From NCBI GenBank assembly GCA_964017195.1, contig OZ024889.1, forward strand, positions 60,039,858 through 60,103,857: a stretch of 64,000 nt of DNA, in the 5' to 3' direction. Below, one piece after another: positions 1-64,000 of this stretch. This stretch comes from Siderastrea radians (lineage: Eukaryota > Cnidaria > Anthozoa > Scleractinia > Rhizangiidae). Both the position numbers and the translations under genes were made by a program. The notes beneath the pieces are model-generated. The model saw only the letters and a program-made list of their open reading frames with translations. It was not told the DNA's origin and ran no database searches. Within the stretch, counting starts at the first letter, position 1, and the number at the start of each line of letters is the position of its first letter.

Positions 1-322
1 ACTGAAAAAAATTTACCCAAACCAGTCGGAGCTCATCAGTCAAATATACCCGCAATTTCAGACACGAACGCGGCGGCAAATCTTGGTTAAAATTAACAAA
101 ACAGGGCTGCCAAGATTTCGCCTAAATATACCCAAAATTTCATATAAAATTTTATATGAAACTTTACCTAAATTTAACCGAAAAATATCCGAAGTATTAT
201 ATGACCATAAGCATTACTTGTCACGCCATTTTCATGTATATATCTTTTATCGTCGAAGCAGCTGAGCGATATTTTGATCACAGTATAGCTACCAATTTGA
301 TGTTTTACACTTTTAATTAGTC
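1..322 (+). repeat. Left inverted repeat of the Polinton (inner part)
   Basis: Positions 1-322 are the reverse complement of 15,415-15,736 (position p pairs with 15,737-p); the first mismatch is at 323. The inner part of this copy (174-322) is the antisense of the last 49 codons of polB and has no promoter or upstream gene here. A small open frame at 83-265 is only the shadow of this duplication. A perfect 24-bp palindrome lies at 138-161. Confidence 0.95.
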
Positions 323-324
323 CA

Positions 325-438
325 CAGGGACTTTCCCGAGGAAATGAGTCATTAAGTCTTTCAATTGTCTGTCTAACGCGTTAGACAGTTCTTTTGTCTT
401 GAAAACCGCAGGGACTTTCCCGAGGAAATGAGTCATTA
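325..438 (+). promoter_or_regulatory. Duplicated kappaB + AP-1/IRF-like composite module
   Basis: An identical 30-bp block occurs at 325-354 and 409-438 (84-bp period). Each copy holds a perfect kappaB decamer GGGACTTTCC (327-336, 411-420) and, 4-5 bp further on, GAAATGAGTCA (341-351, 425-435). The latter contains a consensus AP-1 site TGAGTCA and matches the AP-1/IRF composite (AICE-type) sequence described in mammals. The module lies between the left inverted repeat and the 3' end of the minus-strand SLATT-like gene, so it could act as an enhancer rather than a core promoter. Function is inferred; the motif matches are direct. Confidence 0.6.
369..388. other. 20-bp perfect palindrome between the two kappaB blocks
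   Basis: CTGTCTAACGCGTTAGACAG is a perfect palindrome centred on the ACGCGT core. It may be a dimeric protein site, or an RNA hairpin about 130 nt past the stop of the minus-strand gene ending at 520, which would fit the 3'-end hairpins seen elsewhere in the element. Confidence 0.55.
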
Positions 439-519
439 GATTGTCACGTAATATCAAATGAACTTGTATTTGAAGTAAACTTTGTAAGTAAAGTTTATTG
501 ATGAACAGAAAAATAAGAT

Positions 520-1011
520 CTATTCTTGGATGAATACCTTGCTGTATTTTCTTTCAAATTTGTCAGTTAATGGACACATATCAATGATTATTTCATCTAT
601 AACTTTGACATAATCAAGAAATTCTTTTTCATTATACTTCAGTCCTCTCATAAAGGATCGTAAATTTGCCAAAACCTTTGAATAAGATGTATAGGCGAAT
701 TTACTCATTTCAATTTTTCTCTTGTAATTTTTGATCTCTGAATATGTTTTAAGTAAGAGCCCAGTACCGGATATCACTCCAAGAGGAATAGGGTTTAGCG
801 TCACACCACCAACTACTGTCCCTGTTACTACCAATAAAACAGACCCGATATTACATGCAAGTTCTGCCTTTTTGAAATATTTGAAAGTCATTTTAAAAAG
901 CCAGTATTTCTTATGATAGAATTTGTATAATGCTTTCAACTCAGATATTTGATTTTCCGTTAATTTTTCTGAAACATGGTTCCAATTGAATATGCTTTCA
1001 CGTCTATCCAT
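520..1011 (-). CDS. SLATT-like two-transmembrane protein
   Basis: 163 residues, ATG start at 1011. An N-terminal amphipathic segment is followed by a basic/aromatic stretch. Two hydrophobic helices come next (about residues 50-88, with NIGSVLLVVTGTVVGGV and PLGVISGTGLL separated by a short N-P-I-P turn), then a helical C-terminal half with a conserved-looking A-Y-x2-Y-x3-L pattern and a final P-L-T-D segment. This layout resembles SLATT domains, proposed pore-forming effectors of bacterial conflict systems. That assignment is by pattern only. It lies downstream of the fibre gene with an 18-bp gap, so the two are probably co-transcribed. A membrane or lysis/egress role is inference; it may simply be an unnamed polinton membrane protein. 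Confidence 0.7.
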   Translation of the reverse strand: MDRRESIFNWNHVSEKLTENQISELKALYKFYHKKYWLFKMTFKYFKKAELACNIGSVLLVVTGTVVGGVTLNPIPLGVISGTGLLLKTYSEIKNYKRKIEMSKFAYTSYSKVLANLRSFMRGLKYNEKEFLDYVKVIDEIIIDMCPLTDKFERKYSKVFIQE

Positions 1012-1029
1012 TTATATTATATGGTTATT

Positions 1030-3285
1030 TTAATTGAGCGAAATCGGATCATGACCAACAGCATACCATTTGCAAAGTACCTGACTGTGTAGTTTGATAT
1101 TAGTTTCAGTAAGTTTTCTACCCTTGTAAAGACAGAAAAAAGCTATATCACCTTTCAAGCCTGCCCTACCAGCTGGCTTAAAATCACCAAAAGTCATCGT
1201 GTTACTTCCAGGTGATGTTCTTGCCGTAAAATTAGCTAATTTTTTACCATTACACCATACCTGAGAAGCGTTGTTACCACCAGGTGCATCCCAGTGAACT
1301 GACAAACAGACCCATTTATTTAGTTCACCAGCATTAGCCTTTGATTGGTAATTAGCTATTGGATTTTTACCACTATAACCGCTTGGACCAATAACAATGT
1401 AGCCACCAGTTGTACCAGCAATTATCATTGATTTATTTGGTGAGAATGCAACAAATTTGTCATAACCTGCTCCATCATCATGCCCAAAAAGTCCATTACG
1501 AAGACCATAAGGTCCTGCGTATGAATTCAATCGATAGACAATGAAAATATTAACTATATCAGCTTGCCCAGAAGCAGGATTTAAATTTATGTTTGACAAC
1601 ATTCGCTTATTTCCATCGAATTTTAAATAATATCGATAATTAATTTTTTCGGCTTTTGTACATAAAATTGGTCTATTTGCTTTTGTCGTTTGAGTAGCAT
1701 CATTTTCTTTCAGAGATTGATCAAAAAGATGTGATACTTCTCTAGTCGAATTGTCAAAAGTAACCTCAGATGGAATACCCCGCTCTATCTTATATAAGCA
1801 ATCAGCTAGTTGATAACTTTCCCAGAACAAAGTTTCTGATAAATTTGATGCGAAATTATTGAATTTTGTTTCCAAAATATTCAAAGAACGTTTATTGCAA
1901 GCATCACCTTCATTTAATGGATCGTCTAAATTGATTATTTTGTGATTGTTCATATCAAGATTCGTTTCCATCACCATCTTACCATTCTCAATAGCAAAAG
2001 CAGTGTCATAAACACTTGGGTCAACGTTTGAAATTGTTTCTTTTACACCATAAACAATAAGATGTCCAATTGTTAAAAGTGATGGAAAAGTAACTGTACC
2101 GTGTAGATCGAGATAAATAAATTGTGGAGGCGAGCTACCCCATCGGTGAAAATTGATGACTGTTTTGGTATAGTTTCCGAATGTTTTTGTTGCATAATTA
2201 GAAATTGAAATCGTAGTGCCTTGCACTGCCACACTCAACTCACTCATTTCCGGCGGAAACCATTCAACTACCAAAGTATAGTAACCGACTGGAAGTTTAT
2301 AAAGGTTAAAACCGAGGCGTGATTGGTACTGGTTTGGTGAGCTTTTTTGAAACAGGAGTTTAAGTTGGTAAGCTTTTTTATTAATTTGATGTGGAGAATT
2401 GGAAAAATCAACAATACCCAAAACCTGAATATTTAATTCACTTGAAGATTCGTCGTCGTTTTCCATCAAGTATCTGAAGGCGTCTTTTTTTTGTCCTGAA
2501 TTAATAATCTGGGTTTCATGAATTTTTTGAGTGACAAGATTTCTCAAATCTGTTATTTCATTTTCCATTAACTCAACATTAACTGCGGATTTCGAATTTT
2601 TTGAATCGGTTTGTAAGTTAACAATTTTATTGTTATTTAAATTCAAGTCCCCCGACATACTTGTTGCGCCATCAAGTTTGAGATAATTTTTTTGTGTTTC
2701 ACTAAGTCTGTAGTTAACAAACTCGACACATGCTGCGTCTCTTTTGTTTGTTGGAAGATTAAGATTGGTTATCGCATTATTTTTCATATCAATTTTAGCT
2801 CCTTTATCTAATTTTTTCGCAAGCTGATTATCAACATATTTTTTATTTACTCCATGGTTTGAATTAACTGGGTCTTTGATATTTGTTATGAAATGGTTGT
2901 TCATGTCTAAAGATTGTAGCATAGACCCGCCTTCTTTTTTACTCAAGAATATATTCCGGGCTGCATTATAAGAGATGGCTTTATTCGTGTTTCCATGAAT
3001 TGGGTACGGCTGTGGTTGCAAAATTAGGTCTCCAATCATAGTTGCTCCTGTCTTTTTCACAAACTGAGTCGTATCCACACCTGGAATCTTAGCTATTTCA
3101 CTATCTAACTGGCTTTTTGTAACCACATCATTATTATTGGTTCCTTGTTTTACATTTACTAATTTTTTATTCTGCATATCATAATCATTATTAGCATCTA
3201 ATTTAAACCCAATACCAGGTAAACCTCTGAGACCTCTCGAATTCATAAAATGATTAAAATTCAATACTCCGTTGTAAAAACTCAT
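1030..3285 (-). CDS. Virion fibre protein: phage-tail-fibre repeats plus LamG-like C-terminal domain
   Basis: 751 residues. After a short N-terminus with a Gly-rich GLRGLPGIG segment (19-26, also a possible protease site), there are at least five repeats of the type D-M-x-N-x-x-I-x-N-L-x-x-P...D-A-x-N (about 35-65, 126-155, 165-195, 213-245 and near 448-475). Two copies of a G-A-T-x-x-x-G-D-L motif follow the style of bacteriophage tail fibres. A middle beta-rich region (about 280-430) precedes a C-terminal concanavalin/LamG-like fold (about 555-745) with a W-V-C-L-S-V-H-W strand and a terminal G-D-I-A-F-F element. Such trimeric fibres bind receptors at virion vertices. It is immediately downstream of the packaging ATPase gene and shares its strand. 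The receptor-binding role is inferred. Confidence 0.85.
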   Translation of the reverse strand: MSFYNGVLNFNHFMNSRGLRGLPGIGFKLDANNDYDMQNKKLVNVKQGTNNNDVVTKSQLDSEIAKIPGVDTTQFVKKTGATMIGDLILQPQPYPIHGNTNKAISYNAARNIFLSKKEGGSMLQSLDMNNHFITNIKDPVNSNHGVNKKYVDNQLAKKLDKGAKIDMKNNAITNLNLPTNKRDAACVEFVNYRLSETQKNYLKLDGATSMSGDLNLNNNKIVNLQTDSKNSKSAVNVELMENEITDLRNLVTQKIHETQIINSGQKKDAFRYLMENDDESSSELNIQVLGIVDFSNSPHQINKKAYQLKLLFQKSSPNQYQSRLGFNLYKLPVGYYTLVVEWFPPEMSELSVAVQGTTISISNYATKTFGNYTKTVINFHRWGSSPPQFIYLDLHGTVTFPSLLTIGHLIVYGVKETISNVDPSVYDTAFAIENGKMVMETNLDMNNHKIINLDDPLNEGDACNKRSLNILETKFNNFASNLSETLFWESYQLADCLYKIERGIPSEVTFDNSTREVSHLFDQSLKENDATQTTKANRPILCTKAEKINYRYYLKFDGNKRMLSNINLNPASGQADIVNIFIVYRLNSYAGPYGLRNGLFGHDDGAGYDKFVAFSPNKSMIIAGTTGGYIVIGPSGYSGKNPIANYQSKANAGELNKWVCLSVHWDAPGGNNASQVWCNGKKLANFTARTSPGSNTMTFGDFKPAGRAGLKGDIAFFCLYKGRKLTETNIKLHSQVLCKWYAVGHDPISLN

Positions 3286-3296
3286 TTATTAACTCT

Positions 3297-3941
3297 TCAG
3301 ATTATTTTAGTAAAATTTTTTGCATTAAATTTTCGTGGCTTATCAACATATAGAAAAGTATATGGTTCATTTGTTGCCAAGAGATAGTCGTCTTTCTTAA
3401 CGTTCAATTCTTGACATATCCTACTCTGTTCATTCTTGCTTGGAAAATCGAAAATGCAATGATGGGAGCAGTTCAATCTGATGGTTTTGTCTGTATTGTA
3501 AAAAGACTGAGACAGATAGATACAGCTGCAATTTTTATTTCGAGAGTTTGTGAAATAGTTTCGTATTTCTTGATCATTTTTGGTTCCGGTGTTCAGGTAA
3601 TCATCGAAAATGATTAACTTTTGGTTTCCATCACCCATTTTATCTAAAGGAATTATCTCACCGTTGCTAGCTTCAATGATATTATAACCATATTTTTTCG
3701 AAAGAGGTTCAAATTTTTTCAACAAATATTGATACTTGCTTTGCTGTAAGTTTTTAGCATATAGATGAATCTTATCAAAAAATAATAGGGGTTTGTTTAT
3801 CATGTGAAGCAAAAGATTGGTTTTACCACTCCCACTCGGAGCGCAGATCAACATTCTGAAGCATCTATCAGGCATGAAAGGATACAACTGAGTGAAATTA
3901 CTGTCTTTATCACCTTCAACGTCATAGTTTGGTATTTCCAT
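3297..3941 (-). CDS. ATP: A32-type (FtsK/HerA superfamily) genome-packaging ATPase
   Basis: 214 residues from the ATG at 3941; a longer in-frame reading from TTG at 3956 is less likely. Walker A is CAPSGSGKTNLL near residues 33-44 and Walker B is KLIIFDDYLN near 109-118, followed by a sensor-like S-Q-S segment. This is the family that pumps DNA into preformed capsids in polintons, virophages, adenovirus-like and NCLDV lineages. It heads a minus-strand unit with fibre and membrane protein genes, spaced 11 and 18 bp apart, so all three probably share the promoter region at 3942-4103. Confidence 0.95.
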   Translation of the reverse strand: MEIPNYDVEGDKDSNFTQLYPFMPDRCFRMLICAPSGSGKTNLLLHMINKPLLFFDKIHLYAKNLQQSKYQYLLKKFEPLSKKYGYNIIEASNGEIIPLDKMGDGNQKLIIFDDYLNTGTKNDQEIRNYFTNSRNKNCSCIYLSQSFYNTDKTIRLNCSHHCIFDFPSKNEQSRICQELNVKKDDYLLATNEPYTFLYVDKPRKFNAKNFTKII

Positions 3942-3980
3942 TTTATTAATTCTCAACAGAATTTTTTTCTAAATAATTTT

Positions 3981-4034
3981 ATGCGACACGCTATGCGACA
4001 CGCTATGCGACACGCTATGCGACACGCTATGCGA
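3981..4034. promoter_or_regulatory. 12-bp tandem repeat in the divergent promoter
   Basis: The unit ATGCGACACGCT is repeated four times without change (3981, 3993, 4005, 4017), plus a half copy. It sits in the 162-bp gap between the minus-strand ATPase start and the plus-strand start at 4104. An AT-rich stretch flanks it on each side. A repeated activator site serving both transcription directions is the simplest reading; an origin-type iteron is an alternative. Confidence 0.6.
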
Positions 4035-4103
4035 GCTTTTTTATATTCAATAACCCCATTTTTTGTATTAAAAAAAATAATATTTTTGTTTCGATTAAAT
4101 AAA

Positions 4104-5090
4104 ATGAGTCTCCTCAAATGGAAAGAAATGGCTGAAAAAAGATCGAAAATAGGTCAAGATGTCAATACTATCAGGGAAACGCTGAAACAAAAGAAAATAA
4201 CCGATACAATGAGTGACGTTGAAGCAGAGAAGCTTTTCAAACCAATAACATCCGGTTTGAAAGAGTTGACGCAACCTCAACCTATTAAAAGACGGTTGCA
4301 AAGGAAAAAAGCAGAGGTTCCAGATTATGGTATCAATATCGAAGATGAAGGAATACCAGATTACAATCTTGAAGATTTGTTTGATGAGGGGGTTCAACCA
4401 CAAACTGCAAAACAGCTTGTACCAAAACCACCCTCTTATGATGAGGTTCTCAAAGATTTGGAAACAGGTAAAAAACAAATATATGTCAATCCTGAGTATA
4501 TGCAACAACTTGAAGACCCCCCAGAATATGAAGTTCCAGATTATGAGATTTTTGAAGAAGACAGAATAAATGAGACTTTAGATGAACTTGGATTGGCCAA
4601 CTATGATGACATTGAAGCACAACTCGAAAGAGAAGATATGACAGAAAAAACAAGACATTCTTTCTTGTCAAAGAAAATCGAAAATGCAGTCAAGAAAAGA
4701 CAACAACTTCCAGGTTACAAAACACACATTACAAAGCAGTTGAACAAAGGTTTGATAAGCCAATCAGAAGCACAGTTTAGAAGAAAGGTCATCGACGACG
4801 CTCGAAAAGTTCTCAACGATTATATCAACTATAACAAAAATAAGTTGAAGAGTATCAAAGGCTCTGGTCTCAAAAGAAAGACAACAAAGCGAGGTGGAAA
4901 TGTAAGTGCTGTTTTTATCAACCCTAAAGAAGCTGTTAAAAAGTTAGATTTAATAATTGGATCAATTGGTGCTGGTAATAATAGCATAGAGCTAAGAAAC
5001 ACTGGTGTTGCTATTCTCGATATTTTATTGAGAAATTACATAATCAACAAACGTCATTACAACCAAATTTATAAAAATTTTTTTATGTGA
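4104..5090 (+). CDS. PPxY-containing virion/assembly protein
   Basis: 328 residues. I chose the ATG at 4104 because the frame upstream only reads through the 12-bp repeat and antisense ATPase sequence. The N-terminal 150 residues are acidic and low in structure, with three (V/I)PDY boxes (72-75, 84-87, 144-147) and two PPxY motifs: PPSY at 109-112 and PPEY at 139-142. The C-terminal half is helical and basic and includes IKGSG (about 251-255), which fits the adenovirus-protease consensus (M/I/L)XGX-G. PPxY motifs bind Nedd4-type WW domains in adenovirus protein VI and retroviral Gag, so a trafficking or egress role is plausible. It leads a plus-strand run of four closely spaced genes. No enzymatic domain seen. 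Confidence 0.85.
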   Translation: MSLLKWKEMAEKRSKIGQDVNTIRETLKQKKITDTMSDVEAEKLFKPITSGLKELTQPQPIKRRLQRKKAEVPDYGINIEDEGIPDYNLEDLFDEGVQPQTAKQLVPKPPSYDEVLKDLETGKKQIYVNPEYMQQLEDPPEYEVPDYEIFEEDRINETLDELGLANYDDIEAQLEREDMTEKTRHSFLSKKIENAVKKRQQLPGYKTHITKQLNKGLISQSEAQFRRKVIDDARKVLNDYINYNKNKLKSIKGSGLKRKTTKRGGNVSAVFINPKEAVKKLDLIIGSIGAGNNSIELRNTGVAILDILLRNYIINKRHYNQIYKNFFM

Positions 5091-5102
5091 ATATAATAAA
5101 AA

Positions 5103-5873
5103 ATGAAACTATCATTGGTGTTATCTTCTCATAACGTCAAGAAACAAACAAAAAATAAACCTAGCGATTTTACAATTAGATATACCCAACCGATAATACT
5201 TGATCCAAACAGACAATATGAACTCGGTTTAGGTCGAATTATATCAATGTCTTTCACATGGTTCAATATCACATCAGAGCTGGACAACCAAAAAATAAAA
5301 TACTCTTCTGATGGCGGGAAAACTTGGAAAGATATAACCTTTCCGTCAGGTACATGGAATTATGTTGGTTTCAATGATTTTATCAAGGAAAAGACAAAAA
5401 CAAAGACTTCAGACAAAACTTCATATCCAATAACCTTGAAATTCAACAACACAACTTTCAAAACAACAATAAATCTCGCACCAAACTATCAACTAGACCT
5501 CACAACATCAAATTTTAGTGATCTGATCGGTTTTAACAAACGAATTTTAACCAGTTCTGAAAATGTTGGTGACTACACACCAAATCTCAGTCAAGATACG
5601 GAGATTTTAAATATACATTGCGATCTTATTTCAGGGAGTCGTGTTGATGGGGATGAGACAGATATCATCTACACGTTTGGCACAAATGATTTACAACCAT
5701 CATATGCTTTCACTAAAGAGCCTTTGAGAGTTCAATATTATCCAGTCAATAAGTATATCATAAACACCCTGCGGATATACATCACCGATGGTAAACGACG
5801 AATAATAGATTTGAATGACGCTGATACAGCATTTTCTCTGATTTTGAGAGAAAAAAAAAATTATGAAATATAA
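5103..5873 (+). CDS. Minor capsid (penton) protein, single jelly-roll
   Basis: 256 residues, starting 12 bp after the previous stop behind an ATATAATAAA stretch. The N-terminal SDFTIRYTQPIIL and the following ELGLGRIISMSFTWFNI strands, together with a beta-rich body and a final LRIYITDG...D segment, follow the polinton penton family. The protein would form the pentameric vertices on which the fibre sits. Its place between the PPxY protein and the small basic core protein, ahead of the major capsid gene, matches a virion-structural cluster. Family assignment is by overall pattern. Confidence 0.85.
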   Translation: MKLSLVLSSHNVKKQTKNKPSDFTIRYTQPIILDPNRQYELGLGRIISMSFTWFNITSELDNQKIKYSSDGGKTWKDITFPSGTWNYVGFNDFIKEKTKTKTSDKTSYPITLKFNNTTFKTTINLAPNYQLDLTTSNFSDLIGFNKRILTSSENVGDYTPNLSQDTEILNIHCDLISGSRVDGDETDIIYTFGTNDLQPSYAFTKEPLRVQYYPVNKYIINTLRIYITDGKRRIIDLNDADTAFSLILREKKNYEI

Positions 5874-5882
5874 TTATAAAAA

Positions 5883-6251
5883 ATGATGTCGTATAATTAC
5901 AAACGAATTTTTCATCCGAGTCTTGGAAGATTTGTTTACAAACATAAAGGATCCGGTTTGATTGTGGACAATATTTTCAAACCGATGAAAATGATTGTGG
6001 ACAAAGTTTTAAAACCTGTTGCTAAAAAAGCTTTGAAATCAGGAATAGAAAGTGCTGGTGATAAAATTGGTAAAAAAGTTGTTGAAAAAGTTGCTGAAAA
6101 ATCAGGCCATCTTTTCATGAAAGACATTCAGTCTTCAGGAAAACAAATTCCAAAAGCAACAAACAAACAAAAAGAAGAAGATTACAACATAATATTGAAT
6201 AGATTGATTTCTGGAAGCGGTATAAAAAAGAAGAAAAAGATTACAAAGTGA
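5883..6251 (+). CDS. Small basic core-like virion protein with two GSG sites
   Basis: 122 residues, strongly Lys-rich, starting 9 bp after the penton stop. The N-terminus (HPSLGRFVYKHKGSGLIVDN) is followed by amphipathic helices rich in K/V/A (about 34-75). The C-terminus has LISGSG then a K-tract. ISGSG fits the (M/I/L)XGX-G processing consensus of the adenovirus-type protease encoded downstream. Charge and cleavage motif suggest a DNA-condensing or membrane-active core peptide precursor like adenovirus pVI or pX; this is inference from composition. Confidence 0.75.
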   Translation: MMSYNYKRIFHPSLGRFVYKHKGSGLIVDNIFKPMKMIVDKVLKPVAKKALKSGIESAGDKIGKKVVEKVAEKSGHLFMKDIQSSGKQIPKATNKQKEEDYNIILNRLISGSGIKKKKKITK

Positions 6252-6266
6252 TATTGAAAAGAAAAA

Positions 6267-6806
6267 ATGTACATGAAAAATCTTGTATATCCAATTTTTT
6301 TAGAATGTTGCCAATACACTAATGATATTTTTTGGGAAAATATTTTCGAAAACCTTGCGTATGGAAAAGCCCCTTATGGAACTTATATTTCGGAAATTTT
6401 TTTATGTTGTGGTTATAAACAAAAAGATAGCGAAACCGTATATAAAGAAGTTTTTTCATTGTTGTCAAATCGTTTAGGTACTTTTGCACAACAAGTAAAA
6501 GATTTTACAAACATAGAAAATGATATTAAAAATTCTAGAAAAAATTGGCATGGTATTAAAAAAAATGTAAAAGAGCTCCTGATTGAACTTTATGTATCCA
6601 GAATGAGGAATAAGTACTCTCTATCAATAAAACAGGCACGGTATCTTCTCTCTACCATTTTGATTGCAATGGTATTCAAGGCAATCACGGTAAACGACAT
6701 TGATTACAGCAATGGTCGTATAAACAAAATTGAAGGAATTAATTTCACGAAAAAACAAGTAATAATAACGCGAAATTTATGGCCAACAATTGGGAAAAAT
6801 ATTTAG
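6267..6806 (+). CDS. Uncharacterised polinton protein, 179 aa
   Basis: Starts at ATG 6267 (a second ATG two codons on at 6273 is equally possible), 15 bp after the previous stop. The N-terminal third has a Cys/aromatic motif (LECCQYTNDIFWENIFENL, then YGKAPYGTYI), and the middle is helical and basic. The C-terminal third ends in a hydrophobic YLLSTILIAMVF helix and a short beta-like tail. I do not recognise the fold. It is the last gene of the plus-strand structural run and is followed by two strong hairpins. The sharp W/F/C-rich N-terminus argues for a real conserved protein rather than a random frame. Confidence 0.75.
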   Translation: MYMKNLVYPIFLECCQYTNDIFWENIFENLAYGKAPYGTYISEIFLCCGYKQKDSETVYKEVFSLLSNRLGTFAQQVKDFTNIENDIKNSRKNWHGIKKNVKELLIELYVSRMRNKYSLSIKQARYLLSTILIAMVFKAITVNDIDYSNGRINKIEGINFTKKQVIITRNLWPTIGKNI

Positions 6807-6863
6807 AAAGTTTACGTAAAATTGCATAGGAAAATTTTTAATTATTATATCAAAATATTACTG

Positions 6864-6922
6864 AGTTTCATTATAGATAATAATGAAACTTATTTTGTTT
6901 TCCAGAATGAAAAACAAAATAA
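6864..6922 (+). terminator. Two adjacent hairpins after the first plus-strand gene run
   Basis: Hairpin one pairs AGTTTCATTAT (6864-6874) with ATAATGAAACT (6880-6890), loop 5 nt. Hairpin two pairs TTATTTTGTTTT (6890-6901) with AAAACAAAATAA (6911-6922), loop 9 nt. Both are perfect and lie in the longest plus-strand intergenic gap, before the major capsid gene. Confidence 0.65.
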
Positions 6923-6950
6923 AAAAAAAGTTTTAACAGATAAATAAAAG

Positions 6951-8240
6951 ATGACTTTCAGAATAAGTGATAAACTGCAGAGATATGAAATGGTCAGATT
7001 CTCTCTTGATAATATTATTGAACAACCTGGAAACAACAATTCTCAGAAAAAAACAGGATATAAATTCACAATAACCGACAGATCCACTTTTTTTGATTAT
7101 TTCAACGGATATTTTGAAGTAACTAAAGAGCTCCAAAAGAAAGCCGATGGGGCCGGTTTTGCAGCTGCTGACCGAATTACAATGATTAATGGAGCACATT
7201 CTATCATTAAACACATGGTTATCAAATCTGCTGGTAAAATAGTCTATGATAGTGATAACATTCATAGAATTGTAAATGCTAAAAATTTGCTGGAGTATAG
7301 TGATGATTTCAGCAGGTCAGTTGCTAAAAATAGTTTTTGGTATCTTGACACAGAGGATTCAACAGCAAATACGAATTCTGGTTTTGAAGCAAGGCGAATT
7401 TTAACTCAAGCAAGACAGAATGATGGTAATGGTGGAGCTAAAAGTATAAATGAGATCATTCCGTTGAACAGATACAGTTTCTTTGAGGAATTGGAAGACA
7501 AGATGCTTCCTCCCATGCAGCTCACATTCGAACTGACCTTGAATGATGATGATGAATTGATTCACAAAGCAGCTGCTGCTGATGATGGGCGGGTGGTTGT
7601 CACTCGACTTTATCTTTGGCTTCCAAGATTAACTCCTAAAGATAGTGCGTACGGTGAATTTGTGAAAGATTTTCTCAAACCAACCAAATGGACGTACATG
7701 AAAGATATGTATATTCAGAGTGCAAATACAAGAGCAGTTCAAAACATGTTTCAAATCAGTCCAGCTATTGATAATGTTAAACATGTATTCATTTATCTAC
7801 AGAGAACTAATGGTCCAAACAATGAGGAATCTGAGAGAACTCCTTACATTTTTGATACTTTCAAGCTGAATTCTGCAAATGCTAATAGCTCTCTTACATC
7901 ATGTCGTTTGGAGTATGGAAACAGTACTTTTTATCCTGAATTAGAGTACGATGCAGATTCAAAAGTGAGAATCTTCAACGATCTAATGTCTTATGCTTTT
8001 CGAAAGAATGATCTGAACACAGGAACGCAGTTGAATATACATAATTTCACATCCATTTACGGTCTTGTCTATTTTGATTTAACCTATCAAAAAGAGGCTG
8101 TTACTCGAGATCCAAAACAACTGATTTTGAACTACAGATTGAATGCAGCACCAGCAGCTAATGTGAGAGCTCATGCTATTGTATTTTATGAAAGTGAGGT
8201 TATTGTCAACAAGATTGGAAATGAACTTATGATGGTCTGA
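6951..8240 (+). CDS. MCP: Major capsid protein, double jelly-roll
   Basis: 429 residues, ATG at 6951 behind an A-rich leader. The sequence is beta-rich with the features expected of a polinton double jelly-roll capsid: an N-terminal strand region, two successive barrels (about 35-215 and 225-425), a loop with acidic repeats (LNDDDELIHKAAAADD), LYLWLPRLTPKD at the domain junction, and a C-terminal AHAIVFYESEV strand. Trimers would form pseudo-hexameric capsomers. The gene is isolated as its own unit, flanked by hairpins on both sides, which fits high-level separate expression of the most abundant virion protein. Length is usual for the family. Confidence 0.92.
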   Translation: MTFRISDKLQRYEMVRFSLDNIIEQPGNNNSQKKTGYKFTITDRSTFFDYFNGYFEVTKELQKKADGAGFAAADRITMINGAHSIIKHMVIKSAGKIVYDSDNIHRIVNAKNLLEYSDDFSRSVAKNSFWYLDTEDSTANTNSGFEARRILTQARQNDGNGGAKSINEIIPLNRYSFFEELEDKMLPPMQLTFELTLNDDDELIHKAAAADDGRVVVTRLYLWLPRLTPKDSAYGEFVKDFLKPTKWTYMKDMYIQSANTRAVQNMFQISPAIDNVKHVFIYLQRTNGPNNEESERTPYIFDTFKLNSANANSSLTSCRLEYGNSTFYPELEYDADSKVRIFNDLMSYAFRKNDLNTGTQLNIHNFTSIYGLVYFDLTYQKEAVTRDPKQLILNYRLNAAPAANVRAHAIVFYESEVIVNKIGNELMMV

Positions 8241-8259
8241 TTCAAAAACCATTTCTTGA

Positions 8260-8290
8260 ATTTATTTTATTTCGTAAAAATAAAATAAAT
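8260..8290 (+). terminator. 13-bp hairpin after the major capsid gene
   Basis: ATTTATTTTATTT (8260-8272) pairs perfectly with AAATAAAATAAAT (8278-8290), loop CGTAA. It fills the gap between the capsid stop and the next ATG at 8291, so the 3' end of one transcript and the leader of the next nearly touch. Confidence 0.65.
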
Positions 8291-9091
8291 ATGACACAAT
8301 TGTATGAAATTAATGTTACGCTTTCCAACAATCAGAAAACGAATCTAAGTAAAGCTTTCCACAAACGTGAAACAATCGTCTTGAGGTTGACAAAAGATGC
8401 TCTCAACGGAAGTGATACTCTTCATGTGCCTGCAACAACTGTGAAGAGGTTGGAAAAGAACCGCGCAATGAATAAGGGAATGGACATAAAACTGTCGAAA
8501 ACAAACATTAGAAAACAGGTTGGTGGTTCACTTTTGTCTTCAATCTTGACACTTGGAAGAACTTTTGGACCAACATTAGCAAAGACTCTAGGATTATCAG
8601 CTCTCGCTGGCGCTGCTTCTGAAGGGGCATCTCAAATTGTTAAAAAGATATCTGGAAAAGGTTCACAGACAGGTGGTTTTCTCATTCCAAATTCCAAAAT
8701 AGATCAACTTATCGCTCATAAACATCTATTGAGTAATAAACAGAAAAAGGATATATTAAATGCCCTACAAACTGGTTCTGGTGTTCATATAAAACCAACA
8801 AAAGTACAAACAGGAGGGTTCTTAGGCACACTTTTAGCATCAATCGGTATTCCACTCGCCCTTGAGGCTTTCAAAAAGATGACAGGTTCGGGAGTTCCCA
8901 GAATCGGAAGACCTCCTAAACAAAATGGTGGAGCAGCTCCCAGACTTGGAGTGTATCAACCACCACCTCCATTTTTTGGAACATGGGAACAAGGGGGCGG
9001 CGGGAGTAAAAAAAAAAAATCTGGAAAAGGAATACTTCTAGGGAAAAACAGTCCATTCAACGGAATTCCGCTTCTGGGAACAATTCTTTGA
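8291..9091 (+). CDS. Gly-rich core/membrane-active virion protein with protease sites
   Basis: 266 residues. The N-terminal 75 residues form a beta/helix domain with a regular K/R pattern. Next comes a Gly/Ala-rich hydrophobic region (about 80-115), then segments separated by GG and GXG motifs: ISGKG, MTGSG, and several TGG/VGG. A Pro-rich YQPPPPFFGTWE stretch precedes a tetra-Lys tract encoded by 12 A and a hydrophobic C-terminus (NSPFNGIPLLGTIL). ISGKG and MTGSG fit the (M/I/L)XGX-G maturation consensus. It overlaps the -1 open frame that leads into the protease (9010-9091). Probably a processed minor virion protein; function not established. Confidence 0.8.
   Translation: MTQLYEINVTLSNNQKTNLSKAFHKRETIVLRLTKDALNGSDTLHVPATTVKRLEKNRAMNKGMDIKLSKTNIRKQVGGSLLSSILTLGRTFGPTLAKTLGLSALAGAASEGASQIVKKISGKGSQTGGFLIPNSKIDQLIAHKHLLSNKQKKDILNALQTGSGVHIKPTKVQTGGFLGTLLASIGIPLALEAFKKMTGSGVPRIGRPPKQNGGAAPRLGVYQPPPPFFGTWEQGGGGSKKKKSGKGILLGKNSPFNGIPLLGTIL
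9008..9019 (+). other. Run of 12 A: possible -1 slippage site between core protein and protease
   Basis: Four AAA codons in the upstream gene give A_AAA_AAA heptamers in phase. The -1 frame is blocked by TAA at 9007-9009 and is open from 9010 straight into the protease. No clear stimulatory hairpin is visible just downstream, so transcriptional slippage is an equal possibility. An indel-prone homopolymer is the null explanation. Confidence 0.4.
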
Positions 9092-9129
9092 AATTCGACA
9101 AAAATATAGCCTTAAGCAACTTTGATTTG

Positions 9130-9558
9130 ATGAAATGGTGTCGACATCTTGGAATACCAATAGACAAGGGTGGTGTCTTGTCAAGAGACCAAACTGTTCC
9201 ACATAACCACAAAATGGCGCTATTTATTTATAATCTTGAACCATCATACATGGGTGGAAGCCATTGGGTTTCAACACATGTTAAAAATGGGGAAATTATT
9301 TATTTCGACAGTTTTGGGTTGCCACCATTTCAAGAAATTGTAAATCACGCAAAGAAAAAAAATCTCACTCTAATTCATCAAAATAACCAGATACAAGCCT
9401 TGAATACAATGACTTGCGGATATTTTTGTTTATACTTTTTGAATGAAATGAATAAGGGTGTATCATATTTTGATCTTTTACAAGTTTTTGACGTTCATGA
9501 CACAGAAAAGAATGAAAAATTCATTGAAAGATATTTCAAAAAGTTAGAAAAAATTTAA
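9130..9558 (+). CDS. PRO: Adenovirus-type (ULP-like) cysteine maturation protease
   Basis: Coordinates give the first ATG; the open frame runs back to 9010, overlaps the upstream gene and includes the ALSNFDL segment, which looks like part of the folded domain. From 9130 the protein is 142 residues. Catalytic His is in GSHWVS, Asp/Asn partner region in YFDSFG, oxyanion Gln in QNNQIQ and nucleophile Cys in MTCGYFC. The family cleaves virion precursors at (M/I/L)XGX-G sites, present in several neighbours. The only start before ALSNFDL is TTG at 9088, so the full N-terminus may need frameshifting at the A12 run or a non-AUG start. Next gene starts 18 bp on. Confidence 0.93.
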   Translation: MKWCRHLGIPIDKGGVLSRDQTVPHNHKMALFIYNLEPSYMGGSHWVSTHVKNGEIIYFDSFGLPPFQEIVNHAKKKNLTLIHQNNQIQALNTMTCGYFCLYFLNEMNKGVSYFDLLQVFDVHDTEKNEKFIERYFKKLEKI

Positions 9559-9575
9559 ATATAACCATATTGTAA

Positions 9576-9737
9576 ATGAAATCTTATTGCGTAAAACAGA
9601 GAAAAGAAACTGAGTGTGTGGAGCCTTCTGGATTCAGATACGCTAAAAATGGCAGACCAATGTTTTTCTGCACATGCGCTGAATGTGGCATAACCAAAAC
9701 CAGATTTGTGAAACAATCAGAGGTGCCGGGAAACTAA
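9576..9737 (+). CDS. Small zinc-ribbon protein (DUF5679-like), zero-frame product of a frameshift module
   Basis: 53 residues, ATG at 9576. Cysteines at 5, 14, 32, 34 and 37 with a YAKNGRPMFFCTCAECG core give a zinc-ribbon-like protein of the short viral kind. The first pair is irregular (C5 and C14 instead of a tight CxxC). The stop TAA (9735-9737) directly follows the heptamer GGGAAAC in exact slippery phase, and a GC-rich hairpin begins 6 nt after the heptamer. Read normally it makes a tiny zinc protein; after a -1 shift it is joined to the phospholipase-like frame. Too short for many ORF callers. Role inferred: nucleic-acid or protein binding inside the virion. Confidence 0.75.
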   Translation: MKSYCVKQRKETECVEPSGFRYAKNGRPMFFCTCAECGITKTRFVKQSEVPGN

Positions 9738-9760
9738 ATAGCCCGTCTGAAGGGGCGGGC
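9728..9760 (+). promoter_or_regulatory. Candidate programmed -1 frameshift signal 1 (zinc ribbon to PLA2)
   Basis: Heptamer G_GGA_AAC at 9728-9734, in phase with the zero frame (codons GGA 9729, AAC 9732), then stop TAA. Spacer TAAATA (6 nt). Stem 9741-9748 with 9753-9760: G-C, C-G, C-G, C-G, G-C, U-G, C-G, U-G, tetraloop GAAG. Heptamer, spacer and stem all meet the standard -1 frameshift design. Confidence 0.75.
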
Positions 9761-10384
9761 ATTCTGGATACGATGGCTTCAACAGGTACTGATATGTTAA
9801 TTCACCATGGTATTCCTTGGCTTGGAAAAAAAGCTGTAGAGATGGGAAGATATTATGGATCTGAAGCTATGAGAAACCCAAAACTGCAGAAAAAGGCTCT
9901 CGATTATGCTTTGGAAAGAGCAACTCCTTTTATTCAAAAAACAGGATCAGAGATGCTTGATCAATTATCAACAAAGATACGACCTAATAAAAAATACAAA
10001 ACCGACAGAAAAGAACTTGATGGAAGTGGGATTGACATTCATAAAATGATTGGAAAACTCCCTAAACCAAAGGGGGGTTGGACTCTTCCAGGGCATAAAT
10101 ACACAGGCCCCTACTATGACCTTGAAAATCAGGTGAGATGGGATCCAAAAACAGGAGAAATATTTGAGATATATGACGAACCAACTGGTAGGACCGATGC
10201 TATAGCAATGCAACATGATGTTGATTATTCAGTTTGCAAAGATGATAAAAAATGCAAGAACAAAGCCGATAGAAAAATGGTCAAAGCGTTGGATTCTGTT
10301 CCTTATAATGAGAGACAATGGGGTCATTGGATGGCACGAAATATTATTGATAAAAAGCAAAAACTTGGTCTTGGTTTAAACTGA
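9734..10384 (+). CDS. Viral phospholipase A2-like domain protein (-1 frame)
   Basis: 216 residues when entered at 9734 from the upstream -1 shift; an internal ATG at 9683 in this frame would give 233 residues starting inside the zinc-ribbon gene. N-terminal helical region (MASTGTDMLIHHGIPWLG onward), basic linker (KIRPNKKYKTDRK), then LDGSG, a match to the maturation consensus. The PLA2-like core has a PGHKYTGPYYDLEN calcium-loop-like segment and the DAIAMQHDVDYSVC helix with catalytic His-Asp. Such domains breach endosomal membranes in parvovirus VP1. Ends ...LGLGLN at TGA 10382, right after T_TTA_AAC. Two Cys follow the active site helix. Virion location is inferred. Confidence 0.88.
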   Translation, partial: LNSPSEGAGILDTMASTGTDMLIHHGIPWLGKKAVEMGRYYGSEAMRNPKLQKKALDYALERATPFIQKTGSEMLDQLSTKIRPNKKYKTDRKELDGSGIDIHKMIGKLPKPKGGWTLPGHKYTGPYYDLENQVRWDPKTGEIFEIYDEPTGRTDAIAMQHDVDYSVCKDDKKCKNKADRKMVKALDSVPYNERQWGHWMARNIIDKKQKLGLGLN

Positions 10385-10468
10385 AAAGGCCGTCGAGTGA
10401 AGAAAACTGGCAAGAAAAATTAGCTGATGAGCTTCATAAACCGATAAAGCGTAACTTCACCCGGCGGC
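10375..10468 (+). promoter_or_regulatory. Candidate programmed -1 frameshift signal 2 (PLA2 to integrase)
   Basis: Heptamer T_TTA_AAC at 10375-10381, in exact phase with the PLA2 frame, directly followed by TGA. This is the heptamer used by coronaviruses. A possible stimulatory stem pairs GCCGTCG (10389-10395, 7 nt after the heptamer) with CGGCGGC (10462-10468), with an inner stem 10398-10402 / 10432-10436. A competing local hairpin ACCCG/CGGGT exists at about 10459-10472. The fold is a hand estimate. Confidence 0.7.
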
Positions 10469-11334
10469 GGGTAATTGTAAACCATATTGACGAGACATGG
10501 TGTTCAGATATCGTTGAGATGCAAAAATTCAGTCGATGGAATAAGGGTTATAGATATCTTCTCATGGTACTCGATGTGTTTAGTAAATACGGTTGGATCG
10601 TCCCATTAAAAGATAAAAAGGGTGAAACCGTTATGAATGCATTCAAAACAATATTCAAAGAGGGGCGTAAACCACAATATCTTTGGACAGATAAAGGAAA
10701 AGAGTATTACAACAAACATGTTAAGGAACTACTTGATAATAATAAAATAACCTTGTACTCAACTGAGAATGAGGAAAAGTCGTCAGTTTGCGAAAGATGG
10801 AACCGTACAATCAAAACCAAGATGTGGAAACAGTTTACTGTTCAAGGTAATACACAGTATCTTGACATGCTACCTAAATTAGTGAAACAGTCTAACAACA
10901 CCAGACATAGCTCTATCAAAATGACGCCCATAGAAGCCAGTAAAAAGAAGAATGAAGGAGTTGTTTACTTTAACCTTTTCGGTGATATGAAGCCAATCTC
11001 AACAAAGTCAAAATACAGAGTCGGTGATAAGGTCAGAATATCTAAGTACAAACGTCCTGTCTTTGATAAAGGATACACAGCTAATTGGACAGAAGAAGTT
11101 TTTACAGTCGACAAGATACAATACACCAATCCGATCACTTACAGACTCAAAGATCTCAGTGGTGAGGAGATATCAGGTTCTTTTTATGAACAGGAGATGC
11201 AGAAGGCTGTTCAAGACGTTTACCGTATTGAGAAAGTAATTCGACGAGACGCTCGAAAAGGTAAAGCTTTGGTGAAGTGGAGCGGTTACCCAGAAAAATT
11301 CAATTCTTGGGTAGATATTAAAGATCTGATGTAA
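10381..11334 (+). CDS. INT: Retroviral-type integrase with C-terminal chromodomain
   Basis: 317 residues if entered at 10381 from the frameshift; the first ATG in frame is 10519. The catalytic core has its first Asp in ETWCSDIVEM (codon 10507-10509), second in LWTDKGKEYYN and Glu in SSVCERWNRT. A beta-barrel-like region follows (KYRVGDKVRISKYKR) and then a chromodomain (YRIEKVI...LVKWSGYPEKFNSW). The first catalytic Asp lies upstream of the first ATG, so a product starting at 10519 would be dead; there is no ATG between 10381 and 10519. The -1 frame is open from a TGA/TAA pair about 30 nt before the PLA2 stop. Integrase inserts the element DNA and the chromodomain may steer targeting. Confidence 0.92.
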   Translation: MKRPSSEENWQEKLADELHKPIKRNFTRRRVIVNHIDETWCSDIVEMQKFSRWNKGYRYLLMVLDVFSKYGWIVPLKDKKGETVMNAFKTIFKEGRKPQYLWTDKGKEYYNKHVKELLDNNKITLYSTENEEKSSVCERWNRTIKTKMWKQFTVQGNTQYLDMLPKLVKQSNNTRHSSIKMTPIEASKKKNEGVVYFNLFGDMKPISTKSKYRVGDKVRISKYKRPVFDKGYTANWTEEVFTVDKIQYTNPITYRLKDLSGEEISGSFYEQEMQKAVQDVYRIEKVIRRDARKGKALVKWSGYPEKFNSWVDIKDLM

Positions 11335-11352
11335 AATAAATTTAAAAAAATC

Positions 11353-11366
11353 TTGCATATAATAAA
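11353..11366 (+). promoter_or_regulatory. TTGCATATAATAAA box before the 103-aa gene
   Basis: Ends 6 nt before the ATG at 11373 and is preceded by TTTAAAAAAAT. The identical 14-mer with identical spacing precedes polB. Confidence 0.6.
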
Positions 11367-11372
11367 AATAAA

Positions 11373-11684
11373 ATGGTAAAATTTTTAACTTATCAAGAAA
11401 TGCGTAGAATGGCTGTGAGTAAAAAAATAAAAAATGCACAGAAGCTCTCGAAAGTAGAGCTGGCAAAAGTATTAAATCTTGACGAAGAAGTGTATAACAG
11501 ACCAAGTAACGCAAAGGAGGTGTTGGTTACCAATGTTGACACACAGGTTGCCATAAAATGTAAAAGCATCTATCAGTGTTCAAAATTGGTGGGTAAAAGT
11601 TATGGTTTGACTCATTATTTCGTAAATTGTGGAAACGCGTTTGTGGATAAGGATGGAAATAATGTAATATTATCTTTTGCTTGA
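11373..11684 (+). CDS. Small helix-turn-helix-like protein upstream of polB
   Basis: 103 residues, ATG at 11373. The N-terminal half is a basic helical segment (MRRMAVSKKIKNAQKLSKVELAKVL shows as alternating K and hydrophobic residues). The C-terminal part (about 60-100) has SIYQCSKLVGKSYGLTHYFV, which has the layout of the short helix-turn-helix found in NUMOD1-type modules of homing endonucleases, followed by a two-strand hairpin with DKDGN. A DNA-binding or regulatory role is a guess from that pattern. It has its own promoter box and a hairpin right after its stop, so it appears to be an independent transcription unit between integrase and polymerase. Confidence 0.75.
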   Translation: MVKFLTYQEMRRMAVSKKIKNAQKLSKVELAKVLNLDEEVYNRPSNAKEVLVTNVDTQVAIKCKSIYQCSKLVGKSYGLTHYFVNCGNAFVDKDGNNVILSFA

Positions 11685-11686
11685 AC

Positions 11687-11717
11687 TTTTTCATTTCGTG
11701 AAACGTGAAATGAAAAA
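11687..11717 (+). terminator. 11-bp hairpin after the 103-aa gene
   Basis: TTTTTCATTTC (11687-11697) pairs with GAAATGAAAAA (11707-11717), loop 9 nt, starting 3 nt after the TGA. Confidence 0.6.
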
Positions 11718-11733
11718 TAATTTAAAAAAAATA

Positions 11734-11747
11734 TTGCATATAATAAA
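11734..11747 (+). promoter_or_regulatory. TTGCATATAATAAA box before polB
   Basis: Identical to 11353-11366, again preceded by TTTAAAAAAA and again ending 6 nt before the ATG (11754). Weaker relatives (ATATAATAAA at 5091-5100, ATATAATTATA before 5883) precede other genes. Confidence 0.6.
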
Positions 11748-11753
11748 TAAGAA

Positions 11754-14700
11754 ATGAACAAAGCTAGTTTGAAGAAACGTAGCAAATCAAATCAGTTTAT
11801 CAAATTGCTTCTGGATCAAAAGAAAAGGAAGCCTGATGATACCAAACCAGTTCCAAGACAACCCCCTAGCTTATTTGGTGAAGTACCTGAGATTAACGTC
11901 CCCATCCTCAAACCAACAGTTGTCACAACAACACTCAATAAGCTACCAAATGTGATTCAAAAAACGACTAAAAACGTTATTGATTGGGAAGAGTGGTTGA
12001 AAAATGCAGATAAAGTGATTGAAGTGATTGAAGTGCAAAATAAAAAAAAAATTAAATGGAGAAAGTGGTTGGAAAATATTAATAAAGTGGCTGGACCAAC
12101 TTTCACACAGAAAGAACAAGCCCTGCGAGGGTTCGCAAGATCATATGAAATTAGTCTCACAAACAGACAAGACCCATTAATTCAACTTCAGAGCACCCGT
12201 TCATTGATTAAGAATAATCTATTAAAGGTTTTGAATGAGATGAAAGGTCTCAAATTCACTGAAACGTTGAAGATTACGTTTGAAAAATATAAAGGAGATG
12301 AGTTGATTGAAAAGGAAGCTTATTTCAATGCAAAGACACAAACAATAACAAATGAGATAGAGATTGCAGAATTGTTGCAAATAACGCAACAACAGATTGT
12401 AAATAAGATTCAGCAATGGATATCAGAAGGCTCAGGATGGACCATTCAATCAGTTGATGGTCATTTCATCAATATTGTAATATATGAACCATTGAAAGGA
12501 TCCTCATATATTCCATTACCCAAAGAGCTGCGGAACTCAGGTAAAGGCATTATAAACATGAAAAATAACGACAATGAATGTTTTCGTTGGTGCCACATTC
12601 GTCGCCTCTTGCCACAGAAAAAAGATCCACAGAGAATAAAAGAGTGTGATAAAAAATATGTAGAAAAATTAGATTACTCGGGAATTGAGTTTCCAGTTTC
12701 TGAAAAGCAATACAACAAAATAGAGAAACAAAATAATATTCGTGTTAATGTCTTCGGTTATGAGAAAGGGAAACGATATTCGATTTATGTTTCAAAAGAA
12801 AAAAAGTTTAACTCTTGTTTGAATCTGCTCTTAATAACCAAAGGAGAGGTAAAACATTATTGTTTATTAAAGGATATCAGTAAATTTTTGTACAATCAAA
12901 CGAAGCATAAGGGAAGAAAGCATTTCTGTATGTACTGTCTTCAATGTTTTAGCTCTGAAAGGGTATTAAATAATCATAAAGACATTTGCATTCAAGTGAA
13001 CGGTACTCAAGCAATTAATATGCCAGAACCTGGATCAAAAATTGCTTTCAAAAATTATCGCAGAAAGTTACCAGCACCTTTCGTGATTTATGCTGATTTT
13101 GAAGCCATCACCGAAAAAGTTGATGAAAAAGCTCCGCAAAAATCCTACACCGAACAATATCAAAAACATACGGCTTGTGGATATGGTTATAAAGTTGTTT
13201 GCTGTTATGACGATAAATTTTCAAAACCAATTAAAATTTACAGAGGAGAAATGGCCATTAACAAGTTCATGAATGACATGTTGGCTGAAGTTAAATACTG
13301 TCAAAAGGTTGAAATAAAACACTTCAATAAACCTATGAAAATGACAGACGAGGATAAGGAAAGTTTCGAAAGAGCTGAAGAATGTCACATTTGCAAGAAA
13401 CCTTATGAAGCAAGTGATAAAAGAGTAAGAGATCACTGTCATGTCACCGGCGAATACAGAGGCTCAGCACACGAAAAATGTAATCGAAATTTCTATTTGA
13501 CTGATAAAATACCTGTGGTGTTTCACAATCTCAAGGGGTATGACAGTCACTTTATAATGCAAGAGATTGGCAATATTGCGAAAAAGAATGTGTATTTTGA
13601 TGAAAAGAAAAAGAAATATTATAACATGAACATAAATGTCATTCCCTGTAACATGGAGAAATACTTGGCCTTCATGTTGGGTCATAACCTTGTATTCATC
13701 GACAGCTTTCAATTTATGAGCTCGTCATTGAGTAATTTGGTGAAAAATCTTCCTGCTGAAGCGTTTAAACACACTGGGCAAGTATTTCAAGGTGAACAAT
13801 TGAGTTTGATGACAAAGAAAGGTGTCTATCCTTATGACTATATGAATAGTTTTGAAAAGTTTGAGGATAAAAGGTTGCCGAAGAAAGAAGATTTTTTCAG
13901 TATTATGAATAATGAACATATCACAGATGAAGAGTATCAACATGCACAGAATGTTTGGAACGAATTTGGTCTATCATCAATGGGAGAGTACCACGATCTA
14001 TATCTCAAATCGGATATTTTGTTATTGGCTGATGTTTTTGAAAATTTCCGCAAAGCATGTCAACAATACTATGAATTGGATCCTGCTCATTATTTCACAT
14101 CACCCGGTCTTAGTTGGGACGCAATGTTGAAAATGACAAATATTGAATTGGAGTTGATAAGCGATGTTGATATGTTTCAATTCATTGAAAAAGGTATGCG
14201 TGGCGGAATCAGTTATATCGCTAATCGATATGGAAAGGCGAACAACAAGTATATGAAAAATTATAATCCGGAGGAGGCATCAAAATACATCATGTATCTG
14301 GATGCAAACAATCTTTATGGTTGGGCAATGAGCCAATATCTTCCGACAGGCGGGTTCAAATGGTTGACTGAAGAAGAGGTGGATTTATCCAAGTATAATG
14401 ATGAGTCGGAAAAAGGATTGGTATTGGAGGTTGATTTGGAATATCCAGGGGAGTTGCATGATCTCCACAACGACTATCCACTGGCGGCAGAAAAAATCAA
14501 AATAACTGAAGATATGTTATCACCTTATTGTCGAGAAATTGCTGAAAAATTCAAAGTAAAGGTTGGACTGGTTGAAAAGTTGGTGCCAACGTTGATGAAT
14601 AAAGAGAAATATGTTTTGCATTATCGCAACTTGCAACTCTATATGTCTTTGGGGTTGAAACTGACGAAAATTCATAGAGCTCTCGAATTCGATCAGAGTC

Positions 14701-15563
14701 CATGGTTGAAACCTTACATCGATTTTAACACAAAAAAGAGAGCAGGGGCAAAGAACTCTTTTGAGAAGGATTTTTTCAAGTTGATGAACAATTCGGTGTT
14801 CGGAAAGACAATGGAGAATCTGAGAAAGCGGCAGGACATCAAACTAATAACTGATAAAGGAAAATTGGCGAAGTGGGCCAGCAGACCGAGTTTCATAAGC
14901 AGTAAAATATTTAACGAAGATTTAGTTGCTGTTCATAAAATGAAAACAACTTTGACATTGAACAGACCGGCATATGTTGGAATGTGCATCCTTGACTTAT
15001 CAAAAACATTGATGTATGATTTTCATTACAATTACATCAAAAGTAAGTATGGCGACAAAGCTCGGTTGCTGTTTACAGATACTGACAGTCTGACCTATGA
15101 AATTGAAGCAGATGATGTCTATCAAGATTTTTGGAAAGATAAACATCTTTTCGACAACAGTGATTATCCAAAGGATAGCCCATTTTTTGATAGCACAAAC
15201 AAGAAAGTCATTGGTAAATTCAAGGACGAAAAAGCAGGAACTCCAATCGTCGGGTTTGTTGGTTTGAAGCCGAAAATGTATTCTTGCATAACAGATGACG
15301 AAGAGGGTAGTTGCACGGCAAAGGGAATAAAAAAGAATGTGATAAAACAAGAGTTGCGATATGATAATTACGAAGATACTCTTTTCAATAAAAAGCAGAT
15401 GCGTCACACGATGAGACTAATTAAAAGTGTAAAACATCAAATTGGTAGCTATACTGTGATCAAAATATCGCTCAGCTGCTTCGACGATAAAAGATATATA
15501 CATGAAAATGGCGTGACAAGTAATGCTTATGGTCATATAATACTTCGGATATTTTTCGGTTAA
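11754..15563 (+). CDS. polB: Protein-primed family B DNA polymerase
   Basis: 1269 residues. A Lys-rich N-terminal region without obvious domain (1-270) is followed by a C2H2-like finger near 390-414 (HFCMYCLQCF...NNHKDIC). The 3'-5' exonuclease has Exo I YADFEAI (D448, E450), Exo II HNLKGYDSHF, and Exo III in DLYLKSDILLLADVF. A zinc-binding HNH/endonuclease VII-like insert (CHICKKPYE...DHCHVTG...HEKC, about 544-580) lies between Exo I and Exo II. Polymerase motifs: YLDANNLYGWAMSQYLP (A), LMNNSVFGKTMENLRKR (B, 1011-1027) and LLFTDTDSL (C, D1109 and D1111). The C-terminus with CFDDKRYI is intact. The last 49 codons lie in the right inverted repeat, an uncommon overlap. This enzyme replicates the element from terminal-protein-primed ends. 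Confidence 0.97.
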   Translation: MNKASLKKRSKSNQFIKLLLDQKKRKPDDTKPVPRQPPSLFGEVPEINVPILKPTVVTTTLNKLPNVIQKTTKNVIDWEEWLKNADKVIEVIEVQNKKKIKWRKWLENINKVAGPTFTQKEQALRGFARSYEISLTNRQDPLIQLQSTRSLIKNNLLKVLNEMKGLKFTETLKITFEKYKGDELIEKEAYFNAKTQTITNEIEIAELLQITQQQIVNKIQQWISEGSGWTIQSVDGHFINIVIYEPLKGSSYIPLPKELRNSGKGIINMKNNDNECFRWCHIRRLLPQKKDPQRIKECDKKYVEKLDYSGIEFPVSEKQYNKIEKQNNIRVNVFGYEKGKRYSIYVSKEKKFNSCLNLLLITKGEVKHYCLLKDISKFLYNQTKHKGRKHFCMYCLQCFSSERVLNNHKDICIQVNGTQAINMPEPGSKIAFKNYRRKLPAPFVIYADFEAITEKVDEKAPQKSYTEQYQKHTACGYGYKVVCCYDDKFSKPIKIYRGEMAINKFMNDMLAEVKYCQKVEIKHFNKPMKMTDEDKESFERAEECHICKKPYEASDKRVRDHCHVTGEYRGSAHEKCNRNFYLTDKIPVVFHNLKGYDSHFIMQEIGNIAKKNVYFDEKKKKYYNMNINVIPCNMEKYLAFMLGHNLVFIDSFQFMSSSLSNLVKNLPAEAFKHTGQVFQGEQLSLMTKKGVYPYDYMNSFEKFEDKRLPKKEDFFSIMNNEHITDEEYQHAQNVWNEFGLSSMGEYHDLYLKSDILLLADVFENFRKACQQYYELDPAHYFTSPGLSWDAMLKMTNIELELISDVDMFQFIEKGMRGGISYIANRYGKANNKYMKNYNPEEASKYIMYLDANNLYGWAMSQYLPTGGFKWLTEEEVDLSKYNDESEKGLVLEVDLEYPGELHDLHNDYPLAAEKIKITEDMLSPYCREIAEKFKVKVGLVEKLVPTLMNKEKYVLHYRNLQLYMSLGLKLTKIHRALEFDQSPWLKPYIDFNTKKRAGAKNSFEKDFFKLMNNSVFGKTMENLRKRQDIKLITDKGKLAKWASRPSFISSKIFNEDLVAVHKMKTTLTLNRPAYVGMCILDLSKTLMYDFHYNYIKSKYGDKARLLFTDTDSLTYEIEADDVYQDFWKDKHLFDNSDYPKDSPFFDSTNKKVIGKFKDEKAGTPIVGFVGLKPKMYSCITDDEEGSCTAKGIKKNVIKQELRYDNYEDTLFNKKQMRHTMRLIKSVKHQIGSYTVIKISLSCFDDKRYIHENGVTSNAYGHIILRIFFG

Positions 15564-15736
15564 ATTTAGGTAAAGTTTCATATAAAATTTTATATGAAAT
15601 TTTGGGTATATTTAGGCGAAATCTTGGCAGCCCTGTTTTGTTAATTTTAACCAAGATTTGCCGCCGCGTTCGTGTCTGAAATTGCGGGTATATTTGACTG
15701 ATGAGCTCCGACTGGTTTGGGTAAATTTTTTTCAGT
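15415..15736 (-). repeat. Right inverted repeat of the Polinton (inner part)
   Basis: Mirror of 1-322. It begins inside polB: codons from about 1221 to the stop at 15,561-15,563 lie in the repeat. Beyond the polB stop it holds a palindrome (15,576-15,599) and the motif GACTGATGAGCTCCGACTGG, which recurs in diverged form in the outer 151-bp units. Confidence 0.95.
15576..15599 (+). terminator. 24-bp perfect palindrome after polB (mirror copy at 138-161)
   Basis: Starts 12 nt after the polB stop. Left arm TTTCATATAAAA pairs with TTTTATATGAAA with no loop. Because it is in the inverted repeat, the same palindrome lies at 138-161. It could be the polB 3'-end hairpin or a terminal-repeat cruciform. 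Confidence 0.55.
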
Positions 15737-16265
15737 TGAGATTTAGGTCTTATTTAAATTTTGGTAGAATGGTTCGTAACAAGTTATATAAGACTTTGGG
15801 TAAATTGTGAGTATAATTTTAGTAAAAGATTTTGCTAGCTTCGCTGTATTTTAGTCGACAGTTTAGTCAAAAACTGAAACTATGACTTTTTTGACTGGAA
15901 ATAATTTCTCTTTAATTTTGACAGAAGATTTGACTGCTGCGCTCGTAGCCCCATTTCATATGAAATTACAGGTATATTTGGCTGATGGGCTCCGACTGGT
16001 TTGGGTATATTTCTATTTAATTTGACTGAAAATTTTAGTATAATTTTGGCAGAAAATTTTGACTGCCACGTTTGTTAATTTTATCCAAGATTTCGCCACT
16101 GCGCTCGTGTCTGAAATTGTGGGTATATTTGACTGATGGGCTCCGACTGGTTTGGGTATATTTCTATTTAATTTGACTGAAAATTTTAGTATAATTTTGG
16201 CAGAAGATTTTGACTGCCACGTTTGTTAATTTTATCCAAGATTTCGCCACTGCGCTCGTAGCCCC
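15737..16265. repeat. Outer right terminal repeat with 151-bp tandem units
   Basis: A non-coding continuation of the terminal repeat. Two nearly identical 151-bp units start at 15,971 and 16,122 (each begins GGTATATTTG and ends near GCGCTCGT). Degenerate relatives lie further in, at about 15,605-15,735 and 15,785-15,960. The units share the block GGGCTCCGACTGGTTTGGGT with the inner inverted repeat. Similarity stops near 16,262-16,275, which I take as the right end of the element. Confidence 0.8.
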
Positions 16266-16970
16266 AATTCATAAACTACTACCCAGCTTTCCCTCAAACA
16301 TTAGATTTGACAAGCTTGGCCATTTTCAACACGGTTTTTCAATATTGCTTCATACTACCTGAATTGTTTGGCAATTTCAAGATTTTCTGATTCACCGTAG
16401 GTCTGATCTCGATCTTTGCGCTCGCACGCCATATCGTCCGCCATATTGAAATATGCTATTAACCGCAGACCATTCTTCCGCGGTCGCCTAACACGTTGCT
16501 CGAAGGGCAACGACTTTTCTTCGGAAAGCGAAGCTTTCCGAACGAGGCACGGTGATCCTAAGAGCCCACAGTAATTTGACCTGCGGTAAAAATATAGGTA
16601 ACGCGAGTAACGCAAGTTCGCAGCAAATTATGTCGGTTGTCTTTCGCAAGGAAAACTAAACGTTCTGCTCGAACTTCGCTCCTCTGCGCCCTGTGAGTGT
16701 ATTTCGTTTTGGGATATTCCTTAGAAAAGCGTACTTATTTATGATTTAAACATACCAGGGTATTTTATGAACCTTTTCTTGGTTGATAACTTCCACTTGC
16801 CCACGTGATCTTTGTCATCAAGACTCGTCCATCCACAATATCCAGATTGGAAATAACATTTCGTTACTACGACAGCTGATAAGGAAATAAACCAAGCAAC
16901 TAAAACTCGAAAGTAACTCGCGTTTGTTTTGATTTTGCTATACTATATGCTCTGAGTGATGCAACAAAAA

Positions 16971-17018
<48 letters not shown>

Positions 17019-18777
17019 TATCACCATCATCACCATCGTCATCATCATCATCATCATTAACAACAACAACAACAACAACAACAAAACAACAACAACAATT
17101 CGCGTCATTTTATTAACAAGTTGGAATTAAAGCCAAAACCTGCCGTTACTTGCTGGCACGTGTTTTCCCGTGCTAAAAGTCATGTACATGTTGTTCCGTC
17201 CAGTTTTGATTGGTTAATGTGGCATTTGCTTCTTTTTCTTCTTTTTCTTTTGCGTTTCACGACACTCAGTTGAAGAACCGCTCACTTGTTGTGGAACAAC
17301 CTGGTTGTTGAATTCAGAAAATGCTTGAATTCTCCTCCCCACCGCTGGGTTAAGGGGAGGTGATGGCTGACATTTCAGCGTAAGCTTTAATGAGCAAGTG
17401 AGTTCCCTGCTAGAACGTTTCCACGAATCTGGGTAATTGCTTACATTCAAAGCCTTCAGTTTTCATTGCTGAAGGTCTAAGCATGCATACAGGGAATAAG
17501 AATAAAAATACCTTGTAGATGAATATCTGCTATCTTTTTCTCATCCACGTGTTGCCGTAAAGTATTTAAAAAGGAATGGCTAATCTAAAATGGAAATAGA
17601 AGAAATAAACGAACAAAGTTTGCATTTAAACAAACATTTCAAATAATAAAATAACAATAAAGACCATTGGGCATTACATCTGGGTCGTTGCGCATGCGAT
17701 CAACCCAGACTACAAAAACGGTCCCACAAGTGAACTAGCTTTTAAAACATATGAGTAGGGAGTGACATTGAGTAACATAGGAAAAACCGGAAGCTATAAA
17801 GGGAGTGCTAAAATCGCCCTATTTGCGACGTCCAGGTTAAAACAACAGTATTACAGGAACCAGGCTAGCCGCAGGTGGCCGGTTAAATATGCTACGAAAT
17901 CTCTGATTGGTTGATCGTGCTTTTGTAAGGCTGTGTTATTTCTGGGACACTGAACGGAATTTGGGAAGGTTTTGATTCCCTATTGGAAGATCTTATGTGT
18001 CTTCTTGGGTTTATGCCTTTGAGGGGCTGCAAGGCGAGGCCAGAGTTGACAGTTTTGTAACAGACCTTCCCGCTTTTCATGTGAATAAAGATGATCAGAA
18101 GCATGACAACATAACAACATGATTTGTACATTTAAAGCAGGGATAAAACTCTAACCTCACTTCCCACTCAAACCTCAGTTCACTAAGCACAGAAAAGTGC
18201 TCTTGGCTCAAAATACTGTAGCACTCCTTATCAAGACGGAGCAAAGCATACTATATTTCGGCCCATCAAAAGTGACTCCAACTTTTAACTTCAACTTTAT
18301 TACATCCATGACTTTGACAGTGTACAATGCAATTTAAAATTTATAAGCAAAGAAAAAACAAAATGATGAGTAGTCTATAAAAAAGCAGAAACACTTGAAG
18401 TAGACTCCTTTCAATGGTCATTACATAACTTAAGGTTAAATGTTCCGGTTTTACACTTTGATCAAAATAAGATTAATTACAGATACACATAGAATCGTCC
18501 TGCGTATTTTTACCAGTTGCACATTTTTTCGATCGACTTTTGGTTGGTTTATAGTTGGTCGGTTGACGCTCAGATGTCGTTGACGACGATGTCGTTTTGA
18601 AAACAAGATCCCACCTTAAACTCACTTTGAGAAAAGTCTTTATTTTAAATTAAATCTTTCTGTTTACATGTCCAAGCTTCTTCCTCTCTTTACAAGCTAT
18701 ACTGTTTTAATGACTTGTTAAAACTTGGACGAAACCATGCCAAAGAAACCTAAATCTGATCCATTAGTAAGGAAATG
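16266..18777. other. Host DNA without a recognisable gene
   Basis: Immediately right of the Polinton. Contains an ORF-like repeat near 16,355-16,615 with no domain, a compound microsatellite (16,968-17,097) and AT-rich DNA. I see no convincing exon in either strand. Confidence 0.5.
16968..17097. repeat. Compound microsatellite (CAT)n then (CAA)n
   Basis: Tandem CAT/CAC triplets from about 16,971 to 17,059 followed by an AAC tract to about 17,097. Confidence 0.9.
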
Positions 18778-18852
18778 ACCTCGGAGGGATTTGAACCCAT
18801 GACCCCGGGTTTTCATCACCGATACTCTACCGACTGAGCTACACAAGACGGG
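18778..18852 (-). repeat. tRNA-like sequence, probably SINE-derived
   Basis: On the minus strand an A box TAGCTCAGTCGG (18,830-18,841) and B box GGTTCAAATCC (18,887-18,897 in reverse sense at 18,787-18,797) have tRNA spacing. The anticodon stem does not pair well, so this is more likely a tRNA-derived repeat than a working tRNA. Confidence 0.55.
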
Positions 18853-19518
18853 CGCAGTTGGTGGGTAATTTAGATGGTGTTTCGCGACAATGACATTGCA
18901 AGGCCTGTGAATGCCCCGTGACACTTCGAAGGACTTTTTACACACGTAAACTTGAGAAAACAAGGAAGTTGCACAAGAGTTCCTATATTACACTGCCAAA
19001 GGACGCCTGAGGTTCCGCGACAAAATTCCAAACAAAGGATTATAATAGCTGTTCAGCTGTTTCAAGTTCAGTCAATTTATTTTTAGTACATTTATTTTAA
19101 TAACATGTTAACAGAAAGAGAGAAAAAAGCCTGTTATCATAGCGATGTAGCTTTGAGCTTGCAACATCCCTGATAGCATGCAGAAATATACCCTCCATTT
19201 GTTTTCTACAAAACAAACACAGTTGACTCAAATCTCTTGTCAAATGTCAGTTTTTCTGCCATTATTTGAACCTAAATTAACCTGCAAGTTACGCTAAGAA
19301 ACCCGGTAGGCGGTCTGGTCTTATTCAGTTTTTAGTTCTTTGACAAGACTGTTTGCTCTTGACTTGTGTGAGCTCTAGACTTCAGCTTGCAAAATCCTTG
19401 ATAACATACATTTTTCTACAAATCACTATCGCAACAAAAACAGCAACAAAACTTTTACCTTGTTCGAACCTAAATGAACCTGCATGTTACACTGAGAAAC
19501 CCGGTAGACGGTCCCGTC

Positions 19519-19954
19519 TTATTCAGTTTTTAGTTTCTTTGACACCATTTCATCCCAGTCAGGATAATACAACTCCTTCATTCTCTGAGCATGCTTCTCA
19601 AGATTCTTTGCTTTGGTCTTGGTGAGCTCAGCAATAGGAGATTCTGGCATATCCCAAGTGCAGGCGGCGATAAAGGCAAACAGTGCAGCATCAGCTAAGC
19701 AAGGCTTATCTCCAAACAGGAATTTCTCCTGGTCCAAGATTTCAGACACCGCAAGCAAATCTCTCTCGGCTATTTCATATAGTTCTTGTTCCGTATGTCG
19801 ACCTATTCCATGGGACCACAGATACTTACTTGCCTTTCTCTTGAACAGGAAACGGGACAGATATTTCAGTGGCCGGATAGGAAAAAGACCACCCAAAATC
19901 CTCTCTCGGGAGGCGGCACCGTAGGCAGATATCCAGCGTGTGTACACAAGTGTC
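19519..19954 (-). CDS. FAXC-like gene 1, coding exon 2 (GST-C/metaxin-like domain)
   Basis: Second coding exon of a failed-axon-connections-like protein. It begins at 19,954 behind a CCCACAG acceptor and reads YTRWISAYGA... to a stop at 19,519. Motifs typical of the GST-C/metaxin-like half are visible: WSHGIGRHTEQELYEIAERDL and FLFGDKPCLADAALFAF, then a C-terminal YYPDWDEM. With exon 1 the protein is about 282 residues, shorter than vertebrate FAXC. Phase at the junction is consistent: exon 1 ends in TG and exon 2 begins with G, restoring a Trp codon. FAXC proteins are membrane-anchored GST-like proteins linked to axon development; the role in this host is unknown. Confidence 0.88.
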
Positions 19955-20467
19955 CTGTGGGCATACAGCCAAACAGAAGCTCAGCAGACTGATTTATTAC
20001 AAAGAGGAGGAGGGGGATGGAGGGAAATTCAATCACCGCGATGGATAAAATTAAGGTAAAAATGTTGTTAAAGATTTCATATATTTAACGTTTTCCATCA
20101 ACAAGATCATGAACAGAATATAAAAACTGATGTTCGGGATTATGAACTTGTAATATGTTACATGGGTGTGTTAGTAAACTGGCTTTGTTTCTCAGCCCGT
20201 AAACGTTGGTGTAGATGTTACCAACAGCTAACCGCGAAAAGGCTTCCAAGATAGCGAGCTATACAAATTCTCCTTACTAGTGTGCGACAGTTTGCTGATT
20301 ACTTTAAGAGAAATTGTTTAAACATCAAGGCAATTCATCTTTGATCGTTTCCTTAATTCTCAGACCTGTATTTGTTATAATACACTTATACTACGAGGAA
20401 AACGTTGATACTGATCACTATTAAGGCCAGGAGTTCGTACCCCAACGGTAACAACGATATACATCAG

Positions 20468-20894
20468 AATCACTAGAGTGGTAAAAAACGCCGTTGGGAA
20501 TTTGAACTGGCGGCGGCTAAATTCTTATCACGTGGTTTAAAAGAAAATGTCTCGTGATTGCAATGAGAAGCACCACGTGAGGTAAAGCTCTGCACCATCT
20601 GCTTCCATTCCTTCGGAGTCGCTTCCATCGTTTCTAACGAAAAACGACTAAAACATGGATCCGGATTGCTGGTGGAGTTCAGACGTACAAAAACGTTTTC
20701 TTGACCGAAGTTTTCTTACAAAAGCAAAGTTAATGACTGACTTTCCAAAAGAGGTTTCCGATCGGCGGGTCTCACAACACGAATCACATGACAATTTTTT
20801 AGACCATGCGACCAAATTTTTTCAAAGCCACGTGATAAGAATTTAGCCGCCGCCAAATCAAATTCCCAACGGCCGTTTTACCACTCTAGTGATT
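20468..20894. mobile_element. MITE with about 65-bp inverted ends, in the intron of FAXC-like gene 1
   Basis: Left AATCACTAGAGTGGTAAAA and right complement at about 20,876-20,894 are inverted. Similarity continues inward through a block containing GCCGTTGGGAATTTGA and CTTATCACGTGG. No transposase inside; non-autonomous element. Confidence 0.75.
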
Positions 20895-21303
20895 TTGATA
20901 GTAAAACTCTGGATTTTTCAACTGAGTTGATAATTAAGGGAAACAGGGCAAATACTCAAATACTTTGCCCTTCGTCAGAACGAATCGATAATTTGTCTGC
21001 ATTTCAGAAGCAATTCAAAACAAAGGCGAAAACAACAGTCCACCTTGTAGTTTACAAAAAAATTGCATTCAAGATCAGACAGGAGACATTCATATCACTA
21101 CATTTCGGGAATTGCAAGTTCACTAGGCGCGACGAATCGTTATCAATGGAGCGTGAAATGAAAATATCCCGACAGCTCAATAAAGTGCATCCAAGGCATC
21201 CATGGTGGCATAGCCTGCGATTATGGCCGTCGTCTATCCCCGCTGGCGGCCATAAAAAGCGGCTGTATTCGCAGAATAGCAAATGTAGGACCTCTCTACC
21301 TAC

Positions 21304-21716
21304 CAATAAGTGTTTTCCTCCAACATGGTGCGGATACAGTGACCAATGGCTCTTTCTGTGGTGCTCAAATGCGAATCGACGTCCACTTGAAATTCTTTCT
21401 CAAGAAATCGAATGCAGAAGTTAGAATCGGCGATGGCTTGCCCGTTGAATTCGATCCAAGGTATTTTTCCCTTCTTAGAAAACGTCGTACTGTAGTCATT
21501 TTCGTACGGCAGCTTTAACATACGAAGGAAAGTTTCTAACTTCAAACATGGCGGAGAACCGCTCACCACACCAGACGACGAGGGAGGGAACTGATGTAGA
21601 ACGATTGTGCCAGGCTTAACGGGTCTCGTGCTGTTTTTCCCTCGCAATTTCTTTGCGAGGAGATAAACGACAGCAAACGTGATGGCAGCAATGCCAACAT
21701 ATGCTGCTATCTCCAT
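21304..21716 (-). CDS. FAXC-like gene 1, coding exon 1 (N-terminal TM anchor and thioredoxin-like domain)
   Basis: Starts at ATG 21,716 (an in-frame TTG 24 nt upstream is not used). Residues 2-25 form a hydrophobic anchor (IAAYVGIAAITFAVVYLLAKK). The GST-N/thioredoxin-like part follows with VLHQFPPSS, SPPCLKLETFLRMLKLPYE, GKIPWIEFNGQAIADS and FLEKEFQVD. The exon ends TTATTG before a GTAGGT donor at 21,303. Its 413-nt length is identical to exon 1 of the paralogue on the other strand. The two starts face away from each other, about 700 bp apart. Confidence 0.88.
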
Positions 21717-22418
21717 CGTTTTAGCTCCTTCTTTGGTCAAGAAAACTCAGCATCTGATTGCGTGACAGTATGGCTGTCCATGAAGTCTCCTACGCAGCTG
21801 TTATTAGTCGTCGTCACGCAACGCTCATCTCCTGTTGGTTCACTAATAACGGCTGCGCAGGAGGTAACAGTTACATTAATTACTGCCATGTCGGACATGG
21901 CAGTAGTGGTATTGTGTTTACCCTCATGAACAAAAGCGTGTCTCATTTTGCCTCGGTTGGTCTATTTTGTCGGCAAGAATATGTCTTGCTAAACAAGCGA
22001 AGTTGTTCGTGGCAGAAAACATGTTTCATGTCACATGAGGTACTACAAGTCAAGTGTTTCAGAGCTTATCAGTTAATTGTGGTTTGGAGTTATTCCGCTG
22101 CATAATAAACAGCAGAGAAGTTAGAACCACCCTGTACTTCATAATAACAAGTACCATAGTAAAGTGCTGCACAGATACTCTTCTGCTCATTTGCTGGTAA
22201 TATCACTTGTAGTCTGAAACAATCCTACTGTATTTTCCGCAAGCGTATTTCAGTTGTTATTGTTGTCACACACAATGGCCTACAGTGGCATCATATGTGG
22301 CGTCACTAGTCACGCTTTTGTTCAAAAACAACTTCGATTGCTGTCATGTCCAAATAGACAGTCACTCAAGCACGCAATCAGATGTTGAGTTTTCTTGACC
22401 AAAGAAAGAGTTAAAACC
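21717..22418. promoter_or_regulatory. Shared upstream region of two divergent FAXC-like genes
   Basis: Only about 700 bp separate the two ATGs. Contains an imperfect inverted repeat (CTCCTACGCAGCTGTTATTA near 21,787 against TAATAACGGCTGCGCAGGAG near 21,844) and a palindrome around 21,885-21,907 (CTGCCATGTC/GACATGGCAG). A bidirectional promoter is inferred from the layout. Confidence 0.5.
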
Positions 22419-22831
22419 ATGCAGATAGCAGCGTATGTTGGCATCGCTGCCGTCACATTCGTTGCCATTTACCTCCTCGCAAAGAAATTGCAAGGGAAAA
22501 AGAGCAAAAGGCCCGCCAAGCCAGGCACAGTCGTTCTACATCAGTTCCCTCGAAGTATGTTTAATGTCATAATGGGTTCTCCACCGTGTTTGAAGCTAGA
22601 AACTTTCCTTCGTATGACAAAAATCCCGTTCGAAAGTGAATACGTTGTAACGTTTTCAAAAAAGGGGAAAATGCCGTGGATCGAGTTCAACGGGCAAGCA
22701 ATCGCCGATTCGAATTTCTGCATTCGGTTTCTTGAGAAGGAATTTCAAGTGGACGCCGATTCACATTTGAGCGCCACAGAAAGAGCCATTGGTCACTCTA
22801 TCCGCACTATGCTGGAGGAAAACACCTTTTG
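22419..22831 (+). CDS. FAXC-like gene 2, coding exon 1
   Basis: Paralogue of the minus-strand copy: ATG at 22,419, N-terminal anchor IAAYVGIAAVTFVAIYLLAKK, then VLHQFPRS, SPPCLKLETFLRMTKIPFE, GKMPWIEFNGQAIADS and FLEKEFQVDADSHLSATERA. The exon ends TTTTG before GTGGGT (22,832). Protein similarity to gene 1 is very high in the GST-N part and lower at the extreme N-terminus, indicating a local inverted duplication. Confidence 0.88.
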
Positions 22832-23189
22832 GTGGGTAATAATTAGTTGGTCACCATGTTGCAACGCTCGAGATTAACAACGATTGAATACTCGAATTGA
22901 ATTCAATATGGAAATTTAATATTGAATTCAGCAAACAACGCACTTGACTGTCATGAAAACATATTGTATACCTTTTGATTTCGTTAGCAAACTTATAATA
23001 TAAATTATGATTCCTGATCAGTAACGCGATATGTTGGCAAAGAAACTGCCAAAGTTAAAATTAGTAAAGAAAATGTAAAATATTGAAAAACAGACGGCAC
23101 CAGTAGAAAGAACTGCCCCCAAAATCTTTCATTTGAATGCATGGTCACACTTGAGGCCCCAGGTGTCATTTAGAGGCCGTCTCAAAACG

Positions 23190-23594
23190 ATTATTTAACA
23201 ATTATTCGCCGAAGGCGAAGGGTGCGTTTCTTTGGGAAAATCCAAATCCGGATTCTTGTATCCAAAAACGGATTTTACGTTTCTTTACCTAAATCCGAAA
23301 ATGTATTAATCAGGGATTAGTGATCTGAAGAATCCACACTCCGAGTGGATACATCAGATCAAATCTAAATCCGGATTTTTAGGATTCATGATCCGTGCGT
23401 TTCTTTGGGGGACGGATCCGAAATGGTACATCTGTCAAGGGGTCTTCCATGCAAATTTACTGGTCTTGCCATATTTTCTCTCTGAAAATGGTAGTCGATG
23501 GGAATTTGTTGAGGAATTTGTTTAGGCCTACAGCCTCGTCGGCTAAGTATCAGGTGATATTCCGCTCGATTTCGCAGGATAATTGTTAAATAAT
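23190..23594. mobile_element. Short MITE with TTAACAATTAT ends
   Basis: ATTATTTAACAATTAT at 23,190-23,205 and its complement at 23,579-23,594 flank about 400 bp. The same terminal motif bounds the large palindrome at 54,616-57,431, so both may be mobilised by one TTAA-targeting transposase. Confidence 0.65.
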
Positions 23595-24017
23595 TCCACA
23601 ATATTCACTAAGCCTGAGGAGAATAATTGTTTTAGTATAATTGCCCAGGCAAATACATTTTCTTTTTTCTTTTCTCCAGAAACATCAAAAATCGCGCGGT
23701 GGCCATTTTCAAAATTAGTGCTTCAGTATTATAATCACCTCCCGCGGGGTGATTATAACAAGATATGACGTAATCCTCGACCAATCAGCGTGCGCGCTTC
23801 TCTATAATCACCTGAGCAGTTATACTAATTTCACGTAACCCGTGAAACAAAAATCATAGTGACAATCAAATATGATAAATCATGTATGTGAACTGTGGAG
23901 ATGAAATCAAATAAAGGAAAACAAAACATGCATGCATGTTTTATCATATGTTCATTGTTATCACATTTATTTACTCCACGGAGAATTTGAACTCACAATT
24001 GACCGTTCCCAACAAAT

Positions 24018-24095
24018 GAGGCCTTGGTAGCTCAGTTAGTTAAAGCATCACACTAGCAGCGTGAATGTCACGAGTTCAACTCCGTCCAAAGCCTC
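24018..24095 (+). tRNA. tRNA-Ala(AGC)-like sequence, possibly a pseudogene or SINE head
   Basis: GAGGCCT pairs with AAGCCTC at the acceptor with one mismatch; the A box is TAGCTCAGTTAG. Anticodon loop CTAGCAG is flanked by a 4 of 5 bp stem and gives anticodon AGC. The T arm (GAGTTCAACTCC) is degenerate. It lies in the intron of FAXC-like gene 2. I would not call it functional without a covariance search. Confidence 0.45.
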
Positions 24096-24376
24096 GAAAA
24101 TTTTTTTCAGGCTTAATCGCAATTTCTTTAATTGCATACATCACCGCGAGGATCATTTTCTTCATTTAAAAATGATAGCATAATGTATTCGGTATGCCCT
24201 CAAAACTAAACAGGAAACAATGGTATTAGTGTGGATTAATGTCCAATCGTTCCTTAACCTTTACATCCGAAGTGTGAACCAAAGATTAAAAAAAAGCTGT
24301 CAGGGTTATTACCATTCTAATGCATGGTTAGCTCACTCGCTTAACTATCCAGACTATATGACCTTTATTTCCACAG

Positions 24377-24806
24377 GACAACTGCATACACACGCTGGGT
24401 GTCGGACTATGGCACGGACTCGCGAGAGAAAATGCTTGGTCATTTGCCCGCCCCAGTAAAATATCTTACCATTTGCCGGGTAACGAGAAGGATGAAGAAT
24501 AACTTGTGGTCGCATGGGATCGGTCGACACACTGAACAAGAGCTGTATGGAATAGCAGAGAGAGATTTGCTCGCGGTGTCGGATATCTTGGGCGAGAAGA
24601 GGTTCTTGTTTGGGGACAAGCCTTGCTTAGCTGATGCTTCCCTGTTTGCATTTATCGTGACCTCGGCTTGGGAATTTCCGAAATGTCCGATTGGTGAGCT
24701 CATCAAGTCTAAAGCAAAGAATCTCGACCAGCACGCCCAGCGAATGAAGGAGTTGTATTATCCAGACTGGGATGAAATCATGTCAAAGAAACGTAAATCT
24801 GAATAA
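24377..24806 (+). CDS. FAXC-like gene 2, coding exon 2
   Basis: Starts after acceptor TTTCCACAG (ends 24,376) and rejoins the frame through a split Trp codon. Motifs: YTRWVSDYGTDSRE, LWSHGIGRHTEQELYGIAE, FLFGDKPCLADASLFAF and YYPDWDEIMSKK before the TAA. Full protein about 280 residues. Intron 1 (22,832-24,376) carries a small MITE and a tRNA-like element. GC content and codon use match the paralogue. Confidence 0.88.
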
Positions 24807-26060
24807 TTTTGAGGAGGCCGTCTGGTCAGCGGTTTCACAGTAAACCTTTAACTAAACTGCAAAGGCCCCAATAAATAGTTTAACCTTGATAACCCAAGTA
24901 TATTCGGTTGGTTTGACAGCCTTAACTACTATTTAGTTTAAGCACGTAATAAACTTTTGGTGTGCTTCTAATAATACGATAGGTGATAGTCAGTTTGACT
25001 GACTGAGGTCAAACAGTACTTCTTCCTTGCAATCCATTCTTTCTTGTTAGAGCTTACTGTTAATGTTTCGTCTATTAGTAACCCACCTCGGTTAGCATTT
25101 GCTACTCGTGGGTTACTTAAGATATTTATAAATTGTCATACCAAAGTGTAAAATAAAAGTGTGTAACGGTGTGTATCAGAGGTCGAGGCAGCCAATGTCG
25201 AACGCGGAAAAACACGTGTATACGAAGTCACGATTGGACTTGCTCCTGGCTGGTCGAAGATTTGATTGCAAAAATAAAGTTTGGTGCGTTTTTAATATCT
25301 AATTAGCCGGCCCCTTCAGCAATTCTGAACAACATAAACCACCCACGTACACAATATACACAAGATATATTTCTGTTGCGTCAACCACAAGCCCCTCTCA
25401 CGCTTATCCATTTTCAAGAGCCTCCGTTTTGCCGAAACTGCAGAAAACAATTTTTGAATCTTCCTACACATAATGCATTTTTGGGGAACAGGCTGCGTTT
25501 TCCTGGCGGCATTTGGACAAAAAGAGGCACAATTACTTCCATTTGTTTTTATCCATCCATGCACAATAATGCGTTTTCTGCCAAATGTTTTCTGTGGCCA
25601 AAAACAGGAAATATAGTTACTTTTCACCTCTAGTCGCCACTGTCAAGTCATTTTTCGTCAGACGTCTCCGTTTTCGTTTGGACAAAAACGGAACAATATC
25701 GTCAGAAGTCTCCGTTTTTGTTTGGACAAAAACGGAACAAGATATTTGCGTCCACAAACCTGTATTCCTTTTGTTTTTTATCCATTGCACTATAGTACTT
25801 ATTCCGCTTAACTCTCCGTTCTCGTTTGGCTAAGATTTCATATACTGTTTATCCGTCGTCACTGATGCTCTGATTTTCACAAGCCTCAAAATGCAGTGAA
25901 ATAGTCCGTTGACATGTTTTTCACTGAAACGTAAATCAATCTGATGCATTTTTGATAACAAAACGTTTTCATTGGTGTCGCCAAGAGACAAAAACACATC
26001 GAAGTAGCATTTTCCAACAGACAGTGTTGAGAGGGCCTAAACCCGCTCGATTCAACTTAC
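24807..26060. other. Gene-poor stretch with a 44-bp tandem duplication
   Basis: Holds two 44-bp units at 25,656-25,745 (GTCTCCGTTTTCGTTTGGAC in the first unit) and otherwise unremarkable AT-rich DNA. No coding exon seen. Confidence 0.55.
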
Positions 26061-26236
26061 CTTGACTGCAAAATTCCCAGGTTGTTTTTCGGTTTTAAAC
26101 GTAGCCGTGAATGGCGTCTTTACGCATGACAAGTTCAGCGCGGAATTCAATAATATGTTTTGTTGAAGAGTTGATATATTCAGTTCCATTGGACAATCGG
26201 GGCAGTGCACACCATCACAACAAAACTGATAAAAAC
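26061..26236 (-). CDS. Internal exon of the mosaic ectodomain gene, unrecognised domain
   Basis: A minus-strand frame bounded by acceptor TTTTTACAG (26,237) and donor GTAAGT (26,060). It encodes about 58 residues with five Cys, including FCCDGVHCPDC near the start and LNLSCVK later. It lies left of PA14-like exons on the same strand with compatible splice signals, but phase continuity with the last PA14 exon is uncertain, so exons are probably missing between. No domain name can be given. Confidence 0.5.
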
Positions 26237-27240
26237 CTGTAAAAAGAAAGGAAAGAGAACCTTCCCCTACTTCTGACACTTGAAATGTTCTTACTAAATT
26301 TACAGACCTGCGTAGAAATCGTGAAAGTAACAGAAGACTTCTGACGATTATCGAAGATTTTCGAATATTCTTAGAAATACCCCCTCGGATATGTATCGAA
26401 TAAATTTCTAAAAAAAAAGCTTATCGATCATTACACTTCAGTTTTTGTATATCTGCGGGAGATTAACACCTGACATAATGCCTGTGGGTATTATGGGACA
26501 ATCCTGCATTGAAAGCTGGTCAGTCAAAACATGCATAAAATCAGCTCAATTTAAGAGAGTATAAAATATTAACAAACATTAAACTATTGAAGTTTCCTTT
26601 GTATTTACAATCCAACGTAATGCGATGCAATGGTGTGCAGTGTAATGCAATGCGGTGCAATGCAGTATAGTTTGTATAGATAATGCTATTTTGATAATAA
26701 AACTGTGAAATCGAAATAAACTCATCTACCCAGTAAATATTCACGGCCAATTATTTAGATGAAGCTCACACAAAAACACGCGAAAGAGTTCAGTGTATGC
26801 AAAGTGCGTGTCGCAGAACCAACCTGATATTAGAAGGTTTGAACCAGTGAAGGCAGGTAGTAACGTTTTGTTGTCCTGCAGTGTCACCTCTAGCCTTCGC
26901 GTCCCTGTAGGCAAGCCAGAATTGTTAAATGTTTAATGGCTGTTTGATATATCATCTCCTTATCATTACCTAAAATGTTACTTTGACCGAGAAGTGGAAC
27001 CATTGTTCCACTCACAGAAGCATATATAAGATAAAAAGGTGAAAACAAGGGTAGGTTTGTAGTTAGCTTCAGTTCAACTGTGAAAAAATACGGTACAACC
27101 AAAACTTCCCTTCCGTAACATGAGTCTAGGACAAGAACCCTCATTTTGTGTGGTTTATTTTTGTTTCAGGTACACAAGGATTCATATTGGCTTAAATTTG
27201 ACGGTCAAAAGCTCGAGCGTGGGGATGGAAATATAGATCA

Positions 27241-28762
27241 TTAAGGTCATTCCCCCGAAATAAAATTTAACATACGATTTTTGTCAAACTTTCACAAGTT
27301 GTTATTATCTATCGTGCAATGTTTTGAAATATAAAATAATATATAGATTTAGCCAAGCCTAAAAGCGGAGCCCCCCTTTTTGCTTTGTCTGTTTTTTTGT
27401 TTTGTTTTTTTGTTTTGTTTTTGCTGGCAGTTAATAATTTGTGAAAATACTCTCATTCAAGTCGTTAAATTAAAAAAAAAAAAAACAAAAGAAAAAAAAA
27501 ACAAAGAAAAGAGAGAAAAAAAAGCTGCTCCCGCTGAGTGTCGAACCCGGCTCGTCGGCGTAAGATGCCGATGGCTAGTCTACTAGGCCATGGGCGCTTA
27601 ACGTTATCCTGGAAGTTAATTTTAATACTTAAATCTTTTTTCGTGACAAGCTGCCTATCAGCATGAGAATGCTGGTGTTTTTTTCTGGCAAAATGTGTTC
27701 GAAACGCCGTAAAAACCATGGTTGCGGACAGAAAAAACCAAAAAGCACTAGCTCTGCTATATTTGGCGTCGAAACCGCTGCGAAAAGCTGCGAACTCAAG
27801 CGGTGTGCCGACCGAGTTTGAACAGAACCGACGAGGCAAATTTGAACTTTTTGCCTGAACTTTATCGCCTAATTTCTTTCGTCTAAATGGCACTTTTCCC
27901 CTTCCACCAAAAAGACAACTGAGTGTTCTTTTGAACTTTTTTTTTCCATTAACAAATTTGTTTTTGACTTTTGTTGTCTTTGCTTGTTTTGCTACAACGC
28001 GGGTCAACATGCGATTTCGCGCCAATTCAGCACAGGGTTATATCCAGTGTATGAAGTGTATTGGTAGCCCTCTGGTGCGGACGGACGGACGTACGGATGT
28101 ACGGACGGTCACGTGACTATTACGTCGCTACCAAAATTTTTTGGCTTGACAGGTTACCAAATTTCCTTAGCAATGGAGCTCCGCTGACGCGCTAGCGCGC
28201 TGGCTCTGCTAAAAAGAATAGGTCCCCATGTCCGTTTATGAGATATCATCGTCTCAAGTTACCCCATAATTCCATGCAATTTCGCCTAACAAACACATGT
28301 TTATTTGATCCGTTTACGCTACTTTACGTAGGAACAGAAAGCACATTTAAAGCAAATCTTGAAACAATGTACTAGTTGTAAAATATCGATAACAAGGAAC
28401 AATTTACTAGATCTTTTATGGCAGATGCTTGAACCATCAGATGAAATTGACTTAAAACCTTCCTCACGTGCGTGTTCTCGAGGTCTTGATTTCATCTCCG
28501 TGACTAACGCGTTTCTAGTAATAATTTTTTTTCTAACTCTTTGAACAAAAAGAGGATAATTGGTAGGTCAAAAATATGTGGGAAAAAAAAGATAGGTCAC
28601 CATGTTTGTTTAAGAGTAAATAGCTGCTCTTTTCTCTGGTGAGCTTAGCCTTCTAGGAAACCTACTACTCTCTGGACGTGCGCGTGGTGTGAGCGCACGC
28701 TAATGACGCAACAAATCGTGCGCAGTAAGGATGCGCAATGCAATGCAGGGTAATGACCTTAA
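27241..28762. mobile_element. MITE-like element with TTAAGGTCATT ends
   Basis: TTAAGGTCATT at 27,241 and the complement AATGACCTTAA ending 28,762. The right subterminal stretch (GATGCGCAATGCAATG) also occurs inside the related element at 57,869-58,522. Interior has poly-A and tRNA-like pieces and no intact ORF. Confidence 0.5.
27527..27600 (-). repeat. tRNA-like SINE fragment
   Basis: Minus strand shows a well-paired anticodon arm (TCGGC/GCCGA around loop ATCTTAC) and a B box GGGTTCGACAC, followed by an A/T homopolymer-rich tail. The acceptor stem is unclear, so I read it as a tRNA-derived repeat. Confidence 0.45.
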
Positions 28763-29099
28763 ATAAATGTCTCACGTCTGCTCGTGGTGTCCTCCGCTCG
28801 AGGTTTGAGCGTTATCTTAGGAAACGTCCTGGAGTTAAAGTTGAGCGGATTCTTAAAGTCTCCTTTGTGGGTCGTCACAATGGCGGATTTCGATCCAGGG
28901 TTGATTTAACCATTATTCACCGAGGTGCATATTTTACACCTTACAAGCGAATAGACAGTTCCCTTAAGTTATTTTGTTTTCTGATGAATGGGCAAAAACT
29001 CGCTCGAGGCGACAGAGACTTCGCCCAGAGGTGTCGTATACATGTATATACTATTCAGTTTGTTTGGGGTCCTTCAGTTTTCTCCTTAATTTTCACAAG

Positions 29100-29587
29100 T
29101 GGCAGCACAGGTGGCCCAAGCTCGAAATATGAGCGTCAGCACTGTTGCGTAACCTTCGAAATATAAGGGTTTGTATGGGAAAGAAAAACGATTGTTTCTG
29201 TAAGCTATGAATAAGAAGAGATTTCAATAAAAATCGGCTTACCTTACTTTAGTTGTGTGTTTCTACTTTCCTGTGGGCTTCCCGAGCCGATTTATGGCTA
29301 TTTTAGCGGTTTTTGTCGAACCGGCTTTCCCTCTTTATATATCCTTTAATAGAGAGAGGGAAAGCCGGTTCGACAAAAACCGCTAAAATGGCCATAAATC
29401 GGCTCGGGAACCCCACAGGAGAGAAGAAACACAACTAAAGTAAGGTAAGCTGATTTTTATTGAAATCTCTTCATATTCGTAGCTTACAGAAACAATCGTT
29501 TTTCTTTCCCATACAAACCCTTATAATTCGAAGGTTACGCAACTGTGCTGACGCTCATATTTCGAGCTTCGGCTACCTGTGGTGGCA
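29100..29587. repeat. Foldback element, about 490 bp
   Basis: Arms of about 230 bp: AGCTCGAAATATGAGCGTCA (29,119) inverted at about 29,550-29,570, and GAGGGAAAGCCGGTTCGACA near 29,357 inverted near 29,315. Centre at about 29,343. No ORF of its own. Confidence 0.8.
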
Positions 29588-31021
29588 GTATAATAATTAA
29601 TTTCAGGGCGTGTTATTGCTGGTTTGCAAGTGACATCATAAAATTCTAAAATCACAATCCGCTAGGCCTGCTAACTTTTTATCGTCACCAGTTGTAGGAA
29701 CACCTAAAAATATATCTTTTCACAAGATTCCGTCTCGGTATTACCCTTTGTGTTTAAAATGCAGTATCTTGAATTTTCGAAATTGGCGCCCAGTTGGTGA
29801 CATCAAGATGGCGCCGTGACAAAGCCGACTCGATTGAAAAATGGTCTTTTCTTATGACTATTGGCAGTTTGAACAGTTCAAGCATTAGGAGAAGTATTTT
29901 TTTGGTATGCATACTAGCTCACGACGGAAAAGCAATCACTCTCATAGCAAAAGTGAGTTCCAGATCAGGCTTTCATTGATTTCCGGCCGCCACGTTGGTG
30001 TCCCTCGGAAGAACACCAATATGGCGTCTGCGTAAGCTCTAAAAAAATGCGTGTGACGTTTCGGCAAATAAGTCAGGAACAGTGTAACGCAAAGATCTGA
30101 GACTTGTAGAAGCTGTTTATTTGTTAATCTTTTGTGACATTTGAAATTCTTAGCTTCTGATATTAGATGGTTTCGAATTTATCTTTTGCTGATGACGTGA
30201 CAGTGAAAACCGGCGATTGAAAACCGCAGTATATCACTTTACCATGATTTTGATGTCAAACACTAATCAATTGTAATTACCAACAGTCTCTCATCGTTTA
30301 TCTTAGCTCAGAGCAACGTTACCAGGGTTACCTGGTTTTGTCCAATACAGTCTTGCTGCAGAAATAGGGCGCTCATATTCGCCAGTCGGTCTGCGCATGC
30401 CTACAGACAAGTGGTCCATCCTATTTTCTTCTCGCATGAAGGCTTCCATCCGATAAATGCGACATCGATCGAGAAGAATCGGCTGCGAAACTTGCTGTTG
30501 GTATCTATGAAAGCAATAATCAATGGAAAGGGTAAGGAATGTTTACTACAGTTATTTCTGAGACCAAGATCTGGTATCCGTACGTTTAAAAGTTAAATCT
30601 TTCAAATGAAACAGGAGTCATAAGTTGGGGAAGTATTATTGTCTGGGTGAGTGTAGTCCTGAGAAGGACTGTTGGTGATGAAATTGACTGAGCTGAAGTC
30701 ATCATCAAAGGCAAGTCTCGTTTGTTAACTTGCATTTTTGCTTTTGTCAGAGGGAAATAATAAATTAAAACTGTACTGATAACCATACAGTGCGATAATT
30801 TGCAATGTGGCGTACGTTTGATTCTAATTAAGTATACTTGTCAAAATAATAATTTTAACTGCAATAAACAAAAGAGATACAACAACATGAGCGGATGCTT
30901 AGATTTAACTTAGCTGTTTATTTCGAAACATGCGTATCTGTTGAAACGTGTCTTTAAGAATAATAAAAGATCAGTGCCTTTATTTCATTTTTAACTTTCC
31001 CGAGTTATGCTAGTGTTACAC
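29588..31021. other. Intronic/intergenic stretch with repeat fragments
   Basis: Includes a partial copy (about 30,605-30,715) of the repeat with GGACTGTTGGTGATGAAATT, better preserved at 34,520-34,715 and 43,948-44,253. No exon supported. Confidence 0.45.
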
Positions 31022-31210
31022 TTTTGATACCCACATGTCCCACTGCTGATACCCGGTCAGTTTTTTAAGGCTGATGATTGGTTGTTTCGCCACACTCTCT
31101 TCGGATTTCTGCTTTACATCTTCAATGCCTTTTTCACTGACATCGTGCTTCCACAGCTCACAAAAATCATCACACGACAGGTAGAATGTGTAATAACCGC
31201 TTTCAGGAAC
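31022..31210 (-). CDS. PA14-like domain, second exon
   Basis: Begins at 31,210 after CTTTCATAG in phase 0 and reads VPESGYYTFYLSCDDFCELW, a typical PA14 sheet with the paired C-D-D-x-C element. It continues to an LKKLTGYQQWDMW segment. The donor could be at 31,021 (GTGTAA) or a few bases earlier (GTATCA); the end is approximate. Joins in phase with the exon at 33,147-33,340. PA14 domains bind carbohydrate in adhesins and cnidarian surface proteins. Confidence 0.7.
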
Positions 31211-31740
31211 CTATGAAAGAGTGAACAATAAAAGAAGGACTTACTTATTGCTACTAAATAAATGTAGACTGTAAGAGAGCTCACTTGGTTAAGTTTTTGT
31301 GGCGGCTTGAGTTTCGTGAAGGGGCACTCACGGATTTTTTTTTGATCTGACTCAGTATCTGTGCCTACCTCCGGGGGAGGGAGGGATTCTTTCCGGTTGC
31401 CTTTTTTCTGGGAAATAAATGCCGTGTGGTGTTTTTTTACCTTGGAAAATTGATCTTGTTGGAAAAGAGGTTGGGCTTGCTTGGTAAACATTTCTTACCT
31501 GTCAGCGTCGAACATCTCAAAACATTGAAATAGCAGTTTGCCACGTTCGTTGTGGTACTATGATATGTATTAGTTACTTTTGAAATTATTTTACATTATT
31601 TTACTAATACAAATAGAAAAATACATTTTTATAACATTATTCAGTCGTTGGGTGCCCAACGTAAAATTTTCCTTTCGCCGTTTCGTTTCCGTGTAAACGC
31701 ATGTGTACCAGTTGATAACCCGATAATAATAATAATAATT

Positions 31741-32216
31741 GCAGGACATCAAGAGATGAGATCCAACAGAATGGACGCCCGCATCGTCAATCACAAAAGC
31801 AAGCAAGTCACCACACTAGAGATGAGCTGTCCATGGGTCAACAACAGAGAGAAGAAGAGCGAGGAGAAGACCCTCAAGTATGGCCCCCTGCGTTGGGAAT
31901 TGAAACAGCAGTTCCCAGGTTACGAGGTGCAACAGCAGAACATCATCATAGATACCCTTGAGGGGTGGCGACGGGAGATGGACACTACGATGCCGAGATC
32001 GTAAGGAGCAGGAGTAGAAAGGTGCTGAGGAAGATGCAGAAGGCGGTACTGTCAGGCACACTCAACATTGCCTGAACTTTCAAAGTTGCAACTTGAGGGA
32101 TGGACAAATCTAGAGAACTCTGTCATCTTATGTAGTTTACGAATGGTTGAGATTTTAGATTTCAGATTCTAGATTTTAGTATTTCTTTATTTCATAAGTA
32201 CCTCTTAGTTACAAAC

Positions 32217-32254
<38 letters not shown>

Positions 32255-32375
32255 AAGTCAAATCTACAGTTGATCTGTTCATATATATATATATTTTTTT
32301 ACTCCAAGGCTCACAGGTTACGCTATGCGCCCTGTGTAGCTAGTTTAGCCTTTAGCATACAGACGTGAATTCTGC

Positions 32376-32432
<57 letters not shown>

Positions 32433-32434
32433 CA
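31741..32434 (+). mobile_element. 3' end of a non-LTR retrotransposon with (TAA)n tail
   Basis: The reading frame [20 protein letters not shown], then [10 protein letters not shown] and [14 protein letters not shown], matches the 3' coding end of a retroelement family also seen at 61,207. It ends in a 3' UTR and a TAA microsatellite (32,377-32,434). The 5' part is missing and adjoins an ATA run at 31,724. Confidence 0.6.
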
Positions 32435-33146
32435 AATGCCCTTTACATAATACAAATATATATGCGCATGCCTGGATTATAGATATTAAAATGAAAATGA
32501 TAGAAAATAAAAATTACAAAAATTACAATAAATAAATAATAAATTGTGGTGGTCTCTTAGTTGTAATATAATTGTAAAAATTATTGTAATTAAATAGTAA
32601 GTTGTAAACTTTTAGTCATGAAACAGTTGTAAAAGAGTGATAAGAGGAACTTGATAAACTGTTGCACAAAGAAACGCATGTGAAGTGCCATTTGGGAGAG
32701 TCTGGTTCAGTAAGTAACTGCTTAAAATCGGCCCGGCCCTTCCCCCCCCCCCGAAAAATCGGGGGGGAAATGCTTGGGTTTTGAGCTCTCGTATACGTTT
32801 CCAAAAGGAAACGACTCAATAATGAAATGTTCGTTGGCCACTGATAGTGCGGAAAAGAGGAACTTGCAATAGTTGACAATTCCTGGGGTTCTCGTACTGA
32901 AGTTAGCTCGTTTCACGAACACAGATGTTTGATATCCGGGGGCGCATCCCGTCATGCACTTAAAAGCGAGGCTAGCAAGTCGTAGGTACGGTTGCTGTCT
33001 GGTTGTTGAATAATGGCAGTTAAAGTTGCCGTAAACTTTTAAGGCTCTGGCTAGTATTTCAGAAGATACCCTGACAACAAGCACTTTACGTATAATTGGT
33101 GAACGTGCTGCTTTTGTGTACATAAATGTGTAACAGCAACTTTTAC
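32435..33146. other. AT-rich intronic stretch
   Basis: Short A/T repeats, a C/G homopolymer pair at about 32,739-32,767 and no supported exon. A minus-strand ORF at 32,722-33,123 has no recognisable domain and crosses the homopolymer. Confidence 0.4.
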
Positions 33147-33340
33147 CTGTAGGTAGCTTGTCAATCGCTCAACATCTATCCATCTAATATTTGTTGGTGC
33201 ATCGAAATCTCTCAGAACGGTCCGGCTTTGAGCTGGAGGCTGAAATGCGGGATTTTCACGCATTGTTGGTGCTTTCTTAGAGTTGTAATTTACCTTATAC
33301 CACACCTCACGCAATACGCCGTGCGCATCCCTAGAGTCCT
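33147..33340 (-). CDS. PA14-like domain, first exon
   Basis: Bounded by acceptor TTGCTTATAG (phase 1 entry) and donor GTAAAA after CTACAG. It reads GVLREVWYKVNYNS, a stretch of N/P-rich residues, then TVLRDFDAPTNI and VERLTSYLQ, the usual PA14 N-terminal pattern (G-x-L-R-E-x-W...F-x-x-P). The exon ends in phase 0, matching the phase-0 start of the exon at 31,210. Confidence 0.75.
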
Positions 33341-33765
33341 CTATAAGCAAAAAAAAAAGAAAGAATGATTATAAACAACAGAAACAAAATAGTCAATGAG
33401 CCATTTATCAACAACCAGGCAGTTTATACCGTTTGGTATTCTTTAGAATATTTTAAATTAAAAGAAATTCCTTCTTTTAGAACCTAGAATGCTTCTGAAA
33501 TCCTTACGTCACCAGCAGACCAGCAGATAAATGGCTTAGAGGGGTGCTCCCTGCATTACTGCGTAACTTTGATTTTAATATGCAAACAATTCTTCCTTTG
33601 CAAATTTCAAAGCAACATGGCCAGCACTTTAGCCATAAGTTACCAGCAATCTTGCATCTCATGCACCTCAGTTTTCAAACGCCCCTTCAGGTCAGTATTC
33701 TGCCCATACTGAGAAGTATGCTTACTAGAAAATTTGTAGATTAGAGAATCAGAGATGCGACTCAC

Positions 33766-34054
33766 CGATTGTATGCACAACAACCTGACAGAGAACTAGC
33801 GTGACGTTCTTTCCAATCAACGTTATTGTCACGTAACGGCCTCTTGCCGGTGGAGAACAATGAACTTTGTATTCAAGAGATTTCCCATAGTCTGCGGAAC
33901 CTATACAGGTTGAGTCTAAACCTGATTCACTTCTTGACACAATAACATTGATGACGCCATGGTCACGTAGACAGCAATCGACCTTATCGGTTATTTCGAC
34001 CGATTCAACATAAAAAAGCTTTTCAAGGGTTACTTGCCACCAAGGGTTGGGCTC
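33766..34054 (-). CDS. Fucolectin (FTP) domain, second exon
   Basis: Begins in phase 0 after TTTTCTTAG with EPNPWWQVTLEKLFYVESVE, then DCCLRDHG, and STCIGSADYG...ARGRYVTITLIG near the C-terminus: the W-W-x-V-D-L pattern of eel-fucolectin/tachylectin-4 (FTP) domains. Ends in phase 1 before GTGAGT. FTP domains bind fucose; substrate here is not inferred. Confidence 0.75.
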
Positions 34055-34079
34055 CTAAGAAAAGAAAGCAAAGGGAAAT

Positions 34080-34425
34080 GATTGAACAAACAACCAAAGA
34101 AACAGAAAAACAAACAACACAAAGTAAAGAAACCAACTCATCAACCTAACAACCAACAAACAAAGCGAAAAAATTAAACAAACAGACAACAAACAAACAA
34201 ACTCACAAAAATAGGAACAAACAAACAGTCAGACACCCAGAGAGAAAAAGGCAAACAAAAACAAAACAACACAAACAACAACAATAAAAGCAAAAACTGA
34301 ACAAATAAATACAAATAAAGGGACAACAAAGCAGTATGTAAATACAGCCTGAAATACAGATTAAAAAATCAAGATAACAAACAAACAAACAAGCAGAGAA
34401 ACAAGCAACGAAAAATAAACCATGT
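34080..34425. repeat. CAAA/AACA-rich simple repeat
   Basis: Irregular tetranucleotide-rich tract in the intron between fucolectin exons. Confidence 0.75.
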
Positions 34426-34519
34426 TTCTGTGGTTAACAGGCCTGAATAAACTATGATAACTATTAACCAAACCCAGCAGGGTTACAGAGGATACTTTGT
34501 AACCCCTATGTTTTGAACC

Positions 34520-34715
34520 CAGGAGTCATACCATAAGACGGTGAAGTACGATCGTCCGAGTGAGTGTAGTGCCAAGAGGGACTGTTTGTGATGACATTGA
34601 CTGACGTTTCGAAAACCTGAGCGAAAGTCATCATCAGAGTCTGATGACGACTTCCGCTCACAAACAGACCCTGTCAGGACTATATTTGTCCTGACGATCA
34701 TACTTCACCGACTTA
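34520..34715. repeat. Inverted-repeat MITE related to those at 30.6 kb and 43.9 kb
   Basis: Contains GGACTGTTTGTGATGACATT and a complementary arm ending near 34,712 (GATCATACTTCACCGAC). Shares blocks with 43,948-44,253. Confidence 0.6.
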
Positions 34716-34866
34716 GAGGATACTCTTAAACGAATCCTTATATTCCTTTTCACTTTTAGGTATTTAATCAAAGAAAATCACTTTTTTTATTTATTGAAAC
34801 ACTGAGAAGGAGCTTACAGGAAAGATTGTTTTGACTTTTTTCATCACATACACGACTATTTCTTAC

Positions 34867-34976
34867 CTTTTGTGATCGAAAGCAAGTGGTGTATGATTTA
34901 TCAATCGCCAGAAAAGTGTGATAAGGTAAAAGGATGCTTGAACTCCTCGTCACACTCCGAGGAGTCAACGAATTTT
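34867..34976 (-). CDS. Fucolectin (FTP) domain, first exon
   Basis: Acceptor TTCTGTTTTAG, phase-1 entry; donor GTAAGA after ACAAAAG in phase 0, which matches the phase-0 exon at 33,766-34,054. Encodes ENSLTPRSVTRSSSI, then LAIDKSYTTCFRSQK, the N-terminal half of an FTP fold. Short (110 bp), supported by phase agreement. Confidence 0.65.
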
Positions 34977-35008
34977 CTAAAACAGAAAAACAGTCAACGT
35001 TATGCACC

Positions 35009-35483
35009 AGTCAATTCCAGCAGTGCCCATCCCCCCGGGCATTAGTGGGGCATTTTTCCTCATTGTCCGTCCCGGGGGCCGGGCATTAGTCTACCCCGGG
35101 GCATTTGACAGTCTCGTGATTTTCACCTCACAGCACTGTCACTTCCTTTCAGTGATTAGTATCATCGGACAAGGGCAATAAATCTGTGATTAACTTTCTC
35201 TAAGGAGGACAAAATGAGACGTTAGATCCACAGAACGAATGATCAGTAAAGCAATACAGAGAAATAAGACTTATTTGAGACTTAGTTTGGCCTGATTTAG
35301 CTTTGATTAGCATGAAGGTAAGCCCGAAAACTAAGAATTCAACGTATGTTTTTACCTGTACTGCGGTGCATTTGAACAGCTTGTTTGTCCCCGCCGTGGG
35401 GCATTTGCCGGTTTGTTTTCAAAAAATCCTAATGCCCGGGGGGTCGGCCCGGGGGGGAATGGGCACTGCTGGAAATGACTGAT
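35009..35483. mobile_element. MITE with inverted ends around CAGCAGTGCCCAT
   Basis: Left TTCCAGCAGTGCCCATCCCC and right GGGGAATGGGCACTGCTGGAA are inverted, with GC-rich GGGCATTAGT blocks inside. No coding capacity. Confidence 0.75.
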
Positions 35484-36145
35484 GCATTACAATGCCTAGC
35501 TTAAAACTGTGACGACTTCTAAATAACTTACATACTTTTAAAATGAACTTGTGGTCTTAAGTGGGTTTCATAACAGCAAATTAATTCTAGAATTGTAATT
35601 GGATCTGACCTCACAAAAGCAAGTGATTTGATTAGTCTATAGTATGAGGCAAATCCAAGACCTTCATGACTTCATAACTGCCACCACAATGGTAACCGTT
35701 GTGAGAGACTCTAGCCTTATAATGGCGTTTACAGCCGATTTCACTGACAGCCAATTTACTATACAGCCAATCGCTTTGATCGGTCTGCTATGACTCTCGA
35801 ATAATCACTTAGCGGAGACAGAAATTAGCAGACCCTCTTCTTTTGTTGTGATTGAATATGATCTCAGGAAGTTAATATGTCTTCTTTGAACTTATTTCAT
35901 GCGTAAATTTCCATGTTTATCGCTGACTATGGAGGAAGCATGGCAGGGGAATCATGGCTTGCCTATGGTCACGAAATTATGACAGAGATCTGTGCATGAA
36001 AAAAGTTCACGGAGGAAATACAAACTTCCCGAGAGATAAACAATCATCAGCAACTGAACTGGAAGATCTACAAATTCCTGTGAAAAAAGGACAACGAAAG
36101 AAGTATTGCTGGTTGAAATAAAACTTAACAGAATTTTTTACCCAC

Positions 36146-36541
36146 CGCATTGTTTTTGGCACAAGATATGTTTCCAAACAAGACATTCATAGCTTTTTAT
36201 CTTCCATGAGCCCTCTGTCAAAAGGGCACAGCTTGTGACTCCAAGTCTTGCTTTAATGGGGTATCCCGGCAACCACAGGGAACCATTCAATGGAGTCCCA
36301 TCGATCCACACCCAGTTCTCCTCGGTTCGGAGACCAAAGAACAAGTTTGTTGGCTTAGGTCTCCTCTGTTCAAGGATGACGGAGAATGCAAATCTCAAGC
36401 CCTCTCGAGATATCTTGGCCAGGGTGCCTCCTTGAAGTTTGCAACGGGTTAGAGCGTCTTGCCATGATAGTGGATACTTGGTATTTAATGAGTAACAACC
36501 ACCGCGGAGATGAAAAAAGTTGGGGCTGCATTCCTTAGGCT
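36146..36541 (-). CDS. C-type lectin-like domain exon (CTLD-2)
   Basis: Acceptor TTTGCTCACAG, phase-1 entry; donor GTGGGT after TGCG (phase 1), though TAA two codons later leaves open a terminal exon. About 131 residues: ECSPNFFHLRGGCYSL, SWQDALTRCKLQGGTLAKI, FFGLRTEENWVWIDGTPLNG, W-L-P-G-Y-P, and a final SYECLVWKHILCQKQCG. The classic Ca-binding EPN/WND motifs are not clear, so ligand binding is uncertain. It is one of two CTLD exons flanking a LamG exon. Confidence 0.8.
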
Positions 36542-38152
36542 CTGTGAGCAAAAAATTTCGTAGAACGACTCCGTTTTAAAATGAAATGTGGGTAAAAAGT
36601 CAGCTATAGTTTGTGCTCAGCCCAGGATTTTAACTAGCGACGCGAGATGAGACGACTGTAACGCAAGCTTAAGCATAAGCTGGCAGTATCGCCAGTTTAA
36701 GTATCGCAAGTTTGCTTTACTTGGATTTTTAACTCAGAATAGGTACACATCTCGCCGTGCGAGATTATATGTTCTAATATTATTCTAGATTATATGTTCT
36801 AATATTATTCTTAGATTATATGTTCTAATATTCTTAGATGTATGATTTATTTGTATATTTACTTTTTTTCCTATATCTACATATACATCATTTTTAGGGG
36901 TTTAAATACTTTTGGGAGGGGTAGTCAGTTCGTCATTAAGAGACGTTGTATTATAGTTTTATTGTTTGCTTGTATATAGTATAGCTTATTGTGCACGTAC
37001 ACGTTTTAACGAGTTTTTGTAAGCTCCTCAGTGTTACGTGGATAAATAAACTATTGTATTGTATTGTACTTAACTGCAAGCTTGCGTTGCTGGAATCTTG
37101 CAGTAACGCGTACTTACGTATGCATAAACATGAACACAAGAAGAAGCAACAAACTCACTCTTCTCAGTCTAGTAGCACCCGTTTTTTTTTTGTTCCTACG
37201 TGTTCTTCTCTTTCGTTTTTTAACGGGTTGCTTACCCCAGACCTCCGTTTTTTTGTTCAGCCAAACAAATAGTCGTCAAAATCCCCGGTTTCGGTCATGA
37301 CGTCATGCATTTGCGACGTCAATAATTCAATATAATGAAAGGTACCAAAACAAGATCATGACGTCTTCCTCTAACCGCGTTACTTTACGACATATTTATT
37401 CGTCATAGACTAACCACTGTTAGCTTTCTGGGATTCATCCATTTTTCACAAGAATTGCAGGCGCAGCAAAGTTAAGCTCCTCACGTGGGGTCATAGTGAC
37501 GGGTGTGTGTGTTGGGGGGGGGGGGGAGGCGGGGGCGGGGGCGGTAGGATTTAACGCCTCTAGGGCCTTTTTGTTTTATCCTGGCGATTTGCTTGCGCTC
37601 AGCATCCTTGCATCATTTCCACGTTGATATAGGTGCTGTAATGCTTGCTCTTATGCTCGCGTTGCCAGTGAAAACTAGGCTTTCGTGTGTGGGTCACGCT
37701 CCAAATCAATAGAAACTACCTTACAAATAGAAAATAAAATGTGAAAATTTCAGGAGGAGATCATGTATTTACATGCGGTGGCCTACGCGATTCCTTTGAG
37801 ACCCGTCTTTTCGACCGGCTTGTAACGGGGTATAAACGTTCAGACCATATAAACCCTTTATTATATACCAATCGATGAAAGGATCAAATTTAAGATAGCG
37901 ATAATTGCCTGCAAGATTCTCCATGGTCGTTCTGGCAAGTTCTCTAAATCTCTTACCAATGAATAGTCTCTGTCGCAATCTCTACGATCACATGTATTTT
38001 GAGGATTTCAGCAAAGGACAGGTACAGTATCAAAATTTTTGATAAAGGCTTTCGAAAGACTTTGAATCCACCTATCTGTCCCCCGCCTCAGGATCAACTT
38101 AATATTGACTAGTTCTTCGGAAAAAGCAGCTGTTGGTTATAAATGTACTTAC
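36542..38152. other. Intron/intergenic with G-rich microsatellite
   Basis: Contains a short tandem TTATATGTTCTAATATTATTC repeat near 36,762-36,825 and a G tract at 37,508-37,540; no exon supported. Confidence 0.4.
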
Positions 38153-38806
38153 TAGTTTCATTACACCTTGTCTTGATCAGCATAATTTGATCCACCGATA
38201 ACGCTTGACTATAAATTTGCAAGCACGAGATTCTTCCTCGGAAATGCTCCGCCTGTATCTTTGATGATCCAACTCTAACCCAATATTGAGTCGCTAGTTC
38301 CATCCTTGCCGTGATAAATCGCTCTATGACTGTGCTGTTGTTGACAAAAACTGTCGCCAAACCCGTGTGGTAGTCGTACGTGGTACCAACGAAGTTCCAA
38401 GCGTTTGCTTTGAGAACATTCATTTTATAAAGCACGTAATTTCCCGAGCCGTTTCTGTTCATATATCGCACTTTGACTGCCAAGTCTGAGGGAAAAACCT
38501 GCATCCAACAACCGTAATAATTAGGCCGTTCAGACCCTTCGTACTTATATATCAGGCCATTAGAGTTGTTGAGATACACCCATGCAAACACAGCAGTCGA
38601 AAACCTAGCGTCGAGATGTCCAGTATTTTTCAGAGTCACGTAGCTTTGGTTGTTGCCTTTGAAGAAGAAGGAGCCATTTAGATTTCCAAAAGGACCTGGT
38701 GCAAACGTGATGTTGCTAGAACCGGCCAGCGTGGATCCTCCCGGACTCTTGTCAATAGTTCCATTAGCACCACTTAAGGTGAAGAGACCCAAGGGATAAG
38801 GTACAG
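38153..38806 (-). CDS. LamG/pentraxin-like (concanavalin A fold) domain exon
   Basis: Acceptor CTTCTTAG and donor GTAAGT, phase 1 at both ends. About 217 residues: starts LGLFTLSGANGTIDKSPGG, then SFFFKGNNQSYVTLKNTG, FSTAVFAWVYLNNSNGLIYKY, WNFVGTTYDYHTGLATVFVN, and ends FRGRISCLQIYSQALSVDQI. This is the single-exon LamG-like jelly-roll common in cnidarian lectin-type proteins. Seven N-x-S/T sites suggest secretion or an ectodomain. Confidence 0.8.
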
Positions 38807-39463
38807 CTAAGAAGAGAAGCAACAATTGAAAAATGAAAGAAAGGATAGTTATGACTTACGCTGTCTCCCTTCTTCAACCTTTGCGTCAAATTTAGGTAGC
38901 CAAAAAAAGCAGACAGCTACCGTCAATTTTATCCATGCGTGTGTTTGGCATTATTTCGTCGTGTTGAATCGTCTTGTTGAATGTAGAAAGGATAAACAGA
39001 TGCAAAAAGGATAAAAAACTTTGATTTAAAACCAGAGCCTGGTAACAAACAGGCTGAAAAATATAACACCCGAAGAAACAAAATATCTTTCCTCTGAACT
39101 TGGCGCGGGATCGCTTAGAAGATACATAACACTTTTCCTGAAGAAAACAGAAAAAAACACTATGTGCATTCTAGTATCCAGCAAAATTAAATAAACCAAT
39201 GTTTTTTTAACCCTTCAGTTCTCCCTCAAGAATCGAGAGTTGAATCAGTTGACCTGGCTCTGACTTCTTCGAGTATGAAGATAAAAGCCCAAATTGTGAT
39301 CATTCAAATAAAGTACTTCAGGCATACTTTACAACGGTGCTGTTTTTTTAAAACAGTATTCCTAAACAAATAGTGTTTTTGTCTAGCTTCTATATTTACC
39401 GCTTTAAGGATGCAAGTCGATAAATATTATTACTGTTAGTATAAGAATTGTCAGCTAACCTAC

Positions 39464-39892
39464 CTAGTGGCTCTTCACAGATGTATCCGTTAGGTGTGGT
39501 ACAACTTCCATCACCCCAACGCCATCCATATCCGTTCCACGCTGCATCCTTACTAATAGCATTCAAGAACAACCCACATCTATAATAACCCCTCGGTTCC
39601 CCCGGACCCCACAGGTTAATTGTCCTCGACACCTTGTTCCCATTGCTCCAGATCCAGTTTAAGTGGCTGCTTAATCCTAGCCTTAATTCACGGTCATCAA
39701 ACGTCAGTTCTTTTCTCTGATTGGCCAGGTCTTTCAGCGTCATGGCGTTATTGACAACTGCAAGGTCGGCGCCCAATTTGTGACAGAACGACCGCGCGTC
39801 ACTCCACTGCGCTTCGTACTGGAAATTGTATAGGAAACACGCTTTGTTGAGCTTGTACCACCCGGGTGCACAGCCATCAGAGGAACGATTTG
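39464..39892 (-). CDS. C-type lectin-like domain exon (CTLD-1)
   Basis: Acceptor ATTTTACAG, donor GTAGGT, phase 1 at both ends. Reads GCAPGWYKLNKACFLYNF, QWSDARSFCHKLGADLAVV, LRLGLSSHLNWIWSNGNKV, NLWGPGEPRGYYRCGLFL and ends GYICEEPL. The GEP near position 95 is close to the EPN/EPR sugar-type motif and follows the long-form CTLD layout with all four main Cys. Confidence 0.82.
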
Positions 39893-42667
39893 CTGTAAAA
39901 TCAGATCAATCGATGGTTGAACTGTTAGTCCCTTCTCTTTTTAAATCAACGAAGGACATTACAACGTCGAATAAATGGGTGTTCTACTTGTCTTAACCTT
40001 CAATGGAGTTCGCAAATTGAAATAATGAGAAAATCTCAGCAATTAAGTTGCCGTTGAATAACTAGACTGCCATACCGCCGTTAAAATCCGAGAATGAGAG
40101 GTTGCAACCGACGTTTCTTTTTACCACTTCCTTTAGATCAAATGAGCACATCACGTCTTTTGAATAGGTGTTTTATCTGTCCTAGCTGGCTACTGATGTA
40201 TTTAAAAAATAATAAAAGAGGAAGGAGAAAAAATAATGAAAAAAGTTAAGCTAAGTTCACATTATTTTAGGCGGCCAGTATGTCAAAGTTTCCGCCGTAT
40301 AATAGCTTAAATGTCGGTTAACCGTTCCAAAAAAAGAGAGTTAAGAGAGTTTTGAGGCCTTATGTGCCACTCGGCTTGAAGAGGATGAGTGAGTGAGTAA
40401 GAGTATTTTTAGCATATGACCGATTAACAGATCTATGTGAACAGAATGTTTAGCTAAAGATATTTATTAATAGCTTTGTTTTTCTCTTTTATTTTTCCAC
40501 ACCTGCTATCTCAGGACAATTGCAAACTTTTAAAGACAACGGTGGTTGGGAAACACGGAAGGCGGTATGGAGTTAAATGTTTCCCTTTTGGCGTTTTAAG
40601 ACGCCATCATGTCGTAATGGCAAGCCACCAAACGCCGAAATGAAAGCTTTCCATTCTTTGGTGGAGAACTAAAGTAAGCCAACAAAAGGAAAATTCAACT
40701 CAGGAACGTCTCTAAACCCGCCCTTGCGTAGCCAATATTTCAGATTGTGAGTTTTGCAAATTGTCAGACACTGGGTGCAGCTGATAGTTAGCGAATGGCT
40801 AAGGAAGGCTAAACCAGTCGGTTTGACGTAACAGAGGTATTTTTGAAAAGATTATGAATCTGGGAAAAAGCAGATCTTTGCAAGGGTTACTGGAATTCAA
40901 AAAATAAAAATGTGGGTAACCACGTATTTTGTCAAAGCAAGATAATAGCCCAATTTCGATATATTAAAATTCAGTTTTAAACAATGGGCATCATTTCTAG
41001 GCTTAGGGGAATAAGTCATATAAATCCTTACATTATTCCCCTAAGCCTCGTACTGATGTCTATTGTTTTAAGCTGAATTTTAATATATCGAAATTAGGCT
41101 ATTAAGCAACCAAGGTTATAAAAAAGCTTTAAAATACTGAACAAAGTATGACATTTTCCTTCCAAATTTAAGCTTAATTATCGCTGAAAAATTTTACTCC
41201 CAATTTTCTTTTTGGATTCTGATAGCTATTGCTAAGATTTGCTTTTTTCACATAGTCATAAGCCCTACAAAAACCCGAGTATCTCGGACCAGAGCAGAGA
41301 TGCCCAGAACGTTTGCGCAACAGCAAAAAGAGACATCGTCCGTTACTGTCGAGCCAGGTGAAGCGCAACCCCCATAGAATGAAAATTTGAATTGATTATT
41401 GCAACATTGGTTTCATTATTCTATTCAATAATCCACTTTTTAAACGAAGAATGAAATATTCAAAATGAAACTTATTCCATTAGCCGATTATTAATTGCCT
41501 CAGGCACGTAGGAATTTGACAGATATTCCTGAACTGTATTCCAACGGTCATCTGATTTTAAAATTTTTCTCTTCTCTTTTGTCCACGACCAGCTTTCTGA
41601 AACAAATCAGAACAAGGAAAAAACCTTGAGCATTTTAATGGGACTGAAAGGGGGGGGGGGGGGGGAGGGGGCGATTGCGTTAGGAAAGCAGAAGAAAAAC
41701 TAAAACAATGTGAGAACCCGTTAACCCTATTTTGCCTAGGCTTGTTTTGAGTTTCTGAGCCTGAGGGGGAGAAGTGCCCCCCCCCATATAGATCTCGAAA
41801 AGTATTAAAGCTCTTGCGATGAAACTTGGCACGTTTTTAGCACATCATTATCTTAACAGATTAGGCTTATGCGGTGTCAATTATGACTTGGAATGATGTC
41901 ACAATGACGTCATAAACGAGCCATTTTTGAATTTTGAGGCCGCCATCTTGAATCCCGAGCCTGCAGTCATACAGCTGACAATGACGTCATCGAAAAATAT
42001 ATGAATTTGTTCTAAGAAACATACTTAATGAAAATAAGCACAAAAAAGTTTAAGGATTGTCGCCTTCTTACAAACGAAGGGGAAAAACTGAAAAAAAAGA
42101 CTGAAAAAAGACTGAAAATGGTCAAAATGCACTTCTGAGTAGACGGTTGCTAGGAAACGTCAATCATCATACACACGTCATTGACGCAGGTGATTATTCG
42201 TCTAGCCGTTTAAAAGTTATAATTCATTAAAGTCAGCGCGGGCACAATGTGCCCCACCCCCCCCCCCCCCCGTCCAAGGCTAAATAGGGTTGAGCGGTTT
42301 ATGCAAATCGGGAAACCAGTCAAAATCCAACGTGCCTATTGCGTGAATAATCGAATCAAAAATCGGGTATGGGATCGAGTTTCAGTTTGAATATTTCGTT
42401 ATTCATTTGAAAAGCAGATTATTGAAACGAATAATGAAATCAGTATTGCAATAATCAACCTGGCCCGACTACAATTATCCCTGAATAAGCAAATAGAATA
42501 GTAATGTGAATTGATATGCCTCTGCACTAATGTTAAATATTGAGAATCGCTATCTCGAACTCTGTTCCAAGAAAATGACTCTGCCCCTGCCAAACAGACA
42601 CCCTGTATAAACCAACACTCTTTCCCTTCGGTGTCAGCATTACGGGCTTCCGCTTTTTATCTCTCAC
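39893..42667. other. Intronic stretch with foldback and G/C tracts
   Basis: Inverted repeat at 40,943-41,104 (TTCGATATATTAAAATTCAG and complement, around TTAGGGGAATAA/TTATTCCCCTAA). G tract at 41,650-41,670, C tract at 42,250-42,272. A minus ORF at 41,174-41,368 has no domain. Confidence 0.5.
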
Positions 42668-43236
42668 CTGGTTCGGTGACATTAAATGCGTAAAACGAGA
42701 AAATAATATCTCTCCTGCAGCAACCCACATTGCGGTAGTCATCCAGACTAAGCATGACGCCATATTTTTGCCTGTCAAATAAGTAAATCTTCCTGGTTTC
42801 GTGTTGCAGATCCTGTGCACTGTTCAGAACAACCATGTCCATCGGGAAGTCTGTATAGCGATAAAGATCCAACGTTGTTGAAAAAAAGCTGTGCCCGCTG
42901 GATTCTCGAGAGTATATGAAGTACACTACCTCATTTGTATTTCCTCGTGGATGTTCGAGAGTGAATCGGAAATCCTCGGCGTATTGACTGTGTTCGGAAG
43001 GCCTAGCGGTTATTTGGAACACTTGACCCTTATAAGAGGACACGTAGTAGGTTGTTTTTTCTGCAACGTTAAGATCCAAGTAAGAAAAACGTGGCTGTAT
43101 TACAGTCTCTACTATGTTAACGTTCACTCCCAAAACAGTGCTTATTTTAATCACCGAAACGGCCCCATTTTTGGGGATAAAAGAAGTTTTGAATTTACAA
43201 TATCCCAAGAGCTTATGCCTGGTTCTCATGTGCGTT
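42668..43236 (-). CDS. Exon with unrecognised beta-rich extracellular domain
   Basis: A long open minus frame that ends at donor GTGAGA after CCAG. The left boundary is firm; the right one (around 43,236 after TTTCGCAG) is a guess. It encodes about 190 residues: VIQPRFSYLDLNVAEKTTYY, FRFTLEHPRGNTNEVVYFIY and MLSLDDYRNVGCCRRDI are the most regular parts. Few repeats and good codon structure argue for a real domain, located between MAM and C-type lectin exons. I do not recognise the family. Confidence 0.55.
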
Positions 43237-43695
43237 TGACGTGCCTGCGAAATAATCACCTGTACTGCCTGGGATGCATCTTATCGCCTGCCCAGTATCA
43301 GCAACTTTCCCAGGTCTTTACTACTGACGTGCGTGCGAAATTGAGTTGAGGTTAACTTCGCCGGCATGTCGAAGGTTCTTCCAGCAAATCTGCGACAAAA
43401 TTCGTCTCCGAGTACATTCAAGTGGCAAACCTGCGTCACAAAATTGGCACTGATATGATCGCTCTTTCTACCCCAGAATTACCGCTTTCGTCTTTTGAGT
43501 GATCCACGCAGAATATCTGTACGCCACACCTGGGACTCGTCAGATGTTATCATACGCATGCCTGCGATACATCATGTAACAACTAGGCTTTAGCTTTTGT
43601 TTCCCCATGGCATTACCCGTTCTCGTAAACTCGTCCCACTCGTTTTCTCGTTTTATCATAGCTGGAAGAAAACATAAACTTTTGGTTTTAACCCA

Positions 43696-43935
43696 GGGGC
43701 CCGTTTCTCGAAACTCACGACAACTTTTCGGGCCCGGTAAGTATTTTTTCGAGCTCATTTATTTATCAGCTAATGGCAATTATTAGCGCAAACTTGGCGA
43801 TATGCTTAAAGAAATTATAAAGATTAAAATTTAGCTTTAAAAACAATAAAAATTTTGTAGCTATTCGAGAATATTGTACACCTAAAATAGTTTTCGGCCC
43901 CGAAAAGTTATCGGGAGTTTCGAGAAACGGGCCCC
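43696..43935. repeat. Foldback with GGGGCCCGTTTCTCGAAACT arms
   Basis: Left GGGGCCCGTTTCTCGAAACT and its complement ending at 43,935 flank an AT-rich core. Confidence 0.75.
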
Positions 43936-43947
43936 AGCATATCATAG

Positions 43948-44253
43948 GTCGGTAAATCATGATTGCCCGGATGAGTGTATTCCTGAGAAGGACTGTTTGT
44001 GATGACATTGGCTGACGTTTCGACAACCAATCATCAGAGTCAAGTGAACTGTGAATCGTCGGTCGATGTTATAAGTCTCTGGTCGTTGTCCTGATTGGTC
44101 GACGATCTCGTGATGTTATTGGTCATCTGTCAGTTAAGCCGTGATGTTACTGGCTGTGAAGACTGTAAAACGTGATTGCGAAACGTCAGTTAATGTTATC
44201 ACAAACAGTCCTTCTCAGGAATACACTCACCCGGACGATCATAATTTACCGAC
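43948..44253. mobile_element. MITE with GTCGGTAAATCATGAT ends
   Basis: About 80-bp inverted arms share CGGATGAGTGTATTCCTGAG and GGACTGTTTGTGATGACATT with the copies near 34.5 kb and 30.6 kb. Confidence 0.7.
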
Positions 44254-44311
44254 CAATGATAAACTTTTCCTTTGATCGTAACACTCGCTCGAATAACGTG
44301 ACTGACATTAC

Positions 44312-44402
44312 CTGGTTGTTTACAAGTGCCCCTTTGAAATGAAAAGTCGTCCAGTGCAGCATTTCCATATTGAGTCCTGCCACTCACACCATCAATAATT
44401 AT
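44312..44402 (-). CDS. MAM domain 3, last exon
   Basis: Acceptor TCTTTACCAG, donor GTAATG; reads IIIDGVSGRTQYGNAALDDF then FQRGTCKQ. The G-x-x-G-x-x-A-L-D-D-F/I signature ends MAM domains, which are adhesive modules of receptor phosphatases and meprins. Confidence 0.8.
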
Positions 44403-45344
44403 CTGGTAAAGAAAAAAAGGGACATCTAAGGTCAAGCCCAGTTTAATTTCGGCTGCTGTAGTCGGCCATTTTGGAGGGTGTCGGTTGTGGGGTAGAAAAG
44501 AGCTAGCGGGAGAGTATGCGTCTATATGGTCACACGTTAGGTTTCACCCAAATACAGTAGGAGCTCTCGTAAGCGACCACCTCGGGAATTCTGAACCTAG
44601 TGATAAAACATTAGAGGATGGTTGCTTACGAGAACCTTTGGCAGAAAGCTAGCATATGTTGATGTTTACTTATGGCATTGTATTAATAATAATAAATAGT
44701 TTTTTATTGCCTATCACAGGAGACGTTCGCGTATTTACAAGTAAACGAACGATTAGCTCCTCTTATGTTATGTGTTACTCTAAAATTGATCGAGAAGTGA
44801 ATGCTTTTATGAGAGTGTTGACTAAGTGGTCGCTTACGAGAACTTAAAACAATGGAAAAGACCAGTCATTAGTTCAAAAAATGGTCGCAGTCACTTACGG
44901 GAGCGGTCGCTTACGATAGCGAATAATTACAGAGTTTAAGTGACAATTTAAACGGGTCTCTCAATGCCGGTCGTGACTAGAGCTGGTCGCTTACGAGAGT
45001 GTTCGCAAGGAGAGCTTCAACTGTAGTTCGATTTTGCACCCGTTGCGCTAAATTTTCTTTTGGTAGCTCAAAAGAGGGTGCTTATTGGGGAGGGGTGCTT
45101 ATTTCTTTTTTGACATAAATCCAGGGGAAATCAATTTTGGTTTGAGTTCGTGCACGCTCCGAGATGGCGAGGCTCGAGAGTCAACAGTATAAAGTGTGAA
45201 ATGAAGATGTGAACACTACTTCCATTCTGTGTATAAAGTATAACAATATGAAATCATCTGGCCACACGTGTTAACCCCCAAGAATTGATGGAGTGAACTA
45301 TGTAATCATATACTTTCTTAATAAACAAGCACTTCACAACTCAC

Positions 45345-45601
45345 TTGATAGACGCCAGTCTCGTTGATGCTAAGTTGTTCTTGTATCCAGAACTTTCCCC
45401 GCTCCTCAGATTTAAGCCATACCGGTTTTAACCTGTTTGAGCCTTGACCTCTTATGTATATAACAACACAGCTCATGTCGTTGCCATACATGTGATAGTA
45501 GAACGTCATACATTGCGGTCCTCGCATCAATGGACCCACTATTCGAACAGTGTCTTTCTCTTGAAGATAATAGTTCTCGATATAAATGTACATTCCATAT
45601 C
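45345..45601 (-). CDS. MAM domain 3, middle exon
   Basis: Acceptor TATCTCCTTAG, donor GTGAGT. Includes MYIYIENYYLQEKDTVRIVG, then MRGPQCMTFYYHMYGNDMSC and LSINETGVYQ, a standard MAM centre with the conserved F-Y-Y-H-M-Y-G block. Joins the exons on either side in order. Confidence 0.82.
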
Positions 45602-45865
45602 CTAAGGAGATAAATGAATTAGGGTAGCTCAGTGGCTAAAAATTTAATTCCTACGTTCGTCTTTCCCAGAAGGAAATACGTCGTTTACCATAAGTTGATC
45701 TATAAACGGTGATTGCAAGCCAATGCGTTGTTCTCTGAATGATGACTTAAAATTTTGTAGCCTTCCATCATCCCCTGGGTATATTTGCTCGATCCAAAAA
45801 GAATTTGTATTCAGTTGCTTTTAGTCTAAAATGAAACGAAAACTAAACTGTCTTTTAGTTCTAAA

Positions 45866-46000
45866 TCAACAACAACAACAACAACAACAACAACAAGCTT
45901 TATTTGCATGACTATAACAAAGTATTACAGTATTGCAAAAGCCACTTAAAATTTAATTATTAATTTCTTACTTAATTAAAATAAAAGGACTTAATTGCTT
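45866..46000. repeat. (AAC)n with truncated retrotransposon 3' UTR
   Basis: The AAC run and the following AGCTTTATTTGCATGACTAT match 47,945-48,040 next to an RT fragment, so this is a 5'-truncated minus-strand copy of the same element. Confidence 0.6.
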
Positions 46001-46480
46001 TTTTTGTAATTGACCAGTTTGTTGTTTCGGGAGGTCCTGCACCGTTGAGAAGAGATTTTAAAACGTCAACAACAACAACAGCAACTTACTTGCATTCCCA
46101 TATACATAGATGGTATTTGGATAAAAAGAAAAAATGCAACAACGATAATAACAATACTACAGCAATAATAAAGTAAATGTGCAGGCTAAAAGGAAGTAAA
46201 TTTCATTTTCTACTTAAGAGGGTCAGGAATTGCAACACGCGACAGGCATGCGCATTCCAAACTACGACGTGAATAATCTAATGCTTGATGTACATACTGA
46301 AAGTCCTCTATTGAAAAGGATGGGAGGAGAGGCTTAATAGACATGGGTGAATTTTGTTTATTTTGCAGACGAGAAAGGGGAAGGGCTTTTCACAAGGAGG
46401 GCTTAATAGAGGGAGGGGCTAAATCGAGGAAGCATAGTATACATAGTGAAATATGACGTTCTTAAAATTTGCTGCATTAC

Positions 46481-46603
46481 CCGAAGTGTGATCGCGGTCC
46501 GGGCCACTGAACTGGTTTAGAGTTCTGTGCCCTCTCGTCCACTTCGAAATGAAATCGCCACTGTGCCTCCATAGACACAAGCTGGAATCAAAGTTACAAT
46601 TCC
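46481..46603 (-). CDS. MAM domain 3, first exon
   Basis: Acceptor TTTTCTTGAAG, donor GTAATG after TTCGG. Reads NCNFDSSLCLWRHSGDFIS and GPDRDHTSG, the typical N-terminal MAM pattern with C-x-F-x7-C and G-P-x-x-D-H-T. Confidence 0.78.
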
Positions 46604-47030
46604 CTTCAAGAAAAAAAGAATGGCTCAGAGTGGTCGAAAGGAAATACAGATCAAAACTTGCGCCATATAAGCTCACGAATCATAATCATAGCGGCAGATG
46701 TTGTGAGAGATAAGTTTTAAAATCCACTTCTACGGGAGAGTGGAGATGGCGAAGGGTTGGGGGAGAGAACGATCAGTGCCAGGCAAGTAGGATCATCAAT
46801 CATTTACAGAGGAACCCCGATCTAAAGAGGTACTAAGAAACTGGCAAAATTGTGTTCGTTGTAACGAAGGGTGGTTCCATCGCGATTCTTTTCCATACAT
46901 TTTACTATTACTGGGGTGAAGAATGTGGTTCGTTATACCGGGGTTTCGTTATACAGGGGTTCGTTTTATCGGGGTAACCATTGTATGTAAATGCGATATG
47001 AAAGTTTCATTTGACTCGGGAATCAAAGTT

Positions 47031-47456
47031 TAAGACGGAATCCATTAGGAAATTGAGTAATTTTAATTTTCAGTGGACAAAAATCTTGTACCAGAATAAT
47101 TTAAAGCACATCGCATTCTTTTTTACATTTTTCGAGAGCTATGAATGTAATTTGTTATCTGTAATAACCCCAAAGACAATTTTTTATGGGAGCCCGAGAA
47201 AATAAATTTCAAATTTCACAAAATGAAATCTTACGCATAATAATTTACCTATTTTACCCGTGTTTACACAATTCCTGTGAAATTTGAAATTTAATTTCAC
47301 GGGCTCCCATAAGAAATTGTCTTTGGTGTTATTACAGATAACTAATTACGTCTATAGCTCTTAAAAAGTGTAAAAAAGAATGCGATATATTTTAAATTAT
47401 TAAGGTACAAGATTTTTATCCACTGATTACTCGATTTCCTGATGGATTCCGTCTTA
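47031..47456. repeat. Foldback element
   Basis: Arms of about 180 bp such as AAGACGGAATCCATTAGGAA at 47,031 and its complement near 47,440, with TATGGGAGCCCG near 47,185 mirrored near 47,303. Confidence 0.7.
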
Positions 47457-47608
47457 ACCTCTTTTAAGCTTCCAAGCAGGTCAGTAAACAGTGTTAAAAA
47501 TAATCGACAGGTTAAATGGTTCAGACGCCCTCAGACTGACGAAGTACTGAAACTACCTTTTAAGGTTGTTTCAAACATTTTTTCGGATGATTGAGATGAG
47601 AAAACTAC

Positions 47609-47723
47609 CTTGTGGAATCACTCCAGCTTCATTTTTATCCTCACACAGCCCATCAGTAAATGAGACGTCATCTACAGCTATATCCCCTTGCCAGCTCTTG
47701 CCAACAGTTGCTGTTAATATAAT
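47609..47723 (-). CDS. MAM domain 2, last exon
   Basis: Acceptor GCCGTTGCAG, donor GTAGTT. Encodes IILTATVGKSWQGDIAVDDV, then SFTDGLCEDK, the closing MAM strand block. It pairs best with the middle exon at 57,452-57,720, which would leave a nearly 10-kb intron filled with repeats. Confidence 0.72.
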
Positions 47724-47940
47724 CTGCAACGGCGTTAAATAAACAATATGTAGGCATTATAAGTGCGATACCAGTACGAATGCCACATTGTGTACTCGTT
47801 AAAAACAGCCACTTTCCTAAAGCCCACTCTTTAGCTTCCTTTTGCAGAGACAGGATTGTTGTTTTAAATCTGAGATAGAGGCAAGGCAGAATTTAGATTA
47901 ACTAGTTACTGCAAAGCGGTCGCAAACCTTAACTAAGCAA

Positions 47941-48801
47941 GCAACAACAAGCTTTATTTGCATGACTATAACAAAGTATTACAGTATTGCAAAAGCCACT
48001 TAAATTTAATTATTAATTACTCAATTAATTAAAATAACTAAAGAGATTACAACCATTTCTTATTTTTAACCATTCAGAGAGGTGGCCATTGTAACAAGTT
48101 TGTCTCTCTGTTCAAAGCATGACGAGATGAATGTAATTAATTGAATATTTAGAAAATAATCAGTACAATTCATAAGATGTGACAATAAGGTCTCATGTGA
48201 TAATAGTCGTAGAAATGGGATTTTAGGTTCTATTTCAGTAAAGAACCTGTCTCTTATCAAAGAATAGCTCGAGCAATCTAGTAAAAAATGAGTTTCATCT
48301 TCAATTTTGTTACAATTGCAGAGACTACCTAACCTCTCATCACGAGGTATTTTGTCGTATGTACCTGTTTCAATCGGAAGTTTATGACTGCTTATTCTCA
48401 GTTTTACTAATGATTTTCTAGATGGGTTCTTTCTTGTTAGATCTAGGTAGGCAGAAAGGCTATAATTCTTTTTGAATGTGTAATAAAAACTAAGTTTTTG
48501 CGAATGTTGAAGGGTTCGGTTCCAATAAGAGATATATTTCTTTTTCATGAGATCTACATATTGTTTGATTTTACCTTCATTCAGTGAATTACAATTAAAG
48601 TCACAGAAATTATAATAGCCGGTCATAGCCAGAGACTAGAGTAAAAACTATTATGACCATTATAATGAAGGTCAATAGATATTTTAAAGATTGTTTGACT
48701 ATAGAGCTTTCTTCCTTTTCTCGGAGGTAGTTTAAGTAATTAAGTATCTTTTTATTTATAGCGGAGAGCTGAGCTCCATACTTATAAACCATGCGACTCA
48801 A
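47941..48801 (-). pseudogene. Non-LTR retrotransposon RT C-terminal fragment
   Basis: Minus-strand frame 48,626-48,066 has KLRISSHKLPIETGTYDKIP, then CNCNKIEDETHFLLDC, a Cys/His cluster usual at the C-terminus of jockey/CR1-type RTs. A second frame (48,801-48,610) continues upstream after a frameshift. The 3' side ends with the AGCTTTATTTGCATGACTAT UTR. Inactive. Confidence 0.72.
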
Positions 48802-50750
48802 TTTTTGTGGTCATGACGTCATTCAAGCCGTACGTTGTCGCAACATGCCTCATGTAGTATGTTCGAAGTGTCCTTGGATGCTCACGTGTTTATGCTGGAG
48901 AAAAATGGCGGACTAGTGGCGAACTAATAAACGCTTCAGTGAAAATACTCTTCTTTGACTTGTTTGAGGTTTAAGTAGAAAGGACGTACTTTCATGGACC
49001 TCCGCTAAGACTGATGTTATAACAGGGTAAAGGCCAATATCCTATACGACAGGACACTAACAAGAACCCGGGAAAGTAGAAGAATTTGGATGGCCTGTTA
49101 TCTCCTGTTATCCCGGGAGAAGTTTGATCTCAAGACAATATGGGCGCTGGCTTTTCATACGCTGGATTTTCAAGATGGTGATTTTGTATCCTTGGAATGA
49201 AGAAATTTCTTTGAAAAGCTATACATGAAACGGAAAAGACCTGAAGACCTGAAGACAGCATTTGATCGTGAGTTAAACTTTTTCAGTGCCGAATAATACT
49301 TCGCGAGCGAAAAACTTTTGTCATTTTCCCTCGATAATTAACGTGTGCTTGAAAGCTTCCGAAAACCGTTTTCGGGAGATTTTTGCTAGCCTGTAAACTG
49401 CCTGATGCCGGGACAACGCTATTTTTTTGTAACAAAGTTGTTTGATGGTTGACAGAACTAAGCAGCCAAAGGGATGCACGCTAATCAGTGAGAAATGCGT
49501 ATTTACATTGAAAAGTCTGTTGAGTAGCTTTCCAAAGAATGCTGCAAGAAGAGTTGTCGGTGAAAGTCCTGCTGAGGTCTTCTTTTTGAAGAAAGATAAG
49601 TCAATTTGACTGTTTCCTCCGCGGTCCACATTGGTTTTTTTTTTTGTCTTTTTGCCTTGTTGTTTTTCATCTTTTCGCGAATAACTGCACTACTGAAATG
49701 TACTGTATTTTAGGGGCCAATAAGTTGAGAAGAATTTCATCTTTACGATCCACAAATGCAATCATTTTTTTTTTCAAATTTAAGAGTATTTAGCGCGATC
49801 AGGATAAAAACGCATCACACTTAACGAGTAGAAAAGCAAGCTTTATGATAGCAAGACTCCTTTAGAATGCTTTTAAAACAAAAGTCATAAAAAGACACTC
49901 ATAGAGAACAAAGTTGAGGCAATAAACAAATTGTGAAGCAATTTCATGGAAGGAAAGCAAAATAGTCTATAACTGATCTTAAAAGAAAACCTACCTCCTC
50001 TTGGTGCAGAAAGTTGACAGCAGCTGTTTTGAAACTGCAGCAACCAAGGGAATGAAAACTGGCTCGAACAAACGCTTTCAGTGCAACTGATTCCGATTTG
50101 GTGGCATTTCGTGTTATTTGTCAAGATCGGAACACGATGAAAACCCAAAACGATAACCCGTTTAGTTTAGAGTGAGTTATATTTAGCCTGTTGTAGATAA
50201 GCGACGTTTCCGGTTCATTCAAGGGAACAGCCAGTGTGGTCTGAGATGATTTGACAAACCTTGACAGTTAAATGACAGGACATTGAAACATTGTAAAAAC
50301 CGAGCAAGACGGCGCAAAAATAAGAAAAATATTTATGCGTACAGTTTGAAGCTCGAAAAAACTAATAATAACAACAACGCTGTGTTCTCGAGTGACTTTC
50401 GAGTTCGGCCGGATTATTGTGAGCAAATCGCGGGAACAATTTGCGGCGCTGTACAGAAAACTTCCGGTTTTTTTTTTTAAAGAAAGACTTTTTGAAAGAA
50501 TCTTGCCCGTAAATAGCCCCACAAATTTAGAAGATCTTAAAAATAAAAAAAAGATACGATGTATTCAATATCCATGGATAGGGCCGGCCTGCACCCATAA
50601 AATGTCCCGCGGTTCGTTCGTCCCTAAGGCGTTAGAATTGTGTATTTAGAATTTCTCCGGTTGGTGGCGCAGAGGCATGGCGCGCGGACGGTTTGCTTTT
50701 GTTGTTATGCAGGCGAAGGTTCAAACCTTACGGAATCACGTCTTTCCTTT
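48802..50750. other. Intronic/intergenic, no recognised exon
   Basis: Includes a minus-strand ORF at 49,885-50,148 that ends next to a GTAGGT site, not otherwise supported. No domain recognised. Confidence 0.35.
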
Positions 50751-50810
50751 TTTCTTTCTTCTTCTTCTTCTTCTTCTTCTTCTTCTTCTTCTTCTTCTTC
50801 TTCTTCTTCT

Positions 50811-50869
<59 letters not shown>

Positions 50870-50890
50870 CCTCTCTCTCTCTCTCTCTCT
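50751..50890. repeat. (TTC)n followed by (TC)n microsatellite
   Basis: CTT triplets to about 50,815, then CT dinucleotides to 50,890; produces several spurious ORFs. Confidence 0.95.
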
Positions 50891-51737
50891 TCGTTATGTG
50901 GTTTCGTTTGCTGGTTCCTTTACGCGAAACTCCTAGATAAGAAAGTAACAAAATTCGGCCTGAAGGCGGCAAGCGAAAAAAAAAAAGCCGTCATTTTGTG
51001 TTCAACTGTTCGAGGTACCTGAACTGCTTTATTTAGGTCGCATACCTTTTTTAGCCTCAACCCCTAACCGACACAGACGTACACACACTTTTTCCTCTTT
51101 CTTCCATATATAAGGGCCGTGGGTTATGTTCTCACCAAATGGCGCGAACGAGTCAGCGCACGCAGTTTCTAAACCTTGTTCACCGTTTGCTATTCACGCC
51201 GAAAGGGTCACCTCACTTTAAATAGTATACATGTCATCAGAGGCAACTCCCTCGAATATTGTGCAAGTTGAAAGATTCAGTAAACGCCATGACAAAGCTC
51301 TATCACATGACTCTATCTCTGCATTTCCCCTTTAATTTGAGCTGTACGTGAATGTGAAGATTGGCCACAAATTGGCCATCTCATTGCCTGAGACTAAACT
51401 GAAATTTCATTGACACCACCTTTTCTCATTTCAAGTTTAACGTGCTTTAATATTTTTTATGCCAATTCACACAGATACAAATTAAGAGGTAGCCAGTGAT
51501 AACTTGCTTTTATCCAATCGTAACACTAGTTTAGCAACCACTTGGGTATTTAAATTTGATCTAGAACTCTATTCAGAGACTACGCATCAAGTTTTAAAAC
51601 AATGTAGGACCCCTTGCAGCAGGGGGTTTTGAGCAGCTCCGCTGTTAGGCTGGCCTATCTACATATATTATCAATGATCAAAGGGAATTTACCTAGTTCA
51701 GCTTTACATGCAATATTGGATGCCTTGTTATGAACTT

Positions 51738-52768
51738 CTAAATAAAGTTTACAGAATTGTAAATGAGTTTTTTCGGTTGCGGAGCTGTCCCACGACTTAA
51801 AATCTGATTTCGCAAAGGCACCCCAAACTTCACTATTGTGTAAATTTTACACGTAAGAGAAGGTTTCAGTTTATTAAAATCAGTGTGCCGTCGTAGACCA
51901 AAGAAAGTATGAAGAGCTTTTTGTCGAAGGTGTTCAAGCGAAAGTGTAAAATTTCCGAAAGATGAGATGCGAGTCCCCAGGTAGGTATAGTTTTGGACAA
52001 TGTCTATTATTTCACTGCCTATGTGAAAAACACAATCACACTTTTTTGTGCATCGTTGAAAAATCATTATCTTGGTTTTCTTAGGGTTTATTCTTAGCAA
52101 CCAAGAGTTGCAATATAGCTCGTTTAGGCAATTTTGCAATCCTGCTTTTGATCGTGATAATGTAATTAAGTCGTCGGCATAAAAAAAACAGAGTTGAGTT
52201 TGGTGCCATTTGGTAGCACGAACGGATCAGATAGTATTGTTTAACGAGAAAGCTAAATCATCGACGTATAGGTTAAAGCGCAAAGGACTTAAAATGCAGC
52301 CTTGGCGCAGACCTTTGGCGTATTGAAAAGATCGCGTTTGGCCATTTTCAATTCTAACAGAGGAGGTAGAATTCGAACATAAACTTTTAATTGCATTATA
52401 GAAGTTTCCTCGGATATTGATTTGTAACAGCTTGTGTAGAAGTCCATCATACCAGATCGAATCAAATGCTTTCCTAAAGTCCGCAAAACATGCATATACT
52501 TTCGTTTGGTGACAATTGACATATCTGTCTATTAATGTTCGTAGTGCAAGAACATGGTCTGCTGTTCGATTATTTGCTAGAAAACCAATTTGAGATTTAT
52601 GAAGTGTATTAAGCAACCAAACGTGTTCAAGAAGTCTTTGATTGAGAATGGAACAAAATAGTTTACCAAGACAACTAGAAATACATATTCCCCGATAATC
52701 TGAGGGACCATTTTCAGTCCCACTTTTAAAGATTGGTGTTATAAGGCCACCGCACCATGTTTGAGGTA
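51738..52768 (-). pseudogene. Non-LTR reverse transcriptase fragment (frameshifted at YADD)
   Basis: Frames on the minus strand give SGTENGPSDYRGICISSCLG, LHKSQIGFL, ADFRKAFDSIWYDGL, GLRQGCILSPLRFNLYVDDL and, in another frame after a T run at about 52,186, the YADDL catalytic motif followed by NPKKTKIMIF. A stop and frameshift at the T run make it non-functional. 5' truncated near 52,768. Confidence 0.8.
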
Positions 52769-53043
52769 TAGCGCCCGAGCTAAGTGGTTAGGACGGTTAT
52801 ACTCATCCAAGCTCGAATTTTTTTCTTCTCAGACTTCATTCTACCCAGAGCCTGTATGCCAAGGTTTGCAACTACGTGCCAACAAGCGATTTTTTCTTGT
52901 AAAGGCTGTCACAATACTAAAGCGCGATAAAAAGCAGCAGCTCTGGTTTTAATCGCGCGCTGGCGGTGCCACACGTTTAAAAAGGTCGAGCCGTCGGTGC
53001 AAACAAAACCGTTCTGAAATCTGAAGATTTGTATATGTAATCG

Positions 53044-53072
53044 CATGAGGCCGAGTAGAATTAAGGATAAAT

Positions 53073-53115
<43 letters not shown>

Positions 53116-53188
53116 CGCAGCGACGAGGGCAATTTGTGAAAACTTTGAAAATACAAGTGAAATTTATCCTTAATTCTACGAGGACTCA
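53044..53188. repeat. Foldback of 145 bp
   Basis: TAGAATTAAGGATAAATTTT and its complement flank arms including TTTTCAAAGTTTTCACAAA around the GTCGCGCAGCGAC centre. Confidence 0.85.
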
Positions 53189-54615
53189 ATGCGATTACTT
53201 GTTTATAACAAAGAAGGCAAAATTTGCGGAAAACTTTCCATGCACGTTAAAACACAATCAGCCAGCCCTCAGAATAAGAGTACCCGCTCGTAAACAATTC
53301 ACCTAACAAGCAGTGTAACTGTGGTTCAGCGCACAGAACAAGAAAGACTGACCATTATGTACATCTTAAGAGATAAATACAATTCTAGCTCATTGACAAA
53401 ACACACTTAAAACTCAATTAACCCTGGCCAGTAAATTTTATTCACCTGAGTTGCAAAACTTTCTCTCCCTGGAAAAATTATCGACCACGTCGGTCTAAAG
53501 TTTTCAGTAGTCTTAAAACAAATAGCCATTTGCAGTTTCCCGTAACACAAATAGAGGTTCACCTTTTGGATTTTCTCTTCAAGCAAACACGCGATTTCCA
53601 TACCATTTTTACCAACCAAACCGGTTAAAAGTCAAACTTTGAAGCGATCCGTGTGTTGAACAACTCAAAATCCGTTTCTCGATTCAAGACGCCCACAAAA
53701 TGCAAATGGCGCTCTCTCGCCCTCAGCCAATCAAATGCGATTAATTTTGGCGCTTGGCCAATCAGGAATTAGTAATTTCGCCCTCTTCCGAAAGAAAATT
53801 AAGAAAAAATGCCCTCTGTCTCAACCAATCAGCATTCAGTAATTTTGCCCTCTATGTTATAAGATGCCTTATCACCCAATACTTCGACTAAGAGTTTTTG
53901 TTCAGTTCCTGCAAAGCATTATAGTCCAAAGTTGTGGCACAGTGAAAGAGCTAATTCATTTGTTACTGTTCAATTAAATGACCAGGACGAAACGTACATT
54001 GAATCGAAGTGAACGGCGAAAAGGAAAGTGCCGTCAAAAGGTTACTTCTAAAGAAGAACGACGTCGACTGCCGAATGTGAGGAGAAAGTCGTTGCAGAAA
54101 CCTTCTATTTCATTGAACTCCTTCGGTGCCACGCTGCATCTTAACTGTATGTCGCTAATCCGTTCTGTCAGGGACGAGGCGGTGCTTACCTCGTCACGGG
54201 TCCTCCTTCCTCCCTTTTCTCTCTTTCCACTATCCTCTTCAATGTTGTTTTAGGACTCTTTCGCTTTCGACAATTCCTTCGCTTTGTGGTCGACGATGCG
54301 CAACTAACACAGTAGCTTCACCTCATCGTTAACCTGAAGATTTTTTCCAAGTCAATGGGAAATTTTACCCGTTCTTAGAAGTCGCATTCTCACTTTGGTC
54401 GTCGTTCTTGACTTCCTTTCAGTAACGATGAATAAAATAGTAGTGTAGTGGGATCTGAAGGACGTTCTGCCCTTCCATAAGTTACGTTTTCCTTAACAAC
54501 AGTAAACTCTATTTTTTCTAAACTTTGCAAACTCCTCTTTATTACTAACGGAAGATTGCTTCAACGAACTTCTATCTTCCTCTTCAGCTCTTCAATAATT
54601 GTACCGTGGGAATAA

Positions 54616-57431
54616 TTAACAATTATTCTACGAGAGCGCGCTGGATATCGAATGATAGATAACCAACGAGGCGCGTAGCGCCGAGTTGGTTATAATCATT
54701 TGATATCCAGCAAGCCCGAGTAGAATAATTGTTTTATTAAAAACTTAACCACTATTAAAAAAAAATCAGAAAGAACGGGAAAAATGAGAAAAGAAATTTA
54801 AGCGGAACAAGAATCGATCACATGACTGAACGAAAAAGGCGCCAAAACCTTGCGAAGTGTTGCAGCGTTTCCTTGCAAAGCTGACTGACTCAATGAAAAC
54901 TGCTCGAAAGTGAACAACGTAGCACACGTTTTGGAAAAAATCTTCTAATTATTGGCTCTGAAATATGGTACATGTTTGATTTTTCCTGAACACTGTTGTA
55001 ATCATCGTTCAAAGCGGATTGAAGCTGTACAATTTCACCATATAGCTGCTGGAGTTGAAACTGAACAAGTTTGTAATCTGTTCGCATAACGGAGCCATCA
55101 TGTGCGTGTTTGATCGAACTGAAGACAGAACAAATTTGAACAGTTGAACTTGAAGAGGTATTTTCTATGCAGCTCAGAAGCAAGATTACTGTAGCGAGGA
55201 ACATTAGAATTCACCATCATAGTTTGTTAAACGCAAAGCGCAAAATGTAGTTGTTCTCGGTTTAGAGGTTGCGGACGGAATGGTAAAAACAACATTCAAA
55301 CAACTGGAAAAGTGATTCAACTCCGTTTACATGGCATCCAATTTTTATCCGAGCATTTGGACCTGTTGGAACACAGAGCTACAACAAGTGCAGGTAAACC
55401 AGTGTCCTGATTTTGCATGTTAATTAAAGCCGAAAAACAATCTCGCCCTTCCTTCCTTCTTGGTAGTTTGCAGCTGTATTTTTTTAGCACTTGTTTAGAC
55501 TGCTTCATGATTTTCGCACCGACTCGCCATGAATGTGTGATAGTTTTTATTAAATGCTCCAGCCCCATTTCATTGTGTTTTATTTTATGTCTTGTCTTGA
55601 TATTTTGAAGTGGAAATCCTTTCTGATAATACCTACCGTTTGTTCATTTTCAATGATCGACGTGACGATCGATGAAAGAAATTAATTGTGAACACAACGC
55701 TTAATGCTTAAATTTCTCAGTTTCTGCACGGTTTCTTCAAACAATTTTGATTTGTGTTAGACGACGCTGTTGGTGATGCTTGTTGGTGACGTTGTTGGAA
55801 TTTCTGCTTAATTTAAATTTGCTGGCAAGTGTTTTTCTCGTCCATTTTTCTCGCCGGGTTGCTCGCGAGGAAAAAACTTTCAGCTCACTTTGTTGGTGAG
55901 TGTTCATTGACCATATTTGGTCGCAGCAGGTATATGAGCTGATAGCCTAGCTCCGTTGAGCCAATCAAAATGCTAGAAATCCAATATACCTAGTCCAGTT
56001 TTTAATAATAAGCATTAGCATAAGCTATAATAAGCATTATTAAAAACTGGACTAGGTATATTGGATTTCTAGCATTTTGATTGGCTCAACGGAGCTAGGC
56101 TATCAGCTCATATACCTGCTGCGACCAAATATGGTCAATGAACACTCAACAACAAAGTGAGCTGAAAGTTTTTTCCTCGCGAGCAACCCGGCGAGAAAAA
56201 TGGACGAGAAAAATCACTTGCCAGCAAATTTAAATTAAGCAGAAATTCCAACAACGTCACCAACAAGCATCACCAACAGCGTCGTCTAACACAAATCAAA
56301 ATTGTTTGAAGAAACCGTGCAGAAACTGAGAAATGTAAGCATTAAGCGTTGTGTTTACAATTACTTTCTTTCATCGATCGTCACGTCGATCATTGAAATT
56401 GAACAAACGGTAGGTATTATCAGAAAGGATTTCCACTTCAAAATATCAAGACAAGACATAAAATAAAACACAATGAAATGGGGCTGGAGCATTTAATAAA
56501 AACTATCACACATTCATGGCGAGTCGGTGCGAAAATCATGAAGCAGTCTAAACAAGTGCTAAAAAAATACAGCTGCAAACTACCAAGAAGGAAGGAAGGG
56601 CGAGATTGTTTTTCGGCTTTAATTAACATGCAAAATCAGGACACTGGTTTACCTGCACTTGTTGTAGCTCTGTGTTCCAACAGGTCCAAATGCTCGGATA
56701 AAAATTGGATGCCATGTAAACGGAGTTGAATCACTTTTCCAGTTGTTTGAATGTTGTTTTTACCATTCCGTCCGCAACCTCTAAACCGAGAACAACTGCA
56801 TTTTGCGCTTTGCGTTTAACAAACTATGATGGTGAATTCTAATGTTCCTCGCTACAGTAAGCTTGCTTCTTAGCTGCATAGAAAATACCTCTTCAAGTTC
56901 AACTGCTCAAATTTGTTCTGTCTTCAGTTCGATAAAACACGCACATGATGGCTCCGTTATGCGAACAGATTACAAACTTGTTCAGTTTCAACTCCAGCAG
57001 CTATATGGTGAAATTGTACAGCTTCAATCCGCTTTGAACGATGATTACAACAGTGTTTAGGAAAAATCAAACATGTACCATATTTCAGAGCCAATAATTA
57101 GAAGATTTTTTTCCAAAACGTGTGCTACGTTGTTCACTTTCGAGCAGTTTTCATTGATTCAGTCAGCTTTGCAAGGAAACGCTGCAACACTTCGCAAGGT
57201 TTTGGCGCCTTTTTCGTTCAGTCATGTGATCGATTCTTGTTCCACTTAAATTTCTTTTCTCATTTTTCCCGTTCTTTCTGATTTTTTTTTAATAGTGGTT
57301 AAGTTTTTAATAAAACAATTATTCTACTCGGGCTTGCTGGATATCAAATGATTATAACCAACTCGGCGCTACGCGCCTCGTTGGTTATCTATCATTCGAT
57401 ATCCAGCGCGCCCTCGTAGAATAATTGTTAA
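54616..57431. mobile_element. Giant palindromic foldback, TTAACAATTATTC ends
   Basis: Positions p and 112,046-p are complementary over about 1.4-kb arms with scattered differences and small indels. The centre is at about 56,023. The ends read TTAACAATTATTC with TTAA on both sides. Each arm's outer 115 bp is itself a hairpin (GGATATCGAATGATAGATAA near 54,641 against TTGATATCC near 54,709). The small open frames inside are duplicated in both arms and have no known domain. It lies in the intron between MAM exons. Confidence 0.85.
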
Positions 57432-57451
57432 ATATAACTTTGCATCCCTAC

Positions 57452-57720
57452 CTGAAACTCGCCGCCGCTGGAGCCGATGTCGATGCTGGCATTTTTCCAG
57501 CTGTTTCCCTGTTCCCCTTTTCTTCTCCATAGCATCACCCTGTCGTTTATTTTTACGTCTTGTCGCTGTAAGGACACATCAAGACTTCCTACATCACGTC
57601 CATACATGTGGTAGAAGAATCGAAAACATCTAGGACCTCGCATGAGGGGGCTCAGTAGCTTCGCATTTTCATTTTTCTTTCTGGGAGACGACGCCTCTAT
57701 GTAGATGTAATTTCCACCTC
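57452..57720 (-). CDS. MAM domain 2, middle exon
   Basis: Acceptor CTATTATTCCAG, donor GTAGGG after TTTCAG. Encodes GGNYIYIEASSPRKKNENAK, then MRGPRCFRFFYHMYGRDVGS and IDIGSSGGEFQ. The first MAM-2 exon was not found between here and 60,645; it may be lost or displaced. The palindrome ends 21 bp to the left, right after the donor. Confidence 0.82.
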
Positions 57721-57868
57721 CTGGAATAATAGAAGAATGCAAGGGTCGGAAAAATTCGGCTTGCATCCTCTGTCTGCATGGGTAATGCTCTTAAATTGGA
57801 TTTGTCTTAAAAATGTTATGGTCCTCCGAATCTTTAGCATCCGATTTCAACTTATGTACTTCCTATAT

Positions 57869-58522
57869 TTAAGGTGATTCCATCGAAATAGAAGGAATAT
57901 TTAAAAATTTCTAAGACTTGGTCTAACGGGTAATTATGTTCCGAACATTTCAAAAATGCAATAAAAAATAGGGGTCACCGAGCTTGTTTTGGCACAAAAT
58001 GGATAGCCATTGATAGTAACTATACGACCCGCAAGGTTTTCCTAGGAGACCCTAGTAATCAGAAGTGAAAACCATAATTTCTTAAAAAGTCATAACTTGT
58101 ATTGAAATATTGGAGCAGTTCAACAAAATGGACATTTATCTTGCATTGTGTACTATTTTAGTTGAACAGGAATTAAGGACATGAAAAAAAATGAAAGAAT
58201 TTGCCGCGTGCGTACATACCCTGCTGTACCTAAAGACGTGTTCTTTTCAGCATTTAAATAAAAATATCTCAAAGCAGAATTTTTAACTTTTCTTGAAATC
58301 GCAGTATATTGTATTCGACCGTGTGCCATTTGAATTAATGCATTAAAAAATGGGGGTCACCGAGCTCGTTTAGGAGAAAACGACCTGTTATTTCTCTGAA
58401 CTGCTCAGCTATCACAGAAAACCTATCAAGTTCCGAACGTGCGCGCGCCCCTGCGCGCGCTAATCACGCAAAAAATGATGCGTAGAAAGGATGCGCAATG
58501 CAATTGAAGGGAATCACCTTAA
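57869..58522. mobile_element. MITE with TTAAGGTGATTCC ends
   Basis: Left 57,869-57,881 and right complement 58,510-58,522. Two internal GGGGTCACCGAGCT blocks near 57,971 and 58,354. Subterminal GGATGCGCAATGCAA is shared with the 27.2-kb element. Confidence 0.65.
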
Positions 58523-60644
58523 TTTGGCCGTGGTAAAAAAATCCGCTGAATGCTAACTGAAACGGAGCCTACATCATAATCCAAGTCAATTACAGCCCTC
58601 GAAATGTTTTCGAATTTGGACAGTAGATTGCTATGATAAAAACATAAAAACGACATTGTGCCCAGCAACGCGTATTAAATTAGAAAAGTTTCTTGTGTGG
58701 AAACTGAGTCAACTAAGATAACAAGACGAAGGGAACATTGCAACAGGAACTCGCCCCTAGACAGTATGAGAACAACGACATCGCTAAAAGACTTAAAAAG
58801 CCATAAGAGACACGAACGCTTAGTATTTTAAAGGGGCAGTATCACGAGGATTTTGCTCGCGTTTGACCCCACTGAAAAGCCAACAGTCACATTAACATCT
58901 ATGAAAGCCTAAAAATATTGGTCATTTTCTTGTTCAGACACCATACTAATTCAGTGAAGCTATTACTAAGTGTCTTTGGCCACGGATAGCCAAGATGGAA
59001 GTGGATTACAACTTGAAAATGTCCAGCGAACGTTTTCAAATTTCATGCTTGTATCTTACAAAATCATTGAAAAACTATTATGGTTTGCTTTCCTTGCAAA
59101 AATTCACTTGATATCTTCCTCTTGATGTTCCAGGAGCACTTTGTGGATTCCAACAACAGGGTTACACGTTGGTCCTTCGTGTGGTGTCAGACAGATAGTT
59201 TCCACAGTCAACAGTTCAACAACATTATGCAAATTGTGCATTATTTGCAGCTCTCAAGTAAGCAAGAAAGTGCGAGTATTTCGAATTATTTGTTACCAGT
59301 GTGATCTGAGGTCGGCCCAGTTCCTCGGCTCGGGGTTCCACTTGAACGCATGTACCAGGGAAAATCGTCCGCAGGCGGTAAAACGTTTCGCCATCCACAA
59401 AGGCTCTCTTTGAAGGTACAGTTTTCTGGAACCACAGATCATAACATATACAGTCATTATGAATTATAGTAAATATGTAAGAAAGTAAATTCACTTAACT
59501 TGGTTAAGCAGGCTTAACTATCACAAAGATTTGTCTTACGCGGGTATTGAAAGCAAGGTCTGCAGGGACGTACCAGGTAGGCAACAGAATCAAAAGAAAA
59601 GTAATGCAAAAATTCTGGAACTATAAAATTACTATAATGTTAGCAGATGTGCAATATGGGAAGTACCCATCAAATCAGATCAAAGACATACGTTGAGATC
59701 TGATAGTTATTGATTGGTGCGTTGAATCGCACACAGATAAGAGAAGCCTGACAGCCAATCAAACAAAACTCCACCTATTTTAATTACAAGATTAACGTCA
59801 TTAAAAGTGTAAATCTTCCCCAATATTAACCATCGTCGTGCCTTGACTGTGCTGGAGTCAAGCGCCGGCCTTGATGAGCCTTGTGGTTTGTTCAATCCAG
59901 TGGATTGGACGCAAACTTTTACTGTTCCAGGACCCAGAGAGAAACAAGGAGAAACAAGGAGAGAAAATGGGCCAAATTAATTGTGGGGCCCCAGTCTCTT
60001 TCGTCGTCCCACCACTGCCTTTCTGGTTTGTCGGTTTTCTTTTCTTCTTTCTTACTCAGAACCATGTCTAATACGACTATCCCGTTAACATGGCCTCCTT
60101 ATTATCGGGACCACTTTATTTTTACGCGAAAAAAAACTGCATGTATGCAGTCATGTTCTTATGTAAAACACCGTTTTTATCAGGTCACTCCATTAATCAA
60201 TATAACCCTGGGATCCACTGTGCTACTTTATGGTTTTCTATAATTTGAAGAACATTCTACGTTTTAAACAAAAAAAACAAAACAAAACAGTATTTTCATC
60301 ATTTTGCAGTGATGCTCGCCGTCACTGTTACTGGATAATTTCTGGACAACTTTTGACGTGCTTTTAAAAACTTTCTGATGGCTTAGTTCTGTTTTAACTG
60401 GCCAACCAATTACTAAAACAGTGGAACAAGGAGGTGTCAGTTTTAAGAAAGCGGAAGTGGAGCTCATTGCCAACTCTGACTCCTTTCAGTTGCTTTTTGA
60501 TTGTTCAGTTAACACGGAAGCCGTCAGAAAGGTAAAGAAAAGATGTGTGTCAAAAAGCTTTCAATATCGAATAAAAGATCCTACCAACTGACAACGACAC
60601 CGCGTATCACTGTAACAAGTAAGTTCTCGTACAGAAACTATCAC
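58523..60644. other. Intronic/intergenic
   Basis: No MAM-type exon found here. A minus frame at 59,225-59,494 has no recognised domain. Contains A/T-rich DNA only. Confidence 0.4.
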
Positions 60645-60768
60645 CTTCAAACATGTGAGACGGCGTAGTTTTGCCAACACTACTGCAGGTCAGGTTGTTG
60701 CTGAAGGTGATTTCGTCGACAGCAATGTCAGCGGTAAATGACAGGCCGGCCACACCTTCAATTATCAC
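60645..60768 (-). CDS. MAM domain 1, last exon
   Basis: Acceptor TTTTGCAG, donor GTGATA. Encodes VIIEGVAGLSFTADIAVDEI then FSNNLTCS, a MAM C-terminal block. Confidence 0.75.
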
Positions 60769-60777
60769 CTGCAAAAC

Positions 60778-60828
<51 letters not shown>

Positions 60829-60888
60829 TTAATGATGATGATGATGATGATGATGAGGATGAGGATGAGGATGATGATGATGATGATG

Positions 60889-60932
<44 letters not shown>

Positions 60933-60949
60933 TATAATAATAATTATTA
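60778..60949. repeat. (ATA)n(GAT)n microsatellite
   Basis: ATA triplets, then GAT/GAG triplets at about 60,832-60,889, then ATA triplets. Adjacent DNA at 60,950-61,055 is a minus-strand fragment (AENTEVRANRIDARV) of the retroelement family seen at 31.7 kb. Confidence 0.9.
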
Positions 60950-61206
60950 CTCTTGCATCAATTCTGTTTGCTCTAACTTCCGTATTCTCAGCGTAGACCG
61001 CTACATCCCAGAAGGCTTTGGCTCGTTCGTTCTCGTACATCGGCTTTGGCTGCACTGGCGAGTACCATGGGGGTATTTCCGTTATTAAATTCCGATCTTT
61101 GAGATCTCGAAAAAAAGTACCTTCAAAGCTGCATTGTGCCTGGCAATGTACCTTGTCTTAGCTAGCGTACTACATCCTGCAAGGATATGGTAGTCTTCTC
61201 TTAAGA

Positions 61207-61443
61207 CAAAGAGAAGACTACCAAGTACACTGCTCTGCGATGGGAGATTAAGCAACAGTATCCCGGATATGAGATGAAACAATACAATGTTATTATCGAT
61301 GTACTGGGTGGATGGTCTGAAGATCTTGAGGCGAAGATGAAGGAGTTAGTAGGCGAACGAACTAAGCATGCACTGAAGCGTATGCAGAAAGGTGTTCTGT
61401 CGCACAGTTTAAATATTGCTCGCTCTTTTAAGATTTTGTTGTA
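61207..61443 (+). pseudogene. 3' end of a non-LTR retrotransposon ORF
   Basis: Frame [20 protein letters not shown], then [13 protein letters not shown] and [15 protein letters not shown] to a stop. Same family as the copy at 31,741-32,434; truncated at the 5' side. A 3' UTR follows with CCCTGTGCATGC and then TAGGATGGTAGCATA. Confidence 0.65.
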
Positions 61444-61943
61444 GTGCGGAATGGTCTTAGATTTTTATGTGGTTCCAGAGAACGAATTTTAATTTTTTTT
61501 TTAATTGCGGTAAAAGACATCTTTTAGATTTTAACTTGACAATTTTTTAAAGGAATTGTTTTAAGTTTCTAGGCTTGTATTTATTTGAGGCATTTTAGTA
61601 TTTAAGAGACGTTGAACATTTTAGCGGCATTAGCGCTTTTTATTCATTTAAGTAGAAGTTAGGTTTTTTTTTGTTCCCTCGAAAATTAGCTGCATAGGCT
61701 ACGTTCGTGCCCTGTGCATGCTTTTTAGGATGGTAGCATATATACGACTTCTATTGCTTAACAAACGTGTCGATAACATTGACCAATCAGTTTGGAATAT
61801 CCCACCCAATTTTTCTTAGACATGTTTTCCTGGATAAGAACACAGCGCGATGTAGTGGAATCGAAAAGTATTTGTTTTTACAGACTGTTATTTATGCTCG
61901 AAAATTTCACCTATATGCACATATGCAAAATTTAAAATTTTAC

Positions 61944-62200
61944 CTGGTAAGAACCGTAATGATTTAAAGCCACGCATCCCTTAATCCAGTTACTTGTGCC
62001 ATGGTTTTTATGGCGACTCCAGATTCTGGATTCACTGCCATTAATTCTAAGATACACAGATAGGGACTCAATAAGGCCGCCGTACATGGAGTAGAAGAAC
62101 GTCATCCGCTTTGCGCCTGTCATCCAAGGACTGAGTAGCCTCGCCTTCTCGTTATATTTTCGAGGGGATGACGTCTCGATGTAGATATATGAACCATTTC
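61944..62200 (-). CDS. MAM domain 1, middle exon
   Basis: Acceptor TTTCGCAG, donor GTAAAA. Reads GNGSYIYIETSSPRKYNEKA, then MTGAKRMTFFYSMYGGLIES and CVALNHYGSYQ. Clear MAM core. Confidence 0.82.
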
Positions 62201-62759
62201 CTGCGAAACGTTTCAATTCCGTTACTATTCAACATTCTCCAGGTGTAACATACAATTTTAAAGAAAACAGGCATGTTTATTATAAGAGCATGTGTATACT
62301 AAGCGAGTGGTGATAACTACGAACGAATTATTTGGGTGCATTGCCAAAGAAATGCCCGATAAAATGTTTTCTCTAAAAAAATAATCAATTGCATACACTG
62401 CCCTTGATTCAAAATAACAGTCCGTGACTATTTTTTGCAAATATGCACTTAGTTTATGCTCTACGTTTGGCCCGAGCTTTACAAAGTTCTTCCGCAAGAA
62501 AAGTTGTCGAAAAAGACGTTGCAAAGGATGTGAAATAGCAAGTATAATGAATAAAATGTAGAGATGAGTAAAACGGAAATAATCTTCCGAGCATGATTAT
62601 CAGATTTGCAGTTGGGAGGCTGGTAATAGACTAGGGGGTGCTGTTACACCTACAGCATGACAAACATTGGACATGCAACACCTTTCACATTTCCGGATAC
62701 GTTTCACGGTAAACTAACATCGCGATTGCAATGTTTTAATGTTGTAATTCTCTCAGTAC

Positions 62760-62888
62760 CTGAGCTATCACTCGTCGGTCCTGTGTTACTGCTAGGAGTA
62801 CTTCCCTCCCGAACTATCCAATCAAAATGGTCCACATGTTTATCGTTTTGCCAGTTGCAGAGTGTTTTATTGTCAAAGTTGCAGTCTC
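62760..62888 (-). CDS. MAM domain 1, first exon
   Basis: Acceptor TATGCTAG, donor GTACTG. Reads [20 protein letters not shown], then [20 protein letters not shown], the N-terminal MAM signature with GPTSD. The gene probably continues beyond the right edge of the window. Confidence 0.8.
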
Positions 62889-62947
62889 CTAGCATAAAGA
62901 TAAAAACAAATATGTAGAAAAATAATTGTAAGTATACAATCCTATTT

Positions 62948-63069
62948 TAGGAGATCTGTCATCTCGTCACTCACTCTTCGTTGGACCAATTCGCACGCAA
63001 AAAGCCATCAACGCAAAACACGTGCGCGTGTTGTGCGAATTGTCCAATGAGCCGGAGAGCGATGTCAGA
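62948..63069. repeat. Short foldback
   Basis: Inverted blocks such as TTGGACCAATTCGCAC and GTGCGAATTGTCCAA. No coding content. Confidence 0.6.
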
Positions 63070-63384
63070 TAAGATAAGCATATTAATTTTGTAAGCAGAG
63101 GTCGGCGGACGGATATCGACACCTGATCTCATGTGAAGGAAGCTAGAAGTATTTCCTTTTTATGGCGAAAAACGTAAAAGATGGACGTGTTTTCGGAATA
63201 TAGTGTTGTTTATCTATCTGGATTTATTCTAGTTTGCGGAAATTGTGAGTGGAAATTGCGCATTTTAAGGAATATAGTTCATTCAATGAGACTGTGCAAC
63301 TTTGCATAGTTATAATACTGGTTCAGAGCAAAAATTAGAAAGACAATAATTCTCGCCGGAAGAACGCACCTTTGTCCCAAATAG

Positions 63385-63730
63385 CAAAAGAGTAAAGGCG
63401 TGGACACACAATGCATCATTACACGCAACATTGCGTCACGAAGTTACACGCAATGTTGCAGATGATGGACACACGGTGAAACAGTTACGCGTGATGTTGA
63501 AGAAGTAGGAGCCGATTCTACTTCTGCAACAGTTGCACCAACGTTGAGCGCAACAGTTTCAAGGGTGGACACACGGTGTAACTTTCAAGTTGCACGCAAT
63601 GTTGCACGCAATGTTGCCCCGTGGGACCGGGTCTTAAAAATATTAACAGCTAAATGGAGGCATTTGTAATTTGAGATAATTTGATTTTCAATCTTAAGGC
63701 CCGGACACCCGTGTGTCCGCGCCTTTATAA
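63385..63730. repeat. Short-unit repeat with GGACACACGGTG and ACGCAATGTTGC
   Basis: The ACGCAATGTTGC-type word appears at least five times and GGACACAC at least three; the outer parts (AAGGCGTGGACACAC and GTGTGTCCGCGCCTTT) are inverted, so it is a MITE or degenerate satellite. Confidence 0.55.
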
Positions 63731-64000
63731 GCTTTAGCTACCACACGTGTGGTATCAGGTGACATTTAGCGAATTTAAAGAAAAAGGAAGGGAGAAGACA
63801 AAATTAATTTTAGCATAGCGATCACAAAATCTTTAAAGCTTGGTGCTTTGCTTTGTGAACATTGGTGCTTTAAAATTTTCCTTTAAAGTTATCACGAATT
63901 AACCGTTCAACATATTACCTTTACCAGTTGCAATTGAAAAGTTAAGAGTAAGAGATAGGCCGTCTTGGAAACCTTTCTTATACGTTTTAGAGAGAAAAGT

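Follow-up and report, generated by a model that had tools for sequence, protein, structure and literature searches.

How can an integrase be made when its reading frame lies behind two others, each closed by a stop codon and each out of phase with the next? The question is raised by positions 9576–11334 of the window, by which we mean the whole 64,000-nt stretch of Siderastrea radians DNA that was analyzed. Here, a zinc ribbon, a PLA2, and an integrase (INT) follow one another in frames 0, −1, and −2 (Table 1). This arrangement was proposed in a sequence-only reading of the locus and is borne out by the matched domains, namely DUF5679, Phospholip_A2_4, and rve with Chromo. The same reading placed a canonical slippery heptamer directly before the stop at each of the two junctions, zinc ribbon to PLA2 (J1) and PLA2 to INT (J2). 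Both heptamers are present in the window copy, in phase and flush with their stops. Judged from sequence, two-step −1 programmed ribosomal frameshifting very probably yields PLA2 and INT as C-terminal extensions of the zinc ribbon. The integrase would then probably be made only after two successive −1 slips, as in some retroviruses.

Table 1. Features of the three-frame module and its surroundings (window positions).
Feature	Positions	Strand	Description
Terminal inverted repeats	1–322 and 15415–15736		Identical across 722 nt compared; left repeat continues leftwards beyond the window
Candidate J0 A-run	9008–9019	+	In-phase A_AAA_AAA near the end of ORF 8291–9091; weaker
Adenain-like protease frame	9088–9558	+	Peptidase_C5; window copy without ATG at start
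Zinc-ribbon ORF	9576–9737	+	DUF5679 (Pfam); zero frame; 53 aa; GN-stop end
J1 heptamer (zinc ribbon to PLA2)	9728–9734	+	G_GGA_AAC; TAA at 9735–9737 directly after
PLA2 frame	9734–10384	+	Open throughout; Phospholip_A2_4 (Pfam); −1 relative to zinc ribbon
J1 hairpin	9741–9760	+	8 bp, 9741–9748 with 9753–9760; starts 6 nt after heptamer
J2 heptamer (PLA2 to INT)	10375–10381	+	T_TTA_AAC; TGA at 10382–10384 directly after
Integrase frame	10381–11334	+	rve core and chromodomain (Pfam); −1 relative to PLA2
J2 long-range stem	10389–10468	+	14 positions, 10389–10402 with 10455–10468; 52-nt loop; 7 nt after heptamer

The module is part of a Polinton. Pfam matches include a retrovirus-type integrase (rve and Chromo), an A32-like packaging ATPase (Pox_A32, 39 bits against a cut-off of 22.8), and a marginal adenain-like protease (Peptidase_C5, 21.9 bits against 21.3, with no single stretch passing alone). 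A 1269-aa ORF, the PolB candidate, has what we take by eye to be PolB-like motifs; its sole Pfam match is Endonuclease_7, and it has no PDB match. The capsid candidate, ORF 6951–8240, has no PDB, PHROG, or above-cut-off Pfam match, and PDB and PHROG searches gave no useful match for PLA2. On the minus strand, a 751-aa ORF at 1030–3285 contains repeated DMNNxKIxNLxxP-type segments and looks fibre-like by eye. The left end of the element lies outside the window. Since the terminal inverted repeats are identical over the length compared, the window copy was probably inserted recently. A tandem array (15971–16259, period 151, 98% matches) lies close to the right terminal repeat.

Canonical heptamers are uncommon before stops in this DNA. 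Within the window, 59 of the 6948 stop triplets (0.85%) directly follow one, so that the chance of two such heptamers at two stops is ~7e-5, if the two are independent and before conservation is counted.

Conservation was scored among copies from a single 805-Mb genome, which also supplied the genome-wide counts given below. A six-frame search produced 2774 candidates, from which 142 integrase copies were scored; junction counts refer to 82 of these 142 matched copies. All DNA copies thus come from one genome and are mutually related, and other genomes were compared at the protein level only. J1 is a −1 step in every one of the 82 copies. GGGAAAC stands flush before the stop in 76 of them (TAA in 67, TGA in 9), and the other six have GGAAAAC or GGTAAAC. 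J2 is a −1 step in 77 of the 82, and every one of these 77 has a canonical heptamer in phase: TTTAAAC in 64, AAAAAAC in 12, and TTTAAAA in one. The stop lies 39 nt further downstream in four of the 64 TTTAAAC copies, and the 12 AAAAAAC heptamers lie 12 or 39 nt upstream of the stop. The five outliers at J2 comprise one copy with a +1 step (L008) and four (L039, L048, L049, and L050) in which a short deletion after the heptamer places PLA2 and INT in one open frame. These four all keep the −1 step at J1, L050 with GGAAAAC.

Such counts bear directly on the possibility that the element is decaying and that its frames were broken by assembly errors or by indels peculiar to individual copies. A few copies do have broken frames, namely L008 at J2 and the one of 142 with a TGA inside its INT match, but the −1 phase is otherwise retained as described, and both downstream proteins are constrained. 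For PLA2, intact in 80 of the 82 copies, mean pS is 0.34 and mean pN is 0.09 (pN/pS 0.26); for INT, in 82 copies, the values are 0.24 and 0.039 (pN/pS 0.16). These values indicate that the copies are well diverged and protein-constrained. Moreover, stem and heptamer occur together ~500 times genome-wide for each junction. Random decay, copy-specific indels, and assembly error were rejected on the junction conservation counts, and we regard them as scarcely credible. The sequence-only reading had likewise found random decay hard to reconcile with the locus, and had named close relatives with fused frames and no heptamers as the sign of copy-specific indels. Close relatives instead keep heptamer, phase, and stem; among the 82 copies, PLA2 and INT are fused in the four already mentioned.

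The genome-wide counts come from two short patterns. The J1 stem pattern GCCCGTC-N4-GGGGCGGGC has 538 matches (reversed control, 0), and GGGAAAC stands exactly 6 nt upstream in 502 of the 538, with spacer and loop variable. The J2 5′ stem arm with its preceding AAA has 504 matches (control, 1), with WWWAAAC at a fixed distance in 495; both patterns probe sequence and spacing rather than frame, and leave out copies with differing stems. Among 100 listed J2 places, the heptamer is TTTAAAC in 22 and AAAAAAC in 78, and none is mixed. On the integrase tree, the AAAAAAC state falls into two separate groups, which indicates that the two canonical heptamers have been swapped at least twice at J2, by mutation or recombination and in either direction. 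A search with the Stylophora adintovirus integrase added four divergent copies, whose PLA2 DNA is 69–88% identical to the window. All four retain the −1 relation at J1 along with its heptamer and both arms of the stem, with the loop changed in three. Three of the four reach J2, where AAAAAAC is in phase and the 5′ arm is the same.

Signals for −1 frameshifting typically have a stem or pseudoknot about 5–9 nt downstream of the heptamer, and the spacing at both J1 and J2 falls inside this range. The window copy of the J2 stem has one A × C mismatch. As an isolated 27-nt sequence, the J1 hairpin folds better than all shuffles (z −4.61, 0 of 200 as good); in a 67-nt stretch, z is −0.91, with 38 of 200 shuffles as good. 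At J2, the fold outperforms shuffles only modestly (z −1.91, with 6 of 200 equally good). At J1, 99.7% of cells contain a formed stem pair (45 distinct rows). The corresponding value at J2 is 94.5% (22 rows), for a set that excludes L008, the single-frame copies, and eight copies whose integrase starts differently. Shifting the partner by one column lowers pairing to 36–62%. For the eight copies with the differing start, a different stem is predicted.

An alignment of related copies had been proposed as a check for conserved heptamer, phase, and stop alongside covarying stems. The first part of this expectation held, in that heptamer, phase, and stop are largely conserved; the second did not, as neither stem covaries more than shuffles do. 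At J1, six of the eight pairs are invariant and the stem is too constant for a covariation test; at J2, one pair has a two-sided change, again not above shuffles. On these comparisons, both stems are conserved and foldable, but covariation does not prove them. At the codon level, the five codons that make up the J1 stem arms are free of synonymous change, the sole such placement of 206 (1/206), for a pattern picked after the fold was seen. Three of the five have amino-acid changes in a minority of copies. Taken as a plain eight-codon window, the J1 site ranks second of 202.

Could PLA2 and INT be translated separately, through internal or non-AUG initiation, leaky scanning, or stop-restart, with the heptamers incidental? 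Separate initiation of PLA2 is conceivable, given that codon 20 encodes Met in 79 of 80 copies. For INT, 16 of the 82 copies have an in-frame AUG before the first catalytic Asp, and separate initiation is possible there, but 61 have none; four are fused, and one with an altered motif is unscored. In the window, the motif that we take to hold the first catalytic Asp of the integrase starts at 10498, whereas the first AUG of the frame is at 10519. An integrase annotation begun at this Met drops the first catalytic residue. The stretches that lack an AUG are also under protein selection. In the 61 copies without an upstream AUG in the PLA2 frame, codons 9–19 past J1 have pS 0.375 and pN 0.041, a ratio of 0.11; read in the other two frames, this stretch has pN/pS of 2.47 and 2.82. 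The 45 codons that precede the first Met of INT have pN/pS of 0.21 in the INT frame versus 1.98 and 0.79 in the shifted frames, in the 52 gap-free copies among 61 that have no upstream AUG (L008, L021, L028, L036, L053, L057, L058, L062, and L068 were dropped for gaps). This result has the same direction as that past J1 and is less sharp, with one shifted frame below 1. On these substitution patterns, the AUG-less stretches after both putative slip sites are evolving as protein in the −1 frame. Separate translation is very unlikely in view of this selection, the lack of an AUG in most INT copies, the retention of canonical heptamers or their exchange for other canonical ones, and the existence of relatives with PLA2 and INT in one frame. 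A small intron spliced at each junction would also restore a single frame. However, nothing was seen in favor of splicing. A normal intron would have no room between frames that touch or overlap at the heptamer, and slippery heptamers at fixed spacing would go unexplained by a splice; we consider this extremely improbable.

Comparison with other genomes was made on proteins, so codons were read back from residues, and the PLA2 set lies within the length limits of the search. Among the best 120 of 5569 integrase relatives, PLA2 and rve share one frame in 23, and all three domains do so in two (P0007 and P0041). The named integrase relatives among the matches listed are coral proteins, from Oculina, Stylophora, and a Stylophora coral adintovirus. 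Among the best 120 of 2396 PLA2 relatives, all PLA2-only ORFs, the tail contains LN in 38 and xKN in 71, together 109; these are the residues that the two J2 heptamers would encode. At J1, GK[LRWP] is found in 47 of the 50 listed PLA2 relatives whose ORFs start upstream, and the other 70 are not extended. The zinc-ribbon set is more varied: among the best 120 of 278 ORFs, 70 have a different tail peptide. The remaining 50 fall into three groups: in 17, GN forms the exact end, and the linkers before it differ greatly in length; in 17, GN is followed by more residues (3 seemingly unrelated); and 16 have none. The C-terminal peptide of ORF 8291–9091 (GKGILLGKNSPF..IPLLGTIL) resembles the tail of the zinc-ribbon subfamily that makes up those 70 of the 120 listed. 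Scans of a viral contig collection for the locus or the J1 pattern turned up no relatives, and a phage collection gave no match. The single-frame forms of PLA2 and INT, in four of 82 genome copies and in the 23 of 120 listed relatives, suggest tolerance of the fusion product rather than an accidental junction.

Two −1 slips explain the frames, the heptamers, their spacing from the stems, the stems themselves, the AUG-less stretches under protein selection, and the in-frame fusions of relatives. Two −1 frameshifts as an expression plan, as originally proposed, are therefore supported as the best explanation of the sequence, with heptamer, phase, and stem conserved. At J1, ribosomes would slip at G_GGA_AAC, aided by the 8-bp hairpin, and so avoid the stop and read PLA2. 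At J2, a fraction of the shifted ribosomes would slip again, at T_TTA_AAC or at the A_AAA_AAC that predominates among the listed genome places, aided by the downstream stem, and continue into the integrase. The expected products are zinc ribbon in the largest amount, then zinc ribbon–PLA2, and least of all zinc ribbon–PLA2–integrase. We infer slippage, its rates, and the delivery of integrase into the particle together with PLA2.

The protease encoded just upstream may represent a further step. In the window copy, its frame opens at the J0 A-run, where A_AAA_AAA is in phase. Of the 65 copies scored here (17 of the 82 are unscored), 64 have a −1 step between the upstream ORF and the protease, and the protease frame lacks an ATG in 20 of the 52 copies with enough upstream sequence. 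The protease could therefore also be a −1 product, which would make three shifts and would add to the two-shift explanation rather than replace it. Weighing against this, the other 32 of the 52 have an in-frame ATG upstream, the A-run codes for poly-lysine and its heptamer may be incidental, and L044 has the upstream ORF and the protease in one frame. We consider a third shift a fair question on which the balance tips slightly to the negative.

The PLA2 domain has conserved His-Asp and YTGP segments. It also contains one of several [MIL]xGSG motifs (LDGSG, 10016–10030), with others in three further ORFs (listed at 3804, 5883, and 8291). These resemble adenovirus protease sites, so that the PLA2 fusion may be a target of the element's protease. 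However, a wider form of the motif has 0.3 to 1.9 matches per ORF in shuffled sequences, and counts alone are therefore no proof.

What would such an arrangement mean for the element? Two questions about Polintons have, to our knowledge, stayed open: whether they make infectious particles, and by what route the integrase arrives at new DNA. The parvovirus relatives of PLA2 act during entry. An integrase that existed solely as the tail of a PLA2 fusion would be bound to a protein with relatives active at that step. Tentatively, and with rather more doubt than confidence, we suggest that Polintons of this lineage meter their enzymes as extensions of particle proteins through a chain of −1 shifts, possibly three (protease at J0, PLA2 at J1, and integrase at J2). 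The integrase would enter the virion joined to a membrane-active PLA2 and later be freed by the element's own protease, so that a retrovirus-like Gag-Pol plan would have evolved in a double-stranded DNA virus lineage. If true, tandem −1 frameshifting at this locus would be unusual for a DNA element of eukaryotes. Each signal is present ~500 times in a single genome, which also offers a natural comparative set for slip-site requirements.

The sequence-only reading knew of no such description in Polintons, and the literature searched agrees: no account of zinc-ribbon/PLA2/integrase frameshifting was found in the text available. Within that search on Polinton or adintovirus frameshifting and PLA2, only PMC11071296 was relevant; most subscription journals lie outside the search, and an earlier mention is possible. 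In its available passages, this 2024 preprint, which used KnotInFrame, describes a hypothetical −1 shift near the 3′ end of adintovirus Penton and suggests a similar relationship for potential Hexon-Adenain fusions. The elements are of the same type, adintoviruses and Polintons, but zinc-ribbon, PLA2, and integrase frameshifting is absent from those passages. The word "frameshift" does not occur in the portions searched of PMC3671162 and PMC4642659, and in those of PMC12567637 and PMC12721341 it is used of other matters. According to the available part of PMC4642659, integrated copies are the sole form in which Polintons are known to date; the same paper also links this type of PLA2 to parvovirus. 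The domain is shared with the parvovirus VP1-type PLA2, but here it is a −1 extension of a zinc ribbon and is joined onto an integrase.

Two known systems offer parallels in expression. In bacterial insertion sequences of the IS3 family, OrfA-OrfB is made through a −1 frameshift. Like IS3, this element has a DDE recombinase as a predicted −1 fusion in a DNA element; IS3 differs in having one shift, in being bacterial, and in lacking PLA2 and capsid genes. Retroviruses of the HTLV and MMTV type make Gag-Pro-Pol through two −1 frameshifts. The module frames contain no gag, retroviral protease, or reverse transcriptase by Pfam, and rve and the chromodomain are their only retroviral domains. The frame relation is nevertheless that of HTLV and MMTV: one −1 step follows another, canonical heptamers have structure downstream of them, and integrase comes last. 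Unlike in those viruses, this relation is found here in a DNA element, with a zinc ribbon first and PLA2 in the middle.
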